This document shows, one piece after another, positions 1-64,000 of a stretch of 64,000 nt of DNA. Location: positions 1-64,000 of the forward strand of contig JASCOH010000008.1 of NCBI GenBank assembly GCA_029959295.1, given 5' to 3'. Position 1 is the first letter of the stretch. Every line of letters begins with the position of its first letter. The DNA comes from Flavobacteriaceae bacterium PS02334. GTDB taxonomy: Bacteria > Bacteroidota > Bacteroidia > Flavobacteriales > Flavobacteriaceae. The notes under the pieces are model-generated. The model had not been told where the DNA came from. It saw only the letters and a list, made by a program, of their open reading frames with translations, and ran no database searches. The position numbers and the translations under genes are program-made.

Positions 1-82
1 TAAGGTGGACTGCAAGGAAAACTGCACCGAGGAAGACCATGCGAAGAACAGAAGAAACGAGTTTCTTATCGTGAAGAAATAA
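1..82 (+). CDS. C-terminal end of an OmpA-family protein (partial)
   Basis: The reading frame starting at base 2 encodes 26 residues and ends at a TAA at 80-82. The tail carries NRRNEFLIV, which resembles the conserved NRR-x-E-F segment at the end of OmpA/Pal peptidoglycan-binding domains. The preceding Cys-rich stretch (DCKENCTEEDH) also fits Bacteroidota OmpA proteins. Only the last residues are visible, so the rest of the protein cannot be described. It would be an outer-membrane protein anchored to peptidoglycan. Confidence 0.6.
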   Translation, partial: KVDCKENCTEEDHAKNRRNEFLIVKK

Positions 83-100
83 GGAAATGTTTAGATATTG

Positions 101-128
101 AAAAGGCGCCCAATGGGCGCCTTTTTTT
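101..128. terminator. Bidirectional Rho-independent terminator
   Basis: A perfect GC-rich hairpin (AAGGCGCCC, AAT loop, GGGCGCCTT) is flanked by an A-run on the left and a T-run on the right. It can therefore end both the OmpA-family gene on the + strand and the response regulator on the - strand, whose stop codon overlaps it. Confidence 0.85.
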
Positions 129-810
129 ATTCAATAACTAATTTAAATCCTATTCTTGGTATGTTTTCTATTCTTATATTCTCTTCTTCCTTGAAAATTT
201 TTCTAAGTCTGGAGATGAAAACATCTAGGCTTCTTCCCATAAAATAATCATCATCGCCCCAGAGTGAAGTCAGTATTTTTTCTCTTTTCAGGACTTCATT
301 TTTATTATCTAAGAACAACTTTAGCAAAGCTGATTCTCTTTCTGTCAAGCTTATTTTTTCCTTGTTTCTTAATAAACAATAATCATTTGGGAAAAAATCG
401 AAACTTCCGATTTGATAAGTTTTGTTTGGAATTAATGGAATCTTCTGGCTTCTTTTCAAAAAGACTTCAATCTTCAAACTCAATTCTTCCAGGCTGAATG
501 GCTTTACTAAAAAATCATCAGCTCCTAATTTTAGTCCTTTAATTCGGTCTTCCTTTAAAGATTTAGCGGATAGAAAAAGTATTGGGATTTCGGCATTTAC
601 ATTTCTAATTTCCTGTGCAATTTCAAAACCGTCTTTCTTGGGGAGCATAACATCTAAAATACAAAGGTCAAAATCTGCTTTATGAAAGTTTTTTATGGCT
701 TCAGCACCATCTGAAAAGTGAGTAATGTCATAAAATTGTTCCAAATAATCTATGGTCAGAAATGCCAATGTCGCATCGTCTTCGACATAAAATAGTTTGC
801 TTTTTTGCAT
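127..810 (-). CDS. OmpR-family DNA-binding response regulator
   Basis: The 227-residue protein has an N-terminal receiver domain (about residues 1-120; phosphoacceptor Asp in CILDVMLP, conserved K in VKPFS) and a C-terminal winged-helix domain (about 130-227; LTERESALLKLF and SLDVFISRLRKIF). It would be phosphorylated by the sensor kinase encoded 5 bases upstream in the same direction. The length is normal for the OmpR/PhoB family. The regulated genes and the signal cannot be read from the sequence. Confidence 0.93.
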   Translation of the reverse strand: MQKSKLFYVEDDATLAFLTIDYLEQFYDITHFSDGAEAIKNFHKADFDLCILDVMLPKKDGFEIAQEIRNVNAEIPILFLSAKSLKEDRIKGLKLGADDFLVKPFSLEELSLKIEVFLKRSQKIPLIPNKTYQIGSFDFFPNDYCLLRNKEKISLTERESALLKLFLDNKNEVLKREKILTSLWGDDDYFMGRSLDVFISRLRKIFKEEENIRIENIPRIGFKLVIE

Positions 811-815
811 AGAAT

Positions 816-2078
816 TTATTTTTTTGGGATGGATATGCTAACTTTAATTCCAGCGTTTTCATTGTTTACAATCGTAATTTTCCAATTGTGAAGACTGCAA
901 ATACGTTTTACGTAGAAAAGTCCAAGACCAAAACCGCCCACTTCATTACGCTTTGCTGTAGGAATACGATAGAATTTATCAAAAATAGCATTTAATTCTG
1001 AAGGTTCAATCCCGATTCCATTATCGATAAAATCTAACTTGATTTCCTTGTCTAAATTTTGAAACCTGATTTTAATTTCCGGAGTTTCATCATTGTATTT
1101 TACGGCATTGTCGATAATATTATAAATCACATTTGAAACGTGGAATTCATCTGCTTCAATCAAATATTCGGTTTCATCTGCTTCAATTGAAATCGCAATC
1201 TCCTTATTGTATTTTAAAAGTATGGTTTCTTTTGCAGTCGAAACAGTATCTAATAAATTGAATTTTGATTTTTCTAAAACCATTGAATTCGTATCGCTCT
1301 TCGCAATATGCAAGATTTTTTCTATGTGCTGATTCAACTTATTGCTCTGCTCAATAATCAATTGTATGTATTTTGAAAGCTTCGGGTTTTTGGTAATTTC
1401 CTCTTGGTTTTTAGCATAATTAGAAGCGATCAGAATCGAAGAAATCGGCGTCTTGAACTCATGCGTCATATTATTGATAAAATCGGTTTGTAGCTCGGTA
1501 TATTTCTTCTGTTTAAGCAAAAGCAATACGGAATAAACATAAATTACCAATACTAAAATCAAAACTCCAGTATAAATCCAATATTGGTTCAAAGAAGCTA
1601 CATAATTATACTTCAACTGCGGAAAACGAACTGCAAAATAATATACCAAACCGGCTTTTTTAGTAAAGCATTTAGCGCATTTTGCTTTTTCAGTATCAGA
1701 AGCCGAAATATAATTGCCATACATCATTTCGTCAGAACCGCAGTTGTAAATCGCATATTCAAAGTCAATATTCAGCTTTACTTTTTGGAATTCCGTCTTC
1801 AAGTAATATTCTAAAACGGTCGCGTCAAAAACGTCATCGACATTGACGATATAATAATCTTCAGAAACTTTTTTAATTTGGCTTGTCAAAGGCAATTCCG
1901 TCGAATTATCCTTATGGATTTTGTTCACGACATCTTGCAGGGCAAAATGAATCTTCTCGCTATATTCCTTTTTTTCAAAAGCATAAGCCTGCGTCAGCGT
2001 CAGCAATTGCATAAAAAGTACACCGACAATTGCCAAAAGCCCGATAAAAATAATTATATTTAATCTGTTGAATTTCAA
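816..2078 (-). CDS. Sensor histidine kinase
   Basis: This 420-residue membrane kinase has a TM segment near residues 7-27, a periplasmic sensor part to about 165 with a CxxC pair (CAKC), and a second TM segment near 168-190. A HisKA domain follows with the phosphoacceptor His in MTHEFKTPISS, then a HATPase_c domain with an N box (VIYNIIDNAVKYN) and G boxes (DNGIGI, GFGLGLFYV). It lies 5 bases upstream of the response regulator and forms a two-gene operon with it. The sensor part matches no ligand domain I recognise. The Cys pair could bind metal or form a disulfide, which is inference. Confidence 0.93.
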   Translation of the reverse strand: MKFNRLNIIIFIGLLAIVGVLFMQLLTLTQAYAFEKKEYSEKIHFALQDVVNKIHKDNSTELPLTSQIKKVSEDYYIVNVDDVFDATVLEYYLKTEFQKVKLNIDFEYAIYNCGSDEMMYGNYISASDTEKAKCAKCFTKKAGLVYYFAVRFPQLKYNYVASLNQYWIYTGVLILVLVIYVYSVLLLLKQKKYTELQTDFINNMTHEFKTPISSILIASNYAKNQEEITKNPKLSKYIQLIIEQSNKLNQHIEKILHIAKSDTNSMVLEKSKFNLLDTVSTAKETILLKYNKEIAISIEADETEYLIEADEFHVSNVIYNIIDNAVKYNDETPEIKIRFQNLDKEIKLDFIDNGIGIEPSELNAIFDKFYRIPTAKRNEVGGFGLGLFYVKRICSLHNWKITIVNNENAGIKVSISIPKK

Positions 2079-2192
2079 TGTATGAAGATTTAATAGGCAC
2101 GATATTACTATAAATTAAACTAGCAAGCAACCCGTTAACAAGTCATTAACAATACTTATAAATTGGTTAACAACAAACTTAAAATTTATAAA

Positions 2193-2200
2193 TACATTTG
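2193..2200 (+). promoter_or_regulatory. Bacteroidota -7 element of the DUF1573 gene
   Basis: TACATTTG matches the Bacteroidota -7 consensus TAnnTTTG. It lies about 45 bases before the ATG at 2246. No well-spaced -33 TTG is seen; the nearest (2163-2165) is too far upstream. Confidence 0.5.
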
Positions 2201-2245
2201 TATTGTTCATATGAACCAGAAACCATATCATTAAAAATTATAATT

Positions 2246-2689
2246 ATGAAATCATTAAAATTATCATTCTTTGCATTGGCAGGAGCTTTATTATTAGCAG
2301 CTGCGCCAGCACAAGCACAACAAAAAGCAGCAGCAACTGCAGCTCCGGCTAAAACGGCTACTGTAGCAAAACCGTCTTTAATTACTTGGACTGCTGATTC
2401 TCACGATTTTGGAGATATCAAAAAAGGAGTTCCAGCTTCTCACGATTTTACTTTCAAAAACACATCAAAGCAAACAATCTTGATCACTGACGTGAAAGCA
2501 GCTTGTGGATGTACAGCTACAAATTACACTAAAACTCCAATCAAACCAGGAGAAACAGGAAGCGTAACTGCAACTTACAACGCAGCTAACGGAGGTGCTT
2601 TCTCTAAAACTGTTACTGTAACAACAAACGATACTGAAACTCCAAAAGTTTTAAGCATCAAAGGAAAAGTATTGGAGCCACAATCTTAA
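2246..2689 (+). CDS. Exported DUF1573 domain protein
   Basis: The chosen start ATG at 2246 gives a 147-residue protein beginning MKSLKLSFFALAGALLLAAA, a clear Sec signal peptide ending near AQAQQ. An upstream in-frame start would place extra residues over the promoter. An Ala/Thr-rich linker is followed by a DUF1573 domain (about residues 45-147) with HDFGDIKKG, FTFKNTSKQ and the ACGCT segment typical of the family. DUF1573 proteins are abundant exported Ig-like/ASPM-SPD-2-Hydin-type proteins of Bacteroidota with no defined reaction. The gene is monocistronic, with its own -7 box and a terminator. Confidence 0.9.
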   Translation: MKSLKLSFFALAGALLLAAAPAQAQQKAAATAAPAKTATVAKPSLITWTADSHDFGDIKKGVPASHDFTFKNTSKQTILITDVKAACGCTATNYTKTPIKPGETGSVTATYNAANGGAFSKTVTVTTNDTETPKVLSIKGKVLEPQS

Positions 2690-2710
2690 TTTTTTCCTCA
2701 TACAAACTTG

Positions 2711-2737
2711 AAAAGCCATCTTCGGATGGTTTTTTTT
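2711..2737 (+). terminator. Rho-independent terminator after the DUF1573 gene
   Basis: Hairpin AAAAGCCATC / GATGGTTTTTTTT with a TTCG-type loop and a run of T, 21 bases after the stop codon. Confidence 0.85.
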
Positions 2738-2750
2738 ATGCCTTTTTTGA

Positions 2751-2895
2751 AGCAATTTCCCGCTTTCCGCTACAAGTCCTCAACAAAAAAGCGGTGTTTT
2801 TAATGTTCTGAAAAGAGCTTCCGCTGGTCGCTTTTTCAGTCCAAAAAACACTGGCTTTTTTGTTTCCGGGCTTTTCGCTGCAATCAGGGCTATGG
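2751..2895. repeat. Intergenic flavobacterial repeat-like element
   Basis: This non-coding stretch holds the word GCAATTTCCCGCTTTCCGCT, then GAGCTTCCGCTGGTCGC, then TTTTCGCTGCAATCAGGGCT. Internal arms (AAAAAAGCGGTGTTTT and AAAACACTGGCTTTTTT) can pair imperfectly. A related start (GCAATTCCCGCTGTTCAGC) occurs near 43550 in this window. I recall similar words in intergenic regions of Flavobacterium genomes, but copy number could not be checked here. No gene is seen between the terminator and the Ogt gene. Confidence 0.45.
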
Positions 2896-2967
2896 ATTTG
2901 TGCTTTAATAGTGCTATTTTTTAAAGGAAACCTTTTTTTTCATAACTTTAAATCCTAAACCAATCCC

Positions 2968-3441
2968 ATGCAATACGCCTATATAAAAACTCCTCTTGGA
3001 ACTGCCGAAATCATTGGCGATGAGAACGGAATCTCGAAGATTTCTATTTCAGATCAGGCAATAGAAAACGTTCCTGAAGTTCCCAGCGTTTTGCAAGAAG
3101 CCGTTTCCCAGCTTAAAGATTATTTTTTAGGCAAAAGAAACGACTTTACTTTTCAATTAAATCCTACAGGAACTGAATTCCAAAAAAAAGTGTGGTTCGG
3201 ACTTCTTGAAATTCCCTTTGGAAAAACCATGTCTTACCAAGAACTTTCTATAAAACTTGGCGATGTAAAAGCCATTCGCGCCGTGGCTTCAGCCAATGGA
3301 AGAAATCCGCTGTGGATTGTCGTTCCCTGTCATCGCGTTATCGGAAGCGACGGTTCGCTCACAGGCTATGCTGGCGGATTATGGCGAAAAAAATGGCTTT
3401 TGGATCATGAAAATCCTTTCAAACAACAGACTTTATTCTAA
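2968..3441 (+). CDS. ogt: Methylated-DNA--protein-cysteine methyltransferase (Ogt/MGMT)
   Basis: This 157-residue suicide DNA-repair enzyme transfers alkyl groups from O6-alkylguanine or O4-alkylthymine to its own Cys. The acceptor Cys is residue 121 in the canonical IVVPCHRVIGSDGSLTGYAG segment. The helix-turn-helix DNA-binding part precedes it (GKTMSYQELSIKLG, then IRAVASANGRNPL with the Arg finger). The N-terminal ribonuclease-like domain is short. It lies 11 bases upstream of a serine hydrolase gene in the same direction. No AraC-like Ada domain is fused, so it is the stand-alone Ogt type. Confidence 0.95.
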   Translation: MQYAYIKTPLGTAEIIGDENGISKISISDQAIENVPEVPSVLQEAVSQLKDYFLGKRNDFTFQLNPTGTEFQKKVWFGLLEIPFGKTMSYQELSIKLGDVKAIRAVASANGRNPLWIVVPCHRVIGSDGSLTGYAGGLWRKKWLLDHENPFKQQTLF

Positions 3442-3452
3442 AATTACCACTT

Positions 3453-4613
3453 ATGAAATCTCTGATGAAATTACTTTTATGGTTCGCAGCTTTTTTTGCT
3501 GGCGTCATACTATTGCTTTATATTTTTAATGTAGATTATTTGATCCGAGCGGTAAAAACAGTTTACTTGAACGGAGAAACAACAGCTTTTTTAAGTGATT
3601 ACACCGAATTTCCGAATCGAGAAATCAAGAAAGGAAAACCGCAACCTTGGAATATCAGCAAGGAATATAATAAAGTGAAGCCTACAAAAAAATTGGCGCA
3701 GACAAATGATTCCTTAAGAACGGTAGCTTTTCTTATCATAAAAAATGATAGCATCTGGCATGAGAGTTATTTCGAAAATTATGATAAAGACACCAAATCA
3801 AATTCTTTTTCCATGGCAAAAAGCGTTGTCACGGCTGCTTTGGGAAGAGCAATCATGGATGGGAAAATAAAAAGTTTAGACCAAAAAGTGACTGATTTTT
3901 TTCATGAATACGCAGGTAAATTTGGAGATAAATTAACTGTTGGCGATCTTTCTTCAATGTCTTCGGGACTTGATTGGGATGAAAAATATTACAGTCCGTT
4001 TTCGATTACAACAAGAGCTTATTTTGATGATGATTTGAATAAAGTTATTTTGGGATTGAAAATCACGAGCGAGCCAGGGAAAGAGATGAAATATTTGAGT
4101 GGCAATACCCAATTGCTGGCGATGATTTTACAAAAAGCAACAGGAGAACATCTTTCTGACTATGTTTCAAAGCATTTTTGGCAACCCATGGGCGCTGAAA
4201 ATGATGCGCTTTGGCAAATTGACGATCCAGGTGGAATTGAGAAAGCATATTGCTGTATTGCCAGCAATGCTAGAGATTTTGCACGTTTCGGTAAATTATA
4301 TAAGCAAAAAGGAAAATGGAATGGCGAACAGATTTTAGATGCCGCTTTTATAGAAAAATGTATAACGCCACGTTTTGCCGATTCAAAACAATATGGATAT
4401 GGATGGTGGCTGAGCGATTATATGGACAAGCAGATTTATTACATGCAAGGCCATTTGGGACAATATGTAATCGTAATTCCCGAAGATGATTTGATAATTG
4501 TGCGTTTGGGCCATTTGCGAGACGAAAGAGCAGATGGAAATTACCATAGGAAAGATTTTTATGTTTATATTGACGAAGCTTATAAAATGATAAATAGTGA
4601 TAGAAAAAATTAA
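3453..4613 (+). CDS. Serine hydrolase, beta-lactamase/class C PBP family
   Basis: The 386-residue protein has an N-terminal membrane segment or uncleaved signal (residues 5-27). It then carries a Beta-lactamase (Pfam) fold with the active-site SxxK motif SMAK at residues 120-123. YLSGN corresponds to the Y-x-N element, and HLGQYVIVIPEDDLIIVRLG forms the C-terminal strands with the third motif (GHLG). Such proteins are esterases, D-aminopeptidases or penicillin-binding proteins, and the substrate cannot be predicted. The 3' end overlaps the next gene by 17 bases, so the two are probably co-transcribed. Confidence 0.85.
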   Translation: MKSLMKLLLWFAAFFAGVILLLYIFNVDYLIRAVKTVYLNGETTAFLSDYTEFPNREIKKGKPQPWNISKEYNKVKPTKKLAQTNDSLRTVAFLIIKNDSIWHESYFENYDKDTKSNSFSMAKSVVTAALGRAIMDGKIKSLDQKVTDFFHEYAGKFGDKLTVGDLSSMSSGLDWDEKYYSPFSITTRAYFDDDLNKVILGLKITSEPGKEMKYLSGNTQLLAMILQKATGEHLSDYVSKHFWQPMGAENDALWQIDDPGGIEKAYCCIASNARDFARFGKLYKQKGKWNGEQILDAAFIEKCITPRFADSKQYGYGWWLSDYMDKQIYYMQGHLGQYVIVIPEDDLIIVRLGHLRDERADGNYHRKDFYVYIDEAYKMINSDRKN

Positions 4614-5310
4614 CCTCGAAAACATCCTTTTTCTTGATATTGAAACTGTTCCTGAGGAGGAAAATTTCAATGTTTTAGATGAGGAAAAAAAGCACCTTTT
4701 TGATCTGAAAACACAGTATCAGCGAAAAGAAGAATATACGCCAGAAGAATTCTATGACCGTGCCGGAATTTGGGCCGAATTTGGAAAAATTGTCTGCATT
4801 TCTGTCGGATATTTTACATTCAAAGGCGATATTAGGCATTTTAGAGTAACCTCTTTTTGGGGTGAAGAAAAGAAAATCCTGACGGATTTCAGCAATTTGC
4901 TAAACACTTATTTTAACCAGCCACAGCATATCATGTGCGGGCATAATGCAAAGGAATTTGATTTTCCGTTTATTGCCCGGCGAATGGTTATCAATCAAAT
5001 CCAAATTCCGAATAAGTTGAATCTTTTTGGTAAAAAACCGTGGGAAGTGCCACATTTGGATACTTTGGAGATGTGGAAATTTGGTGATTTCAAGCATTAT
5101 ACTTCACTGAAATTATTGACAAAGGTTTTAAATGTTCCATCTCCAAAAGATGATATCAGCGGGAGTGAAGTCGGACATGTTTATTATGTAGAAAAAAACA
5201 TTGACAGAATAATTACCTATTGTGAAAAAGATGTAATTGCTGTTGCACAGATTTTTCTCAGATTAAGGCGAGAAGAACTTTTAATAGAAGAAGAAATTAT
5301 CCATATTTAA
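4597..5310 (+). CDS. PolB-like predicted 3'-5' exonuclease
   Basis: The 237-residue protein belongs to the DnaQ-like/PolB exonuclease superfamily. It shows ExoI FLDIETVPEE (DxE), ExoII CGHNAKEFDFPFIARR (N-x-x-x-F-D) and ExoIII YCEKDVIAVAQIFLR (YxxxD-like). The start is a GTG at 4597 inside the end of the serine hydrolase gene; no closer ATG is in frame before the ExoI motif. It lacks a polymerase domain, as expected for this stand-alone family. It probably trims single-stranded DNA in repair, which is inference from the family. Confidence 0.85.
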   Translation: MIEKINLENILFLDIETVPEEENFNVLDEEKKHLFDLKTQYQRKEEYTPEEFYDRAGIWAEFGKIVCISVGYFTFKGDIRHFRVTSFWGEEKKILTDFSNLLNTYFNQPQHIMCGHNAKEFDFPFIARRMVINQIQIPNKLNLFGKKPWEVPHLDTLEMWKFGDFKHYTSLKLLTKVLNVPSPKDDISGSEVGHVYYVEKNIDRIITYCEKDVIAVAQIFLRLRREELLIEEEIIHI

Positions 5311-5312
5311 AA

Positions 5313-5344
5313 TAAAAAAAGCCCTGAATTTCAGGGCTTTTTTT
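5313..5344. terminator. Bidirectional terminator between convergent genes
   Basis: Hairpin AAAGCCCTGAA / TTCAGGGCTTT, flanked by A7 and T8 runs, sits between the exonuclease gene and the oppositely oriented subtilase gene. Confidence 0.9.
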
Positions 5345-5363
5345 ATTGCTAAAAAAGTAATTC

Positions 5364-8315
5364 TTATCGGCTAAGAATTACTTTTTTAGTTGTTTTTAAA
5401 TTACCACTTTCTATTGAAAGCATGTAAATTCCGTCAGAAAGATTTTCAATATTCAATGTTTCTTGAGAATTATGCGATTCTTTTGAAAGAATTTTTCTTC
5501 CTTGGATATCATATAAATTTAAAATGGTTTTATCAGAATTTGCATCAGCAAGATTAATATTTATAATTCCTTTTGTTGGATTTGGATAAACAGAAACTTG
5601 CAAGGCTTTGTTTTGGTTTACGCTAAGCGAAGATGTTACATTACAAAAAGAAAGGCTAAATCCACTTATTCTTCCGCCGTTTCCAACTTCATTGTCTGTA
5701 GCGACTAATTTCCAAACACCATCAGCAGATAAGCCGTTCAGTGACGTTAATGTTTCGAAAGGCTTTACAGTTCCGGTTACAGAAATATTTTCAGTTCCGC
5801 AAACAAGATCTGTTCCTGTATCGCTGAAAATTGCGTTTATACTTCTATTATCTCCGCAAGATTCTTGGAATAAAATTACTTTTGGCGAACCAATAGCAGC
5901 TGGTCCTTCTAAATAAACGGTCAGTTGTCTCAGTGCAGTGTGGGGTAAATTAACAGCAACAGAAAGATTTCCAATGATCATTCCTCCTGTAACAGTAACT
6001 GGAACATTCGCTTGTGCATTTACAAGAGTAGTGATGGTAGCAGTTGAAAAATCTGTTGCAGTAAATGTATTGCCACAAGATACGATTCCTGTTGAGAAAT
6101 TGTAAAAATTTGCAGATGTTGTAGTTTCTCCGCAATTGTTTTTAGGAAGAATTCTCCAATAATAATTTGATTCTTGGTCTAGGTTGGCTAACACATAATT
6201 GTTTTCAGCTACAATGACATTTGTAATTAAATTGCTAAATGTTGCATCATGAGAAACTTGTACACGGTAAGAATCTGCATTTGCGTCTGCAGTCCATTCT
6301 AATCTAACATTTGTAGGTAAAGAATTAGAGTTATTTGCAGGCGTTAAAAGTGTTGTGTTTTGAAAAGTACTACTATAAACCCTTATTTTTATATATTCAA
6401 TTTTTGTATCAACTCCATTTTGTCCTTTTATTCCGATTGTGTATTCTCCTGGTGTAACGTTTTGCCAGTTTGAAAGCGTCATTGTCACTTGGCCATTTGC
6501 CGATAAAGAAGGGGTGTTAAATGAAGCTGTAGCTCCAGTTGGAAGTCCAACAGCAGAAAATACAGTATTTTGAGTATTAGCTGTAGCATATTTAAAAGAA
6601 TAAGATGCACTTTCTGTACTGCAAATTGTCTGGTTGTCAGAAAGTGATGCTAAAGAAAAACTAGACGTTATGCCAGTAACAACCAGAGAAAAGTTCTGTG
6701 GTCCTTGTTGTAGGTTTCCTTTGTGCGTCACAGTTAATGTATAAGTTCCAGATGCTGCGGGAATAGTTACTCTTTCTACAGTGTCAACATTGTTGTCTCC
6801 AGTATTAGTTGCAGGAAGAGTCGCATTTGACTGAAGCCTCCAAGGATAATATGTAGTACCATTTTTTGTGATACGAATATCTAAGTCATTTATTAACGCA
6901 GGAGTCGCATTGTTCAAAATATTGTTAGCAATACCAGGAACATCTGCCCAAACAATTGAAGCGTTTAAGGGTTCCATTCCGTTTGAGCTTATTGTAGTTG
7001 TGTAAGTCTCTCCTTGGGCTAATGTAAGTTCAGAAATTATAGATTCTAAACCATTTTCGTTAATCGCTTCTGCTGCTTTTTTTGCATTCAAAAGGCCCCA
7101 TCCAAAAATGGCGTCTGGACCAACTCTACCGGCATCATCAGCTGTATGGCAAGCTAATGCTTTTAGAGTAGCTGCTTTCATGAACTGGCCGTTAGTATTA
7201 TTGTAATGTTGTTGCAATAACAATAATGTTCCTGTAACATTTGGAGCAGCCATTGATGTTCCAGTTAGATTAGCATATGCAGTGTTTGAAGTATCATAAG
7301 TTGAATAAACTTGTGTTCCGTTTCCTGAGATATCTGGTTTAATTCTAAAATCATCTGACGGACCTTGGCTGCTGCTGCTATTTATGGTTACAGAAACCAA
7401 TTCGCCATTTGCATTTACATTTGCATCATTTGTATTTGCAACAACAAGATTGTTTTTTGAAACTTTGTTACCGACTAATTTGTCATAACCTGTCGTTGTG
7501 GGCTGTGAATTAGTATTTTGTCCGTCATTTCCTGCAGAAACCACCATTAAATAATAAGGAGCGTTGTAAGTCACAATATCCCACTCTCTTGCTTCAGCTG
7601 AATAACTACCAACCATAGAAGTTGATAAAAATACACCAGTGCGGCTGACAATTGGCACTCCATAAGAATGGTTTGAAAGTAACATTCCGTTTGGAATTTC
7701 AGTTAAGGCTTCAGCAGAATCAGAAGTCCAATCGAAAGTTCTTACTTGTGCCATTGGAGCCATTCCTTTTGCATTTGCTACAATTCCTTTTGCACCAATA
7801 GTTCCGCTAACATGAGTCGAATGGAAACTATTTTCATTTAAAGCACCTCCTGGATTATCAATAACGTTAACTCTTGTTTCAAATTCTTGGTGCGTGGTTC
7901 TCACATTTCCACCGTCCCAAACCCTTGCAGTCATTCCTTGGCCATCTAAATTTAATCCTAATCCTCCACCTGTGTTCAAGAAATTAGCTCTTGTAGATCT
8001 TGCGGCAGCTTTATTGTCGACTGAATAATACAGTGGCTGTCCGTCAGGTGTAAGCCTTATGAGTTCATCAACAGAACCGTCTTCATTTTTAATAAATTCT
8101 GGCCAATTATTTAATTTCGCAGCAGCAAGAGCATTTTGTTTATTAATCTTAGATTGCTCGTAAAATTGTTTTTGGAGTTCGCTAAGCTTTTTTAGATCGT
8201 ATGAGCTAACAATTTTAGCTATTTCCTGATCATTTTGTGCAAAACTCGATGAAAAAGGAAAGCAAAAAAGCAAACCGAGCATGATTTTGTAAGTAGAGAT
8301 GGAATTTTTTCTCAC
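5364..8315 (-). CDS. T9SS-secreted subtilisin-like serine protease (S8) with sorting domain
   Basis: The 983-residue protein has a signal peptide (1-26), an N-terminal pro-region and a peptidase S8 domain at about 125-420. The likely triad is Asp134 (ARVWDGG), His165 (SFHSTHVSG) and Ser354 (GTSMAAP), with the oxyanion Asn in SAGNDG. It continues with a jelly-roll-like domain, a fibronectin-type segment (about 670-760) and a P-domain-like stretch (about 765-905). The C-terminal type A T9SS sorting domain (about 910-983) begins VYPNPTKGI. It should be exported by Sec, moved across the outer membrane by type IX secretion, and attached or released. It is monocistronic, with a shared terminator downstream. 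Confidence 0.95.
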   Translation of the reverse strand: MRKNSISTYKIMLGLLFCFPFSSSFAQNDQEIAKIVSSYDLKKLSELQKQFYEQSKINKQNALAAAKLNNWPEFIKNEDGSVDELIRLTPDGQPLYYSVDNKAAARSTRANFLNTGGGLGLNLDGQGMTARVWDGGNVRTTHQEFETRVNVIDNPGGALNENSFHSTHVSGTIGAKGIVANAKGMAPMAQVRTFDWTSDSAEALTEIPNGMLLSNHSYGVPIVSRTGVFLSTSMVGSYSAEAREWDIVTYNAPYYLMVVSAGNDGQNTNSQPTTTGYDKLVGNKVSKNNLVVANTNDANVNANGELVSVTINSSSSQGPSDDFRIKPDISGNGTQVYSTYDTSNTAYANLTGTSMAAPNVTGTLLLLQQHYNNTNGQFMKAATLKALACHTADDAGRVGPDAIFGWGLLNAKKAAEAINENGLESIISELTLAQGETYTTTISSNGMEPLNASIVWADVPGIANNILNNATPALINDLDIRITKNGTTYYPWRLQSNATLPATNTGDNNVDTVERVTIPAASGTYTLTVTHKGNLQQGPQNFSLVVTGITSSFSLASLSDNQTICSTESASYSFKYATANTQNTVFSAVGLPTGATASFNTPSLSANGQVTMTLSNWQNVTPGEYTIGIKGQNGVDTKIEYIKIRVYSSTFQNTTLLTPANNSNSLPTNVRLEWTADANADSYRVQVSHDATFSNLITNVIVAENNYVLANLDQESNYYWRILPKNNCGETTTSANFYNFSTGIVSCGNTFTATDFSTATITTLVNAQANVPVTVTGGMIIGNLSVAVNLPHTALRQLTVYLEGPAAIGSPKVILFQESCGDNRSINAIFSDTGTDLVCGTENISVTGTVKPFETLTSLNGLSADGVWKLVATDNEVGNGGRISGFSLSFCNVTSSLSVNQNKALQVSVYPNPTKGIININLADANSDKTILNLYDIQGRKILSKESHNSQETLNIENLSDGIYMLSIESGNLKTTKKVILSR

Positions 8316-8424
8316 TATAGTAGTTTTTACAATTAATAAATAGTTTCCAAATATAGGAATTTGTCTTTCTGCAATAAATTTTTAAACGTTAATTCGTTGG
8401 ATTATAACAAACATTAACAATAAT

Positions 8425-8445
8425 ATGACAAAGATAACTTGTCAT
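8425..8445 (-). promoter_or_regulatory. Subtilase promoter -7 element within an inverted repeat
   Basis: On the - strand TATCTTTG (plus 8429-8436) matches the -7 consensus TAnnTTTG for the subtilase gene, about 110 bases before its ATG. It lies inside a perfect inverted repeat, ATGACAA / TTGTCAT with a 7-base spacer, which could be an operator. That role is inferred from its position alone. Confidence 0.4.
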
Positions 8446-8513
8446 TTGCTATAAAATTCTTATTTTATATGTTTTTGTTTTTTAAAGAAATTATGTTTCA
8501 CTATTTTTATTCC

Positions 8514-10205
8514 ATGGAAAAACAGCAATTGCTAAAAATCAATGACCTTGAGATTTCTTTTAAAAAGGAAGATGAATTCAAAGCCATAATCAACAAGATA
8601 TCCTATGTCTTAAACAGCAATGAAATTCTGGGTATTGTAGGAGAATCTGGTTCGGGGAAATCAGTTTCTTCATTGGCAATCATGGGGTTGCTTCCCAAAA
8701 ATATTTCTAAAATTTCTAACGGAGAAATCTTGTTTGAAGGAAAAGACATTGCCTCCTTATTAAAAAAAGAAATCCAGAATTTGCGTGGCAATGAAATCTC
8801 AATGATCTTTCAAGAACCGATGAGTTCGCTAAATCCTTCGCTGAAATGCGGTTTTCAAGTGGAAGAAATGCTTTTGCAGCATACAAAACTTTCCAAAAAG
8901 GAAACGAAAAGCGAAGTCTTGGCACTTTTTGAAAAAGTAAAACTTCCAAATCCTGAAAAAATTTATTCAAGCTATCCTCATGAAATTTCTGGCGGGCAAA
9001 AACAGCGCGTCATGATTGCGATGGCAATTGCGTGCAAGCCAAAAATTTTGATTGCTGATGAGCCAACAACAGCGCTTGACGTCACTGTTCAAAAAGAAAT
9101 CATCCAATTGTTGAAAGATATTCAGGTGGAAACAGGAATGAGCATCATTTTTATTTCCCACGATTTGGCTCTGGTTTCTGAAATTGCCAATCGAGTTTTG
9201 GTCATGTATAAAGGAGAAATTGTAGAACAAGGCGAGGCGATGGAAGTATTTCATAATCCGCAACATGTTTACACAAAAGCCCTTATCAGTTCGAGACCTT
9301 CTTTAGATGTTCGATTAAAAAGACTTCCGACGATAAAAGATTATTTGGAAAATACCGTAAATAAAGAAATTGTCAGTTCTGAAGAAAGAGAAAAATCACA
9401 TAAAAAATTATACGATCAAGTTCCGATTTTAGAGGTTAGAAACGTAGAAAAAGAATATTTTTCTACGGCAGGATTATTTGGAAAAAGAACTGGTTTCAAA
9501 GCGGTAAATGATGTCAGTTTTAAAATTTACGAAGGAGAAACTGTCGGTTTGGTTGGAGAATCGGGCTGTGGAAAATCGACATTGGGAAATGCGATCTTGC
9601 AATTAGACAAAGCAACGGCTGGCCAGATTTTTTATCGCGGCGTTGATATTATGAAACTTCCAAAAAATGATATTCGATCTTTGAGAAAGGAAATCCAGAT
9701 TATTTTTCAAGATCCTTATTCGTCATTGAATCCCAGAATTCCTGTCGGGAAAGCAATTATGGAACCTATGAAAGTTCATAATTTGTATAAAAATGATGCC
9801 GAACGAAAAGCAAAAACTATAGAAATTTTAGAAAGAGTAGGGCTGGGGGAAGAATTTTTTAACCGTTATCCGCATGAATTTTCTGGCGGGCAAAGACAAA
9901 GAATCGGAATTGCAAGAACGATCGCTTTACAGCCAAAATTAATTGTCTGTGACGAATCGGTTTCGGCTTTAGATATTTCTGTCCAAGCTCAAGTTTTGAA
10001 TCTGCTTAATGAATTGAAGGAGAATTTCGGATTTACCTACATTTTTATTTCCCATGATTTGGCAGTAGTAAAATATATGTCAGATCAAGTTTTAGTTATG
10101 AATAAAGGAAAAATTGAAGAATTGGCTGATGCTGATGTGCTGTATGAAAATCCTCAGAAAGAATATACGAAGAAATTAATAGCGGCAATACCAAAAGGAA
10201 ATTAA
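8514..10205 (+). CDS. Dipeptide/oligopeptide ABC transporter, fused tandem ATP-binding protein
   Basis: Two ABC ATPase domains lie in one 563-residue chain, like a DppD-DppF fusion or YejF. Domain 1 has Walker A GESGSGKS, signature SGGQKQR and Walker B ILIADEPT. Domain 2 has GESGCGKS, SGGQRQR and LIVCDESVSALD. The Opp/Dpp C-terminal extension (NPQHVYTKALISSRP and NPQKEYTKKLI) is present after each domain. The start ATG at 8514 (MEKQQLLKIND) was preferred over earlier in-frame codons, which would add a hydrophobic, Phe-rich stretch atypical of the family. No permease gene is adjacent, so the partner components are encoded elsewhere. Confidence 0.9.
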   Translation: MEKQQLLKINDLEISFKKEDEFKAIINKISYVLNSNEILGIVGESGSGKSVSSLAIMGLLPKNISKISNGEILFEGKDIASLLKKEIQNLRGNEISMIFQEPMSSLNPSLKCGFQVEEMLLQHTKLSKKETKSEVLALFEKVKLPNPEKIYSSYPHEISGGQKQRVMIAMAIACKPKILIADEPTTALDVTVQKEIIQLLKDIQVETGMSIIFISHDLALVSEIANRVLVMYKGEIVEQGEAMEVFHNPQHVYTKALISSRPSLDVRLKRLPTIKDYLENTVNKEIVSSEEREKSHKKLYDQVPILEVRNVEKEYFSTAGLFGKRTGFKAVNDVSFKIYEGETVGLVGESGCGKSTLGNAILQLDKATAGQIFYRGVDIMKLPKNDIRSLRKEIQIIFQDPYSSLNPRIPVGKAIMEPMKVHNLYKNDAERKAKTIEILERVGLGEEFFNRYPHEFSGGQRQRIGIARTIALQPKLIVCDESVSALDISVQAQVLNLLNELKENFGFTYIFISHDLAVVKYMSDQVLVMNKGKIEELADADVLYENPQKEYTKKLIAAIPKGN

Positions 10206-10210
10206 GCATA

Positions 10211-10242
10211 AAAAAAGCCCCGCAATTTGCAGGGCTTTTTTT
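10211..10242. terminator. Bidirectional terminator between convergent genes
   Basis: AAAAAAGCCC...GGGCTTTTTTT hairpin with A and T runs on both sides, between the ABC ATPase gene and the oppositely oriented ACT-domain gene. Confidence 0.88.
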
Positions 10243-10900
10243 ATAGATTTTTCAAATCCTTGATTACTTTAAAAGCTACGTCGACTTCGTCTTCGCTTAC
10301 TAAAATCGTAAATTCGTAGGAAGTTGAAATCACCTCGTTTACGATAATTCCTTCCCAAGCCAAACGTTGGAAAATGAAATAATAAACGCCTGGAGTTGAC
10401 ACGTTGTCTTTTGGCAATTTTACGGTAATCGACGCCAAGTTTTCAAATTTGTGCAGTAATTTTTCACCCACAAAATGTTTCTCAACCATGTGCGCCATGC
10501 TTGCGCTGATCACGATATTTGTTTCGCTTACACCTCTTGAAGAAGTGTAAAAAATGTCAGAATGCTCATTGATTTCAGTAATAAGATCGGCCTGTCTGTT
10601 CAAAATTTTATCTGAAACACTGAATGTAAAGTCAGTTAGAGAGGAACGAACCGTGATCTCGCCGATACTTTTAAGTACCTTGATGATTTTATGGTTTAAC
10701 CTGAAATCCAAATCTTCTGAAAGGCGTTTTAAAGCCATTACAACAGCTCCTTGTTTCACTTCTTTTCCTAATTCTTGTTTCAAGTCAGGAAGCATGTTTC
10801 TCGATAACGAGGTAAGATTGATAATTCCTTGTGATAAAGCGCTTAATAAAAAGGGCTTTGTTTTAATGTAATGTTCAACGACTGATGAAATTGTTTTCAT
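10241..10900 (-). CDS. ACT-domain-containing protein (aspartate-kinase-like regulatory protein)
   Basis: The start ATG at 10900 (MKTISSVVEHYIKTKPFLL) gives 219 residues; the longer frame runs into the promoter region. The C-terminal half (about 150-219) looks like an ACT-type regulatory domain (ASITVKLPKDNVSTPGVYYFIFQRLAWEGI, FTILVSEDEVDVAF). The N-terminal part (residues 1-80) resembles a small helical DNA-binding or dimerisation domain. Flavobacterial homologues are often labelled aspartate kinase, but no amino-acid kinase domain is present, so that name would be wrong. It may bind an amino acid and regulate transcription or an enzyme; this is inference. Confidence 0.6.
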   Translation of the reverse strand: MKTISSVVEHYIKTKPFLLSALSQGIINLTSLSRNMLPDLKQELGKEVKQGAVVMALKRLSEDLDFRLNHKIIKVLKSIGEITVRSSLTDFTFSVSDKILNRQADLITEINEHSDIFYTSSRGVSETNIVISASMAHMVEKHFVGEKLLHKFENLASITVKLPKDNVSTPGVYYFIFQRLAWEGIIVNEVISTSYEFTILVSEDEVDVAFKVIKDLKNL

Positions 10901-10970
10901 GTAATTGTATTTATGGTGGTGGATATTGCAAATATACATTATAAAAACAATTTGTTATGTGCATAACAGG

Positions 10971-11330
10971 TCAAAAATGATAAAAAGCATCAATTAAATG
11001 CTCAATTTCGAATTTTTTTTCATTTTTATAGATAGAAATCACATCGAAACGCACATTCACATCTAAATCGTTTGAAATTACATATTCATTTATGGCTTTC
11101 GACAAAAGCTGTATTTTTTTCGGCTTTACAAATTCTTGAGGCAATCCAAATTCTAAGGAAGAACGCGTTTTTACTTCAACCGCCGCAAGAATGCCGCCTT
11201 TTTGAGCAATGATGTCTAATTCTGCTTTTTGAAAAACCCAATTGGTTTCCAAAATTTCATAACCTTCCTTTTGAAGATATTCTGTGGCAAGCTCTTCCCC
11301 AAGTTTTCCTAATTCATTATGCGCTGCCAT
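10971..11330 (-). CDS. YraN/UPF0102 family endonuclease-like protein
   Basis: The 119-residue protein matches the YraN family: GKLGEELATEYLQKEGYEIL at the N terminus, then the restriction-endonuclease-like core with E...D...E-x-K (FQKAELDIIAQ, AAVEVKTRSS). The fold belongs to Holliday-junction-resolvase-like nucleases. The cellular role is poorly defined. It is about 70 bases downstream of the ACT-domain gene's start, on the same strand. Confidence 0.9.
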   Translation of the reverse strand: MAAHNELGKLGEELATEYLQKEGYEILETNWVFQKAELDIIAQKGGILAAVEVKTRSSLEFGLPQEFVKPKKIQLLSKAINEYVISNDLDVNVRFDVISIYKNEKKFEIEHLIDAFYHF

Positions 11331-11398
11331 AGTTAAACTTCTTAAATTGTTAGATTTTTCGACTTCTTAGATGGAATCATTTTTAAAAGCAAATCGAA

Positions 11399-12370
11399 TT
11401 ATTCAAATTTTAAAACCGTTTCCTTGTCATTTACTTCGAAAGTTACTGTTTTTCCAAGAATCAGCGCGCGGTTGTCTTTAATGTGTCCAGCAGGAAAATT
11501 ATAAGCTACGGGAATTTTATAGTCTTTTACAATATCTTGGATGATTTCCAAAGCATCTTTCCCCCACGGAATATCGTTGTCATTCATGGAAGTCATTCCT
11601 CCAATTATAATTCCTTTCACACCGTCAAGCGAACCATTTCGTTTCAAATTCATCATCATTCGGTCAATATGGTATAAATATTCGTCTAAATCTTCCAGAA
11701 AAAGAATCTTTCCTTTCATGTCAACTGCCGATTTCGAACCTTGGATACTATATAAAACCGATAAATTTCCTCCAACTAATTCTCCAGAAGCTTTTCCGTT
11801 TTTATTAAAATCATGATGCGGAATATGGTATTCTAGTTTTTCGCCAAACAAAGCTTTTCTGAAACTTTCAATGGCTTCTGGAGTTGCCGTTTTTGCGCTG
11901 ATGGCCATGATAGCGTGCAAAGTTCCGATATCCATGTTATTGATATGGCTGTGCAAAACTGTTACATCGCTGAAGCCGACAATCCATTTTGGCTTTTTCT
12001 TGAAGTTTGTAAAATCAATTCTGTCGACCATTCTCACGGTTCCATAACCGCCTTTGGCAGCCCAAATCGCTTTTATCTTCGGATTGTCTAGCATTTCTTG
12101 AAAATCAGTTGCGCGCTGCCAATCTGCTCCGGCCAATTGATCTTGTTCTTTCCCGATGGTTTTTCCAATCACGACATGCAATCCCCAGCTTTCCAAAAGT
12201 TTTATTCCAGGCTGCAATGTTGCAAGATCTATTTTTCTGGCTGTGGCTAAAATGCCGACAGTATCTCCTTTTTTTAAAAATTCTGGCATGGTGATTTTTG
12301 TTTGTGCTTGAAGAAAGTTAGTAAATAATAAAAAAGCGAAGAATAATTTTATTTGGATTTGCCTTTGCAT
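11399..12370 (-). CDS. LD-carboxypeptidase (peptidase family S66)
   Basis: The ATG at 12370 gives 323 residues with a signal peptide (MQRQIQIKLFFAFLLFTNFL, then QAQ). The S66 fold is visible as LKKGDTVGILATARKID, WAAKGGYGTVRMVDRIDF (nucleophile region), GFSDVTVLHSHIN, ELVGGNLSVLYSIQGS, ILFLEDLDEYLYHIDRM and the final GHIKDNRALILG. In place of the usual SD nucleophile neighbourhood, this branch has AKGGYG. It would cleave L,D-peptide bonds (L-Lys/DAP to D-Ala) in recycled muropeptides, here in the periplasm. Confidence 0.88.
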   Translation of the reverse strand: MQRQIQIKLFFAFLLFTNFLQAQTKITMPEFLKKGDTVGILATARKIDLATLQPGIKLLESWGLHVVIGKTIGKEQDQLAGADWQRATDFQEMLDNPKIKAIWAAKGGYGTVRMVDRIDFTNFKKKPKWIVGFSDVTVLHSHINNMDIGTLHAIMAISAKTATPEAIESFRKALFGEKLEYHIPHHDFNKNGKASGELVGGNLSVLYSIQGSKSAVDMKGKILFLEDLDEYLYHIDRMMMNLKRNGSLDGVKGIIIGGMTSMNDNDIPWGKDALEIIQDIVKDYKIPVAYNFPAGHIKDNRALILGKTVTFEVNDKETVLKFE

Positions 12371-12452
12371 GGTGTCGTTTTTCTGTCTAACAAATAAACG
12401 AATAAAGTATTTAAGTTGCAAAGTTGCCTAAAATAGATTTCTACAAAAAAGA

Positions 12453-12495
12453 ACCGCAGATTCGCAGATTTAAATTTAATCTGTGAATCTGCGGT
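12453..12495. repeat. Palindromic intergenic element (CCGCAGATT type)
   Basis: Arms ACCGCAGATTCGCAGATT and AATCTGTGAATCTGCGGT pair with one mismatch around an 8-base loop. It sits between the bacilliredoxin and LD-carboxypeptidase genes and could act as an imperfect terminator. A similar palindrome (GCCACAGATT...AATCTGTGGC) lies at 39100-39160, and a half copy lies near 15507. Confidence 0.6.
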
Positions 12496-12518
12496 AAAAT
12501 AATTTTTAAAAAATAATC

Positions 12519-12929
12519 TTAGCAGAATTCTGCGTAGGCATCTTTTAAGTTTTCAGCAATCAATTCAGCCGGACGACCTTCAATGTGGTGACGCTCAAGC
12601 ATATGAACCAATTCGCCATCTTTGAAAAGCGCAACGCTTGGCGAAGATGGAGGGAAAGGAAACATGAATCCGCGAGCAGCATCAACAGCTTCTTTGTCGA
12701 CTCCAGCAAAAACCGTTACCAAATGATCAGGTTTTTTTTGTCCGTCAAGGCTTGTTTTTACACCCGGACGCGCATTTCTTGCAGCACATCCGCAAACTGA
12801 ATTTACTACAACCAAAGTTGTTCCTGATTTTGCAATTGCGTTTTCAACGGCACCTGCACTATATAATTCTTCAAAACCTGCGTCAGATAATTCAGCACGC
12901 ATTGGTTTTACCATTTCTTCTGGATACAT
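12519..12929 (-). CDS. Bacilliredoxin, BrxA/BrxB (YphP/YqiW) family
   Basis: The 136-residue protein has the diagnostic VNSVCGCAARNARPG segment with the CxC active site, and the N-terminal MYPEEMVKPMRAELSDAGFEEL and C-terminal HHIEGRPAELIAENL blocks. In Firmicutes these thioredoxin-fold proteins remove bacillithiol from mixed disulfides. Whether this organism makes bacillithiol cannot be seen here, so the substrate thiol is open. It is cytoplasmic, with no signal peptide. Confidence 0.92.
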   Translation of the reverse strand: MYPEEMVKPMRAELSDAGFEELYSAGAVENAIAKSGTTLVVVNSVCGCAARNARPGVKTSLDGQKKPDHLVTVFAGVDKEAVDAARGFMFPFPPSSPSVALFKDGELVHMLERHHIEGRPAELIAENLKDAYAEFC

Positions 12930-13047
12930 AATTTTTTGTTTAAAGTTTAAGGCTCTATTTTATGCAAAGTTAGGAAGTTTTGCGTTGGAAGAAATGCGTT
13001 TTGTCATAAAGATTTGTTATGATTTTATAAGCATCTATGATTGGCGA

Positions 13048-13851
13048 TTATTTAGATTTCAATTGATAGGGATATTGTTCATAAATTGCATTGTCTTCAT
13101 TAATAGTATAGCCTTTTTTAAGGTCAGCTTTTGCTTTTTCAAGTAGTGTTTTTGCTTCTTCTTTTTGCCCTAATTTGTATAATGCAACACCTTTAAAAAA
13201 TTCTACATCTGAAAATTCTGGATATTTAGCCAAAGCTTTGTCAAATTCTATGATCGCTTCTTCCAATTTATTTTGCTCAAATTTTGAAATTCCGAAATAA
13301 AATAGATCAAGATGATGAACTGCGTCTTTATTCTGCGTCTTTTTTACGAAGTCAATATTGCTTTGAAAAATCTCTTCCGCTTTTTTGAAATCATTTAATT
13401 GGAGATAGCTCAAGCCGATGTAAAAATCATAAGTATGGTCCATTTCATAAGTGTTCCCAAAGATTTTCTTCGCTTCTTCAAAGTCAGTAATTGCTTCTTT
13501 GTAAGTTTTAGAAAAAATACATTTGATGAAAGCGCGATACGGAATCCAGCTTTTTTTATCAAATTTCACAGCTTTGTCGAGAAAAATCATTCCCGCTTCA
13601 TATTTTCTGGCTTTGAAAAGAGGCATCGCTTTTTGCTGCCACAAATAAGCAATCGTGCTGTCTTTTTTGAGTCCGTTGTCGAGACATTCCTGCCATTCGA
13701 ACATATTTACTGTGTAATCATATTTGTAAGCGCAATTTTCGAGATATTCTTTGACAATTGCTTCCTGACTGGCTTTTTTTGCCTCCGGTTTTTCTTGGGC
13801 GGATGCAAAAATTGAGAAAATTATAATAGATAGAAAGTAAAAGTTCTTCAT
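13048..13851 (-). CDS. Exported tetratricopeptide-repeat protein
   Basis: The ATG at 13851 gives 267 residues starting MKNFYFLSIIIFSIFASAQ, a signal peptide. An earlier in-frame start would overlap the end of the lycopene cyclase gene. TPR-like helical pairs run through the chain: AYLWQQKAMPLFKARKYEAG, FYIGLSYLQLNDFKKAEEIF, FYFGISKFEQNKLEEAIIEF and FFKGVALYKLGQKEEAKTLL. The protein likely acts as a periplasmic or surface scaffold; partners are unknown. It is probably the last gene of a leftward cluster with lycopene cyclase. Confidence 0.8.
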   Translation of the reverse strand: MKNFYFLSIIIFSIFASAQEKPEAKKASQEAIVKEYLENCAYKYDYTVNMFEWQECLDNGLKKDSTIAYLWQQKAMPLFKARKYEAGMIFLDKAVKFDKKSWIPYRAFIKCIFSKTYKEAITDFEEAKKIFGNTYEMDHTYDFYIGLSYLQLNDFKKAEEIFQSNIDFVKKTQNKDAVHHLDLFYFGISKFEQNKLEEAIIEFDKALAKYPEFSDVEFFKGVALYKLGQKEEAKTLLEKAKADLKKGYTINEDNAIYEQYPYQLKSK

Positions 13852-13877
13852 TTTCAGTAAATTACTATTTGTAAAGT

Positions 13878-15023
13878 TTAAAGTCTGCAAATTCTAGAAA
13901 ACAAAGCTTTCAAAAACAAACCAGTTGGACATTTCAAAATCACCTGAATATCTTCAGAAAAAGAAGTTTCCTCATCTAAAAATTTAAAGATCAAACTCGG
14001 ATTTCCTTTTCGGAACATAGAAGAAAAAATAGTACTTCCGACATGATTTTTCTTGTCTAAAATATCCAAAAGCAATAAATCATAAAACCAGAATTTATTT
14101 CTTTTTTGAAATTTCCTAACATCATTTTCTTGCAGTAAAAATAAAACCAACTCTTTTGATTTTTTAGTGGCGTTTTTAAAAGTATAGCCCGTGCTTGCTT
14201 TTGTCCAGCCTCCTGCAGAGCCAATATTCAGTATGTTTTTTGTGTTTTTATTCCAGAAAGGATAACTCGTCATCGGAATATTGCCACGTTCTTTTTCAAG
14301 TATTTCGTAGTTTTTAATTCCTAATTTTTCAATATAATTCTTGATTTCTTCTTCATATTCTTCTTCAGAAAGCAGATTTTTTGAAAATAAAGTATATTCA
14401 ATCAAAGCTTCATTTTCTGAAAAAGGAAGGACATACATAAACCGCGTATTTCCTTTTTGGGCAACTGAAAAATCCATGAAAGTTGCTTTTTTTGGCGTAA
14501 AAACTGATTCTGAACTTTTAATTTTCCAGCCAATAAAATGCTGTTGCAACAAAGGATATTTTTCTTGGGATAAAACTTCTTCCGGATTAAAAATGCTGTT
14601 GAAAAGCTTGTCGGAAGAATAAGAATCGCTTTCGGTTGTAACGATTATCTTGTTTTCCTTTTCTTCGTAATGCACTATTTTCTCGTTGGCAAATTCAATA
14701 TTTTCAGCTTTAGAAATTATGTCAAAAACAAAAGAATAAAAATCAAATCCGGGGATCATTTTATACTGATACGGACTTAAATCTAAATCTCTAGAATAAT
14801 TTTTACTGGAAAAAACTGCGGTATTCCATTTTTTAGCGACCAAATTTTCATATTTTCCGTTCGGTTTTTCCCAGAAACACCACGTTCGATCATTGGTTTT
14901 CTTGGAATCTGAATCCAAAAGCAAAATTTTTTTAGATTTAAATTTTCCGGAAACAATCATTTCATAAGCGGTCATCAAAGACGCCAAGCCCGTTCCTGCA
15001 AAAATGTAATGGTAGTGTTTCAT
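13878..15023 (-). CDS. crtY: Lycopene cyclase (CrtY-type)
   Basis: The 381-residue flavoprotein-like enzyme has an N-terminal dinucleotide-binding region (YIFAGTGLASLMTAYEM) and the lycopene-cyclase-specific NDRTWCFWEKP block. Internal blocks YKMIPGFDFY, GWKIKS, FMYVLPFS...ALIEYTLFS and IPMTSYPFW, plus the second glycine cluster GSAGGWTKASTGYTF, also fit the family. It converts the linear ends of lycopene to beta-ionone rings, a step toward beta-carotene and zeaxanthin pigments of flavobacteria. No other crt genes are adjacent. It lies 19 bases downstream of the thioredoxin-like gene on the same strand, so co-transcription is likely. Confidence 0.9.
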   Translation of the reverse strand: MKHYHYIFAGTGLASLMTAYEMIVSGKFKSKKILLLDSDSKKTNDRTWCFWEKPNGKYENLVAKKWNTAVFSSKNYSRDLDLSPYQYKMIPGFDFYSFVFDIISKAENIEFANEKIVHYEEKENKIIVTTESDSYSSDKLFNSIFNPEEVLSQEKYPLLQQHFIGWKIKSSESVFTPKKATFMDFSVAQKGNTRFMYVLPFSENEALIEYTLFSKNLLSEEEYEEEIKNYIEKLGIKNYEILEKERGNIPMTSYPFWNKNTKNILNIGSAGGWTKASTGYTFKNATKKSKELVLFLLQENDVRKFQKRNKFWFYDLLLLDILDKKNHVGSTIFSSMFRKGNPSLIFKFLDEETSFSEDIQVILKCPTGLFLKALFSRICRL

Positions 15024-15042
15024 TCTTCAAAAATAGCGAAAA

Positions 15043-15504
15043 TTATCTTTTCAGCTTTTGCAGTATTTCCAGTACTATTTTTGAATTGGTAAAAGACTGA
15101 ATTTGAGCTAAAATAGAATAATCTGAATCTAAAATCGCAATTGTGGGATAAACCAAATTTCCATCTTTTTCTCCTAAAGAAATGGCAAGTTCATGAACGC
15201 CTGAATTATTTCCCTTTGGAATAAATTTAAAAGCGTGATTGTTGAAATTTATAGCTTTTCTGTCTTCCGCATTGAAAGAAATAAAATAGAAGTTTTTGTT
15301 TAATTCTTCTCTAATTTTTTGGTCTTTAAAAGTTGTGTTTTCCATCATTTTGCAATAGTTGCACCAATCTGTATGAAGGAAAATCACAAATGGTTTCGGA
15401 CTTATTTTCGATAATTTTTCTGCTTCTTCAAAAGTATGCGTGTTTAATTGCGCAAAGTTTTGATTTGCGATTAGTAAAAAAAATAGAAGTAGGAATTTTT
15501 TCAT
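15043..15504 (-). CDS. Exported thioredoxin-fold protein
   Basis: The 153-residue protein has a signal peptide (KFLLLFFLLIANQNFAQ) and a thioredoxin-like fold with the redox motif WCNYC (HTDWCNYCKMMENTTF). A further cue is the Pro-containing strand YPTIAILDSD, which corresponds to the cis-Pro loop. It resembles DUF255/thioredoxin-7 proteins, which reduce disulfides in the periplasm. It follows the TonB receptor gene, whose plug contains a CNIC motif, so it might keep those Cys reduced; that link is inference from neighbourhood. Confidence 0.85.
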   Translation of the reverse strand: MKKFLLLFFLLIANQNFAQLNTHTFEEAEKLSKISPKPFVIFLHTDWCNYCKMMENTTFKDQKIREELNKNFYFISFNAEDRKAINFNNHAFKFIPKGNNSGVHELAISLGEKDGNLVYPTIAILDSDYSILAQIQSFTNSKIVLEILQKLKR

Positions 15505-15589
15505 TCGCCACAGATTGTTTTAAAAATTTAAATGTCCTTGGTAATTCTAATTCCAACCATATAAGGCATATAAGATCATATAAGAATTT

Positions 15590-17851
15590 TTATTTCAAAG
15601 TATATCTTACGCCAAAAAAACTTCGAATTCCTTGATTCGGACCATAAACATAACTCGGGTCAAAAGTCAGCGCGTAAGGATTATCAGCAGTTGGCTTTAC
15701 ATTTCCATTCGGCTGATATTCCACATTTTTATCAAACGGATCGTTCGCTCTGGCAATAATAAACGGATTTCCTTTATTCGGCGTCCAATTCAAAAGGTTT
15801 TTTATGCCTAAATAAATTTCTACATCCTTGATTTTATTGTAGGTAAATTGGATATTTTGGATGCTAAAAGTCGGGGAATATTCCTTCCTCGGATCTAATT
15901 CGCCAAGCAAAGGCAAGCGCATCGGTCCATAAATATTTCCGGTGTAATCAATGTCAATAAATGATTTCGGAATTCTGTAGGAAATCGCCCAAGTCCCAGA
16001 AAATTTCTCTGTTAAAACCGGCCTTGATTTAATGTCGTTTTCTGTTTTTGAAACATCCATATAAGTAGCTCCGAGAATTAATTTCAGTCCGTTTTGAAAC
16101 ACAACGTCAATGTTGGTGCTGATTCCCGTAGTCGTTGCAAAGCCATCCAGGTTTTTATAAATAATTTTATTTGGGTCAGAATCATAATCTGGAATAATAG
16201 AATTGGTGAAATAAGTATACCAGGCCGAAGTCTCAATTCCGATGAAAGTACCGCCTTTTGTATAGATTTTCTTCAAGTAATTTAGGTTGACATTATAAGA
16301 TTGCTCTGGCTTTAATTCCTCTTCCACAATCACTTCGCGCGAACCGGTAAGCGCGGCATGTTCTTCAGTGAAAAGATTTACGACCCTGAAACCTGTTCCC
16401 GCATTCAAGCGAATAATATCATTGTCTGTCGCTTTGAGTTTATAAGCAAAACGTGGCGTAAATATCGAACCGTGCTCTGAATTATAGTCATATCTCGCGC
16501 CAAGCAAAACGCTGTGCTTCTCATTTAATTTCATCTCATCCTGCGCAAAAACACTCGGAATCCAAGTTTTATCTGAATTTTCTGTTGCTGGCGTGTTGTC
16601 GTTGTAATAATTATAGCGAATCGCAGTTCCAAAAAGCAAATCATGGTTGGAGATCTTTTTGTCCCAAGTCAGCTGTCCAAAGCCAATTTTTTGCTGTGCC
16701 AAGTAAGGAACGGCGCCATAAACCGAGTTTTGGTCATGGTCAGTCACAGAAAAAGAAAACAGCATTTTTTCTGCTATCGGAAGTTCATAAGCGCCTAATA
16801 ATTCATAGCGTCTTGTGTAAATGCTTTCGCCATAAACCTCGTCGCCGCCACGGTATTTTTTCTCCCACTGCATTTCACCGCCCCAACGATCTTCATAAAA
16901 ATAGCGTCCGGCGAGTGAAAATAACTTGCCGCTTTTTCTTCCGAAATTCCACTTTTGAAAAACTGAGATTCGATGTTGCAGCGTGACATCTGTGAAATTA
17001 TCATTATTGTTGTCAATCTTATTGCTGTAATTGAAATAATTTACGCCTAATAAAACAGATGATTTTTCGCCAAGATTTGCTTTGAAACCCAAATCCAAAT
17101 TTGCTTCTCCCCAAGAATTGCTGAATCCGTCCACAGAAAATCTTGGCGCGCTCATTGGATTTTTCGTAATGATGTTGATTAAGCCCCCAACAGCTTCGCT
17201 TCCATATAAAGATGACGCCGGACCTTTGACAATTTCTATTCTTTCTAACAGTGAATTCGGAATTCCTGACAAGCCATAAACTGTCGAGAGACCGCTGACA
17301 ATCGGCATTCCGTCAATCAAAACCAAAGTATAAGGTCCTTCCAAGCCATTGATGTGAATATCGCCCGTATTGCAAATGTTGCAATTCAGCTGCGGCCTTA
17401 CGCCATTCACATTTTGCAACGCTTCAAAAATATTCGCCGTTGGATTTTTCTTGAAATAACTCGGTTTATAAACTTCAACAGGCACAGGACTCTCCAATCT
17501 GCTGACAGGTTTTAATGTTCCTGAAACCACGACTTCGTCAAGAGAATTGGCATCATTTTGCAATTCAAAATCAAAATACAGGTTTTCATTTTGTTTCAAG
17601 GAGAAATTCTTCTGCAGGTTTTTGCTTCCTACATAAGAAACTTGAATTTTATAATTCCCAGCCGGAATATTTTCAATTTTATAATTCCCCAAGCTGTCTG
17701 AGGAAGTTGAAAATTTAGTGCCAACAAGAGTAATATCTGCATCGATAAGCGCAATTCCTTCAGAAGTTATTTTTCCTGAAAGGCTGGTTTTTTCTTGTGC
17801 ATTTAAAATTGGCGAAAACAAAATAGAAAATAGTAAAATTATATTTTTCAT
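15590..17851 (-). CDS. TonB-dependent outer-membrane receptor with carboxypeptidase-regulatory-like domain
   Basis: The ATG at 17851 (MKNIILLFSILFSP) gives 753 residues with a signal peptide. A CarboxypepD_reg-like domain (about 20-105) is followed by the plug (about 115-230; VPVEVYKPSYF, LIDGMPIVSG, RIEIVKGPASSLYGSEAVGG) and a 22-strand barrel ending in FFGVRYTLK. The plug carries CNICNTGDIHINGLEG, two Cys separated by two residues, seen in a subset of Bacteroidota receptors. Divergent neighbours are Nramp and a DtxR-type regulator, and its -7 box lies inside a palindrome, so a metal or metal-chelate substrate is likely. The actual ligand is not shown by the sequence. Confidence 0.9.
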   Translation of the reverse strand: MKNIILLFSILFSPILNAQEKTSLSGKITSEGIALIDADITLVGTKFSTSSDSLGNYKIENIPAGNYKIQVSYVGSKNLQKNFSLKQNENLYFDFELQNDANSLDEVVVSGTLKPVSRLESPVPVEVYKPSYFKKNPTANIFEALQNVNGVRPQLNCNICNTGDIHINGLEGPYTLVLIDGMPIVSGLSTVYGLSGIPNSLLERIEIVKGPASSLYGSEAVGGLINIITKNPMSAPRFSVDGFSNSWGEANLDLGFKANLGEKSSVLLGVNYFNYSNKIDNNNDNFTDVTLQHRISVFQKWNFGRKSGKLFSLAGRYFYEDRWGGEMQWEKKYRGGDEVYGESIYTRRYELLGAYELPIAEKMLFSFSVTDHDQNSVYGAVPYLAQQKIGFGQLTWDKKISNHDLLFGTAIRYNYYNDNTPATENSDKTWIPSVFAQDEMKLNEKHSVLLGARYDYNSEHGSIFTPRFAYKLKATDNDIIRLNAGTGFRVVNLFTEEHAALTGSREVIVEEELKPEQSYNVNLNYLKKIYTKGGTFIGIETSAWYTYFTNSIIPDYDSDPNKIIYKNLDGFATTTGISTNIDVVFQNGLKLILGATYMDVSKTENDIKSRPVLTEKFSGTWAISYRIPKSFIDIDYTGNIYGPMRLPLLGELDPRKEYSPTFSIQNIQFTYNKIKDVEIYLGIKNLLNWTPNKGNPFIIARANDPFDKNVEYQPNGNVKPTADNPYALTFDPSYVYGPNQGIRSFFGVRYTLK

Positions 17852-17866
17852 TAGAGTAATTATAAA

Positions 17867-17882
17867 TTTAGACAAATCTAAA
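17867..17882. promoter_or_regulatory. Palindromic operator candidate (DtxR/MntR type) over the TonB receptor promoter
   Basis: TTTAGACAAATCTAAA is a perfect inverted repeat with 6-base arms and a 4-base centre. On the - strand it contains TAGATTTG (plus 17873-17880), a match to the -7 consensus of the TonB receptor gene. It also lies just upstream of the Nramp promoter region. A bound repressor would block the receptor promoter and could affect Nramp. Related TCTAAATT words occur at the feoA promoter. Confidence 0.55.
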
Positions 17883-17912
17883 AATTATATTTTAGTAATC
17901 AAATAATTTTAT

Positions 17913-17920
17913 TAAATTTG
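17913..17920 (+). promoter_or_regulatory. -7 element of the Nramp gene
   Basis: TAAATTTG matches TAnnTTTG and lies 12 bases before the first ATG (17932). The leader is therefore very short, or translation starts at the ATG at 17941. Confidence 0.55.
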
Positions 17921-17931
17921 TATAATAAGTT

Positions 17932-19812
17932 ATGTTTCATATGGGTAAATCTCTAGAGGAAGTCCACGGATCGATTTCCACAGAAAATAAAAAATCAGGA
18001 TTTAGAAAAATATTAGCCTTTTTAGGCCCGGCTTATTTAATCAGCGTGGGTTATATGGATCCAGGAAACTGGGCAACCGACCTTGCCGGAGGAAGCCAAT
18101 TTGGCTACAGCTTGCTTTGGGTTTTGTTAATGAGCAACATCATGGCCTTGCTTTTGCAGAGTTTAAGTGCGCGCCTCGGAATCGTTACGCAGCGGGATTT
18201 GGCACAGGCTTCCCGTGAAACTTATTCGCCTTTTATCAATTACATTTTATATTTTTTGGCGGAAATTGCCATTGCGGCCTGTGATCTTGCAGAGGTTTTG
18301 GGAATGGCGATCGGTTTGAATTTATTGTTCGATATTCCGCTGATTGAAGGAGTTTTGATTACGGTTTTAGATACCTTTCTTCTGTTGTTTTTAATCAATA
18401 AAGGAATGCGGAAAATGGAGGCTTTCATTATCGCACTCGTTGCCATCATTGGCTTTTCATTCGTATTTGAAATGATTTTTGCCCAGCCAGAAGTCGATAA
18501 AGTCTTCGCAGGATTGATTCCTTCTTTGCCAAATGAAGCGGCACTTTACATCGCAATCGGAATTATCGGAGCCACAGTAATGCCTCACAATTTATACCTT
18601 CATTCCTCTTTAGTCCAGACTCGAAAATTTGACAGGAGCAATGCCGGAATAAAACAGGCTTTGAAATATAATTTTATAGATTCTACAATCGCGCTGAATT
18701 TGGCTTTCTTCGTAAATGCTGCCATTTTAATTTTAGCCGCCGCAACTTTCCATAAAAATGGCTATTTTGAAGTAGCAGAAATTCAAGATGCGCATCAATT
18801 CTTAGAACCGCTTTTAGGAACAAAATGGGCGCCGGTTTTATTTGCCGTAGCTTTAATTGCTGCGGGACAAAGCTCGACTGTTACTGGAACTTTAGCTGGA
18901 CAAATTATTATGGAAGGTTATTTGAATTTAAGAATCCAGCCTTGGGTGCGCAGAATTATTACCCGACTGATTGCCATTGTTCCAGCCGTTGTCGTGATCG
19001 GAATTTATGGTGATGACATTACCGGAAAATTATTGATTTTCAGTCAAGTAATTCTGAGTTTGCAATTGGGTTTTGCTATTATTCCGCTGATTCATTTTGT
19101 GAGCGACAAGTCAAAAATGAAAGGCTTTCATATTGGCAAATGGACAAAGATTGCCTCTTGGATAATCGCTACAACAATTGTTTCCTTGAATGCAAAATTG
19201 GTTTATGATGAAATCACGGGCTGGATGGAAGCTTCTGAAAATCCTGTGATTCTTTGGCTGACCGTCGTGCCTTTGGCTTTTAGCTTCCTGGTTTTGCTTT
19301 TATATATAGTTTTCAAGCCTTTCTTTGCCAAGTCAAAATCTCAAATAGAAAATCATTCGCCACATAATTTAGCTTTGAAATTTTCTAAATCTGGCTCTTA
19401 CAGCAAAAAGAATATTGCCATTTCTGTAGATTTTTCTAGTGCTGACGAAGCGGCAATCAACAATGCGTTTGAGTTGGGCGGCAATGAGGCAAAATATACG
19501 CTGATTCACGTTGTGGAAACTGTCGGAGCCATAATGTACGGCGACGATATTAAAGATCATGAAACGACAATTGATGAGAAATTGCTAGAAGAATATAAGG
19601 TCATGCTGAACGAGCAAGGTTTTCAGGTGGAAACCAAACTTGGTTTCGGACAGCCAGATAAAGTGATTCCGGCGATTGTGAACAAAGGCGGATTCGATAT
19701 TTTGGTCATGGGAACCCACGGCCACACCGGATTTAAAGATTTGCTTTTCGGAACAACAGTTGATAAATTGCGCCACAAAATCTCGATTCCGTTATTTATT
19801 GTAAAAAAATAA
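17932..19812 (+). CDS. Nramp-family divalent metal transporter fused to a universal stress protein domain
   Basis: This 626-residue membrane protein has an Nramp core (about residues 25-450, 11 predicted TM segments). It carries the metal-binding motif DPGN (43-46) in TM1 and MPHN (217-220) in TM6, the signature of Mn2+/Fe2+ proton symporters. A soluble UspA domain follows (about 475-626) with NIAISVDFSSADEAA and the nucleotide-loop pattern GTHGHTGFKDLLFGTTVDKL. An alternative start at 17941 removes three residues and leaves a more normal leader. The gene precedes a DtxR/MntR-type regulator by 37 bases and probably forms an operon with it. The USP domain may bind ATP and sense energy state; this is inference. 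Confidence 0.93.
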   Translation: MFHMGKSLEEVHGSISTENKKSGFRKILAFLGPAYLISVGYMDPGNWATDLAGGSQFGYSLLWVLLMSNIMALLLQSLSARLGIVTQRDLAQASRETYSPFINYILYFLAEIAIAACDLAEVLGMAIGLNLLFDIPLIEGVLITVLDTFLLLFLINKGMRKMEAFIIALVAIIGFSFVFEMIFAQPEVDKVFAGLIPSLPNEAALYIAIGIIGATVMPHNLYLHSSLVQTRKFDRSNAGIKQALKYNFIDSTIALNLAFFVNAAILILAAATFHKNGYFEVAEIQDAHQFLEPLLGTKWAPVLFAVALIAAGQSSTVTGTLAGQIIMEGYLNLRIQPWVRRIITRLIAIVPAVVVIGIYGDDITGKLLIFSQVILSLQLGFAIIPLIHFVSDKSKMKGFHIGKWTKIASWIIATTIVSLNAKLVYDEITGWMEASENPVILWLTVVPLAFSFLVLLLYIVFKPFFAKSKSQIENHSPHNLALKFSKSGSYSKKNIAISVDFSSADEAAINNAFELGGNEAKYTLIHVVETVGAIMYGDDIKDHETTIDEKLLEEYKVMLNEQGFQVETKLGFGQPDKVIPAIVNKGGFDILVMGTHGHTGFKDLLFGTTVDKLRHKISIPLFIVKK

Positions 19813-19849
19813 CCCAAAATTCTATACCCAAAACCTTATACCCCAAAAG

Positions 19850-20506
19850 ATGACTTTTTCAGAAGAAAATTACTTAAAAACAATCTATCACTTGACCAAT
19901 GCTGTCGATTCTGATGTGTGCAGTACAAACGCTATTGCCGAAAAAATGGATACAAAAGCATCATCTGTGACTGATATGCTGAAAAAATTGGCTGAAAAAA
20001 ATCTGATTCACTATATAAAATACCAAGGCGTTTCCTTGACAGATCAAGGAAAATTGGCTGCTAAAATGATTGTCAGGAAGCATCGCTTATGGGAAGTTTT
20101 TTTGGTAGAAAAATTAGATTTCTCTTGGGATGAGGTGCATGATATCGCCGAACAGTTGGAACATATCAAGTCTGAAAAATTAATAAATAAGTTAGATGAT
20201 TTTTTAGGAAATCCTACGGAAGATCCGCATGGTGACCCAATTCCAGATAGTAACGGAAGAATCACCAAGGTTGAAAAACAGTTGCTTTCTGAATTATCTG
20301 AAAATCAAACCGGAATCTGTGTTGGAGTAAAAGATACGTCTTCTGAATTTTTGAAATATTTAGACAAGCAGGAAATTGCGCTTGGCTCAAAAATCGAATT
20401 TGTTTCCAAGGAAAGTTTCGATGCTTCGTTAAAAATAAAAGTAAACGGTAAGGAATTGGTTATCTCAAGCAAAATTGCAGGCAACCTTTTTGTGAAGTTG
20501 ATTTAA
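19850..20506 (+). CDS. DtxR/MntR-family metal-dependent transcriptional regulator
   Basis: The 218-residue protein has an N-terminal winged helix (about 1-65; EENYLKTIYHL, KASSVTDMLKKLAEKNLI). The metal-binding dimerisation domain follows (about 65-140; MIVRKHRLWEVFLVEKL with the H/E ligands, DEVHDIAEQLEH, GNPTEDPHGDPIP). A C-terminal FeoA/SH3-like domain spans about 145-218. It should repress metal uptake genes when Mn2+ or Fe2+ is bound. Its position with Nramp and beside the feo operon, together with palindromes on two nearby promoters, supports this role. Whether it answers to Mn or Fe cannot be decided from sequence. Confidence 0.93.
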   Translation: MTFSEENYLKTIYHLTNAVDSDVCSTNAIAEKMDTKASSVTDMLKKLAEKNLIHYIKYQGVSLTDQGKLAAKMIVRKHRLWEVFLVEKLDFSWDEVHDIAEQLEHIKSEKLINKLDDFLGNPTEDPHGDPIPDSNGRITKVEKQLLSELSENQTGICVGVKDTSSEFLKYLDKQEIALGSKIEFVSKESFDASLKIKVNGKELVISSKIAGNLFVKLI

Positions 20507-20631
20507 CTGCATCCGCAGTCGCCACTGCCGCAATTTCCTGATTTTTTCTTCTTTTTGAAAAAGAATTTCTTGACCAGAAAAGCGAACGCTCCGGCAACCA
20601 AAACATACATTATGACGGTTTGTAAATCCAT
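20503..20631 (-). CDS. FeoB-associated Cys-rich membrane protein
   Basis: This is a small gene of 42 residues, beginning MDLQTVIMYVLVAGAFAFLV (one TM segment), then a Lys-rich stretch and a Cys-rich tail (GNCGSGDCGCS). It matches the FeoB-associated Cys-rich membrane protein family found next to feoB in many bacteria. It starts 54 bases after the feoB stop, on the same strand. It ends with a stop codon that overlaps the stop of the regulator gene on the other strand. It may help FeoB handle ferrous iron; the mechanism is not known. Confidence 0.88.
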   Translation of the reverse strand: MDLQTVIMYVLVAGAFAFLVKKFFFKKKKKSGNCGSGDCGCS

Positions 20632-20685
20632 AGTGCAAAGTTAAAAACTAGCGTGTTTTATTTGTCCCAAAAAAAGCATAAACTC

Positions 20686-22791
20686 TTATTTTAGAATCTG
20701 ATAAGCCAGCAAAGAAACCGTGTAAGCAAATGTGCTCATGAAAACCAGCTGGAACATCGGCCATTTCCAAGAATTCGTTTCTTTTCTCGTAATTGCTAGA
20801 GTACTAATACATTGCATCGCAAAAGCATAAAATAGTAGCAAGGAAATTCCTGTCGCAAAATTGAAAATCGGCTTGCCCGTAATCGGATCGACTTCCGCTT
20901 CCATTCTATTTTTGATCGTGACTTCTTCCTCGCTGTGGCTTCCTACGTTGTAAATCGTGGCTAATGTGCCTACAAAAACCTCGCGCGCGGCAAAAGAAGT
21001 AACTACGGCAATTCCTATTTTCCAATCATATCCTAATGGGCTGATGACGGGTTCTATGCTTTTTCCAATGATTCCGATATAGGAGTTTTCCAACTGAAAA
21101 GAAGCAATTTCGTCTTGGATTACTTCCTTTGGAGCATCGATGTTTTCGGGCATTTCGGTTACGATTTTTTCTGCATTTGCAAAATTTTTACCCGGACCGT
21201 GAGAGCCAAGAAACCATAAGATTATAGACAAAGCCAAGATGATTTTTCCAGCCCCGAAAACAAACGCTTTGGTTTTTTCAATTACGTTAATCGCTACGTT
21301 TTTAAACAAAGGCAGTCTGTAATTCGGCATTTCAACTACAAAATAAGACTTCGTTTTTAATTTTAAAATCTTATTCAGGACATAAGCTGAAAAGACCGCC
21401 ATTCCAAACCCTAAAAGATATAAAATCATCAAAGTCAGCCCTTGTAAATTTACAATCCCAAAGAGTCTTTCGTCAGGAATAATCAAGGCAATCAAGATGG
21501 CATAAACGGGCAATCTTGCTGAACATGTGGTAAAAGGAGTGACTAAAATCGTAATCAATCTTTCTTTCCAGTTTTCAATATTTCGTGCAGCCATAATTGC
21601 AGGAATGGCACAAGCCGTACCCGAAATCAAAGGCACAACGCTTTTGCCGCTAAGGCCAAATCTCCGCATTATTTTATCCATCAAAAAGACGACGCGGCTC
21701 ATATAACCGCTTTCTTCCAAGACGGAAATGAATAAGAAAAGAAAGGCGATTTGCGGGATAAAAATGACAACGCCGCCAATTCCTGGAATGATTCCTTCAG
21801 AAATCAAGTCAGTCAGAACGCCTGGATTCAGGTGCGTTTTTGCGTAAGAAGCCAGCGATGCGAACGATTCGTCAATGAAATCCATTGGAATGCTCGACCA
21901 AGAAAATACCGACTGGAAGATGAGCATCAAGATTCCGAAGAAAATTAAATAGCCATAGATTTTATGCGTCAAGATTTTGTCAAGCTTCGCGCGAATTCCC
22001 TTTGCTTTTGCGACGTCGACTTGATAGCCGACTTTCAGGACATCATTGATAAACTGATATCTTTTTATGGTTTCCTTCTGCTGCATTTTCTTCAGCTCGG
22101 GATTTGATTTTACAAATGATTTTTCAGCAATTTCCTGTCTTTGGAGGTTTCCGAAGTTTGCATCTTGCGTAATGACAAGCCACAATTTATAAAGCAGTTC
22201 TTTTGGAAAGACATGGCGCAAATTGTTGAAATAATCAGGATCAATGCTTGAAGCGTTCAGGCAAGGCTCTGAAGAAAGATTTTTATAATCGGCGATGAGG
22301 TTTTTCAGCGTCTCGATTCCTTGATTTTTTCTCGAACTGATCAGCGCAATTTTCGTTTTCAGCTGTTCTTCAAGATAAGGAATGTCTAATGAAATTCCCT
22401 TATAATCCATGCGGTCTGCCATATTGATGACCAAAATTGTCGGAATCTCAAGATCTTTGATTTGGGTAAACAGCAATAGATTTCTTTTCAGGTTTTCTAC
22501 TTCTGTGACTACAACCGCCACGTCAGGATAATTGGCGTCATTTTTATTTAAAAGCAATTCTATCACCACGTTTTCATCGATAGAACTGGCGTTTAGGCTA
22601 TAAGTTCCGGGCAAATCTAGAATGGTCGCCTTGATATTTTCGTTGAGCTTGCAGAAGCCGATTTTCTTTTCTACCGTGATTCCCGGATAATTCCCGACCT
22701 GCTGTTTCAAGCCTGTAAGCTGGTTGAATACAGAGGTTTTACCCACATTAGGGTTTCCTATCAAGGCTACTTTTAAATTTTTGTGGCTCAT
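20686..22791 (-). CDS. feoB: Ferrous iron transport protein B
   Basis: The 701-residue protein has an N-terminal GTPase domain: G1 GNPNVGKTS (12-20), G2 GNYPGITVEKK, G3 DLPGTYSL, G4 INMAD and G5 SSRKNQG. A linker helical region follows, then about 8-9 TM segments with two Gate regions (VFIPQIAFLFLFISVLEESGYMSR and TTCSARLPVYAILI). It moves Fe2+ across the inner membrane. The start ATG at 22791 is 4 bases after the feoA stop, and the FeoB-associated gene follows. The length is typical of Bacteroidota FeoB without fused FeoA. Confidence 0.97.
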   Translation of the reverse strand: MSHKNLKVALIGNPNVGKTSVFNQLTGLKQQVGNYPGITVEKKIGFCKLNENIKATILDLPGTYSLNASSIDENVVIELLLNKNDANYPDVAVVVTEVENLKRNLLLFTQIKDLEIPTILVINMADRMDYKGISLDIPYLEEQLKTKIALISSRKNQGIETLKNLIADYKNLSSEPCLNASSIDPDYFNNLRHVFPKELLYKLWLVITQDANFGNLQRQEIAEKSFVKSNPELKKMQQKETIKRYQFINDVLKVGYQVDVAKAKGIRAKLDKILTHKIYGYLIFFGILMLIFQSVFSWSSIPMDFIDESFASLASYAKTHLNPGVLTDLISEGIIPGIGGVVIFIPQIAFLFLFISVLEESGYMSRVVFLMDKIMRRFGLSGKSVVPLISGTACAIPAIMAARNIENWKERLITILVTPFTTCSARLPVYAILIALIIPDERLFGIVNLQGLTLMILYLLGFGMAVFSAYVLNKILKLKTKSYFVVEMPNYRLPLFKNVAINVIEKTKAFVFGAGKIILALSIILWFLGSHGPGKNFANAEKIVTEMPENIDAPKEVIQDEIASFQLENSYIGIIGKSIEPVISPLGYDWKIGIAVVTSFAAREVFVGTLATIYNVGSHSEEEVTIKNRMEAEVDPITGKPIFNFATGISLLLFYAFAMQCISTLAITRKETNSWKWPMFQLVFMSTFAYTVSLLAYQILK

Positions 22792-22795
22792 AATG

Positions 22796-23026
22796 CTATT
22801 CGCTAACGATTTCTATATTGATTTCGCTGGCCGTTTCTATTCTGATAGCCACATGGCTGTCGTTTACATTGATATAAATCGGGTCTCCAAGGGGTGCAAT
22901 CTGCAACATCTCCACACTATTGCCCGGCAGGCATCCCATTTCAAGAAGCTTAAGGGGAATAGTGTCAATATTAAAATCGAGGATGAGCGCCTTTTGGCCA
23001 ATTTTTAGATCTGCAAGCGTTTTCAA
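22796..23026 (-). CDS. feoA: Ferrous iron transport protein A (FeoA), TTG start
   Basis: The 76-residue SH3-like FeoA has LADLKIGQKALILDFN, PLKLLEMGCLPGNSVEML and APLGDPIYI. The only fitting start is TTG at 23026, as no ATG lies upstream in frame near a plausible position. The -7 box is only about 30 bases upstream, and repeated TCTAAATT words lie between it and the start. FeoA binds FeoB and modulates its GTPase. It is the first gene of feoA-feoB-Cys-rich protein. Confidence 0.93.
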   Translation of the reverse strand: MKTLADLKIGQKALILDFNIDTIPLKLLEMGCLPGNSVEMLQIAPLGDPIYINVNDSHVAIRIETASEINIEIVSE

Positions 23027-23027
23027 G

Positions 23028-23060
23028 TCTAATTTAGATTGAATTTAGATTGCAAAAGTA
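23028..23060 (-). promoter_or_regulatory. feoA promoter and candidate metal-regulator operator
   Basis: On the - strand TACTTTTG (plus 23053-23060) matches the -7 element TAnnTTTG. A TTG lies about 22 bases further upstream (plus 23083-23085). Immediately downstream the - strand reads ATCTAAATT twice with an 11-base period, followed by AGA, so TCTAA-T-TTAGA forms a short palindrome (23029-23039). These words match the arms of the palindrome at 17867-17882. The site covers the expected transcription start, where a DtxR-type repressor would act. Confidence 0.55.
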
Positions 23061-23602
23061 AGGAAATTATTTTGGTTTGGGTCAATCTCTCTAGGGTTTT
23101 GGATAAAAGGTATTGGCTTGTAAGGTTATGCCGATGTTAATTTTTCAGAAGTACGTATTTCCAAAATATTAAATTTTAAAATTTTGTAGAATCGCCAATC
23201 GGCTGAATTGTTTTTTTGCTATAAAAGGCGTTAAAAAAGCAAGCTTTATTTTCTTTTCAAATCTTCCTTTTTTAGAATTTCAACTTATGCTTTTTGATAG
23301 TTATTTGTATGCAATTCTTCGAGTTTTATTTTTACTCAAAAACAAGCTAAAACAACAGCTACATTTTGCTTGTTTTTTAGGAGTTTGAATGCATCTTTGT
23401 TCGAGAGTTGTTCGGTAAAATTGCCTTTTTACCGAACAAAGTGCAACAATCCTCGAACGAACCCCGAACAAACCTCGAACAAAACCCAAGAAATAGGGAA
23501 TTGAATTATGTAATTTCTGTAAGATTAACACGTAATTTTATAAAGCTTTGCAATTTTACCCAGCCTATCTTTACAATTACAAATAATCAAAATAGAAACG
23601 TC
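23061..23602. other. Intergenic region with inverted repeat and CGAAC repeats
   Basis: No convincing gene is seen in these roughly 540 bases. A perfect inverted repeat GTTCGGTAAAA / TTTTACCGAAC lies at 23411-23438 with a 6-base loop. It is followed at 23451-23488 by irregular repeats of CCTCGAAC, CCCCGAAC and CCTCGAAC. The rest is AT-rich. The repeats could be a remnant of a mobile sequence or a protein-binding region; nothing decides this. Confidence 0.4.
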
Positions 23603-24046
23603 ATGAAAAACTTACTTTATATTGCCATTCTTGCTTTAGCTTTTACCTCATGCAGAGATACGAAAGCAGAAAGCGTAGCATTAGAGCAACAGCGTGAACT
23701 GGATTCTATGAAAGTTGCTATAAAGGCACAAGCAGAAGCAGCGGCTAAGCAAAAAACAATCGATTCTATGAATGCTATCGTAGCAGAAAGAGAAGCGGCA
23801 GCCAATGCAAGAGTAGCCTCAGCAAATTCTAGAAATACAGCAACAACCACTACAACAGAGACTAAGAAAAAAGGCTGGAGTTCTACTGCAAAAGGTGCTG
23901 TAATCGGAGCCGGAGCTGGAGCAATAACCGGAGCCGCAGTTTCTAAGAAAAAAGGAGAGGGCGCCATAATCGGAGGTTTGGCCGGAGCCGCAGTAGGTGC
24001 GGGAACTGGAGCTATAATCGATGGCAGTAAAAAGAAAAAAGAATAA
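23603..24046 (+). CDS. Glycine-zipper lipoprotein (YMGG-like)
   Basis: The ATG at 23603 gives 147 residues beginning MKNLLYIAILALAFTSCRD, a lipoprotein signal with Cys17 as acylation site. A charged, Ala-rich coiled-coil segment (about 30-75) and a Thr-rich linker follow. The glycine-zipper tail (about 90-140) repeats GAVIGAGAGAITGAA and GAIIGGLAGAAVGAGTGA. Such tails insert into or pack against membranes, so it is probably an outer-membrane-associated lipoprotein. Longer reading frames upstream lack a signal sequence and were not used. Confidence 0.82.
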   Translation: MKNLLYIAILALAFTSCRDTKAESVALEQQRELDSMKVAIKAQAEAAAKQKTIDSMNAIVAEREAAANARVASANSRNTATTTTTETKKKGWSSTAKGAVIGAGAGAITGAAVSKKKGEGAIIGGLAGAAVGAGTGAIIDGSKKKKE

Positions 24047-24072
24047 CAACAATAATAAATCCGATGAGTGAG

Positions 24073-24107
24073 GCGGGATACTATGCAAATGGTATCCCGC
24101 TTTTTTT
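24073..24107 (+). terminator. Rho-independent terminator
   Basis: Hairpin GCGGGATAC / GTATCCCGC with a 10-base loop and T7 tail, 26 bases after the glycine-zipper gene. Confidence 0.9.
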
Positions 24108-24190
24108 ATGGAAATCTTAAGCATAAAGTTGGGATAGTTTTTTACTTTTAAGGAAAATTTTAAAGCTATGAAAATAGCATACTCCAGATA

Positions 24191-25000
24191 ATGAAATTAG
24201 TATTTAAAATTGCTGCTATCTTTGGCATCGTATTTTCTTCTTTTGCTCAAAAAAGTGAGATCATAGTTATTGGAAACGTGCACACGCCAATGGACCGTTA
24301 TAATGCTGACAGCCTTTATAATATCATGGAAAAAGTCAAGCCAGATATTATTCTGCATGAAATTGACCATACTTTTTTTACCAAGGATTTTAAGTTCAAA
24401 GCGCCTTCAAAAGAAAATGAGCAGAATGCGTCAGAGCGCTATCTTGCAAAACATCCTGAGGTATTGATTCGTCCGTTTGAATTTGAGGGAAGAAATGAAT
24501 ACCGCAGAGAAAAAGGAATTAAGCAATCAGAAAGTCCGACGATGCGAATTCTCGACAGCCTTTACAGTTCAGGTAAACTGACTGAAAAACAGCGCACTAT
24601 TGTTTCTGAATACAGAAGATTGACTGATCAGCTGAATTCTTTCGGGTATTTATCTGCAATTAATTTCAACAATCCAAAAACGGACAGTATTTCAAAAATC
24701 CGACAATATTACCAACATCACGAAATCAGGAAAGTGATCAATGAGCAGAAGATTTTTTCAGAGATAAAAGTCACAACTACAACTGGAAAAAAAGTAAGCC
24801 TTAAAGAAGGATACAATGAATTTTGTGATTTCTGGGATTTGCGAAATAAAACTATGGCAAAAAATATTATTGCCTACACCAAGAAATATCCGGGCAAGAA
24901 AATAATCGTTTTGACAGGCTATTATCACCGTTATTATCTTCTGGAAGAATTGAAAAAAGCAGGGAAAAAGAAATTTGAAATTAAGGAATTTTATGAATAA
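24191..25000 (+). CDS. Exported protein, possible TraB/TIKI (PrgY-like) superfamily
   Basis: The 269-residue protein has a signal peptide (MKLVFKIAAIFGIVFSSFAQ). The pattern IIVIGNVHTPMDRYNADSLY...PDIILHEIDHTFF near the N terminus and KKIIVLTGYYHRYYLLEEL near the C terminus resembles the TraB/TIKI/EreA-like fold, where paired His and Glu bind metal. The match is by pattern only. Its activity (a metallopeptidase or hydrolase in relatives) is not established. It ends directly before the acetyltransferase gene. Confidence 0.5.
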   Translation: MKLVFKIAAIFGIVFSSFAQKSEIIVIGNVHTPMDRYNADSLYNIMEKVKPDIILHEIDHTFFTKDFKFKAPSKENEQNASERYLAKHPEVLIRPFEFEGRNEYRREKGIKQSESPTMRILDSLYSSGKLTEKQRTIVSEYRRLTDQLNSFGYLSAINFNNPKTDSISKIRQYYQHHEIRKVINEQKIFSEIKVTTTTGKKVSLKEGYNEFCDFWDLRNKTMAKNIIAYTKKYPGKKIIVLTGYYHRYYLLEELKKAGKKKFEIKEFYE

Positions 25001-25024
25001 GTGCCTTTGGCCATTGCTATAATG

Positions 25025-25618
25025 ATGACAGAAAAAGAAAAAATGATTGCTGGCGAGCCTTATTTCGCCAATGGAAAAGAACTTTTTACAGAAAGACAAG
25101 ACGCCAAGGAATTGGTTTTTGAGTTCAATAATCTTCCTCCGAAAGAAATAAAGCCGAGGAATGAAATCATCAAAAAACTCTTCGGAAAAACAGAAAAAGG
25201 TTTTTATATCGAACCTCCTTTTCGCTGTGATTATGGCTATAATATTTTTATAGGAAAGAATTTTTATAGCAATTACAACTGCACGATTTTAGACTGCGCT
25301 GAAGTGAGAATAGGCGATAACGTAATGTTTGCACCAAACGTAAGCATTTTTACAGCCGGCCATCCCATACATTTTGAAAAAAGAAATACAGGAATCGAAT
25401 ATGCTTTTCCGGTAACAATCGGCAATAACGTGTGGATCGGAGGCAATGTGGTAATCAATCCAGGAATCACGATTGGCGACAATACCGTCATCGGTTCAGG
25501 AAGCGTGGTAACCAAGGATATTCCTGATAATGTAATTGCAGTTGGAAATCCGTGCAAAGTTATTAGGGAAATTACCGAGGAAGATAAATTATATTATTTC
25601 AAAAAAATGAAACTTTAA
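25025..25618 (+). CDS. Sugar O-acetyltransferase (maltose/galactoside type, hexapeptide repeat)
   Basis: The ATG at 25025 (MTEKEKMIAGEPYFANG) gives 197 residues and matches the usual N terminus of Maa/LacA enzymes; a second ATG at 25022 is possible. The Mac domain (about 5-60) is followed by a left-handed beta-helix of hexapeptide repeats: IGDNVMFAPNVSIFTAGHP with the catalytic His, then IGNNVWIGGNVVINPGITIGDNTVIGSGSVVTKDI. It transfers acetyl from acetyl-CoA to a sugar hydroxyl; the natural substrate is unknown. Confidence 0.92.
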   Translation: MTEKEKMIAGEPYFANGKELFTERQDAKELVFEFNNLPPKEIKPRNEIIKKLFGKTEKGFYIEPPFRCDYGYNIFIGKNFYSNYNCTILDCAEVRIGDNVMFAPNVSIFTAGHPIHFEKRNTGIEYAFPVTIGNNVWIGGNVVINPGITIGDNTVIGSGSVVTKDIPDNVIAVGNPCKVIREITEEDKLYYFKKMKL

Positions 25619-25678
25619 GATTTTATAAAACGTATTATTTGATTTTAAGAGTTAAATTTAGAATAAATAAATCAAAAA

Positions 25679-27001
25679 ATGCATCCAGACAAAAACATAG
25701 CAAAAGACATTCGCGATATTGGGAAGATTCCCATCATCACAAATATACTCAATGTGATTTGCCAATCTACGGGTATGGGATTTTCTGCTGTGGCGCGCGT
25801 TACCGAAGATCGATGGGTGACCTGCACAATTCGTGATGACATTTCTTTTGGATTAAAGCCTGGCGATGAATTAGAAATCAAGACAACAATTTGTGACGAA
25901 ATCAGGTATCATCAAAATCCGGTAATTATTGACCATGTTGCCGAAGATGATGAATTTAAAGATCACCATACTCCGGCACAATATGGCTTTCAGAGCTATA
26001 TTTCAGTACCGATCATCCGCATGGATGGCAGTTTTTTCGGAACACTGTGCGCTATTGATCCGCATCCGCGAAGCTTGAAATCATCACAAATGCTGGCAAT
26101 GTTTAAGCTTTTTGCTGATTTGATTTCTTTCCACCTTAATGCGGTCGAACACTTAGAGGACACTACATCAGCACTTAATAAAGAACGGGAAATCAATAAA
26201 TTAAAAGATATAAATCAAAAAATATTCACTGATTTACTCGAAAAAGAAGTACAGATTAGAACCCAGCAATTAGAAGAAAATTATAATTCTCTTGAAAAAC
26301 TAAATAAGGAATTAGAGTCTTTTGCTTACATATCAAGCCATGACTTGCAAGAACCGCTTCGTAAAATCCAAACTTTCGTAAGCGTAATTTCTGAAAAAGA
26401 ACTTGACAATTTATCTGAAAAAGGAAAAGAATATTTTAAAAGAATCCAGAATTCCGCAGAGCGAATGCAGGCTTTGATCAACGATCTTTTGGCCTATTCA
26501 AGAACTTCAGTCGATGAACGCAAATTTGAAATTATCAATTTCAAAAAGGTTGTCGAGCAGGTGCTTGATGATTTAAAAGAAGAACTGGAAGAAAAAAATG
26601 CCAAAATTGAAATCCAGGAAATGTGCGAAAGCAGCATTATTCCGTTTCAGTTTCGCCAATTGATTTATAATATTTTCAGCAATGCCTTGAAATTTTCCAG
26701 AACAGGCATAAATCCTGTGATCACGATCAGTTGCAAAATTATCGACAAAGAAAGCACTTTTGGACGTACTGAAAAACATTGCCACATTAAGATTTCAGAC
26801 AACGGTATCGGCTTTGACCAAAAATATGGCGAAAAAATATTTGAACTTTTCCGCAGTCTCCATCCAAAAGAAGAATACAACGGCACCGGAATTGGACTTG
26901 CAATTGTCAAAAAAATCGTTGAAAATCACGGTGGCACAATTACCGCAAGCGGAAAATTGCAAGAAGGCGCCACCTTTGACATTTACCTTCCGGTAGAATA
27001 A
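25679..27001 (+). CDS. Cytoplasmic GAF-domain sensor histidine kinase
   Basis: The 440-residue protein has no TM segment. A GAF domain (about 20-160; MGFSAVARVTEDRW, YISVPIIRMDGSFFGTLCAIDP) is followed by a coiled coil (about 165-205). The HisKA domain has FAYISSHDLQEPLRKIQ with His, and the HATPase_c domain has LIYNIFSNALKFS, DNGIGFDQKYGEKIF and GTGIGLAIVKKIVE. The HisKA sequence is the type seen in phytochrome-like and bacteriophytochrome kinases, but the GAF lacks a clear bilin-binding Cys. No response regulator is adjacent, so it is an orphan kinase. Confidence 0.9.
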   Translation: MHPDKNIAKDIRDIGKIPIITNILNVICQSTGMGFSAVARVTEDRWVTCTIRDDISFGLKPGDELEIKTTICDEIRYHQNPVIIDHVAEDDEFKDHHTPAQYGFQSYISVPIIRMDGSFFGTLCAIDPHPRSLKSSQMLAMFKLFADLISFHLNAVEHLEDTTSALNKEREINKLKDINQKIFTDLLEKEVQIRTQQLEENYNSLEKLNKELESFAYISSHDLQEPLRKIQTFVSVISEKELDNLSEKGKEYFKRIQNSAERMQALINDLLAYSRTSVDERKFEIINFKKVVEQVLDDLKEELEEKNAKIEIQEMCESSIIPFQFRQLIYNIFSNALKFSRTGINPVITISCKIIDKESTFGRTEKHCHIKISDNGIGFDQKYGEKIFELFRSLHPKEEYNGTGIGLAIVKKIVENHGGTITASGKLQEGATFDIYLPVE

Positions 27002-27003
27002 AT

Positions 27004-27672
27004 TTATTCTTCGCCCGACAAGAATTTGATGTCTTCTAATAATTTTTTTACTTCCTCTAAATTAGTTCCGTCATAAAAACCTCTGATGCGTCTTTTGGAA
27101 TCAACAAGTACAAAATTTTCCGTGTGAATCATATCGTATAATTCACTAGAATCAGTTGTTTTTACAGCTAAATAAGATTTTCTGGCGATATAATAAATAG
27201 CCTCTTTTTTACCAGTGACTAAATTCCACTTGCTATCAATCACGCCTTTTTTCAAGGCATAAGCTTTTAAAACTTCTGGCGTGTCAATGTCTGGCGTGAC
27301 CGTGTGCGAAAGCAACATTACCTTCGGATTATTCTTGATCTGTTCTTGCAACCAAGCCATATTTTCCCCCATCGGAACGCAAATTGAAGGACAAGTCGTA
27401 AAGAAAAAATCGGCTACATAAATTTTTCCTTCATAGTCTTTTTGCGTAATCGTTTTTCCGTTTTGATTCGTAAATGAAAAATCATCAATCGTGTGGTCGC
27501 GTTTGATAAATTGAACGGTTGTGTCAACCATTTCAGGATTTACATCTGCCGGATTATAAATTTTTAAAGTCTTTTTAGGTTTCAGCGCATTATAAAAAAG
27601 AGTCAGAATTATAGCAGAAAGCACAAAAAAAACGATGAAAAAAATTCTGTATTTTTTAAAGAAGGTGAGCAT
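27004..27672 (-). CDS. SCO1/SenC family protein
   Basis: The 222-residue protein is anchored by an N-terminal TM segment (IFFIVFFVLSAIILTLFY) with a thioredoxin-like fold outside. The copper/redox motif CPSIC (FFTTCPSICVPMGENM) and the conserved distal His (MIHTENFVLVDSKRRI) are present. SCO proteins deliver copper to, or reduce cysteines of, the CuA site of cytochrome c oxidase. The gene is convergent with the kinase gene, with only two bases between stop codons. Confidence 0.93.
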   Translation of the reverse strand: MLTFFKKYRIFFIVFFVLSAIILTLFYNALKPKKTLKIYNPADVNPEMVDTTVQFIKRDHTIDDFSFTNQNGKTITQKDYEGKIYVADFFFTTCPSICVPMGENMAWLQEQIKNNPKVMLLSHTVTPDIDTPEVLKAYALKKGVIDSKWNLVTGKKEAIYYIARKSYLAVKTTDSSELYDMIHTENFVLVDSKRRIRGFYDGTNLEEVKKLLEDIKFLSGEE

Positions 27673-27761
27673 TTGAAGGAAATTTTTGCGAATTTACAAA
27701 CTAAACACGCATCCAAATCTTTTTTTAACAGATAATTCAGTTCATAGAAGTATTAACTTTT

Positions 27762-27769
27762 TAAATTTG
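27762..27769 (+). promoter_or_regulatory. -7 element of the M13 peptidase gene
   Basis: TAAATTTG matches TAnnTTTG and lies 22 bases before the ATG at 27792. A -33 element is not clear. Confidence 0.5.
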
Positions 27770-27791
27770 TAGCTATACTAAACATTTCAAT

Positions 27792-29849
27792 ATGAAAATA
27801 ATCTTGAATAGAAGCATGCTTTCAATCACTGCGATTGTGCTGGCATCGCTTGGAGCAAATGCTCAGGAGAAACCCAAAACTCACGGAATTGAGCTCCAGT
27901 ACATGGATAAAAGCGTAAAGCCAAATGACGATTTCTTTACATATGTCAACGGAACTTGGGTAAAAAATACTGAAATCCCTTCTGACAGAACGCGTTGGGG
28001 AAGTTTTGACGAATTGCGCAAAAATACTGACGATGATGTTTTGGCTATCTTGAATAAAGCGGTTGCGGACAAAAAATTAGATCCAAAATCTGACCAGGCA
28101 AAAGCGGTCAACCTTTACAAATCCATCATGGATACTGTTGCCAGAAACAAACAAGGAATTACGCCGTTAAAACCTTACTTGGCAAAAGTAAATGCTATAA
28201 AAAACATCAAAGATCTTCAAGCTTTAATGATTGAAATGGAACCAGTTGGGGGTTTAGGATTTTTTGGCGTAGGCGTAGGATCTGATGAAAAAGACAGCAA
28301 TAAAAACGTAGTAAGATTAGGATTGGGAAGATTGGGTCTTCCAGACAGAGATTATTATGTTTCTGCAGAAGCTGATTCTAAAGAAAAACGTGAAAAATAT
28401 GAACTTCACGTAGCTAGAATGCTAGAATACATCGGAGAAAAACCTGCAGAAGCAAAGAAAAATGCGGCTAAGATTTTAGCTTTGGAAATTGCTTTGTCAA
28501 CGCCAAGATTTGACCGTGTTGAAATGCGTGACGATAGAAAAACCTACAACCCGATGACGGTTGCTGAACTTCAAAAACTGACACCTTCTATCAATTGGGA
28601 AACTTATTTAAGCGGTGTTGGATTTCCAAAATTGGAAACTATTATCGTTTCACAGCCAAAATACATGACTTCTTTAGAAGAAATCTTCAAGCAAAATAAA
28701 ATAGAAGATTGGAAAGAATTCTTAAAATGGTCGCTTTTAAACAGATCTGCAGCGATGCTTTCTACAGATATTGAAAAAGCAAACTGGGAATTCTACGGAA
28801 AAACGTTGACTGGTGCCGTAAAACAAAGGCCAAGAAATGAAAATGCGCTTCAAACCGTAAACGGAACTGTTGGAGAAGCTTTAGGAAAATTATACGTAGC
28901 TGAAAAATTCCCGCCAGAAGCAAAAGCAAAAGCGGAAAGCATGATCAAAAACGTATTCTTGGCCTTCGAAAACAGAATCAACAACTTGCCTTGGATGACA
29001 AAAGCAACCAAAGCGAGCGCTATTGAAAAACTGCACAAATCAAGAATCAAAATCGGTTATCCTGATAAATGGGAAGATTATTCTGCCTTGACAATTACTG
29101 GTCCAGACAACGGCGGTTCTTATTTTGATAACATGAAAAATATCTCAAGATGGGCTTATAAAAAAGATATCGAGAAATTAAACAAGCCTGTTGACAAAGA
29201 CGAATGGTTCATGTCACCACAAACGGTGAACGCTTATTTCAATCCAGCTTATAATGAAATCGTATTTCCAGCGGCAATTTTGCAACCTCCATTTTATGAT
29301 TACAAAGCGGACGAAGCGGTAAATTATGGCGGTATCGGAGCTGTAATCGGTCACGAAATCTCTCACGGATTTGATGATTCTGGAGCAAGATACAACGCTG
29401 ACGGAAATTTAGTAGATTGGTGGTCTGAAGAAGATTTGAAACAATTTACAGGTCTTGGCGGTTCTTTGGCAGATCAATACAGCGCTTTACAGCCACTTCC
29501 AGGAATTTATGTAGACGGTAAATTTACGCTAGGTGAAAATATCGGAGATTTAGGCGGTGTAAACGCAGCTTATGACGGTTTGAAATTATACTTGAAACAA
29601 AACGGAAACCCTGGTTTGATAGACGGTTATACGCCAGAACAACGTTTCTTCATTTCTTGGGCAACCATCTGGAGAACTAAAGCGCGTGACGAGGCAATCA
29701 AAAGCCAAGTGAAAACGGATCCGCATTCGCCAGGAATGTACAGAGCTTATGTTCCATTGCAAAACGTGGATGCTTTTTATGAAGCGTTCAATATCAAAAA
29801 AGGCGACGGAATGTATGTAGAGCCTGCAAAAAGAGTAAAAATCTGGTAA
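27792..29849 (+). CDS. pepO: M13 family metallopeptidase (neprilysin/PepO type)
   Basis: The 685-residue protein has a signal peptide (about 1-24, ending ANAQE) and no lipobox. The Peptidase_M13_N region (about 45-430) is followed by the catalytic domain. This holds VNAYFNPAYNEIVFPAAILQPPF, the zinc site HEISH (His521, Glu522, His525), ENIGDLGGVNAAYDGL with the third ligand Glu, and SWATIWRTKARDE. It hydrolyses small peptides in the periplasm. It is monocistronic, with its own -7 box and terminator. Confidence 0.95.
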   Translation: MKIILNRSMLSITAIVLASLGANAQEKPKTHGIELQYMDKSVKPNDDFFTYVNGTWVKNTEIPSDRTRWGSFDELRKNTDDDVLAILNKAVADKKLDPKSDQAKAVNLYKSIMDTVARNKQGITPLKPYLAKVNAIKNIKDLQALMIEMEPVGGLGFFGVGVGSDEKDSNKNVVRLGLGRLGLPDRDYYVSAEADSKEKREKYELHVARMLEYIGEKPAEAKKNAAKILALEIALSTPRFDRVEMRDDRKTYNPMTVAELQKLTPSINWETYLSGVGFPKLETIIVSQPKYMTSLEEIFKQNKIEDWKEFLKWSLLNRSAAMLSTDIEKANWEFYGKTLTGAVKQRPRNENALQTVNGTVGEALGKLYVAEKFPPEAKAKAESMIKNVFLAFENRINNLPWMTKATKASAIEKLHKSRIKIGYPDKWEDYSALTITGPDNGGSYFDNMKNISRWAYKKDIEKLNKPVDKDEWFMSPQTVNAYFNPAYNEIVFPAAILQPPFYDYKADEAVNYGGIGAVIGHEISHGFDDSGARYNADGNLVDWWSEEDLKQFTGLGGSLADQYSALQPLPGIYVDGKFTLGENIGDLGGVNAAYDGLKLYLKQNGNPGLIDGYTPEQRFFISWATIWRTKARDEAIKSQVKTDPHSPGMYRAYVPLQNVDAFYEAFNIKKGDGMYVEPAKRVKIW

Positions 29850-29860
29850 TAGATTATATA

Positions 29861-29893
29861 AAAAATCCCAAGTGAAAGCTTGGGATTTTTTTG
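29861..29893 (+). terminator. Rho-independent terminator after the M13 peptidase gene
   Basis: Hairpin AAATCCCAAG / CTTGGGATTT with a 6-base loop and T7 tail. The A-run upstream could let it also serve the convergent gene on the - strand. Confidence 0.9.
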
Positions 29894-29914
29894 TTTTTAT
29901 AGAGTTGTAATTTT

Positions 29915-30721
29915 CTAAATTAGTGAAGCAAAATCATGTCCCAAAACCTTCTCAACTTTCCCACTATCAATAATCTTCCCAACAGAAATTTTACTTTCAT
30001 CAAATCCAACTAAAGCCAATCCTAAAGAAGCCGCTTTTCCATTGTAATATTCTTTTCTGCTCGGATGTTCTGAATTTACACCATTGAAAACTTGATTCCA
30101 AGCCTCTTTTTCTATGATTTTTTCTATGATTCCAATGCAATCATTTAATCCAATCAGATTAATCGGCGCATCAGGATTTGCAATCCCGTTTCTTCCCGAT
30201 AAGTATTTTATCGGATGGCGTTCTTCTCCATACAAACCTCCAAAACGCAGACTTGTTGTTTTGAAATTCGTGTTTGCTAACAATAATCTTTCCGATTCTA
30301 AAAGTTGCTTTCCGCTTTCTGTCTCTGGATTTTCAGGAGTTTCTTCAGTAATTATTCTGAAATTTTCGTCGTCGTCATAAACAGAAGTTGCGCTTACGAA
30401 TAAAACTTTTTCTACAGAAGATTTCTCAATTTCCGGAATCAGGTTTCTAATTTTTGCCGTAAAATCTTCTTTTTCATTAGTGCCAATTTTTGGCGGAATA
30501 TCAATAATCAGAATTTCAGAATCTTCTAAAAAGTTGGAAATATTTCCTTCAATTCCGTTTTTGGAGACTGAAATCAAAAAAGGATTTAATCCTAAATTTT
30601 CCAACTTCTCCATTTTCTCTGGGGAAGTCGTTGAGGTTTTTAATTCGTGCTTTTTCTCTAACAATGATTTTGCCAACGGCAAACCTAACCAGCCGCAGCC
30701 GAGAATACTAATTTTGGACAT
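29915..30721 (-). CDS. NAD(P)-dependent epimerase/dehydratase-like SDR protein
   Basis: The 268-residue protein has an N-terminal Rossmann motif ISILGCGWLGLPLAKSL (GxGxxG). It lacks a signal peptide and resembles the atypical extended SDR family of YeeZ-like proteins. LFVSATSVYDDDENF carries the YxxxN-like region and TSLRFGGLYGEERHP the sugar-binding region. The canonical YxxxK motif is not obvious, so catalysis is uncertain. Its start overlaps the end of the M28 peptidase gene by 14 bases, suggesting translational coupling. Confidence 0.75.
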   Translation of the reverse strand: MSKISILGCGWLGLPLAKSLLEKKHELKTSTTSPEKMEKLENLGLNPFLISVSKNGIEGNISNFLEDSEILIIDIPPKIGTNEKEDFTAKIRNLIPEIEKSSVEKVLFVSATSVYDDDENFRIITEETPENPETESGKQLLESERLLLANTNFKTTSLRFGGLYGEERHPIKYLSGRNGIANPDAPINLIGLNDCIGIIEKIIEKEAWNQVFNGVNSEHPSRKEYYNGKAASLGLALVGFDESKISVGKIIDSGKVEKVLGHDFASLI

Positions 30722-33083
30722 TTACTTCAGGAGTTATTGGTGAAACGCTGTCTAAAATCGCTGCAGGAATGATTTCTTGCTTGAAATTGGGCTTTATTTT
30801 TTGTTTTAGTACAACAGCGTCATTTAATACAAAAGGCGTCGGCATCATCCAATTTTCGCGTTTTGCAACGGTAAACATTTTGTTTGACAATAAATCAAAC
30901 GACGATTCCATCAATTCCATGTCTAAAACGGCTTTTGAATCCACGCTGAATCGCATCTCCAAAGGTTCATTGTCAGTTACATAATAACTCAATAATTTTC
31001 GTCCGTTTCGCTTGAAAGCAGAACCTTCTTGATTGATATGTTTCACGCCGTTGGTTCTCAAATTATGGAATGTAAGGTTTTCATGCGCAAAAATATCATA
31101 GCGGTTTACCTTTCGATTCGGAGTGATTTTTATTGTCAAATAGCGCTGATTTTTTATCATTTCGTCCCTGACAAATTCAATCGTTGGCCCGGCCAAATCT
31201 TTTGCTGGCGCCACATTCGAATAAGTAAACTTCGAATTGTATTTGCTGAACAAATTATAAGCAGAAAGTTCATCCGCATTTTTCGGATTTTCGCCCAAAT
31301 AATTTTTCGTCCAGGCGTCTAAATTTTTATCATAAGTCACCCAAAGTGCCTTGTTTGTATCATTGTCATAAACATACAAAAGGCTGTTCTGTTTCGCTTT
31401 TCCTTCTTCATAGCCTGAATGGATGTGCGCGTCAATCAAAAATCCGAGAGCGATTAAAACCATTAAGAATCCCCAATTTCCTTTCTTCGGGAAATAGCCA
31501 AAAATAGGCAGGAGCAAAGTGAATAGTAAAACGGTCAAAGCGGCGCTTCCGGCTAAAAGCTTCAGTCCTAATCCGATTGGAAAAGTGGTGATGAAAGGAG
31601 CAAAAATTATAAAGGCAGGAATGCTTAAAATTAAATTTAAAATCCAGTTGTTTCGCTGCGTAATGACAAAAACGCCAAGCATGAGAATGCTGCAAAAAAC
31701 CGGAATAATGAAAAATCCAGCACCAGGAAGGAAAAAAGCGAGTGCAACATTGATTAAAATCCAAAGTAAAATTGGCGCCACGGCAAAACTCATGGCTTGA
31801 TTGTCAAAGTAGAATTTCTTGTAAAAAGCAAAACTTATTGCCAAGCTTAAAAAGACAAAAAATCCAATATAAGAATGTCCGTTGTAAGTAAATCCGTGAA
31901 GGATGTCTTTGTATTGCGGGTAAAATTCGTTGATGGCTTTCCATCCTAAAAAGGCGACAGCGCAAGAAACTAAAAGTGAGGCGAAAAGCGGTGAAAATCC
32001 TTTTAAGATTTCTGTTGGAGACAAAGCTCTTTTCCCGATTCCTATAAATACAAAGAAGATGAAAAGAATACCGGCGATAATTACGAGTATGAAATTCCAA
32101 GAAAAAGGATAGCTTACAAAAGAAAAAGGAGTGTTGAAATAAACATAATCTTCCGTAGAATTCAGGGAACTTAAATCGGCATTTGCAAAATAATTCAACA
32201 GCGGAACAAGATAAGTTCCTTGGTGCGCCAAAGTTTTCGGGCTTAAATGTTGCAAGTCATCTTGCTGTGTATGGTAATTAAAATGATCGTCAATAAAAGC
32301 AAAATTGAAGCCTTGGATTTTTCCTTCTTCCCGAAAAACGGTCAAGTCAGTATCATTCGGAAGCATTTTGTAAATGCTGTACATCAAAGAATTTGAAACC
32401 GGATAATCAGGATTTGCTTCTGTGAATTCTTTCACCATTTTGGCGTTTCCTTCGTTGGTTTCCATTAACATATATGATGGTCCGGCGCTTCCTCGTGCTT
32501 CCAAATTCAGGACTAAACCGACTTCTTTTGCCCACGGATGTTCGCTTACAAACAAAGCTGCTCCGTTTAAACCTAACTCTTCTCCATCCGAAAATAAGAT
32601 GATAATATCATTTTTGTTGGCTGATTTATTGGCTAAAAAAGCGCGAACACTTTCTATAATTGTTGCAATTCCTGAAGCGTCGTCGCTGGCGCCAAGCGAA
32701 GAGGAATGCGGCGCGCTGTCATAATGTGATAAAAGCAATAAGGCTTTTCCGTTTCCAGAACCTTTTATTCGGGCTAAAATATTTCTTGATTTGGATAAAT
32801 TTCCCCATTCTGTCAGAGAATAACCTTCTTGGATCGTAGTTTCCAATCCTAGCTTTTGCAATTCTTTTTCTAAATAGGAAGCGACCGATTTATGATTTTC
32901 TGAACCTACATAATGCGGCTCTTTTGTCATCGCTTCGACCTGTTGCAAAGCTCTTTTTGTAGAAAATTCGGCTAGAGGAACTTCGTTATCGGGCAACGAT
33001 TGTGGCATTAGGGCAAAAAAAACGCCGTAAATTATGCCTGCGATAAGCAAGGCAGATAACAGGAATTTGTAATTTTTTTTCAT
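30708..33083 (-). CDS. M28 family membrane-bound zinc peptidase
   Basis: The 791-residue protein has an N-terminal TM segment, then an M28 aminopeptidase domain (about 50-310). The co-catalytic zinc motifs are LLLLSHYDSAPHSSSLGASDDASG, LFSDGEELGLNGAALF, NLEARGSAGP and FIDDHFNYHTQQDD. About eight TM segments (about 335-570) and a soluble C-terminal domain follow. The layout matches vacuolar-membrane-protease-like/YwaD-type M28 proteins of Bacteroidota. It probably trims peptides outside the cytoplasmic membrane. It is the first gene of a pair with the SDR protein. Confidence 0.92.
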   Translation of the reverse strand: MKKNYKFLLSALLIAGIIYGVFFALMPQSLPDNEVPLAEFSTKRALQQVEAMTKEPHYVGSENHKSVASYLEKELQKLGLETTIQEGYSLTEWGNLSKSRNILARIKGSGNGKALLLLSHYDSAPHSSSLGASDDASGIATIIESVRAFLANKSANKNDIIILFSDGEELGLNGAALFVSEHPWAKEVGLVLNLEARGSAGPSYMLMETNEGNAKMVKEFTEANPDYPVSNSLMYSIYKMLPNDTDLTVFREEGKIQGFNFAFIDDHFNYHTQQDDLQHLSPKTLAHQGTYLVPLLNYFANADLSSLNSTEDYVYFNTPFSFVSYPFSWNFILVIIAGILFIFFVFIGIGKRALSPTEILKGFSPLFASLLVSCAVAFLGWKAINEFYPQYKDILHGFTYNGHSYIGFFVFLSLAISFAFYKKFYFDNQAMSFAVAPILLWILINVALAFFLPGAGFFIIPVFCSILMLGVFVITQRNNWILNLILSIPAFIIFAPFITTFPIGLGLKLLAGSAALTVLLFTLLLPIFGYFPKKGNWGFLMVLIALGFLIDAHIHSGYEEGKAKQNSLLYVYDNDTNKALWVTYDKNLDAWTKNYLGENPKNADELSAYNLFSKYNSKFTYSNVAPAKDLAGPTIEFVRDEMIKNQRYLTIKITPNRKVNRYDIFAHENLTFHNLRTNGVKHINQEGSAFKRNGRKLLSYYVTDNEPLEMRFSVDSKAVLDMELMESSFDLLSNKMFTVAKRENWMMPTPFVLNDAVVLKQKIKPNFKQEIIPAAILDSVSPITPEVNVQN

Positions 33084-33103
33084 TCAGCCTCAGGATTTTG
33101 GCG

Positions 33104-33454
33104 TTAAATATCTTTTTTAACCAACATAAAAAAATCATTTTCAAGCACCAAATAGCCTTGGTCATATAGAAAATAATAGGTATTCCCGGTTTTTGTGTGG
33201 AGGATACTTGTAAAAAACTCAAAATCAAAACCCTTGCTCAAAAGCTTAGATCGAGATGCCTTTGTTTTTCCGTCACTATTTATATCGCATAAAATTCTGT
33301 AATTTTTCCGTAACTTGTTGTTAATATTACGCATTAAATTTGTAGAATCTTTATTTATTTTGTTATTGTAAGCATTTCTGCAACCGTCAGAACAAAATTT
33401 TTTGTCTTCTCTGCCGATAATCTTCTCCTCGCATTCTAGACATGATTTTGGCAT
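33104..33454 (-). CDS. Small zinc-ribbon protein (DUF2116-like)
   Basis: The 116-residue protein begins with a treble-clef-like zinc ribbon: MPKSCLECEEKIIG and KFCSDGCRNAYNNK give two CxxC/CxxxC pairs. The remainder is mixed helix and strand with FFTSILHTKTGNTYYFLYDQGY, seen in short flavobacterial proteins of unknown role. Such ribbons can bind DNA or ribosomes; the function is unknown. It is 20 bases upstream of the M28 peptidase gene on the same strand. Confidence 0.75.
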   Translation of the reverse strand: MPKSCLECEEKIIGREDKKFCSDGCRNAYNNKINKDSTNLMRNINNKLRKNYRILCDINSDGKTKASRSKLLSKGFDFEFFTSILHTKTGNTYYFLYDQGYLVLENDFFMLVKKDI

Positions 33455-33556
33455 AGAATAGTGCTTTTTGGTTTATAGATTTGTGTATTTTCCTGAAATT
33501 ATTATTTTGAGAAAACTTTACGCTTCCTTTTCTTACACAAACATAAATAATTTTTT

Positions 33557-35083
33557 CTATTTCAGCTTTTTAATCTTATATAAATCATCACGCCTGTCTT
33601 TCAGGATCCTAACACTTCCTTGTTCGTGCAGTTTTTTCAGCATGTCTAAATCGACGTCGGCAATCAAAGTCATTTCGGTATTTGGCGTAGCTTCTGCCTT
33701 GATTCCATTACTTGGAAACGCAAAATCTGACGGCGTAAAAACTGCGGCTTGCGCATATTGGATGTCCATATTATTCACTTTCGGAAGATTCCCAACACAG
33801 CCCGCAATTGCCACATAACATTCATTTTCAATCGCACGAGCCTGAGCGCAAAGCTTGACGCGCGTGTAAGCATTTTGGGTATCAGTCAAAAACGGCACAA
33901 AAAGAATTTCCATTCCTTCATCGGCCATCAATCTTGCCATTTCTGGAAATTCGACGTCATAACAAATCATGATTCCGATTTTGCCACAGTCGGTGTCAAA
34001 AGTCCTGATTTCAGAACCGCCTTTCATTCCCCAATATTGGACTTCGTTTGGCGTAATGTGAATTTTGGTATACATTTCAGAAGTTCCGTCGCGCTTGCAC
34101 AAAAAACCTACGTTATATAAATTTCCGTCTTCTGTGTAAGGCATGCTTCCGGTGATGATATTTATGTTGTAAGCAATGGCAAATTCTTGAAATTTCTTGC
34201 GGATAGGCTCTGTAAAATGGGAAATTTCTCGAATGGCATCGGCTTCTGTCAAATGATTAAAATCGGCCATCAGCGGTGCAATAAACAATTCTGGAAAAAG
34301 CACAAAATCACTATTATAGCCAGAAACTACATCTATGAAAAATTCAGATTGTTCAAAAAGCGCTTCCAGATTTGCCAATGGGCGCATTTGCCATTGCACT
34401 AATCCTAAACGGATTACGCTTTTTCGAGCATTAATTAATTTCGGACTTTTTTCGTAATAAATGTTGTTCCATTCTAGCAAAACGGCATATTCTTGAGAGC
34501 TCACGTCTCCTTCCAAATAATTTTTCATGATCTTCAATACGTGAAAATCATTGCTAAGCTGAAAAGACAAAACCGGATCGTAATATTCTTTCAAACGCAC
34601 TTTATCAATGTATTCTTTTGGCGTAATTTCATCGGCATATTGGGAATATTTTGGAATTCTTCCAGCAAAAATTATAGATTTCAAGTTCATGGTTTCGCAT
34701 AATTCTTTCCTTGCGTCATATAATCTTCGTCCCAAACGCAAACCGCGGTATTCTGGGCTTATGAAAACGTCAATTCCATACAAAACTTCGCCTTCAGGAT
34801 CATGGGTTGAAAATGTATAATTGCCCGTGATTTTTTCATAGGTGTGGTTTGAACTTGCTTTTTTATAATTTACCAAGATGGAAAGCGCCGATCCTACGAC
34901 TTTGTCGTCTACTAAAATTACCAACTGCCCGTCAGGAAAGACATCGAGCAATTTTTTTATTTCTTCTTCTCGCCAATAAGGCTCGTCTAATTCTTCATAA
35001 GAATGAAGCATCGATGTTTTCAGCTGCTTATAGTCTTCAATCTGTAAATTTCGTAGCTCTACTTTATTAATTTCCGTCTGCAT
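33557..35083 (-). CDS. Bifunctional GNAT acetyltransferase / carbon-nitrogen hydrolase
   Basis: The ATG at 35083 (MQTEINKVELRNLQIED) gives 508 residues. An N-terminal GNAT domain (about 10-205; DVFISPEYRGLRLGRRLYDARKEL is the acetyl-CoA loop) is fused to a nitrilase-superfamily domain (about 220-500). The latter has the catalytic Glu (LFPELFIAP), Lys (KIHITPNE) and Cys (IGIMICYDVEFPE). The combination is common in Bacteroidota; the amide substrate is not known. It has a single-gene transcription unit with promoter space toward ssb. Confidence 0.93.
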   Translation of the reverse strand: MQTEINKVELRNLQIEDYKQLKTSMLHSYEELDEPYWREEEIKKLLDVFPDGQLVILVDDKVVGSALSILVNYKKASSNHTYEKITGNYTFSTHDPEGEVLYGIDVFISPEYRGLRLGRRLYDARKELCETMNLKSIIFAGRIPKYSQYADEITPKEYIDKVRLKEYYDPVLSFQLSNDFHVLKIMKNYLEGDVSSQEYAVLLEWNNIYYEKSPKLINARKSVIRLGLVQWQMRPLANLEALFEQSEFFIDVVSGYNSDFVLFPELFIAPLMADFNHLTEADAIREISHFTEPIRKKFQEFAIAYNINIITGSMPYTEDGNLYNVGFLCKRDGTSEMYTKIHITPNEVQYWGMKGGSEIRTFDTDCGKIGIMICYDVEFPEMARLMADEGMEILFVPFLTDTQNAYTRVKLCAQARAIENECYVAIAGCVGNLPKVNNMDIQYAQAAVFTPSDFAFPSNGIKAEATPNTEMTLIADVDLDMLKKLHEQGSVRILKDRRDDLYKIKKLK

Positions 35084-35255
35084 AAAATGTACTTTTCCTC
35101 GAAAGTTACGCAATATATTTTCTGTTTGCAAACGCTTACAAGCAATTACAACCGAAAGTAAATGGTTGATTACCGACTAATTTTTTGCAGTTGCTACATC
35201 TTTGCCATGTTGATTTCGACATTAATTATTAACTAACAATTTAAATTTAGAAGCC

Positions 35256-35591
35256 ATGAACGCATTAAGAAACAAAGTACAATTAATTGGAAACGCAGGA
35301 AAAGATCCAGAAATTAAAACCTTCGACGGAGGAAAAAAATTAGCAACGCTGACAATCGCCACAAATGAAAATTACACGAATGACAAAGGGGAAAAAATCA
35401 CCGACACGCAATGGCACAATCTTGTCGCTTGGGGAAAAACGGCTGAAATCATTGAGAAATATGTGGTAAAAGGAAATCAATTTGCTGTGGAAGGAAAATT
35501 GACCCACCGCAGTTATGACGATAAAAATGGAGAGAAAAGATATGTAACTGAAGTTGTTGTGAACGAGGTTTTATTATTAGGTGGCAAGTAA
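35256..35591 (+). CDS. ssb: Single-stranded DNA-binding protein
   Basis: The 111-residue OB-fold protein begins MNALRNKVQLIGNAGKDPEI and has NENYTNDKGEKITDTQWHNLVAWGKTAEIIEKYV and GKLTHRSYDDKNGEKRYVTEV. It is short and lacks the acidic C-terminal tip (DDDIPF) that normally recruits partner proteins, so it is likely an accessory SSB and not the main replication SSB. It is monocistronic with a terminator. Confidence 0.92.
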   Translation: MNALRNKVQLIGNAGKDPEIKTFDGGKKLATLTIATNENYTNDKGEKITDTQWHNLVAWGKTAEIIEKYVVKGNQFAVEGKLTHRSYDDKNGEKRYVTEVVVNEVLLLGGK

Positions 35592-35621
35592 TTACAGATA
35601 ATCTAAAAGTAAATTAATAAA

Positions 35622-35650
35622 AAAAGGTACTGGTATACAGTACCTTTTCT
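35622..35650. terminator. Terminator between ssb and the fasciclin gene
   Basis: Hairpin AAAAGGTACTG / CAGTACCTTTT with a 5-base loop. The flanking A-run on the left and short T-run on the right allow use by both convergent genes. Confidence 0.85.
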
Positions 35651-35674
35651 CTACCAAATATACCTAACACAAAA

Positions 35675-36613
35675 TTATAGAGCCGGAAGCAATACTTTAT
35701 CAATTGCATGGATGACGCCATTTGAGGCTTGAACATCAGTTGCAACAACATTACTTACTCTTCCGCTTGCATCTGTGATTTTTACTCCACCTGTCAAGCC
35801 AATATTAAAGCTTTGGCCTTGAAATGTGGTAACGCTTCCTGCGGTTAAATTCGTTGACAATACATTAGCTCCAGCCACAACATGATACTTTAATGTGTTT
35901 TCTAAAACAGATTGTGGTATGGCATTTAAGCCTGACAAATTCAATTCAGTAAGCACACTTGTGAAAGCAGCATTTGTTGGAGCAAAAACAGTAAAAGGAG
36001 AATTTGGTGTTCCTGAAAGAATTCCTACAAAGTCAGGCTGATCTTCTCTAGTTAACGCTTGTACTAAAACAGAAAAGTTTGGATTTGCAATGGCGTGATT
36101 TACAACAGTAGGCAAAGCCAAAACGCCGTTAATAACGTGAACAACACCATTGCTTGCTTGAACATCTGCCGTTACAACCGTGGCACCGTTATTTGCAGTA
36201 CCACCATTTAAAACAACTCCGTTAGCCGTATTTACAAAAAGGCTCAATGTGTTTGTTGAAGAAGCGCTTCCTTTGGCCAATGTTTTCACATAGCCTGTTG
36301 TTAATTCTGATGCTGTAAGTTCGCCGCTTACAACGTGATTCAATAAAATTTCTTTCAATACATTTGTTGGAACCGCATCAAGATTTGCAAAACCATTCGC
36401 TTGAAGGAAAGCAGTAAAAGAAGCGTTTGTTGGTGCAAATACTGTAAATTCTCCAGATCCGTTTAAAGTAGAAACTAAATCTGTTCTTTCAAGGGCATCG
36501 ACTAAGATGCTCAAATCTGCATTTCTTGATGCAATTGCTGCAATCGTTTCACTCTGTGGAGTCGAAACTGTATCATCATCGTTGCTGCAAGAAATAAATG
36601 GCAAGCTGCACAA
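35675..36613 (-). CDS. Fasciclin (FAS1) double-domain surface lipoprotein, start disrupted by 1 base
   Basis: The intact frame has two FAS1 domains (about 20-160 and 165-310), each with the pattern FTVFAPTNASF / FTVFAPTNAAF and a YH-type strand (LNHVVSGELTA, YHVVAGANVLS). Read from TTG at 36613 it lacks a full signal peptide. In the same frame upstream lies KITKKIGLLALCSLPFISCS, a lipoprotein signal with a lipobox Cys, but no ATG. The ATG at 36649 is one base out of frame because the A-run after it has six A where seven would restore MKKITKKIG. FAS1 proteins mediate adhesion at the cell surface. Possible causes are a sequencing error, phase variation or early decay. Confidence 0.82.
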   Translation of the reverse strand: MCSLPFISCSNDDDTVSTPQSETIAAIASRNADLSILVDALERTDLVSTLNGSGEFTVFAPTNASFTAFLQANGFANLDAVPTNVLKEILLNHVVSGELTASELTTGYVKTLAKGSASSTNTLSLFVNTANGVVLNGGTANNGATVVTADVQASNGVVHVINGVLALPTVVNHAIANPNFSVLVQALTREDQPDFVGILSGTPNSPFTVFAPTNAAFTSVLTELNLSGLNAIPQSVLENTLKYHVVAGANVLSTNLTAGSVTTFQGQSFNIGLTGGVKITDASGRVSNVVATDVQASNGVIHAIDKVLLPAL

Positions 36614-36640
36614 TGCCAGAAGCCCAATTTTTTTAGTAAT

Positions 36641-36649
36641 TTTTTCATA
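36641..36649 (-). other. A6 homopolymer after an out-of-frame ATG (fasciclin gene)
   Basis: On the - strand ATG is followed by six A, then TTACT. Adding one A would join this ATG to the frame encoding the lipoprotein signal and the two FAS1 domains. As written, translation from this ATG leaves the FAS1 frame and soon stops. Confidence 0.6.
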
Positions 36650-36661
36650 TTGTTGTATTTT

Positions 36662-37012
36662 ATAGGTTTTGTGTACTACTAAGTTATTTAAAAATTAATT
36701 TTTGTTTAATGTTTTTATGAAAATATTAAACATTGTTTTGGTGAATTTTTTGAATTTGAAGTAGTTTTTAAAATTAAAGCACTATAAAATTTCTTCACAT
36801 AGAAATATATCTATTGAAGTACCAAGGATAAAAAGAACAGAATTAGGAGATGTATTTTAAAAAATATAAAAAAGCGACATTTGGCGAATTCACAAAATTG
36901 AACAAATTTTAAATTTTTGTGAAAGTGCAAGAAGATATAAAACGTTCCGTCATTGCTACGATTTAAGATAAGAATTTGTTTTTCAGATATTTATAAAGAA
37001 ATGAAGATGTTG
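36662..37012. other. AT-rich intergenic region
   Basis: About 350 bases between the fasciclin gene and the next leftward gene. I see promoter-like AT-rich DNA but no convincing gene, hairpin or repeat. Confidence 0.5.
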
Positions 37013-38416
37013 CTAATTTGCAACATCTTCAAATTTACGCATCACATATTCCTTCTTTTTTGAATCGTAATAACCTAAAATATAATAGTCTTTGAAAGCA
37101 AAAACAGATTGCAAAGTCACATCGTTTTCACTTAAAAACTGTGAAATAGAATCTACAGCCAGTCCTTGTTGAGGTATGTTTTGGTGTTCAAATTTATCAT
37201 CAAACAGAGCTTCAAAATACGTAGATTGCAAATCTCCTGCATTAAAAAAACTGCCTACGTCACCACCGCTTCCGGTAGCGACCATGGCAACTCCAGCGGT
37301 AATTCCGATGATCATGTTTCCGGCCGAACTCACATTTCTTACGCCGCCAACAGTTACCATTATTGAATTCGGAGTTTTATAGACGGAAAGCCCAACTTCT
37401 GAAGCATCCAAACGCTGCAGGAATTTTTTAGTGTTTTTTAAAGCACGCCCTTGCTGCTCTCCAGTTTGGCTTAAAAGCGGTGAATTTCTAAAAGAAATCG
37501 TGTCTTTTGTGTCGGCATAATATTTTTTAATTACTTCCTGAGATTTCAAGTCGACAGCGGCAATTGACAATTCTTCCTCATTCGTTTTCAGCATATATAA
37601 TTTGTCTTGAAAGTAATAGGAATTTGATTTTCCTATATTTTTTGCCATCGCTTGCTGTGGAATATTTTTTTCGGAAATCGTAAAGTTAGTAAGGTCGATT
37701 TCTAAAACCTGCGTTTTCGCACTAGAATCAAAAGTGAGAATCATTCGATTTCCTGAAAGATACATTTTTGATTTTCCAACACATTTAAATAAAGGATTTA
37801 GTGCTTTTGTGTCAATCATTTCAATACCTTCTTCCGTAATCAATTCGTTAAAAGACCTTGATTTTCCTTGTGAGTTGGTGAATTTATACGAAGAAAAATC
37901 CAACACTTTTTCGTCCATTTCGCCTTTGTTCAAGACATAAAATTTGAGCTTATCTTCTTTCTTCGGCAAAGTCAAAATATAGAAAGAATTATTTTCGCTG
38001 AAAGTATTCAAGATCGATTCGTCTTTGAATTCAAATTGAAAATTATCTACTTTATTGATTTTGGTTTCGAAATTAACCCAAACCGATTGTATCTTCTTGA
38101 AATCTTCAGATACCCAATATAAACAAGGATTTCCGTCGTTTTCAAAGCCATATCCAGCCATGAATTCATATTCTTTGTCAGGTCGATTTGTGGTAAGACT
38201 ATCCGAAAAAAACAAAAACGGATTGTATTTCAAGACTTTTACTTTTTCCTTATCGGCAGCAAAAATAAAAACTTGATTTTTAGAATTTACAGCATTCAAA
38301 ATCTGATGTGTGCTCTTGGATTTTTTTAGTTCCAAAGGATGGGAAGCCAATAAAGTCTGGCCAAAAGAAGCTGTAAAAGAAGCAAAAACAAAAAGCGCAA
38401 ATAATAATTTTTTCAT
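37013..38416 (-). CDS. Exported protein of unknown function, paralogue of the gene at 39857-41296
   Basis: The 467-residue protein has a signal peptide (MKKLLFALFVFASFTASFGQ) and a mostly beta-strand body that may be a propeller-like repeat (FIFAADKEKVKVLKYNP, ENNSFYILTLPKKEDKLKFYVL, YYFQDKLYMLKTNEEELSIAAVDL). A Gly-rich hydrophobic stretch follows near residue 370 (MIIGITAGVAMVATG). The gene at 39857-41296 has the same layout and similar motifs (GGV at the turn, a Gly-rich segment, then F-YY-GY / F-FFGGFD ending near EYV/EYS). I do not recognise the family. The two genes appear to be a diverged duplication. Confidence 0.7.
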   Translation of the reverse strand: MKKLLFALFVFASFTASFGQTLLASHPLELKKSKSTHQILNAVNSKNQVFIFAADKEKVKVLKYNPFLFFSDSLTTNRPDKEYEFMAGYGFENDGNPCLYWVSEDFKKIQSVWVNFETKINKVDNFQFEFKDESILNTFSENNSFYILTLPKKEDKLKFYVLNKGEMDEKVLDFSSYKFTNSQGKSRSFNELITEEGIEMIDTKALNPLFKCVGKSKMYLSGNRMILTFDSSAKTQVLEIDLTNFTISEKNIPQQAMAKNIGKSNSYYFQDKLYMLKTNEEELSIAAVDLKSQEVIKKYYADTKDTISFRNSPLLSQTGEQQGRALKNTKKFLQRLDASEVGLSVYKTPNSIMVTVGGVRNVSSAGNMIIGITAGVAMVATGSGGDVGSFFNAGDLQSTYFEALFDDKFEHQNIPQQGLAVDSISQFLSENDVTLQSVFAFKDYYILGYYDSKKKEYVMRKFEDVAN

Positions 38417-38459
38417 AGCCTACATTTTTATTTTCTTGCTCAAAAACAATACCGCAAGT

Positions 38460-39089
38460 TTAAGAATCCATAAACTCTTGAAATTTAGTGAAAAATTCGC
38501 CAACGTGAAAACCGTCCATCAAGCCGTGATGTACGTGAACTGAAACTGCCATTGTTCGTTTTCCATCTTCGGCAACCATCATTTTTCCTATAGAAATTTT
38601 CGGACAGCTGTCTGGAAAAGAAAAACTTCTAGCATGCGAAAGTGACGTAAAATCAACCCACGGAATTGCCGAAAAATGAATCAGATTATCGACTTCAAAA
38701 CTTCGGGTAAAAAGTCCGGGCGTGTTTCTGACTCTTTCAATTTCTTCCAAAGCTTTTTCTTGAAATGTCTCAAAATCTGAATAAAATTGGATTAACGAAA
38801 ATCCAAAAGTGTTGTCATCGCGCGTCAATGTTGCCGAAGCATCGATTCTGTCAAAAATATAAATCTCGCCATTGTCAATTCTATAGCGGAAATTCTCCAC
38901 CGAATTTACTGCCGAAAGCGTTTTATGAAGATAATATAAAAAAAATGAAACTCCGTTTTTCTTTGAAGTTTCATAAGCCTTTGTGCAATCGATATTGGCT
39001 ACAATTCCAAAAAAAGGCTCTTCGAATTTACTAAAAAATTCAAAGTGTTCTTTCCTTGGCCAAGTGTTTAAGTCTAATTTCGTTTTCAT
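38460..39089 (-). CDS. Chloramphenicol acetyltransferase-like protein (CatA family)
   Basis: The ATG at 39089 (MKTKLDLNTWPRKEHFEFF) gives 209 residues and fits the family N terminus. A GTG further upstream would overlap the palindrome at 39100. Blocks are FGIVANIDCTKAYETSKKNGVSFFLYYLHKTL, FRYRIDNGEIYIFDRIDASATL and the catalytic motif HHGLMDG (VHVHHGLMDGFHVGEFF). The type A enzymes acetylate chloramphenicol with acetyl-CoA. Chromosomal relatives in Flavobacteriaceae may act on other substrates, so resistance is not proven. Confidence 0.85.
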   Translation of the reverse strand: MKTKLDLNTWPRKEHFEFFSKFEEPFFGIVANIDCTKAYETSKKNGVSFFLYYLHKTLSAVNSVENFRYRIDNGEIYIFDRIDASATLTRDDNTFGFSLIQFYSDFETFQEKALEEIERVRNTPGLFTRSFEVDNLIHFSAIPWVDFTSLSHARSFSFPDSCPKISIGKMMVAEDGKRTMAVSVHVHHGLMDGFHVGEFFTKFQEFMDS

Positions 39090-39099
39090 TTTATTAGTT

Positions 39100-39160
39100 G
39101 CCACAGATTATAGGATTCAAAAGATTTTTACAAATCCATTTAATCCTTGTAATCTGTGGC
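39100..39160. repeat. Palindromic intergenic element (GCCACAGATT type)
   Basis: Arms GCCACAGATTATAGGATT and AATCCTTGTAATCTGTGGC pair almost perfectly around a loop of about 24 bases. It lies between the HAD hydrolase and CAT-like genes on the - strand. It belongs to the same sequence family as the palindrome at 12453-12495. Confidence 0.65.
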
Positions 39161-39170
39161 TTTTGAATTT

Positions 39171-39857
39171 TTATAGTAAAAAAGGCAAAACTTCAGTGAT
39201 TTTTTCCACTGCTCTAAAGTTATTATGCTTCACTTCGTGATCGATTTTTTCGTGGGCCCAAGTTGTGTGATACGGAATGTGAACTGCGTGACCGCCAATT
39301 CCTAAAACAGGCAAAACATCTGATTTCAAGGAATTTCCGATCATAAAAAACTCTTCAGGCTGTATTTCCAAACGGCCTAACAAATCGCGATAATCTTTTT
39401 CTTGCTTGTCAGACATCACTTCGATATGGTGGAAATAATGTCCCAAGCCAGAATTATGAAGCTTTCTTCTTTGGTCTAATAAATCGCCTTTTGTGGCTAC
39501 AACTAGTTTATATTTTCCATGCAAAGCCTGTAAAGTTTCTTCCACTCCGTCTAATAATTCGATTGGTCTTTGGAGTAATTCTTTTCCGTATTCCAAGATT
39601 TTATCGACAACTTGAATGCTGATGGTTTTTTCTGAAATTTTCATTGCGGCTTCAATCATCGACAGAATATAGCCCTTGATTCCATAACCATACAAAGGCA
39701 AATTGTCAATTTCCACTTTAAAAAGTTCCTGAGAAATTCCCTGTTTTGAAAGATAATCATTCATCAAGCCACAGAATTTTTCTTCTGTTTCCTGAAAATA
39801 AGGCTCGTTCACGAATAAGGTGTCGTCGGCGTCAAAAGCGATTACTTTGATGTTCAT
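39171..39857 (-). CDS. HAD-superfamily hydrolase
   Basis: The 228-residue protein shows motif I FDADDTLFVNEP (nucleophile Asp), motif II VVATKGD (Thr), and motifs III/IV around KEKDYRDLLGRL and FFMIGNSLKSDV. It has an alpha-helical cap (about 20-90), as in phosphoglycolate-phosphatase-like enzymes. It likely removes phosphate from a small metabolite. It overlaps the stop of the upstream gene by one base (TAATG), so it is translationally coupled to the exported protein gene at 39857-41296. Confidence 0.88.
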   Translation of the reverse strand: MNIKVIAFDADDTLFVNEPYFQETEEKFCGLMNDYLSKQGISQELFKVEIDNLPLYGYGIKGYILSMIEAAMKISEKTISIQVVDKILEYGKELLQRPIELLDGVEETLQALHGKYKLVVATKGDLLDQRRKLHNSGLGHYFHHIEVMSDKQEKDYRDLLGRLEIQPEEFFMIGNSLKSDVLPVLGIGGHAVHIPYHTTWAHEKIDHEVKHNNFRAVEKITEVLPFLL

Positions 39858-41296
39858 TATTCTTCAAATTTATAAAACGAATATTCTTTTGTGTTTTTGT
39901 CAAATCCACCAAAAAACAATTTTGAATCAAATTTAAAAATTGTTTGATTGGTAAAATTATTGTTTTCTTCAACAAACAATCTTAATTTATCAAATGCTGA
40001 TTTTTGAGAATCACCTTCTATGTGATTAAAATTTTTATCAAAAGTTGAATAAATATAAACCACTTTTTTATTACTATAGGAATTTAAATTATCAACAGAA
40101 TAGTTTGATGAAATCGCACTAGCAATTAAAGCACCCGTAAAACCACCAATAATTCCTCCGAGAATAACTGAATTTTGTTGTGTATTAGAAACACCTCCAA
40201 TTACTAGATGGTATTTATTGTCATCATAATAACCAGATATAGAAGGGTTTAAATTGTTTGTTTTTCGAATTAACTGATTTGATTTGTCTAAAATTCGGCT
40301 GTCCTTTATGCTTCCATTTTCTTGAATAATTTCTGAATTTTTGAAGTCAACAGGCATACCTTCAGTAAGCGAAATATTCTTTATTTCATTTCCCTCCAAA
40401 TCTTTTACTGAAAGATGGAGCACTTTCGGGCTGCTCTTAATCTGCATTAATACATTGTTAACTAAAAATGAATTAGACCCAATTATATCGTAATCGTAGT
40501 CACCCACTTTAATAATTGGCTTTGAGTACGCTTTTTGTGAAGCTTTGAAATTGGACAAATCAATAGTCAGCATCTGTGTAAACTTCTCGTTAACGTCAAA
40601 TGTAAAGCTAAGCTTGTTTCCATTAATGTATGCCTTCTTTTTATTGGTGCTTAAAACAAGAGACGCGGGAGTTTCATCTGAAATATTTTTGATTACATCA
40701 TGATACACTAAAATGCTTTTCTCTTTATACAATTCCCAAAATGACACCATTTTGTTGCTATTGCTTAAAAATTTCATTTCTGAACAATCAACAACTTTTT
40801 TTTCTTGTTTTCCATCAATAAAACTATAAAAGTTCAAAACGCTACTGTCTTTTAAAACAGTTATGATGTAAAAGACATTGTTAACGGTAACTTTGTCGAT
40901 TATTTTTTCTTTTCCAATATCGAAAGGAATAGGAAGCGAAGTTGCTTTTTTTATCTGAAAATCAAAGCATTGTGCAACAATTTCGTTAGAGTTTGAACCA
41001 TTCCAATAAATGAAATACTGATTTTCAGAACGGCTGTGTCCTATAATATCGTCTACATCTTTTTTAGAAAATGTAATGCTTAAAGTGTCTTTTAATTTTA
41101 AATTCTCATCAAATTGGGAAGCTTTTAAAGATTTTTTATCAATAAAAAACAATGTGGTTTTTTTATCAGATTCATTTACAATTGTAAATACATCTTTTCT
41201 TCCTTGGTCTTTAGGATAAAAACTTGAAATTTTTTCTTGGGAAAAACCGAGAACGAAACTGAATAGGCTTAGAAACAGAAAATAGCGATTTTGCAT
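39857..41296 (-). CDS. Exported protein of unknown function, paralogue of the gene at 37013-38416
   Basis: The 479-residue protein has a signal peptide (MQNRYFLFLSLFSFVLGFSQ) and the same architecture as the gene 1.4 kb away: repeated beta segments with alternating hydrophobic residues, a Gly-rich hydrophobic segment (VILGGIIGGFTGALIASAIS) near residue 385, and a conserved tail (IFKFDSKLFFGGFDKNTKEYSFYKF). I do not recognise the family. It precedes the HAD gene with a 1-base overlap and lies 16 bases downstream of metG on the same strand. Confidence 0.7.
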   Translation of the reverse strand: MQNRYFLFLSLFSFVLGFSQEKISSFYPKDQGRKDVFTIVNESDKKTTLFFIDKKSLKASQFDENLKLKDTLSITFSKKDVDDIIGHSRSENQYFIYWNGSNSNEIVAQCFDFQIKKATSLPIPFDIGKEKIIDKVTVNNVFYIITVLKDSSVLNFYSFIDGKQEKKVVDCSEMKFLSNSNKMVSFWELYKEKSILVYHDVIKNISDETPASLVLSTNKKKAYINGNKLSFTFDVNEKFTQMLTIDLSNFKASQKAYSKPIIKVGDYDYDIIGSNSFLVNNVLMQIKSSPKVLHLSVKDLEGNEIKNISLTEGMPVDFKNSEIIQENGSIKDSRILDKSNQLIRKTNNLNPSISGYYDDNKYHLVIGGVSNTQQNSVILGGIIGGFTGALIASAISSNYSVDNLNSYSNKKVVYIYSTFDKNFNHIEGDSQKSAFDKLRLFVEENNNFTNQTIFKFDSKLFFGGFDKNTKEYSFYKFEE

Positions 41297-41312
41297 TTAG
41301 ATATCTTAATTA

Positions 41313-43436
41313 TTAATTTATAGTTTCTCCATTCCCCACTTCAGCATCCGGATTCACGAAAACCAATTTCCCTTCAGCATTCGTAGTCATCAAAATCATA
41401 CCTTGACTTTCTACACCACGCAAAGCTCTTGGCGCAAGATTGACCAAAACCGTTACTTTTCTTCCCACAATTTCTTCTGGAGAAAAACTTTCAGCAATTC
41501 CAGAAACGATGGTTCTCACGTCAATTCCAGTATCGACTTTCAAGACTAAAAGTTTGTTGGCTTTTGGCATTTTCTCTGCTTCCAAAATAGTTCCAACACG
41601 CAAGTCCATTTTAGCGAAATCTTCATATTGAATCAAATCTTTCTGAGGTTCTACTTTTTTGTTCTCTGCTTTGTTGGCTGTTTTTGTAGCTTCCAATTTG
41701 TCGATCTGTTTTTGAATTTCTTCGTCTTCAATTTTAGCAAAAAGTAATTCAGCCTCGCCAATTTTATGTCCCGCCGGAATCAAATCTGAATTTTCAGAAA
41801 TATCACTCCAGCTTAATCCTGAATTATTTTTTGCTTCCGCCAAAACCGCAGTTTCATCCGTAATTCCAAAAGTTGAAATAGAAGACGGAGTTGCATTCAA
41901 GATTCTTTTCAATTTTTCAGAAGTAAACGGCAAAAACGGTGCTGCCATAACACTCAACGCGCCAGCAATCTGCAAGGCAACATACATCTGCGTTTTCACT
42001 CTTTCTGGATTGTCTTTTACCACTTTCCAAGGCTCTTCATCGGCCAGATATTTATTTCCTAAACGCGCCACATTCATCAATTCGCCCAAAGCTTCTCTGA
42101 ATCTGTAACGCTCCACAGAACTTGCTATTACTGCAGGATACGCTTTTAATTCTGTTAACGTCGCTTCGTCCACTTCAGAAAATTCGTTTGGTTCAGGAAC
42201 AATTCCGTCGTAATATTTGTTGGTCAAAACCACAACTCTATTGATGAAATTACCAAAAATTGCCACCAATTCGTTGTTGTTTCTCGCCTGGAAATCTTTC
42301 CAAGTAAAATCATTATCCTTAGTTTCTGGAGCATTCGATGTCAAGGCATAACGCAAAACATCCTGCTTATCTGGAAAATCTTCCAAATATTCGTGCAACC
42401 AAACTGCCCAGTTTTTAGAAGTCGAAAGTTTATTTCCTTCCAAATTCAAAAACTCGTTTGCAGGAACATTGTCCGGCAAAATATAACTTCCTTCAGCCTT
42501 CAACATCGCTGGAAAAATAATACAATGGAAAACGATATTGTCTTTTCCGATGAAATGAACCAGCTTCGTATCTTCCGATTTCCAATACGGTTCCCAGTCT
42601 TTTCCTTCTCTCAAAGCCCATTCTTTTGTCGAAGAAATGTAGCCAATAGGTGCGTCAAACCAAACATATAATTTCTTTCCTTCGGCACCTTCAACCGGAA
42701 CATCGATTCCCCAATCCAAATCTCGGGTTACGGCACGAGGCTCCAAACCGCCGTCAATCCATGATTTTACTTGGCCATACACATTTGGTTTCCAGTCGTT
42801 TTTATGTCCAACTAAAATCCATTCTCTCAAAAAATCCTCATATCGGTCCAAAGGCAAAAACCAGTGTTTTGTAGATTTCAAAATCGGAGTTTCGCCTGTA
42901 ATTGTAGATTTTGGATTGATCAAATCCGTTGCATTCAAGGTTGAACCGCATCTTTCGCATTGATCGCCATAAGCTTCTTCGTTGCCACATTTTGGGCAAG
43001 TTCCAATCACAAAACGATCGGCCAAAAACTGATCGGCTTTCGCATCATACAATTGTTCCGTCGTTTCTTCGATAAAATCGCCATTGTCGTACAGTTTTCT
43101 GAAAAACTCAGAAGCCGTATCGTGGTGGATTTTTGCCGAAGTACGCGAATAATTATCAAAAGAAATTCCGAAATCAGCAAACGATTTTCTGATAATTCCG
43201 TCATATTTATCAATCACTTCCTGAGGTGTGATGCCCTCTTTTTTCGCCTTCATCGAAATCGCCACGCCGTGTTCGTCGCTGCCGCAAATGAACGCCACAT
43301 CGCGATTTTGCAAGCGCAAAAATCGAGCATAAATATCAGAAGGAACATAAACTCCCGCCAAATGCCCAATGTGAATCGGGCCGTTAGTATAAGGCAAAGC
43401 CGCCGTAATCGTATATCTTTTCGGATTCTGTATCAT
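41313..43436 (-). CDS. metG: Methionyl-tRNA synthetase with C-terminal tRNA-binding domain
   Basis: The ATG at 43436 ([19 protein letters not shown]) gives 707 residues. The class I synthetase core has the HIGH motif ([10 protein letters not shown]), a knuckle with zinc-binding Cys ([19 protein letters not shown]) and the KMSKS variant KLSTS ([12 protein letters not shown]). An anticodon-binding helical domain follows, and after about residue 590 an EMAP/Arc1-like tRNA-binding domain ([27 protein letters not shown]). It charges tRNA-Met and is essential. A -7 box lies 22-29 bases upstream. Confidence 0.97.
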
Positions 43437-43457
43437 CTTTTTCTTTAAATAAGTAGG

Positions 43458-43465
43458 CAAAATTA
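43458..43465 (-). promoter_or_regulatory. -7 element of metG
   Basis: On the - strand TAATTTTG matches TAnnTTTG, 22 bases before the metG ATG. No clear -33 TTG is seen at the expected distance. Confidence 0.5.
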
Positions 43466-43534
43466 ATCTATTGTCGCTGAAATACCTAAAATATATTCTT
43501 TGTCATTTGAAGCGAATCGTCCTTCTTTTTCAGT

Positions 43535-43606
43535 CCCGAAGGTTCGGGGGCAATTCCCGCTGTTCAGCACTATCTTTTATTTTTTTACAAAAAAAGATTA
43601 GTAAAA
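43535..43606. repeat. Second, shorter copy of the intergenic flavobacterial repeat
   Basis: A small hairpin CCCGAA/TTCGGG at 43535-43548 is followed by GCAATTCCCGCTGTTCAGC, related to the word at 2751-2770, and by a T-run facing an A-run. The later parts seen in the first copy (GGTCGC, CAATCAGGGCT) are absent, so this copy is short or truncated. It is the last chromosomal-looking sequence before the mobile element. Confidence 0.4.
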
Positions 43607-43851
43607 AGCAAAAATAGGCAAAATGGATAAAACCGTTGCTATACAAGGCTTTATAAAAGGTGTAGTCTAAGTTCGGAAGTCGGTGTCTGATAGGTTTTGG
43701 GCTTAAAATGACAAGGTTAGGTTACTAATTCGTTACCGATTAACAAAGGTAACTACATAGCTTAACCGATTATATTTCAGCTTTTTGCACCCCTTTCTAC
43801 GTTTCCTTGTAACTCAATGTAATTTAATTTTAAACGTTAAACATTTGAGTT
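43607..43851. other. Probable left end of the conjugative element (att region)
   Basis: No gene is seen between the repeat and the integrase. The stretch holds ACCGATTA twice (43735-43742 and 43765-43772, 30 bases apart) and several GTTAC/GGTAAC words. These are candidates for integrase or excisionase arm sites. The exact junction cannot be fixed without the other end or an empty site. Confidence 0.4.
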
Positions 43852-45102
43852 ATGGAGCAGACAAAAAAATCGACGTTCAAACTGCTTTTCTATTTGAAAA
43901 AGAACGAACTGAAAAAGAACGGTAATGCACCAGTTATGGCACGTATTACCATTGACGGAACGCCTAAAACTTTCGGAACAAAGTTAGAAATAAACCCCAA
44001 TAACTGGGATTTAAAGTACGGAAGAGTTGAGGGCAAGAGTGCCCAGGCATTGAGCATTAATAAAAAACTGGATAACATTCGTGGGCGTATCGACAAGATT
44101 TACGAAGATATGCTGAAGCACGAGGGCTTTGCCACCGCCCAAAAAGTAAAGCTGTCGTTTTTGGGTGTAGGAATAATGGATGATGCAATCCTAAAAGTCT
44201 TTAACGACCAAAATGAGGATTTTAAAAAATTGGTCGAAAAGGAAGAACGCTCACAAAGCACTTACAACAAGTATATCACAGTTTACAATCATCTTACCAC
44301 ATTTATAAAGGAACGCTATCATCGTGATGATATGGCTTTTCGGGAATTGACTTCCGACTTTATCCGTGAGTTTGATTTTTATCTCCGGTACGATTTACAA
44401 TCTACGCATAATACGGTTTGGGTTTATACGATGCCTGTATTAGCCCTTGCAGAACTGGCTATTAAAAAAGGCTTGATACGTGATAATCCTTTTCAGGATT
44501 ACGAAATCAATATGGAAGAAACCGACCGGGGCTATATTCTGAAAGAGGATGTAGAAAAGTTGATGATGTGCATACCATCGCACCCACGTTATGAACTTGT
44601 AAAAGACCTCTTTATTTTCAGTTGCTTTACCGGACTTGCTTACGCTGATATTAAAAAACTGACAAGGAACAATATTCAATCTTTCTTTGACGGTCATCAA
44701 TGGATTATCAGCAGGAGGAAGAAATCGGATATTGCTTCTAATGTTCGCTTATTGGAAATTCCAAAACGTATCATTGAGAAATATCAGGGTACTACAAGGA
44801 ATGAATTTATTTTTCCGGTTCCGACCAACGCAACCTGCAATACGCACGTAGGCAAATTGATTGAGAAAGCTGAAATTATCACAGAACAAAAAGTTACTTT
44901 CCACACAGCAAGGCACACTTTCGGAACTATGTTTTTGACCGAGGGCGTACCCCTTGAAAGCCTTAGCAAAATGATGGGGCATAAAAATATCTCGACCACA
45001 CAGATTTATGCTAAAATCACAAGCCAAAAAATCAGTAAGGATATGGATTTGGTTACGCCAAAATTCAGGGCAATGGAAGAAGCATTTTTGGCGGCGATAT
45101 AA
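43852..45102 (+). CDS. int: Tyrosine recombinase/integrase of a Bacteroidota conjugative element
   Basis: The 416-residue protein has an N-terminal arm-binding domain (about 10-95; LFYLKKNELKKNGNAPVMARITIDG, typical of Bacteroidota transposon integrases). A core-binding SAM-like domain spans about 120-215 and the catalytic domain about 230-400. The latter has Arg in FTGLAYADIKKL as a family variant region, then HTARHTFGT (HxxR), GHKNISTTQIYAKI (His and the Tyr nucleophile). It catalyses integration and excision, consistent with the conjugation genes downstream. It is followed by its own terminator. Confidence 0.95.
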   Translation: MEQTKKSTFKLLFYLKKNELKKNGNAPVMARITIDGTPKTFGTKLEINPNNWDLKYGRVEGKSAQALSINKKLDNIRGRIDKIYEDMLKHEGFATAQKVKLSFLGVGIMDDAILKVFNDQNEDFKKLVEKEERSQSTYNKYITVYNHLTTFIKERYHRDDMAFRELTSDFIREFDFYLRYDLQSTHNTVWVYTMPVLALAELAIKKGLIRDNPFQDYEINMEETDRGYILKEDVEKLMMCIPSHPRYELVKDLFIFSCFTGLAYADIKKLTRNNIQSFFDGHQWIISRRKKSDIASNVRLLEIPKRIIEKYQGTTRNEFIFPVPTNATCNTHVGKLIEKAEIITEQKVTFHTARHTFGTMFLTEGVPLESLSKMMGHKNISTTQIYAKITSQKISKDMDLVTPKFRAMEEAFLAAI

Positions 45103-45124
45103 TCAGTTTTATTTAATCACAAGG

Positions 45125-45152
45125 AGCAGAACTTAACGGTTCTGCTTTTTTT
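45125..45152 (+). terminator. Rho-independent terminator after the integrase gene
   Basis: Hairpin AGCAGAAC / GTTCTGCT with a 6-base loop and T6-7 tail. Confidence 0.88.
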
Positions 45153-45527
45153 ATGCCCTTACTTTTCCTTTACTCCAATTTCTGTTACAGGCTATCATAG
45201 CCTGGTCATTAATGTTATAAAAATTTAGAACAGAATATTTCCACAATCAACCGGTAAAAAGGCAGCTAAGTTATAGCGGGCAGCCATCGCACACATCCAC
45301 CAATAAAAAAAACGAATGAACGGTTTCCCCCTAAAGGAACCCCCATTAAATCATTTTTTTTCTTGGTCTTCGCTGTTGCCCGCTTGGATTATCTGCTTTC
45401 TTTTTTCCGGTTTTTCTTTTGGAAAAAATTATGCGAAGCGAAGCGGAGCAGACCACAACGGGAGGCGGGAAACGAGAAAAGCGAACGAGTATTTAAACAT
45501 TTTTTCAAACATCAAAAATTTAGCATT
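45153..45527. other. Intergenic region before the DUF932 gene
   Basis: About 375 bases without a convincing gene. A perfect inverted repeat CAGGCTA-TCA-TAGCCTG lies at 45188-45204. A pyrimidine-rich tract and the repeat GCGAAGCGAAGCGGAGC (about 45433-45450) lie further on. Reading frames that cross the region have no recognisable protein features. It may be a long leader or a site for regulation of the DUF932 operon. Confidence 0.4.
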
Positions 45528-46601
45528 ATGGCACACAACATCAATTTCAACGAGCAAACAGGACGTCATTCATTCTTTAGCGTTCAACAAAAAGCGTGGC
45601 ACGGTTTAGGGCAAATCGTAGAGCAGTACCCAACAAGCGAGGAAGCAATACTACACGCAGGTTTAGATTATGAGGTAATCAAATCGCCACTGTTTACACA
45701 GGGCAGAACAATGAGCATCGGCGACAGCGGAGAGCTGATTGAAGCCAACGGCATTTTAGTACCTGACAGTTTCGCCACACTTCGCACCGATACCAATACC
45801 CCACTGGGCGTAGTAGGTAAAGACTACCATATCGTACAAAACCGTGAGGCGTTTAACTTCTTTGATGCTATTGTCGGCGGAGGCGAGGGAATACTGTACG
45901 AAACCGCAGGAGCATTGGGCAACGGGGAACGCATTTTTATCACTGCCAAGCTGCCCGACTATATCCGAGTAGGTAACGGCGACGACGTTACAGAAAAGTA
46001 CATTTTCTTAACCACAAGCCACGACGGTAGCGGAAGTATTACCGCAGCGTTTACCCCTATCCGTATCGTATGCCAAAACACCCTTAACGCTTCATTGCGG
46101 AGTATGACCAATGTAGTGCGTATCAAACACACATCAGGGGCAAAACAACGTCTTGAAAACGCTCACAAGGTTATGGGACTTGCCAACACCCTAAGCAACA
46201 AGTTAGAGAACATTTTTAACGACTGGGCTAAAGTAAGGGTAACAGACCGTGAAGTAAGAAAGCTAATCCAGTTGGCACTTTGCCCGAACAAGGAAACGCT
46301 TAACCTACTCAAAAAAGGTGCGGAAGATGAAGTTTCCACCGTGTTCAAAAACACCGTAGATGATGCCTTTGAGTACGCTATGATAAGCGACACCCAACAA
46401 ATGGAAACCACCAAAGGCACATTGTTCGGGGCTTACAATGCTGTTACGGGTTATTTTCAGAATGTACGCAATTACAGGGATGGCGAAGCAAAACTACAAT
46501 CTATTGTAATGGGCGGTACAGCACAGCTAAAGACACAAAAAGCCTTTGAACTGTGTACCGACTTTGCCTATTCAGGAGCAGAGATTTTCAACTTCAATTA
46601 A
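45528..46601 (+). CDS. DUF932 domain protein (phage/plasmid-like, TIGR03299)
   Basis: The ATG at 45528 (MAHNINFNEQTGRHSFFSVQQ) gives 357 residues; upstream in-frame codons yield a low-complexity, Arg/Phe-rich stretch typical of non-coding DNA. The family blocks AWHGLGQIVEQYPTSEEAI, LGVVGKDYHIVQNREAFNFFD and FTPIRIVCQNTLNASL are present. DUF932 proteins are common on plasmids, phages and conjugative elements, with no proven function. Two small genes follow in the same direction. Confidence 0.9.
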   Translation: MAHNINFNEQTGRHSFFSVQQKAWHGLGQIVEQYPTSEEAILHAGLDYEVIKSPLFTQGRTMSIGDSGELIEANGILVPDSFATLRTDTNTPLGVVGKDYHIVQNREAFNFFDAIVGGGEGILYETAGALGNGERIFITAKLPDYIRVGNGDDVTEKYIFLTTSHDGSGSITAAFTPIRIVCQNTLNASLRSMTNVVRIKHTSGAKQRLENAHKVMGLANTLSNKLENIFNDWAKVRVTDREVRKLIQLALCPNKETLNLLKKGAEDEVSTVFKNTVDDAFEYAMISDTQQMETTKGTLFGAYNAVTGYFQNVRNYRDGEAKLQSIVMGGTAQLKTQKAFELCTDFAYSGAEIFNFN

Positions 46602-46653
46602 ATCATCAAAGGCGACTGCCTGCAAAGGTGGTCGCCTACTAAAAACAAAAGAT

Positions 46654-47061
46654 ATGAAAGCATTACATAAAATGGATAATCTGGAAAAAGCGGGCTTACT
46701 GTGCAAACTGTTTCCCGAAGAACTGGAGAACCTGCAAAACGCAATAGAAAAACAATGCGGGTACTTCCTTAAAAATGAAACTGCCTTCCGTGAGGGGTGG
46801 TATCAAAAAGGATTTTTCACGGCTGAATTTTGGTACAGGCTTGTGCAGAATGCACAAAAAGGGATAAACAAAAATGAACCGCTTTGGAAACGTCCGCACT
46901 GGTTTACAGACCATTTTTTCGACGGACATCACTCAATATTCGCTATCCATTGCCTTGTTGAGTACGCAGACGAAGAACAATGCAACCCACAACTAAAACA
47001 GGCTATACACCTGCTATTCGGGAGCGACAAATTTTTACAAACAACCTTAAACGATAAATAA
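46654..47061 (+). CDS. Small hypothetical protein of the conjugative element
   Basis: The ATG at 46654 (MKALHKMDNLEKAGLLCKLF) gives 135 residues, 52 bases after the DUF932 stop. It is rich in aromatic residues (REGWYQKGFFTAEFWYRLV, KRPHWFTDHFFDGHHSIFAIH) and likely cytoplasmic, with no signal peptide or TM segment. I do not recognise the family. Position and spacing suggest co-transcription with its neighbours. Confidence 0.7.
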   Translation: MKALHKMDNLEKAGLLCKLFPEELENLQNAIEKQCGYFLKNETAFREGWYQKGFFTAEFWYRLVQNAQKGINKNEPLWKRPHWFTDHFFDGHHSIFAIHCLVEYADEEQCNPQLKQAIHLLFGSDKFLQTTLNDK

Positions 47062-47063
47062 TT

Positions 47064-47555
47064 ATGGCTAATTGGTGCAACAATACGGTTGTTTTCGAGG
47101 GAACAAACGAAGCAATCGAACAGATAACACAGCTATTCAAATCTATGGCTGAAAAAGAGCAGAAAGAAGATTGCGGGCAACTGCCCAATTTCGTACAGGA
47201 TACGCACGGAGATTATTTCTTCAGCATCAGCCAAGACAATGAAAGTATGGGCGTGTTCCAGTATGAAACAAAATGGTCGCCTAATACGGAAGTCGTTAAG
47301 CAGATAGCAGAACATTTTAAAGTTGCCTTCACACACGAGTATGAGGAATTGGGATGCTTAGTATTTGGCAAGGCAACATTTGAGAACGGTACACTAACGG
47401 AAACCTGCTTAGATAGTCAGGATTTTGAAAGCTATGAATTAGACGAGGAAACCGACACCTACCATTTTGAGGGTAAGGAGTATGACAGCGAATGGGAAAT
47501 ACTTGAAACTTTGTTAGAACGTAAAATCGAAAATCAGTTAAAAACGATTAACTAA
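47064..47555 (+). CDS. Api92/DUF1281-like protein with ferredoxin-like fold
   Basis: The 163-residue protein begins MANWCNNTVVFEGTNEAIEQI, the typical opening of DUF1281/Api92-like proteins (W-C-x-N, then a beta-alpha-beta unit). It continues with FSISQDNESMGVFQYETKWSP, where the conserved W-x-P-N pattern fits the family. It starts 2 bases after the upstream stop and is likely coupled. The family is found on mobile elements; no function is known. Confidence 0.75.
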   Translation: MANWCNNTVVFEGTNEAIEQITQLFKSMAEKEQKEDCGQLPNFVQDTHGDYFFSISQDNESMGVFQYETKWSPNTEVVKQIAEHFKVAFTHEYEELGCLVFGKATFENGTLTETCLDSQDFESYELDEETDTYHFEGKEYDSEWEILETLLERKIENQLKTIN

Positions 47556-47601
47556 TACAGCCGCCTGACTTAAAACGTTGGGCGGCAAAAAAACAGATCC
47601 T

Positions 47602-47624
47602 CCCGATGGTCGGGCAGTTTTTTT
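47602..47624 (+). terminator. Rho-independent terminator after the DUF932 gene trio
   Basis: Stem CCCGA / TCGGG with a TGG loop followed by CAG and T7. A second inverted repeat (GCCGCC / GGCGGC, 47560-47586) precedes it. This separates the trio from the defence module. The rest up to 47824 holds no gene I can support. Confidence 0.7.
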
Positions 47625-47824
47625 GCTTTTAAGAGGTGCAACCCCATTGCCAAAATGCTCGCCACGCAATTCCATTTCTACATTTTACCAAAAAGATTGC
47701 GACATTATTGCGTGGGATATTCTTTATCCCATTTTTTATTTATACTTTTTTTCTTGTCACATTGGAGGCCACAGAAAAGAAGCAAGAGAACAATTTTGAG
47801 GTTAGAAGCACTTTTTAAATTCAC

Positions 47825-47832
47825 TAAATTTG
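47825..47832 (+). promoter_or_regulatory. -7 element of the RES/GIY-YIG/AbiH module
   Basis: TAAATTTG matches TAnnTTTG and lies 30 bases before the ATG at 47863. It shows that the earlier in-frame TTG at 47830 is unlikely to be the start. Confidence 0.55.
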
Positions 47833-47862
47833 TATTCTAACAAAGACCAACAAATCAGATAT

Positions 47863-49014
47863 ATGGGAGGTGTAAAACAGAGGTGGCTTGAATTGGAAAG
47901 TAGAAATTTAAGTAGTATTCCAGATAAAAACATTTGTATCAAGCATTTTGAAGACAAAAGCATTAACCGTTTCATTAAACAAAACTATCAAGATGGCTTT
48001 TGCGATTATTGTGGCAAGGAATTAAAAGTTGTTCCCCTTGAAGATTTAATGGAGTTTATTATGGATGGCATTTCAAACTTCTACGAAGATGCAGCCAATT
48101 TTATGAGTTACAATTCAAGAGAGGGGGGTTATCTTGGAGAAATTTATACTCCTGACGAACTCATTCAAGAACACATCGAATTAATCGCTGAACCGTTTGA
48201 AGTTATAGAAGACATCGTTAACTCAATTGAAGATATTGCTTGGGCTCAACCGGACTTGTATTATGACAACATTAAAGATGATTTAGAATTTCAATGGAAA
48301 TACTTTAAAGATATTATTAAACATAAGTCCCGTTATCTTTTTTCATCCGGGGACAGTGACCAACCTAAAGCTCTATATATATTACAAGAGGTAGGCAAGC
48401 TTATATCGAAATTAAACATAATAAGGGTAGTCCCGGCAGGAACAAAACTTTATCGTTGCAGACAGCACGACTTCAAAACAAATATTACTGAATTTGAGGA
48501 AATTTCTGCTCCGCCTAATAAGAAAGCAATTTATCCGAATAGGTTTAGCCCATCAGGAATATCAATGTTTTATTCTGCTTTTGATATTGATACAGCAATT
48601 TTAGAAACAATAAGCAGGACAGATAAATACAAAAAGTATGTTACGATTGCAGAATTTGAAACATTAGAAAATCAGATTGTTGTTGATTTTAACAGGTTGC
48701 CTAAAATTCCAAGTATTTTCGGAATTAGAGATAAGAAACGATACTACCTTGTCTTATTCCTATACTCATTTGTAAGAGATATAACTCAACAAATTACTAA
48801 GGATGGAAAAGAGCATACCGAATACGTTCCAACGCAAGTTGTGACTGAATTTTTAAGGTATCCATTTAATAAAAATCGAAAGAATAAAATATCGGGAATT
48901 ATTTATCCCTCTTCGCAAAATAAAAATCAGAAATCGGCAGTGTTTTTTTGGGATGACGAATTAAGTAAAGAAAAGGTAAAATTGAATAAATTAGAACGGA
49001 GAAAAATTATTTAA
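47863..49014 (+). CDS. HEPN-associated N-terminal domain / RES-domain protein (putative NAD-degrading toxin)
   Basis: The ATG at 47863 (MGGVKQRWLELESRNL) gives 383 residues. The N-terminal part (about 1-165) resembles the HEPN/RES N-terminal domain: a CxxC pair at Cys47 and Cys50 (FCDYCGKEL), then DGISNFYEDAANFMSY. The RES domain (about 190-365) shows YRCR (Arg198, Arg200), MFYSAFDIDTAILETI (Tyr237, Glu248) and GIIYPSSQNK (the conserved Ser region). RES proteins such as MbcT and ParT consume or modify NAD-linked substrates and act as toxins. No Xre-MbcA type antitoxin lies next to it. Its stop TAA directly abuts the ATG of the next gene. Confidence 0.85.
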   Translation: MGGVKQRWLELESRNLSSIPDKNICIKHFEDKSINRFIKQNYQDGFCDYCGKELKVVPLEDLMEFIMDGISNFYEDAANFMSYNSREGGYLGEIYTPDELIQEHIELIAEPFEVIEDIVNSIEDIAWAQPDLYYDNIKDDLEFQWKYFKDIIKHKSRYLFSSGDSDQPKALYILQEVGKLISKLNIIRVVPAGTKLYRCRQHDFKTNITEFEEISAPPNKKAIYPNRFSPSGISMFYSAFDIDTAILETISRTDKYKKYVTIAEFETLENQIVVDFNRLPKIPSIFGIRDKKRYYLVLFLYSFVRDITQQITKDGKEHTEYVPTQVVTEFLRYPFNKNRKNKISGIIYPSSQNKNQKSAVFFWDDELSKEKVKLNKLERRKII

Positions 49015-49590
49015 ATGAAAATTGACACTAAAGGCATCGTCAAGAAATCTGAAAAATTTGCATTAAATGTAGCTGACCAAATTTCTAAAATTACGGTTCA
49101 ACCATTTTGTGAAATATCTTTTCATTCCTTGCAGTTTAGAGATAAAGCAACACTAAAAAAGCACATAGATAAAATTCCCAAAAGTGATAATCCACTTATC
49201 TATATATTACGAGTTCAGTCCCCAAAAAAGGTAAAAAGATTAATTGAACATTTTGAAAACTATCATTCTGCAAACAAGCTAAAAACAAAGAATAAAGATA
49301 GAGTTAATCTTTCCCGATACAACAAAACTTCATCGGATATATTATACGTTGGAAGTTCAACAACCGATTTCAAGACAAGAATTAAAAACCATCTTGGTAC
49401 AAAGGGAACGAGAGTTTATAGCTTGCATTTATGCAAGTGGGACAATTGTTTGGAATACGATTTGAATATTTTTGCATACGAAGTCATTTCGGAGAGTGAT
49501 GAAACAATTGAGCGTTTCATTGTCGAAATTCTTGAACAGCAATTCTGGGATAAGCTAAGTCCAATATTTGGAAAACGCAGTGGTTTGTAA
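49015..49590 (+). CDS. GIY-YIG-like nuclease protein, coupled to the RES gene
   Basis: The 191-residue protein has a GIY-like strand IYIL (62-65), then an insertion of about 45 residues, then YVGSS (111-115). TDFKTRIKNHLG follows (Arg122, His126), then YSLHLCKW, and a C-terminal block VEILEQQFWDKLSPIFGKRSG with candidate catalytic Glu171/174. This follows the order of GIY-YIG domains, but the first motif is degenerate and the family-typical Asn is replaced near KRSG. An N-terminal 60-residue extension is present. The function could be nuclease, sensor or antitoxin; only the fold is suggested. Translation is coupled to the RES gene with no gap. Confidence 0.7.
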   Translation: MKIDTKGIVKKSEKFALNVADQISKITVQPFCEISFHSLQFRDKATLKKHIDKIPKSDNPLIYILRVQSPKKVKRLIEHFENYHSANKLKTKNKDRVNLSRYNKTSSDILYVGSSTTDFKTRIKNHLGTKGTRVYSLHLCKWDNCLEYDLNIFAYEVISESDETIERFIVEILEQQFWDKLSPIFGKRSGL

Positions 49591-49621
49591 GCCCATAAGA
49601 ATAAATTTAAACAACTGAATT

Positions 49622-50602
49622 ATGAAAACATTATACATTATTGGTAATGGATTTGACATCCATCATAAATTAGACACGAGATATCAAAGTTTTGCAAACT
49701 ACTTGGCTGAAAATAACAGCGAGGTTTACGACCTTTTATTAAATTATTATGGACTTCCCGATATTACAAATCCCGAATTGACGGATGAAGAATATGCTTT
49801 ATGGTCAAGATTTGAGCAAGCGTTAGCCGACTTGGATTACCTAACGGTATTGGATGATAATTCTGACCTAATAGCCCGACCTGGTGCTGAAGATTTTCGA
49901 GATAGGGATTGGCATAGTTATCAAGTTGAAATGGAACTAATCATTAAAGATTTAACCACTACCCTAATTAGCGACTTTAATAGTTTTATCCTTGAAGTCG
50001 AATACGAAAATATTCCCGATGATATGCTAATTGAATTGGAAGACGATAGCCATTTTTTAAATTTCAATTATACTGAAACACTACAGAAAGGCTACGGTAT
50101 TCCCGAAGAAAGAATAACCTATATTCATAACAGAGCAGATACAGACAATTGTACTCTTATTTTAGGCCACGGAACTGACCCAGCAAATTTTGAGGAGAAA
50201 GAAGAAGAACCGCCACAAAGTTTAAGCGAAGAAGAATTATACGAATGGCGAGAACAAAAGGCTGATGAATATGACTATTCTTATGAAAGTGCCAAGCAAG
50301 AAATATTATCTTATTATACAAAGGCATTTAAAAATACAACTTCAATTATAGAAAACAATATTGATTTTTTTTCAAATCTTACTGAAGTTGAAAAAGTTAT
50401 CGTCTTGGGACATTCTATTTCAGAGGTAGATTTAAAATATTTTGAAGTATTAAAAGCCAAACTAAATGAAAATGTAATTTGGAATGTTTCATATTACAGT
50501 GAACTTGAAAAGCAAGCACACAAAGAAACTTTGTTGCAACTTGGAGTAAATGACACTAATATTATTCAAATAAAAATTGCTGATTTAAAAAGGCAACCTT
50601 AG
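49622..50602 (+). CDS. abiH: AbiH family abortive-infection protein
   Basis: The 326-residue protein begins MKTLYIIGNGFDIHHKLDTRY, the diagnostic GNGFD-x-x-H block of AbiH (Pfam AbiH, a Rossmann/SIR2-like fold). Later blocks are FLNFNYTETLQKGYGIPEERITYIHN, LILGHGTDP and VIVLGHSISEVDLKYFEVL, which form the nucleotide-pocket-like end. In Lactococcus AbiH blocks phage growth by abortive infection; the exact mechanism is unclear. It is 31 bases after the GIY-YIG gene in the same direction and ends overlapping the convergent receiver-protein gene by 4 bases. Confidence 0.92.
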   Translation: MKTLYIIGNGFDIHHKLDTRYQSFANYLAENNSEVYDLLLNYYGLPDITNPELTDEEYALWSRFEQALADLDYLTVLDDNSDLIARPGAEDFRDRDWHSYQVEMELIIKDLTTTLISDFNSFILEVEYENIPDDMLIELEDDSHFLNFNYTETLQKGYGIPEERITYIHNRADTDNCTLILGHGTDPANFEEKEEEPPQSLSEEELYEWREQKADEYDYSYESAKQEILSYYTKAFKNTTSIIENNIDFFSNLTEVEKVIVLGHSISEVDLKYFEVLKAKLNENVIWNVSYYSELEKQAHKETLLQLGVNDTNIIQIKIADLKRQP

Positions 50603-51048
50603 TTATTGCTGAAATATTCTTTAGTAATTTCCGCTACTCCCATACTAAAATATCTTCCGCCATTAATAACAACTTCAATAGCTTTTTTAAAATCGTCCGC
50701 ATCGCTACCAACGAGCAAGTAGCCTACAAAGCCAATTCTCAAAAGAGATTTTACGGCTTTTTCGGTATCAATATCACTATGGGCAATAAGTTTTATTATC
50801 GGGTATTGTATCCTCAATTCTTGAAGCCGTACCAATATATTCTTATCATAAAAATCGAGGTCAATAATACATACCTTAGGAAGCGATTTTAAAGCGGATA
50901 ATTGAGATACTCCGTCTTCAATGTTTTCCGAATGGAAGAGTATAGCAGTTCCTAAAGCAACGAGGTCGTTGCAAGTCATATCCACAATCGGGTTTTTATC
51001 GTTGATAAATGCAATGCTGATTTCCTTTGAGGTGTTTGAAGTTTCCAT
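50599..51048 (-). CDS. Stand-alone response-regulator receiver protein of the conjugative element
   Basis: The ATG at 51048 (METSNTSKEISIAFINDKNPIV) gives 149 residues. It is a CheY-like receiver domain with the phosphoacceptor Asp in VCIIDLDFYDKN, a Ser in IKLIAHSD and the GYLLVGSDADDFKKAIEVVINGGRYF ending seen in NarL/LuxR receivers. The usual C-terminal helix-turn-helix is missing. Similar single-domain regulators occur in Bacteroidota elements next to small HTH genes. It may regulate transfer or excision, which is inference. Confidence 0.8.
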   Translation of the reverse strand: METSNTSKEISIAFINDKNPIVDMTCNDLVALGTAILFHSENIEDGVSQLSALKSLPKVCIIDLDFYDKNILVRLQELRIQYPIIKLIAHSDIDTEKAVKSLLRIGFVGYLLVGSDADDFKKAIEVVINGGRYFSMGVAEITKEYFSNN

Positions 51049-51322
51049 ACTACCAGTTTTTAATGTTAGTGGTAGTTCTGCACAAAAAAAGAAGCGCAGG
51101 CAACTACACTTACCGCACATTGAGGCACTGGTATGCCCGACAACGAATAAGCGAGCGCCCACGCCTTTTGACGTGAGCGTTCTTACTTATCTGTCCCGTT
51201 GTCTAAAAATTACCAGTTTTCAATGTGGGACTTAAAGCAAAAACACTTTAAGTATTTTCTATATTTTCTAACGCAAAGATACTAAACTCATTCCTATATG
51301 AAAGTATATAGGGAGAAAAAGG
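51049..51322. promoter_or_regulatory. Regulatory region between the receiver gene and the HTH genes
   Basis: The repeat TACCAGTTTT-n-AATGT occurs at 51051-51066 and 51211-51226, exactly 160 bases apart in the same orientation. On the - strand TATCTTTG (plus 51274-51281) matches TAnnTTTG. An inverted repeat CCTATAT / ATATAGG with a 6-base loop lies at 51293-51312. The region probably holds the promoter of the receiver gene and possible operators. No gene is seen. Confidence 0.45.
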
Positions 51323-51622
51323 TTACAGTCTGTCTGTTTTATTGTAAATGTAATTCTGCTCCAGTATTGTCAGAATATCGCTTTCCTTATAAATAATCTT
51401 ACCGCCTATCTGTATATACGGCAGGATATTATCATCACGGTATTGCTGTAAAGTCCGTTTGCTGATATGGAGCAGCTTACATACATCTTCGCCCGACAAA
51501 TAGATTTCTCCGTTCATTACAGGACGGTAGTTTTTCAGTATGCCTTCAATACGGTTTCTTAGCTGCGTAATCATTTCCTTATGGGCGATGATTTCTTCAT
51601 TGTCATTCGTGAATAAATCCAT
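51323..51622 (-). CDS. MerR/excisionase-type helix-turn-helix protein
   Basis: The ATG at 51622 (MDLFTNDNEEIIAHKEM) gives 99 residues. The C-terminal HTH_17-type domain has YLSGEDVCKLLHISKRTLQQYRDDNILPYIQIGGKIIYKESDILTIL. This resembles the small excision proteins (Xis2c/Xis2d) of CTnDOT and related elements, but the match is by pattern only. The gene overlaps the upstream HTH gene by 20 bases, so the two are translationally linked. Confidence 0.82.
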   Translation of the reverse strand: MDLFTNDNEEIIAHKEMITQLRNRIEGILKNYRPVMNGEIYLSGEDVCKLLHISKRTLQQYRDDNILPYIQIGGKIIYKESDILTILEQNYIYNKTDRL

Positions 51623-51914
51623 TTTCAACAGTATTGTACGGCTGTCCGGCTTGGAGCAAAGCCTGTACATCCGAGAGTTTATAATAGTTCTTGCGGTTCA
51701 GTTTGGAATAAGGCAGCAAGCCTTTTTCCTTATAGGTCTGCAAAGTCCGTTTAGTAATGTTCATCATCAGGCACACTTCCTGGTTATCGAGCCATTGCTC
51801 TTCTTTAAAAATGGGCGTGTATTTCTGCGTGGCATTTTCGGTCATTTCCAAAAGTGCTTTTAGCTCATTTTTCATTCCGTCCAAAGCGGATTTTTGTATT
51901 GCGATAACTTCCAT
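51603..51914 (-). CDS. MerR/excisionase-type helix-turn-helix protein (second of pair)
   Basis: The 103-residue protein has an N-terminal helical segment (MKNELKALLEM) and an HTH_17-like domain (WLDNQEVCLMMNITKRTLQTYKEKGLLPYSKLNRKNYYKLSDVQALL). It is about as similar to its neighbour as two ancient duplicates. Such pairs occur in excision operons of Bacteroidota conjugative elements. A role in excision or transfer control is inferred from position and family. Confidence 0.82.
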   Translation of the reverse strand: MEVIAIQKSALDGMKNELKALLEMTENATQKYTPIFKEEQWLDNQEVCLMMNITKRTLQTYKEKGLLPYSKLNRKNYYKLSDVQALLQAGQPYNTVENGFIHE

Positions 51915-52035
51915 CGTTTGCTCAATTTTGCTGTGGAAGTCGAATTTATAAAGGCTTAATGCAGCGGTGGAGAATGTTGCAGAGTTTGGCTTTGAAAGGC
52001 AGTGTTTGGCGGGTTACCATCCCTATAAAACAAAA

Positions 52036-52066
52036 AAATAGGATAGCCTTTTGGGCTATCCTATTT
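52036..52066. terminator. Strong hairpin between the membrane protein and HTH genes
   Basis: AAATAGGATAGCC / GGCTATCCTATTT with a 5-base loop. A-runs lie on the left, as expected for a terminator of the - strand membrane-protein transcript. Confidence 0.75.
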
Positions 52067-52086
52067 GCTTTAAATCTGTATTATAA

Positions 52087-52362
52087 TTATCTGCGTTGGG
52101 CAGGTTGTTCGGTATTTACCGTTGGCTTATCCTTTTTCTCACGGGAGTAAACCCATAACGATAACAGCCCGAAAATAATCAGCGCATAAGCTACCCATTT
52201 ACCAACCTTTTCAATCAATTTAATGAAGACCGAACTTTCATAAGAGGAAAAACCCTCTGCTCCCATAGGGCTGCGCCTGTAGAACTTTCTCCGGTTAATC
52301 CAGTAACGAAGTCCCAAGCCTGCAATTAAAAATATTATTCCTATAACCAATGATGAAACCAT
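52087..52362 (-). CDS. Small two-TM membrane protein of the conjugative element
   Basis: The 91-residue protein has a TM segment at about 2-21 (SLVIGIIFLIAGLGLRYWI), a basic loop (NRRKFYRRSPMG) and a second TM segment at about 53-72 (WVAYALIIFGLLSLWVY). It ends in a charged tail. Relatives next to tra genes are often given unrelated transporter names; the sequence shows no transporter motif. It is the last gene of the leftward tra cluster, after a terminator. Confidence 0.75.
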   Translation of the reverse strand: MVSSLVIGIIFLIAGLGLRYWINRRKFYRRSPMGAEGFSSYESSVFIKLIEKVGKWVAYALIIFGLLSLWVYSREKKDKPTVNTEQPAQRR

Positions 52363-52450
52363 ACCCTCACATCTTTAATTTCACAAGTATAAATTTAAGA
52401 AATATTGATGAACCATTAAAATGCACCTAAGCAAATACGCTGTAAATAGA

Positions 52451-52484
52451 AAAACGGCTTACCAATCTGATAAGCCGTTTTTTT
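52451..52484 (-). terminator. Terminator after traQ
   Basis: Hairpin AAAACGGCTTA / TAAGCCGTTTT with a 9-base loop; A5 on the left gives a T-run for the - strand transcript. It lies just after the traQ stop codon. Confidence 0.82.
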
Positions 52485-52493
52485 GGTGTGTTT

Positions 52494-52943
52494 TTAATCA
52501 CTACTATTAAACTGAAAGCTCAACTGCTTTTCATTCCCGAAGCTGTCCGAAATCCAAACATCAAAAGATTGCGATACGGCAGAAGTTGATGTATAATACA
52601 GCCTGAATTGCTCCGTTGGTAATTGGTACAGGTCATTGGGCTGATAAGGCGGTTCATTGTAATACTGCAAAGTACCTTGCCCATCAAACTGGAAATAGCG
52701 GAGGAAATACTGCGTGTTACTATAATTCTCGGTACGCTGTATGGTAATGCGTATTTCTACGGTCTGCCCGTTGGCAACGTCTTTAGGCACTGGCATCACA
52801 TTGACCTCGAAAGGAAAATCGTTCTGTATTTCGAGTTCATCATCTTTGCTGCAAGATACCAACGTAACCGAAGCTGTGAGGATTGTCAGGAATACATATA
52901 GTGGCAGTAATCCCATTCTGAATTTATTAAATATTGCTGTCAT
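52494..52943 (-). CDS. traQ: Conjugative transposon protein TraQ (DUF3872)
   Basis: The 149-residue protein has a lipoprotein-like signal (LLPLYVFLTILTASVTLVSC, Cys as likely acylation site), then a beta-sandwich domain matching DUF3872: FPFEVNVMPVPKDVANGQTVEIRITIQRT, YFLRYFQFDGQGTL, SFDVWISDSFGNEKQLSFQF. TraQ belongs to the CTnDOT tra set. It follows traO by 12 bases. In CTnDOT the gene traP lies between them, but there is no room for it here. Confidence 0.9.
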   Translation of the reverse strand: MTAIFNKFRMGLLPLYVFLTILTASVTLVSCSKDDELEIQNDFPFEVNVMPVPKDVANGQTVEIRITIQRTENYSNTQYFLRYFQFDGQGTLQYYNEPPYQPNDLYQLPTEQFRLYYTSTSAVSQSFDVWISDSFGNEKQLSFQFNSSD

Positions 52944-52955
52944 CGTTTTTACGTT

Positions 52956-53516
52956 TTAAAAGTTAAACCTTAATCCCAAACCTGCCGACGGACGGAACTG
53001 TTCCAAGTCCGTACCCCACAAGACCTTTGTACGCCCTTGCAGGACGAGTACAAAACGGTCGGACAGGTACGTTTCAAAAGTGAGGCGACCACCTGCACCG
53101 TAAATGAAATTATCCTCGCTTAGTATCTTCGCTCCGTCGTACAACATTGCATCGCCCCGGTTGATGGTTTCGTAACCGACCACACCTGTTATCCCAAAAT
53201 TCAGCGTGAAATTTTTTCGGGCATCGCCCAACAAAAAGAAGCTGTAACCGCCCTCTGCGGAATAAGTTTCCTGCGGGATGCGGAGGTCTTTGTAGTCGTG
53301 GTACTGGTGCGTGTATTCCAACGCCCAAAGCTGATAATTGCCATTTTTACCGTTTACGGTCATTGCTGCACTGATGTAATAATCTTTACCAATTTTATCA
53401 TCGGATAATACACCCGCACTTATTTCCAGTCCTCTCTGTTTTGGCAGCATTCTTTGTGCCTGTGCAGCCGTAATGCCTATCAGGACAAGCATCACGGTAT
53501 AGATATACTTTTTCAT
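52956..53516 (-). CDS. traO: Conjugal transfer protein TraO
   Basis: The 186-residue outer-membrane-barrel-like protein has a signal peptide (MKKYIYTVMLVLIGITAAQAQ). Repeated amphipathic strands follow (QLWALEYTHQYHDY, FFLLGDARKNFTLNFGITGVVGYE, RLTFETYLSDRFVLVLQGRTKVLWG), and it ends ...GLGLRFNF, a typical outer-membrane C-terminal strand. TraO is part of the MPF-B type IV secretion system. It lies between traN and traQ. Confidence 0.93.
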   Translation of the reverse strand: MKKYIYTVMLVLIGITAAQAQRMLPKQRGLEISAGVLSDDKIGKDYYISAAMTVNGKNGNYQLWALEYTHQYHDYKDLRIPQETYSAEGGYSFFLLGDARKNFTLNFGITGVVGYETINRGDAMLYDGAKILSEDNFIYGAGGRLTFETYLSDRFVLVLQGRTKVLWGTDLEQFRPSAGLGLRFNF

Positions 53517-53536
53517 ATTATTGCTTTAAAAGGTTA

Positions 53537-54430
53537 CTAAAATTTCAGGTGCATATCGTTAATCAAACGGGCTTTGATTAAATCGGAATTTTCCACCTGA
53601 AGCGTCTGGTGTCTGCCGCCGTTTTTCTCGAAAATCTCAATCAGCAGTACCTTATCATCGGCAATGGTAAACTGGTCTAAAAGGAACACATTTTGTTCGG
53701 TTGATTTTCCGGCGATGCCGTCCAATGGTTTGTAGGTACGCAACGGCTTTAGCGGTCTTTCCTGTACTACAGTGCGTTTGGCTACTTTCTTATCTACTAC
53801 TTTGAAATTGATAAAATCAATTTGGAAAGGCACATTGGTACTGTTTCTCAATTCCGTATGGAAATAGTATTTACCGTTGTGGATGTAAATCCCTTTCAGG
53901 ATAAATTGAATACCGAAACTCTTAGCCCCGATATGCTTTACAATACGCTTATCTTTCTTATAAATGGTTTCCAATAGCAACCCTGCCAATGAGGGCGAAT
54001 TATTACCCAATTCCTCAAAAAGCACATCGTTACCATTGGTTCTGTCCACTGCCTTTTGCATTGTGAGCAGGTCATAGTTCATTGCTTCCGGGTAAGAACT
54101 GTAATACACGTTAAAGCTGTAAAAACGCCCGTCATTGGTAATCACAGAAAAATTGGTTTCCGGTTCAAAATCCCTTACTGATGCTTTTACACGTAATACA
54201 TTTTCAGCATCTTCCGCTTTTCCTGCAATCAGGTATTCGCTGCCCAAGTCCACGTAACGAATAGCGGTCGGGAAAATCAGGTGCGAAGTTTTATCGTAGG
54301 TAACTTCCATACGATACGGTTCTATCTTTCCCAGGGCAAGAGGTGTCTTGATGCTGTCCTGTGCATAAGATGTTACGGCAAAGCCGAGTATCAGGGCAAT
54401 AGCCCAAAAGGTTTTTAAATGATTTTTCAT
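53537..54430 (-). CDS. traN: Conjugative transposon protein TraN (DUF4138)
   Basis: The 297-residue protein has a signal peptide (FWAIALILGFAVTSYAQ). The DUF4138 domain shows SHLIFPTAIRYVDLGSEYLIAGKAEDAENVLRVKA, FSVITNDGRFYSFNVYYSSYP and IYIHNGKYYFHTELRNSTNVPFQIDFINFKV. TraN is a VirB9-like outer-membrane core component of the conjugation channel. It follows traM by 24 bases in the tra operon. Confidence 0.93.
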   Translation of the reverse strand: MKNHLKTFWAIALILGFAVTSYAQDSIKTPLALGKIEPYRMEVTYDKTSHLIFPTAIRYVDLGSEYLIAGKAEDAENVLRVKASVRDFEPETNFSVITNDGRFYSFNVYYSSYPEAMNYDLLTMQKAVDRTNGNDVLFEELGNNSPSLAGLLLETIYKKDKRIVKHIGAKSFGIQFILKGIYIHNGKYYFHTELRNSTNVPFQIDFINFKVVDKKVAKRTVVQERPLKPLRTYKPLDGIAGKSTEQNVFLLDQFTIADDKVLLIEIFEKNGGRHQTLQVENSDLIKARLINDMHLKF

Positions 54431-54454
54431 TGTTCTATTTATTTGAGTTCAACA

Positions 54455-55795
54455 TTATTTTTTAGATACCAAAAAGACCTGATGCCCCGCTTTCAGAGTA
54501 ACCTTTGGCGTTCTTACCTTTTTGGCGAAATAGCCCGAAATTCCCTGTACCACGCCACGGCTTAAATCAGCAGCAACCTGTTGTCCGGCATTTTGCGTGA
54601 GCATTACACTGGTTCCACCTGTCTGGCTCATATTGCCCGCCATTTCGGTAAGGGCGTTCATTTCGGGAGAATACGGAACGTACAAGCCTTGCTGTCCGTC
54701 CAAATCATAAATGGTAATATCCACCGGAATGATGTTGCCCTCTAATTCTATCGAGGTAACTTTCAGTTGCAGCCTGCCATTTTGAAACTTCGCATTAGCC
54801 GTTACAATAGTTCCTTTCGGGATGGTACGTTGTGGCGTTTGAGCAGCTTCCAACAGTCGCAGCCTTACACCCATTTCCCCAACTACCGTTTGTGCTTCGT
54901 GTACACAGGCTTTAATACTATTTTTAGGCTGTGTTACCTGTTCAGTAGCACCTGCGGTATAAAAGCCACGGTTTTTAGTTTGGCTCCAATCGGCGGCAAA
55001 GGCACTGTCTGACGGTTCACGGTACAAAGCTGATACGGTATTTTTTCTTGTTGGCGTAAACGATACAAAGTATTCTTTTTGGTTAGCACCCACAGTTCCC
55101 GAATTTGCACCGTTAGCCGTTGCAGCATTTCCGCCATTGTCATTTTGCGGAAGATATTTTGCTGCCATTTCGTAGGATTTCTCCATTAGCTTCAGTTGGT
55201 CGTCAACGGTGGCCACAGGTGGCACGTCTTTTTCCGCCAACTTCGCTTTCATTTCGTCCACCTGCCTGCGGAGTTCCATTGTTTCCGCATTTTCATTGCT
55301 ATAAAATGAACCTAATGTGCTTTGTGCATTTCGGTAACTACTCAATGCAGAGTTGCCGTTTCTTCGGGAACCTCTGCTACCACCGCCATAGCCGGTGCTT
55401 TCATCTTCTTCAGGAAGCTGCTTATCTGTCGGCTCTTCCTTGTCTTCTGCATTCCAATAATCAGAAAGCGTTGTCAGGGCATTGCGTTTTTCCTGCTCTT
55501 TGCGTTCGAGCATTTCCTGTTCATACGCCTTGCCTTTATCGGCAGGCATTCCTGCTCCGGTAGCCTGTGGTACGGCATCGTTCAGCCCGACGTTTTCGAT
55601 TGCCTTTTTATCTTCGGACGGTTTAAATATGAGGTACATACAACCCACGAACACAATCGCCATTAAGCCAAAGATTAAAGGCTTTTTGAGCTTTTCCTTG
55701 TTAGTCTGCGTGCCGTTTTGTAGCACATCAGCGGTTTCTTTCGGGCTTCCCTCGGTTACCCGAACAACCGATTTTTTGTTCTCATTTTCTTTCAT
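54455..55795 (-). CDS. traM: Conjugative transposon protein TraM (VirB10-like)
   Basis: The 446-residue protein has a cytoplasmic N terminus, one TM segment (KPLIFGLMAIVFVGCMYLIF, about 40-58), a long low-complexity, charged linker (about 60-230) and a VirB10-like C-terminal domain (about 285-446). That domain has VGEMGVRLRLLEAAQTPQRTIPKGTIVTANAKFQNGRLQLKVTSIELEGNIIPVDITIYDLDGQQGLYVP. It would span the periplasm and link inner and outer membrane parts of the type IV secretion apparatus. It sits between traL and traN. Confidence 0.95.
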   Translation of the reverse strand: MKENENKKSVVRVTEGSPKETADVLQNGTQTNKEKLKKPLIFGLMAIVFVGCMYLIFKPSEDKKAIENVGLNDAVPQATGAGMPADKGKAYEQEMLERKEQEKRNALTTLSDYWNAEDKEEPTDKQLPEEDESTGYGGGSRGSRRNGNSALSSYRNAQSTLGSFYSNENAETMELRRQVDEMKAKLAEKDVPPVATVDDQLKLMEKSYEMAAKYLPQNDNGGNAATANGANSGTVGANQKEYFVSFTPTRKNTVSALYREPSDSAFAADWSQTKNRGFYTAGATEQVTQPKNSIKACVHEAQTVVGEMGVRLRLLEAAQTPQRTIPKGTIVTANAKFQNGRLQLKVTSIELEGNIIPVDITIYDLDGQQGLYVPYSPEMNALTEMAGNMSQTGGTSVMLTQNAGQQVAADLSRGVVQGISGYFAKKVRTPKVTLKAGHQVFLVSKK

Positions 55796-55800
55796 AAATC

Positions 55801-56067
55801 CTATTTTTTAAATGTTGATATTGTGTCCTGCGGGATTGCAGGACTTCCATTCTTTTTAAGGATAGGGTTCTCTATATGCCTGATGTCGATGGCGTCATTG
55901 GGCTTTCCCGTGTCGTACACTACTTTGCCGATAACCCCTGCGGTCAGCAGGAGATAACCCACAAAAAAGTACAGCGTATATTGGTGCTGTTTACGCACTG
56001 GCAATGCCCGCCAACGTTCGTCGAGCTTATCAAAATACCTATCCATATTTGCTCTTAATTTTTTCAT
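55801..56067 (-). CDS. traL: Conjugal transfer protein TraL (DUF3989)
   Basis: The ATG at 56067 (MKKLRANMDRYFDKLDERW) gives 88 residues with one TM segment (YTLYFFVGYLLLTAGVIGKVVY). The family pattern is basic N terminus, TM, then a short periplasmic tail. An upstream frame overlaps the preceding gene and was not used. It lies 5 bases before traM. Confidence 0.9.
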   Translation of the reverse strand: MKKLRANMDRYFDKLDERWRALPVRKQHQYTLYFFVGYLLLTAGVIGKVVYDTGKPNDAIDIRHIENPILKKNGSPAIPQDTISTFKK

Positions 56068-56086
56068 AGCCTTACTATTTCTAATG

Positions 56087-56515
56087 TTATAGCTTGAAAC
56101 CCTTAGGGCTATTTCCTGCCTTTTGCTTCGGCTCATCGTTTACCAATGCCACCGCTTCCACCGCTTTGGGTGCGGATATTACAGACAGGTTTGCCAGTTC
56201 CGATTTTTTGAGCAACTGCCCGAAACGGTCTTTCTTTGCCACTTCCATTTTGTTGAGCGAAAATTTCCCGTTCAGGTATTGTACCCACATACTGCATTCT
56301 ACACGGGGCTTGTCTTCTCCCGACCATTGCAGGTAGCCCGTCAGCAATAAGTCTTGCTTAGGTAAACTGTCCGCACCTTTTTGGCAACTTTCGAGGTAAT
56401 CGGTAATGCTGTCTTTCAATTTTCCCGCATACGCTCCCTGCGTATGGAAATAGCCGTTATATCCTTTATCGGTCAGGATTTTTGCAAACGAGTTTAAATC
56501 TGATAATGCTTCCAT
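56087..56515 (-). CDS. Hypothetical protein inserted between traK and traL
   Basis: The 142-residue soluble protein begins MEALSDLNSFAKILTDKGYN and has WSGEDKPRVECSMWVQYLNGKFSLNKMEVAKKDRFGQLLKKSEL and a basic, low-complexity tail. There is no signal peptide. I do not recognise the family; the canonical CTnDOT tra order has no gene here. It is 10 bases after the traK stop and 19 before traL, so it is part of the operon and may be an accessory of this branch of elements. Confidence 0.75.
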   Translation of the reverse strand: MEALSDLNSFAKILTDKGYNGYFHTQGAYAGKLKDSITDYLESCQKGADSLPKQDLLLTGYLQWSGEDKPRVECSMWVQYLNGKFSLNKMEVAKKDRFGQLLKKSELANLSVISAPKAVEAVALVNDEPKQKAGNSPKGFKL

Positions 56516-56525
56516 AAGATTGTTT

Positions 56526-57149
56526 TTAGCGTTCTATGACTTCGATATCCCTGTTTTCCACGACTGCAAATTTTTCAATATTGAAGCCCTGCGGGTTATT
56601 ATCGGAACGAACGGAGTTGACGAGATAGCAGGAGGTAATCAGGTTACGCCTGGTTACATTGCTTGACCGGATAATGAACTGTTTGGCATAGGTTCGCACA
56701 GCATAAGGATAGTTGTCGAAGTTGCAAACGACACTATCCACCTCGATGCGCTGCTGCACGTTACCCGAAATAATCCTGCTGTAATAGCCCTTTTCCGATA
56801 AGTCCTTGTAATAATCGAAAGCACTTTTGTCCGCAAGGTTAAATGCCCTGCTCATATTGCTTTCAATAGCATTCTTATCAGGCGCAAGCGTGAAGAAAAG
56901 CTCGTGAAAACGTCTGACGTGTTCCCTTGCTTCTACGGGACGGTTGATGCTCGCATCCTGCGACAAGGCAAGCATCAGGGATTTGCCATTATCCAGTACA
57001 TAGATTTTTTGGCGTTGGTCTTCTGCAAAGCGGTAGGAACGCCATACGGCGTATCCTACCACGCCAATGCAGAGTACCGCAAACACAATGGCATATAATC
57101 TTATCTGCCTAAAGCTGTTTTCGATATTTCTTAGCGTTTTAAATTCCAT
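56526..57149 (-). CDS. traK: Conjugative transposon protein TraK
   Basis: The 207-residue bitopic protein has an N-terminal cytoplasmic tail MEFKTLRNIENSFRQIRLYA, a TM segment (IVFAVLCIGVVGYAVWRSY) and a VirB8-like periplasmic domain. Family blocks are ILARxVHRRF-like REHVRRFHELFFTLAPD, AFNLADKSAFDYYKDLSEKGYYSRI and RTYAKQFIIRSSNVTRRNLITSCYL. It is a scaffold component of the conjugation channel, between traJ and the hypothetical gene. Confidence 0.95.
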   Translation of the reverse strand: MEFKTLRNIENSFRQIRLYAIVFAVLCIGVVGYAVWRSYRFAEDQRQKIYVLDNGKSLMLALSQDASINRPVEAREHVRRFHELFFTLAPDKNAIESNMSRAFNLADKSAFDYYKDLSEKGYYSRIISGNVQQRIEVDSVVCNFDNYPYAVRTYAKQFIIRSSNVTRRNLITSCYLVNSVRSDNNPQGFNIEKFAVVENRDIEVIER

Positions 57150-57168
57150 TTTTAGAATGATTAATTGT

Positions 57169-58164
57169 TTATTTATTCATCAGTTTACCGCCGATGTTTC
57201 CCACTGTTGAGCCTGCGCCTGCTCCGGCGATGTTTCCGGCTTTCATTGCAGTTTGGTTTACATTGCGGGTAAAGTTTCCTGCGCCCCCGGCTTGGATTAC
57301 CCATCCTGTTACTGTCGGAATTGTGAAGTAGCCGATAATGCCGATAATCATAAAGATGATGTACACGGTATTGCTCGTATCAGGTATATAGGTAGGGTCG
57401 GCAAGCATTGCTATATCCTTTTCCAGTATGAGGGATTGTATTCGTGCCAACATTGAGCTGAACAAGTCCGAAACGGGCAGCCATAGGTAAACGCTGACGT
57501 ACCTCGTGAGCCATTGCGTGAGGGTGGACTGAAAGCCGTCCCACACGGAAATAGCAAAAGCTATTGGTCCGAGTATGGACAACACTATCAGGAAAAACGT
57601 TCGTATGGTATCAATAACCAAAGCCGCCGCCTGAAAGAGTATTTCCAAAAGATTGCGAAACCAGTCCTTTATCGCCTTTTCTATCTTGTAGGCTTGCCTG
57701 TCCATATACATTCCCGCCATTGTGCCAATGTCGGACGGCGACCAACCCAGTTCGTCCAGTTTCTTATCAAACTCTTCGTCTGATACCATATAGGCAGTTT
57801 CAGGATTTCTGACCATTGCCTCATATTCCAACTGGTCTTTCTGCTGTTGCAGCTTGTTCAGGTCAAGCACCTGGTCTTCGAGTATTTGGTGGGTTCCTAC
57901 AACCACCGGACTTAATACCGCATTGATGGTTCCCAGTACAATAGTCGGGAAGAACATTATACACAGCCCCAAAGCGAACGGGCGCAGCAAAGGGAACATA
58001 TCAATAGGTTCGGCACGGCTTAAAGCCTGCCAAACCTTTAATGCCACATAGAACAATGCTCCCAATCCTGCCAAACCCTTTGCTACTGCTGCCATATCGC
58101 CTGCAAGCGGCATCATATCGTCATAAAGCGACCGCAGGAGTTCGTGAAGATTATCCCATTCCAT
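57169..58164 (-). CDS. traJ: Conjugative transposon protein TraJ (VirB6-like)
   Basis: The 331-residue polytopic membrane protein has about six TM segments (for example MAAVAKGLAGLGALFYVALKVW, FALGLCIMFFPTIVLGTINAVL, LLEILFQAAALVIDTIRTFFLIVLSILGPIAF, TVYIIFMIIGIIGYFTIPTVTGWVI). The Gly/Asn-rich tail (NIAGAGAGSTVGNIGGKLMNK) is typical of TraJ. It forms the inner-membrane pore part of the transfer system. It starts 2 bases after the DUF4141 gene's stop. Confidence 0.94.
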   Translation of the reverse strand: MEWDNLHELLRSLYDDMMPLAGDMAAVAKGLAGLGALFYVALKVWQALSRAEPIDMFPLLRPFALGLCIMFFPTIVLGTINAVLSPVVVGTHQILEDQVLDLNKLQQQKDQLEYEAMVRNPETAYMVSDEEFDKKLDELGWSPSDIGTMAGMYMDRQAYKIEKAIKDWFRNLLEILFQAAALVIDTIRTFFLIVLSILGPIAFAISVWDGFQSTLTQWLTRYVSVYLWLPVSDLFSSMLARIQSLILEKDIAMLADPTYIPDTSNTVYIIFMIIGIIGYFTIPTVTGWVIQAGGAGNFTRNVNQTAMKAGNIAGAGAGSTVGNIGGKLMNK

Positions 58165-58166
58165 TT

Positions 58167-58799
58167 TTACCAGTATTTTTGGTTAGCAGTTCCGTAGAGT
58201 TCAAGCACTCTTTGGGCATCGTTTTTCTTTTTCGCTCTTAGGTAGCTTACAGAAATGTTCTTATTGGTGTAGTAGCGTACAAGGCTGTGGTAGTCCTTAA
58301 CCTCTTTGTACACACGGTCAATTACATCCATACGCTCCTTATCATTTAGCGAGAGGTTTGTAGCAGTTACAATCTGCTTCAACTCTTTCAGGAGTTCGGT
58401 ACTTTCATTCAGCAGTGCCGAATACCCGTTTCCGATTGCTACCAATTCCTGCGGTGTGAAATTTGGGTCGTTCATCATTTTGCCGAAATTCTGAACGTAC
58501 ATTTCGGACACATCGCCCACCAGTAGTACGGTTTGCTGTACCTTACGGGCATCTTTTACGAGATTACTCACAGCTTTCAGCTTGTCGTAATATTCCTTGC
58601 CCTGCTCGTACACTTTCTTCACTTCGTTGAAGTTCTTTACCACATTGCTCACGGTCGAAGAGGTCTGCACGATTTCGTTTGCAGAGTTGATAATCCCTGA
58701 AGCCAAATTTGCGGGGTCGGTTACAACCCACTGGGCTTTTGCTGACGGTGCTACGGCGAGCATCAGTGCCGTACACACCAGATACAATACTTTTTTCAT
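58167..58799 (-). CDS. traI: Conjugal transfer protein TraI (DUF4141)
   Basis: The 210-residue exported protein has a signal peptide (MKKVLYLVCTALMLAVAPSAKAQ), then a helical, coiled-coil-rich body (IINSANEIVQTSSTVSNVVKNFNEVKKVYEQGKEYYDKLKAV). The DUF4141 end is SLVRYYTNKNISVSYLRAKKKNDAQRVLELYG. It resembles VirB5/TrbJ-like periplasmic proteins that help pilus assembly. It lies 26 bases after traG and just before traJ. Confidence 0.93.
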   Translation of the reverse strand: MKKVLYLVCTALMLAVAPSAKAQWVVTDPANLASGIINSANEIVQTSSTVSNVVKNFNEVKKVYEQGKEYYDKLKAVSNLVKDARKVQQTVLLVGDVSEMYVQNFGKMMNDPNFTPQELVAIGNGYSALLNESTELLKELKQIVTATNLSLNDKERMDVIDRVYKEVKDYHSLVRYYTNKNISVSYLRAKKKNDAQRVLELYGTANQKYW

Positions 58800-58825
58800 T
58801 GTTCTGAATTTTTAAATGTTAATGA

Positions 58826-61330
58826 CTATTGATTTGAATTGTCCCGCCTTTGCATTGCGATATGCTTGATGGCGAGTTCTACGTTGCCGTCCAGTTCCGC
58901 AGCAAGCTGCATCACTTCCATTTTTTCGGTTTCTTCGGTCGTATAGGCGAGGTATTCTTCCAAACTAACTTCGGTAGCATATACTGCCGAGTGTGTTCCA
59001 CCTAAGCCAATCCAAACCTCTTTGTACAGGCGGCTTGCATCGTTGTTCATATTGATAGAAAGTACCTGACCTTTCTCCTTGTCGGTAAGCCCCAACATTG
59101 CCTGTATATCATCAAACTTGTTCATATACTTGCGTTGGTCAAGCAGGATTTTACAGTCGGAGTTATTGATGATACTTTCTTTCACAATGGGCGACTGGAT
59201 AATATCATCGACCTCTTGCGTTACGACTATGGCTTCTCCAAAAAATTTCCTCACGGTCTTAAAGAGATACTTGATGTACTCTGCCATTCCCTCTTTTGCA
59301 ATCGCTTTCCACGCTTCTTCAATCAGGATGAGTTTGCGGATACCTTTGAGCCTCCGCATCTTGTTGATGAAGACCTCCATAATGATAATTGTGACTATGG
59401 GAAAGAGGATTTTGTGGTCTTTAATCGCATCAATTTCAAACACGATAAAGCGTTTGGAAAGCAGGTCTAATTGCTTATCGGAGTTCAATAGGTAATCATA
59501 TTCGCCACCCTTGTAGTAGGGTTCGAGAACATTCAGGAAGTTGGCAATGTCAAAGTCTTTTTCCCGTACCTGTTTTTCCTCCAATACCTTGCGGTAGTCG
59601 CCTTTTACATACTCGTAGAAACCGTTGAATGACGGGTAAACATCTTCCTGTTTGATGCGTTCGATATAACCACTTACAGCATTGGAGAGGGCAACCTCTT
59701 CAGAACGGGTTGGAGGTTCATCATCACGTTTCCATAAGGTCAGTATCAAAGTCTTGATACTTTCACGCTTTTCAATATCGAACACGCCATCATCGGTATA
59801 GAAAGGGTTAAAGGCAATGGGATTGTCTTCGGTGTATGTGAAGTAAACCCCATCTTCGCCTTTGGTTTTTCCTTTGATGAGTTCGCATAAGCCCTGATAG
59901 GAATTACCCGTATCTACTAACAGGACGTGTGCGCCCTGCTCGTAATACTGCCTTACCATATGATTTGTGAAGAACGACTTTCCCGAACCTGATGGCCCCA
60001 AAATAAATTTGTTGCGGTTCGTGATAATCCCACGTTTCATAGGCAAATCCGATATATCCAAATGGATAGGCTTTCCGGTCAGGCGGTCAGCCATTTTGAT
60101 ACCGAACGGCGAGGGCGAATTGTGATAGTTGGTTTCTTCCGTGAAGAAGCACAAGGCAGGTTCGATAAAAGTGTAAAAACTTTCCTCACTCGGAAAATCG
60201 CCTGCATTACCCGGCATTCCAGCCCAATACAAAGTAGCTACATCGGTAGTGTTGTGGCGAGGCTTACATTCCATCAATGCCAACGCACTACCGCAATCGT
60301 TCTTCAACTGTTTCAGTTCCGCAGGGTCTTCCGACCACGCCATAATGTTGAAGTGCGCCCTGACAGAAGACAGCCCGAAGCTGTGGGCTTCGTTCAGGTA
60401 CTTTTCTATCCACTCTTTGTTGATTTGGTTAGCCCTGCTATACCTTGCCAGCGAGTGCATATTCCTTGCGGACTTTTCAAACTTTTGCAGGTTGTCTTCG
60501 CTGTTATCTAAAAACAAATATTGGTTGTAGATATGGTTACAGCTAAGGAGTAAGCCCACAGGAGCAGCGAACGATAAACGGCAGTCGCTCCGGTCAGTGG
60601 ATAGTTTTTCAAAACGGGTATCAGCCGATACCGTTCCGGGCAAATCGTCCGTATCGGACAAGGTGTGCAGGCTCAACCTTTTGTTCCCGACACGGACTTC
60701 TTCTGTTCCGAGTGCGATGTCCTGCATCGGTGTTCCAGCTTCCCTCGAAAGTGTAAGGTATTGTTCCAGCAATCCCTGCTTTTCGTCTGTTCCGATGATT
60801 TCATCTTCGGTAAGGCGTTGCAGGGCTATGAAACCGCTATCGTTCACGATACGCTCAAATTGAGCGACTGCCTCCATAAAACGGTGTATCGTTTCCTTGT
60901 TCCTGATTTCCTTTGGTATCAGCGTACCTTTGCAAAGCGAACTGAAGTTGCTTTGCATACGCATTCTTTCCTTAGTGGTCTTGGTAAGGAACAGGTAACA
61001 ATAATGGTTCAGGAATGGTCGCTCATTAAAATGGCGTTGGTAGGATTTCGCCAAAAAACTTTGGTCTTCCTTTGCCAAATCGGGAGCATAGCTTTCTTTG
61101 ATGTGCCAATCCTGTTTATGGATTACCGTAAAATCGGGCAAAGTTTTGATAGCCTTGTGCCAAGCGGAATGTATGGCTTCGTATTCTGCCGATGCTACCG
61201 TAAACAGCTCCGGCAAACGAACCTCAAAGCAGGCGGTAATGTCCGCATCTTTGGAAAGGATGCAGTTGTTCTCTACTGCCAACAAAGGAAATTTGTTTTC
61301 CAGCGTTGTTGTCTTTGCAACGTTTCTCAT
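58826..61330 (-). CDS. traG: Conjugation system ATPase TraG (VirB4-like)
   Basis: The 834-residue cytoplasmic ATPase drives substrate movement and pilus assembly. It has an N-terminal domain (about 1-400) and an ATPase core with Walker A GPSGSGKSFF near residue 450, Walker B LILIEEAWKAI, and motifs NKFILGPSGS, IVVTQEVDDIIQSP and CKILLDQRKYMN. The TraG family name of CTnDOT is used; it is not the F-plasmid TraG or the coupling protein. Its ATGA start overlaps the traF stop by 4 bases. Confidence 0.96.
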   Translation of the reverse strand: MRNVAKTTTLENKFPLLAVENNCILSKDADITACFEVRLPELFTVASAEYEAIHSAWHKAIKTLPDFTVIHKQDWHIKESYAPDLAKEDQSFLAKSYQRHFNERPFLNHYCYLFLTKTTKERMRMQSNFSSLCKGTLIPKEIRNKETIHRFMEAVAQFERIVNDSGFIALQRLTEDEIIGTDEKQGLLEQYLTLSREAGTPMQDIALGTEEVRVGNKRLSLHTLSDTDDLPGTVSADTRFEKLSTDRSDCRLSFAAPVGLLLSCNHIYNQYLFLDNSEDNLQKFEKSARNMHSLARYSRANQINKEWIEKYLNEAHSFGLSSVRAHFNIMAWSEDPAELKQLKNDCGSALALMECKPRHNTTDVATLYWAGMPGNAGDFPSEESFYTFIEPALCFFTEETNYHNSPSPFGIKMADRLTGKPIHLDISDLPMKRGIITNRNKFILGPSGSGKSFFTNHMVRQYYEQGAHVLLVDTGNSYQGLCELIKGKTKGEDGVYFTYTEDNPIAFNPFYTDDGVFDIEKRESIKTLILTLWKRDDEPPTRSEEVALSNAVSGYIERIKQEDVYPSFNGFYEYVKGDYRKVLEEKQVREKDFDIANFLNVLEPYYKGGEYDYLLNSDKQLDLLSKRFIVFEIDAIKDHKILFPIVTIIIMEVFINKMRRLKGIRKLILIEEAWKAIAKEGMAEYIKYLFKTVRKFFGEAIVVTQEVDDIIQSPIVKESIINNSDCKILLDQRKYMNKFDDIQAMLGLTDKEKGQVLSINMNNDASRLYKEVWIGLGGTHSAVYATEVSLEEYLAYTTEETEKMEVMQLAAELDGNVELAIKHIAMQRRDNSNQ

Positions 61331-61656
61331 AGGGCATTCGATTTAGGAGTGAATTTTAAATAGCGGTGTACAGGCTTGCGGCAAATGATGTATCGGGGAT
61401 GCCGTTTATTGGCTGCAATTTTCATCAGCCCGTGTTCGCCGTACTTCCTGTTCAGCGAAAAGGTTTGCCACACAATGAGCGAAGCCCCGCCTGCGCCAAT
61501 GAACAGGCAGATGTAAGAGTTTACGCCAGCCATATACATTATCATCACGAGGATAAGCGTACCGAGCAGTCCGCCTGCGAAAATGAACAGGTATTGTGCT
61601 TTCAACCCTTTAAATTCCACCGTTCTTCCGATGCCTTTATTGATATTGTAATTCAT
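61327..61656 (-). CDS. traF: Conjugal transfer protein TraF (DUF4133)
   Basis: The ATG at 61656 (MNYNINKGIGRTVEFKGLK) gives 109 residues and matches the DUF4133 N terminus; an earlier frame runs back over traE. Two TM segments (AQYLFIFAGGLLGTLILVMIMYM and SYICLFIGAGGASLIVWQTFSL) precede a basic tail. It is a VirB3-like inner-membrane component. Confidence 0.92.
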   Translation of the reverse strand: MNYNINKGIGRTVEFKGLKAQYLFIFAGGLLGTLILVMIMYMAGVNSYICLFIGAGGASLIVWQTFSLNRKYGEHGLMKIAANKRHPRYIICRKPVHRYLKFTPKSNAL

Positions 61657-61667
61657 AAGGCAGAGGA

Positions 61668-61973
61668 TTAAAGGAAGAATGAGCGCAGGATGGTAGCCGC
61701 AACAATTAAGAAGATACACGCACCAAACCAGCTTGCCGCAGTCTTGCTCGTGTCGGGGTCGCCCGAACTGAACTTGTTGTACACCTTAACGCCTCCGATT
61801 AGCCCAACGACCGCACCGATGGCGTAAATTAATTGGGTAGCGGGGTCGAAATAAGAAGTTACCATTTGGGTAGCCTCGTTTATACCTGCCGAGCCGTTTC
61901 CCTGTGCGAACGCACCAATTCCTGACAGCATAGCCACGGCTGCCAGCAAAACTTTTTTTCTCTGTTTTTCCAT
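61668..61973 (-). CDS. traE: Conjugal transfer protein TraE (DUF4134, VirB2-like)
   Basis: The 101-residue protein has a signal peptide (VLLAAVAMLSGIGAFAQG), then GINEATQMVTSYFDPATQLIYAIGAVVGLIGGVKVYNKFSSGDPDTSKTAASWFGACIFLIVAATIL with two TM segments, typical of DUF4134 pilin-like proteins. It is the first tra gene visible. traA-D, expected upstream in CTnDOT order, are not within the window, because an oppositely oriented module follows. Confidence 0.94.
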   Translation of the reverse strand: MEKQRKKVLLAAVAMLSGIGAFAQGNGSAGINEATQMVTSYFDPATQLIYAIGAVVGLIGGVKVYNKFSSGDPDTSKTAASWFGACIFLIVAATILRSFFL

Positions 61974-62178
61974 AATTGAAACACATTATTTTGTTACTGT
62001 TATCCCGCACTTTGCAGGCTTTCGGGACAAAGGTGTTTTGGAAAGTGAGGCGGTCTAACAAAGTGGCAGTCAGAGGAAGTGTTTGGCTTTGAGTGGCATA
62101 ATGGAAAGTTGAAAGCCATATTTATTAAACTATTTTTTCTTAAATTTGAACTATTTAGACAAGTCTTAAAAATTCAAA
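61974..62178. promoter_or_regulatory. Divergent control region between traE and the XRE regulator
   Basis: About 200 bases with no gene. It must hold the promoter of the traE-Q operon (- strand) and the promoter of the XRE/OLD module (+ strand). A 12-base word GTTTGGCTTTGA at 62081-62092 also occurs at 51984-51995, in the gap upstream of the second HTH gene. No clear TAnnTTTG element was found for traE. Confidence 0.4.
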
Positions 62179-62478
62179 ATGGCATTTGGGAAACGCATAA
62201 AAGAATTGAGAGAAAGCAAGGGTTTGTTTCTTAGAGAAGTTGGAGCAGCTTTGGAGTTGGATAATGCTTTTATAAGTAAGGTAGAGAATGAGGAAAGGTT
62301 GTTACCGAGAAAACATTTAGAAAAGCTTGCAGAATTTTTGAATGTTCCTATCAACGAATTATTGGTTTTGTGGCTTTCTGATAAAATGATTGAGTTATTG
62401 CAAAACGAGCCATTAGCCGAACAAGCCTTAAAAATGACACAAAAAAGGTTGAAGCAGGAGGTAAGAAAAACTAATTAA
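62179..62478 (+). CDS. XRE-family helix-turn-helix regulator
   Basis: The 99-residue protein has an N-terminal Cro/C1-type HTH (FGKRIKELRESKGLFLREVGAALELDNAFISKVENEERLL, residues 3-45) followed by a helical tail. It resembles controller proteins of restriction-modification and defence operons. It lies 18 bases upstream of the OLD-family nuclease gene in the same direction, so it probably autoregulates the pair. Confidence 0.9.
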   Translation: MAFGKRIKELRESKGLFLREVGAALELDNAFISKVENEERLLPRKHLEKLAEFLNVPINELLVLWLSDKMIELLQNEPLAEQALKMTQKRLKQEVRKTN

Positions 62479-62496
62479 ATATGATAACCAGCTATT

Positions 62497-64000
62497 ATGA
62501 AGATAATAAAAATTGAAGTTGAGAATTTTCGTTTGTTGAAGAATTTTTCAATGGACTTGGAAAAAGACCTTTCCTTAGTTATTGGAAAAAATAATACAGG
62601 AAAAACCTCTATTCTTTCTGTTCTTGATAAGTTTTTAAATGAGAAAAGTAAATTTTCTTATGATGACTTGAATATAGATTTTAAAAACGAATTAGATGGT
62701 CTTATAAAATCTACTGATGTTCCTGACGAATTTCTGCCCAAGGGTATTAAACTGAAAATTTATATTGAGTATAACGAGGCTGACGATTTATCAAATGTTA
62801 GTAGAGTATTGATGGATTTAGACCCTGACAACAATAAAATAGTATTAGGATTTGAATATACAGTTACCTATACTGATTTTCTGAAAATTAGAACAGATTA
62901 TGCTGCTTTTGCTGCAAGTGAAAAGGCTAAGGTAGATGGGGAAAAGAAAAACAAGCCCAGAGAATTAAAAGAATTTCTAAAGCAGGAATTAGATAGTTAT
63001 TTCCATACTCATAAGATGTCTTTTGAGTATGATATGGCTGCTAATACAGTCAATGATGCTAACTTCATAGACCTTGAAAGTGAAGGAATTAGCATTAAGG
63101 ATATAATTGGTTTCAAATACATTAGTGCAAGGCGCGATGTAACCAATAAAGAAAAAGAAAACACATTATCTAAACAAACATCCAGTCTTTATAAAAAGAA
63201 AGAAGATAATAGCGACAAAAACCAAGCTACTGAAAACTTTAAAGACCAACTTTCAGAAACCGATAGCACATTAAGTGATATATACAAAGACCTGTTCAGC
63301 GATGTAATAAAGAAAGTACAAGATTTTGGAGGAATAAAACTGAATGATACGGACATAGCAATAATTTCAACATTGCAACATAGGGAATTACTTGAAGGAA
63401 ATACAACCGTAGTATATACCCACGATGACCATAAGCTACCAGAACATTATAATGGCTTAGGTTATATGAACCTTATAAGTATGATTTTTGAAATTGAAAT
63501 TCTTGTCCAGGATTTCAAAAGGGATAAAGACAAAAAGCCCGCAGATATTAATTTGTTAGTCATTGAAGAACCTGAAGCACATACCCACCCACAAATGCAG
63601 TATGTCTTTATTAAAAACATAAAGAAATTACTTGCTGAAGGTATAAAAAGAGATGACGGAATAAATAGACCGCTTCAATACATAATTACAACACATTCAT
63701 CCCACATTGTTGCAGATAGTGATTTTGATGATATTAAATATTTGAAAGCAGAAGCTAAGAACAATGTAACTGCGAAAAATCTTTCAGATTTGAGAAAGCA
63801 ATATGATGATGACCCAAATCAATATCAGTTTCTAAAACAATATTTGACTATAAGTAGGGCTGAAATTTTCTTTGCCGATAAAGCGGTTCTAATCGAGGGA
63901 GATACAGAAAGAATATTGATACCTACTTTTATGCGAAAAGTTGATTTGGAGGAAGCAACTCGTTTAAAAGCAGAAGGTAAAGACGATACTTTTCTTCCAC
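62497..64000 (+). CDS. OLD-family ATP-dependent endonuclease (AAA + TOPRIM), cut by window end
   Basis: The ATG at 62497 (MKIIKIEVENFRLLKNFSMD) opens a frame that runs to the window end (501 residues visible). Walker A is GKNNTGKTS (30-38), the signature region is HYNGLGYMNLISMIFEIEIL, and Walker B is LLVIEEPEAHTHPQMQ near residue 355. The H-loop region is YIITTHSSHIVADS. The TOPRIM domain begins near residue 460 (ADKAVLIEGDTERILIPTF). The order ABC-ATPase then TOPRIM is that of OLD nucleases and of GajA in Gabija. Whether a helicase partner (GajB) follows is outside the window. Confidence 0.88.
   Translation, partial: MKIIKIEVENFRLLKNFSMDLEKDLSLVIGKNNTGKTSILSVLDKFLNEKSKFSYDDLNIDFKNELDGLIKSTDVPDEFLPKGIKLKIYIEYNEADDLSNVSRVLMDLDPDNNKIVLGFEYTVTYTDFLKIRTDYAAFAASEKAKVDGEKKNKPRELKEFLKQELDSYFHTHKMSFEYDMAANTVNDANFIDLESEGISIKDIIGFKYISARRDVTNKEKENTLSKQTSSLYKKKEDNSDKNQATENFKDQLSETDSTLSDIYKDLFSDVIKKVQDFGGIKLNDTDIAIISTLQHRELLEGNTTVVYTHDDHKLPEHYNGLGYMNLISMIFEIEILVQDFKRDKDKKPADINLLVIEEPEAHTHPQMQYVFIKNIKKLLAEGIKRDDGINRPLQYIITTHSSHIVADSDFDDIKYLKAEAKNNVTAKNLSDLRKQYDDDPNQYQFLKQYLTISRAEIFFADKAVLIEGDTERILIPTFMRKVDLEEATRLKAEGKDDTFLP

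Follow-up and report, generated by a model that had tools for sequence, protein, structure and literature searches.

The closest described relatives of the RES protein considered here are the toxins of the RES-Xre systems (MbcT-MbcA, ParT-ParS and NatT-NatR), with which it has the RES/ART fold and the invariant Arg, Glu and Ser in common, and the HEPN/RES-NTD1 proteins, in which NTD1 is joined to RES as it is in our protein (PMC3710099). The latter survey already tabulated a (Zn ribbon)-NTD1-RES architecture in 2013 and treats PF18870 as a domain that precedes HEPN or RES domains and is not itself a HEPN RNase; GIY-YIG appears nowhere in its main text, so that a RES-GIY pairing is not described there (PMC3710099). 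GIY-YIG nucleases act in two described phage defence systems, from which it follows that such enzymes can protect against phage. CMoRE (PD-T4-3) is reported as a type IV restriction enzyme encoded by one gene, with the nuclease at the N terminus and a modification sensor at the C terminus (PMC12923530), and SNIPE (PD-lambda-1) as a GIY-YIG nuclease carrying a transmembrane part and DUF4041 (PMC13190303). AbiH is presented as a stand-alone system of narrow activity, which blocked one phage genus in Streptococcus thermophilus and whose mode of action is given as unknown (PMC12322248). In a literature largely without preprints and subscription papers, we found no paper joining AbiH, GIY-YIG and abortive infection. 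Phage T4 endonuclease II, with 14% identity to the GIY-YIG protein described below (hereafter GIY), is a phage enzyme and not a host defence gene.

The window analysed here is a 64,000-nt stretch of Flavobacteriaceae bacterium PS02334 (JASCOH010000008.1; its own genome is labelled G000), and its relevant features are collected in Table 1. An initial annotation had described three same-strand genes behind a single -7 box and proposed that they form an undescribed anti-phage module. The layout it gave was borne out: the three open reading frames are in place, and the motif TAnnTTTG, which we take to be the Bacteroidota -7 box consensus, matches only once between 47556 and 47870 (at 47825), against 25 matches on the plus strand across the 64 kb. 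The TAA of the RES gene is followed directly by the ATG of the GIY gene, 0 bp apart, and the AbiH ATG lies 31 bp behind the GIY stop, both as annotated. The three genes are also more AT-rich than their surroundings, with a G+C content of 0.325 (RES), 0.321 (GIY) and 0.324 (AbiH) against 0.41-0.47 in the neighbouring tra genes. All three are under purifying selection (NG86 dN/dS of 0.06-0.11 in 17 comparisons with six related loci).

Table 1. Features of the window around the three-gene cargo
Feature	Position	Strand	Basis
TAAATTTG, candidate Bacteroidota -7 box	47825..47832	+	consensus match
NTD1-RES protein, 383 aa	47863..49014	+	ATG 47863, stop ends 49014; Pfam PF18870 and PF08808
GIY-YIG protein, 191 aa	49015..49590	+	ATG 49015; Pfam PF01541
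AbiH family protein, 326 aa	49622..50602	+	ATG 49622; Pfam PF14253, PADLOC AbiH
Element gene, 187 aa, right boundary of cargo slot (label RR)	50599..51162	-	relatives in other element copies
Conjugation (tra) genes of element	52494..55795	-	ORFs; homologues in same order in related loci
Tyrosine recombinase (integrase)	43852..45102	+	Phage_integrase PF00589 E 1.7e-17; Arm-DNA-bind_5 E 5e-20
Upstream ORF with DUF1281_C	47064-47555		Pfam

The first gene encodes a protein with HEPN_RES_NTD1 (PF18870, E 3.6e-40) at residues 41-165 and a RES domain (PF08808, E 5e-14) at residues 195-366. The catalytic Arg, Glu and Ser of the RES fold are conserved, R198 and E248 are invariant in an alignment of 11 RES proteins, and structural comparison places the predicted model with the RES toxins of the MbcT/ParT/NatT type. 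Pfam, the invariant active-site residues and the models thus support a predicted RES toxin fold. Three invariant cysteines in the N-terminal region (C25, C47 and C50) fit the Zn ribbon tabulated in PMC3710099. The annotated HEPN/RES-associated N-terminal domain is present as PF18870, although in the terms of that survey it is not a HEPN RNase. The protein differs from the RES-Xre toxins in its long N-terminal zinc/NTD1 part and in its gene neighbours, DUF1281_C upstream and the gene of nuclease fold downstream, beside which no Xre, MbcA or ParS antitoxin gene was recognised; three small ORFs (60-73 aa) between the upstream ORF and the GIY gene gave no antitoxin match either. PADLOC, searched at E up to 1, returned nothing for RES or GIY and matched only AbiH of the trio. 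RES proteins without Xre are not new, having been tabulated as early as 2013 (PMC3710099). In a plasmid collection, 171 records, including 57 from Escherichia and 29 from Shigella, hold a distant relative of this RES protein, and 135 of the 171 are predicted to be conjugative.

Pfam detects the GIY-YIG domain of the second protein barely above the cut-off (PF01541, E 1.2e-4, 22.7 bits against 22.6). Y63, Y111, G113, R122, H126 and E174 are nonetheless invariant in an alignment of 30 GIY proteins, and the top seven rows in the structural comparison of the model are GIY-YIG nucleases. A GIY-YIG nuclease fold with an intact active site is supported by Pfam, these residues and the predicted models, so that both protein identities given by the initial annotation, and the residues it singled out (R198/E248 and R122/E174), were upheld. 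The structural matches cover residues 58-189 of 191, which leaves no room for a C-terminal domain; the catalytic domain occupies the C-terminal two thirds of the protein and no sensor domain was recognised. With 191 residues and a C-terminal catalytic part, the protein lacks the CMoRE architecture, and PADLOC, silent on GIY at E up to 1, may include no PD-T4-3 model. DUF4041, found in SNIPE, is absent from it by Pfam at E up to 1.

Such a small enzyme might instead be a homing-type endonuclease that stands alone and takes adjacent defence genes along as it spreads: I-TevI is among its closest folds, solo copies of the gene lie in varied places and a PHROG of GIY-YIG homing endonucleases matches it weakly (E 0.049). 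We consider this very improbable, as Pfam finds no extra DNA-binding module in the protein, the gene often stands 0-2 bp behind the preceding one and is under purifying selection, and viral collections yield few matches (one phage-labelled record, and 0 and 1 viral contigs). A record with a bacteriophage label (L060, MT835507.1) carries a distant GIY relative amid genes resembling those of a bacterial island, read by eye as ATPases, a WYL-like regulator and a SIR2-like gene.

The third protein belongs to the AbiH family by both Pfam (PF14253, E 2.3e-67, residues 4-291, covering profile positions 1-260 of 260) and PADLOC (E 3.6e-21), in agreement with its annotation. Whereas AbiH is treated as a stand-alone system in PMC12322248, in the window it follows RES-GIY. 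Its synonymous divergence from the window in the related locus L003 (dS 0.51) exceeds that of RES (0.23) and GIY (0.20), which points to a separate history of AbiH in that locus, and from the sequences it looks like a separate, individually exchanged passenger.

A contig scan with the GIY protein returned 13 related loci, all from Bacteroidota by title. The DUF932 element gene lies upstream in 13/13 of them, and tra genes fall inside the stretch taken in 11. Eleven carry RES-GIY-AbiH, counting L014 (interrupted frames) and L002 (AbiH cut by the contig end), and two, L006 and L007, carry GIY-AbiH without RES. The genus search added L091 with RES, GIY and AbiH; its matches L092-L095, whose contigs are as long as those of L005, L004, L006 and L007, were not counted again. 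Including the window there are 15 related elements, 13 with all three genes and two with GIY-AbiH only, and the earlier view of a defence-like cargo on a conjugative element was supported. In all 10 scan loci whose RES frame is intact, GIY starts 0 or -1 bp from the RES stop; in L091 the distance is 0 bp. In L014, RES, GIY and AbiH are each in pieces, the AbiH pieces lying ~1.3 kb apart. In L096 and L097, which by sequence represent a more distant element, the neighbour of the GIY gene (61-63% identity) is a traN only 50% alike, and RES, AbiH and the other element genes of the query set are missing.

Relatives of traO were found in 15/111 genus genomes at 26 places, of which 20 were taken; the window and the L005 element are among the other six. 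RES, GIY and AbiH are absent from all 20 of these other element copies (tblastn at 1e-5). The slot-bounding 187-aa gene, for which Pfam gave nothing at E up to 0.1, has a relative in 11 of the 20, one copy sharing only 35% identity. Its neighbour is an OLD-like + UvrD pair in L186, a PIN_12 gene in L187 and other cargo elsewhere, and in L180 the space beside it measures less than 300 bp; in L154, SIR2 and then another RES gene adjoin the upstream genes of the element. A Bacteroidota conjugative element carries the stretch as cargo, in a slot whose content varies. With a confidence slightly better than even, we take this cargo to be a defence operon of three effectors, namely NTD1-RES, a stand-alone GIY-YIG nuclease and AbiH. 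The variable content of the slot, empty in L180, and the divergent history of AbiH in L003 would also fit three unrelated passengers gathered in a cargo hot spot, with no functional link among them. This alternative appears unlikely, as it has to contend with the constant RES-GIY junction and with a second, independent RES-GIY adjacency (L121, below), where chance would give ~0.001 such adjacencies among 35 loci.

If the initial annotation was right in treating RES and GIY as one dedicated conserved pair, the two should accompany each other outside this element. PF18870 occurs in 12/299 same-genus genomes, with one locus per genome, and the GIY gene stands behind RES in only five of these 12 loci (G000, G411, G619, G558 and G502), on which count a dedicated pair was not upheld. 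Four of the five (G000, G411, G619 and G558) belong to a single element lineage, and the fifth, G502 (L121), is independent; there a single interruption near residue 270 splits the RES frame, and the GIY start lies 41 bp behind the end of the second piece. At the other seven loci (L150-L156), a profile search at E 1e-3 found no GIY within the stretch taken. There the RES gene follows GajA-GajB (Gabija) in L152, SIR2-HerA in L151, a SIR2 gene in L154, an OLD-type ATPase in L155, in L150 a gene of 303 aa and in L156 two genes, presumably sce7726 and sce7725, all three without Pfam match; in L153 it stands alone. In the phylum sample, relatives of the window's RES protein occur in 20/395 genomes, and no GIY gene was found in the stretches of the 13 of these 20 loci looked at besides the window's own (L045-L057), some of which end near the RES gene. 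In the RES tree, which includes only the first piece of the L121 protein, the window is sister to L150 with full support and L121 falls outside that group. This sister RES gene has a partner other than GIY.

Two other arrangements recur around NTD1-RES. In L050, L052, L053, L055 and L156 (five loci), the same three-gene order is seen, with two genes, which we assume to be sce7726 and sce7725, followed by NTD1-RES. The RES genes of L049 and L150, which belong to two distant clades, both stand behind a gene of 303 aa and one of 152-161 aa, a further partner of RES that recurs. In L152, L151 and L155, NTD1-RES lies immediately behind the genes named above and is a possible NAD-depleting tail gene of known defence systems.

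These distributions bear on the proposal that the coupled genes are one two-gene system, with GIY as specific regulator, sensor or antitoxin of RES. The tight junction, 0 or -1 bp in 10/10 intact scan loci and in L091, speaks for it, as does the fact that the pairing arose at least twice, in the element lineage and in L121. GIY is found without RES on two of the 15 related elements and on the two more distant ones (L096 and L097), however, and seven of the 12 genus RES loci lack GIY. Overall, a dedicated two-gene system seems improbable, a view that the neighbourhoods of GIY reinforce.

The GIY family is present in 38/299 same-genus genomes, one of them a chance match (L127; profile A1), and in 8/395 phylum genomes (profile A2). 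For neighbourhood analysis we used 35 loci (L041-L044 and L096-L126), without the chance match and without L091-L095, which are elements with AbiH and mostly with RES; the GIY frame is interrupted in L107, L122 and L123. The upstream neighbour, taken as the nearest gene of at least 80 aa, is on the same strand in 30/35 loci, and all 30 were scanned with Pfam. They comprise HsdR (3), HsdS (2), GmrSD (2), putAbiC (2), NTD1-RES (1) and PDDEXK_4 (1), i.e., 11 defence-type neighbours, and 19 without such a family. Downstream, 13 of 30 same-strand genes, picked as informative-looking, gave GmrSD (3), Shedu (1), PDDEXK_4 (1) and other or none (8). Nine selected second neighbours added HsdR in L112, L119 and L120, a type I-like methylase in L101, L120 and L125, and GmrSD in L104. 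By these partial scans, a restriction, GmrSD, Shedu, putAbiC, RES or PD-(D/E)XK gene lies within two genes of GIY in 18/35 loci, and 17/35 have none at that distance.

The spacing is often as tight as behind RES, with gaps of 0-2 bp to an upstream HsdS (L101, L125), HsdR (L109, L110, L117), GmrSD (L123) or putAbiC (L044). Altogether GIY lies 0-33 bp behind HsdR, HsdS, GmrSD or putAbiC in eight loci (L044, L101, L109, L110, L116, L117, L123 and L125), where a RES antitoxin would make no sense, and solo copies, too, keep the invariant catalytic residues (30-protein alignment); both observations count against a dedicated RES partner. The initial annotation had GIY-YIG replacing Xre as the partner of RES: the lack of an adjacent antitoxin gene stands, but the partnership is not exclusive, since GIY also occurs beside HsdR, HsdS, GmrSD, putAbiC and Shedu. 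With 88 GmrSD genes in 101 genus genomes, GmrSD directly beside GIY would be expected by chance in ~0.02 of 35 loci and was observed in at least five (L101, L107, L115, L123 and L126), a base rate that takes no account of the clustering of defence genes in islands. As a control, we drew 20 random 7-kb stretches from genomes in which GIY has a match; by phmmer, none of their 122 genes matched the set of 22 defence neighbours. In the same test with the own locus excluded, 7/30 upstream GIY neighbours matched against 0/122 (Fisher p 6e-6), the seven being not fully independent because L109, L110 and L117 are related. In a GIY tree of 30 rows, the members paired with RES fall into two separate supported clades and those paired with putAbiC into two clades; the long branches of three rows make its deep placements unsure.

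Both RES and GIY are found repeatedly, as exchangeable parts, beside many other defence systems. As they look interchangeable in this way, the trio is probably anti-viral cargo and not one fixed machine; its best reading from sequence is a composite of two widely recombined parts and a separately exchanged AbiH. Such a defence cargo may work as follows. Until infection, the zinc/NTD1 part at the N terminus of the RES protein would restrain its RES domain, which, once released, would destroy NAD and halt growth, as its fold and invariant residues suggest. Independently of RES, the coupled GIY-YIG protein would strike a further time by cutting nucleic acid, probably the DNA of the invader, and AbiH, judging by its family, may contribute an independent abortive-infection effect. 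Both phage defence and NAD depletion are predictions.

What is new here is an unnamed GIY-YIG family that recurs as second gene in defence operons, one that escaped PADLOC and that Pfam caught only at threshold. It is tempting to speculate, if only tentatively, that the family is a shared, exchangeable nuclease subunit, which unrelated defence systems have repeatedly recruited as a coupled second gene. One small enzyme would then upgrade many sensors and effectors (type I restriction, GmrSD, putative AbiC, Shedu and RES). If it is a common add-on nuclease, the restriction and abortive-infection operons of Flavobacterium-type bacteria would contain a component that has been overlooked, and tests that leave GIY out may understate how strong these systems are. 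Likewise, where NTD1-RES is the tail gene of Gabija, SIR2-HerA or OLD-type systems, it could add a second, NAD-depleting arm to systems for DNA targeting or for sensing.

Some further observations concern the window's own genome and the surroundings of the GIY family. Contigs C11, C33, C68 and C69 of G000 hold five traO-type matches, i.e., several related conjugative elements in one assembly. A second GIY copy, its frame interrupted, lies in the same genome (L107, G000:C1:92334-92872), flanked by a GmrSD gene and by a Septu-like pair that PADLOC lists as PDC-M62A/B. In L119, close to a type I restriction subunit, the gene immediately behind the GIY family member codes for a second, different protein (L119:6463-7320), which has DUF4357 and matches GIY-YIG below threshold.
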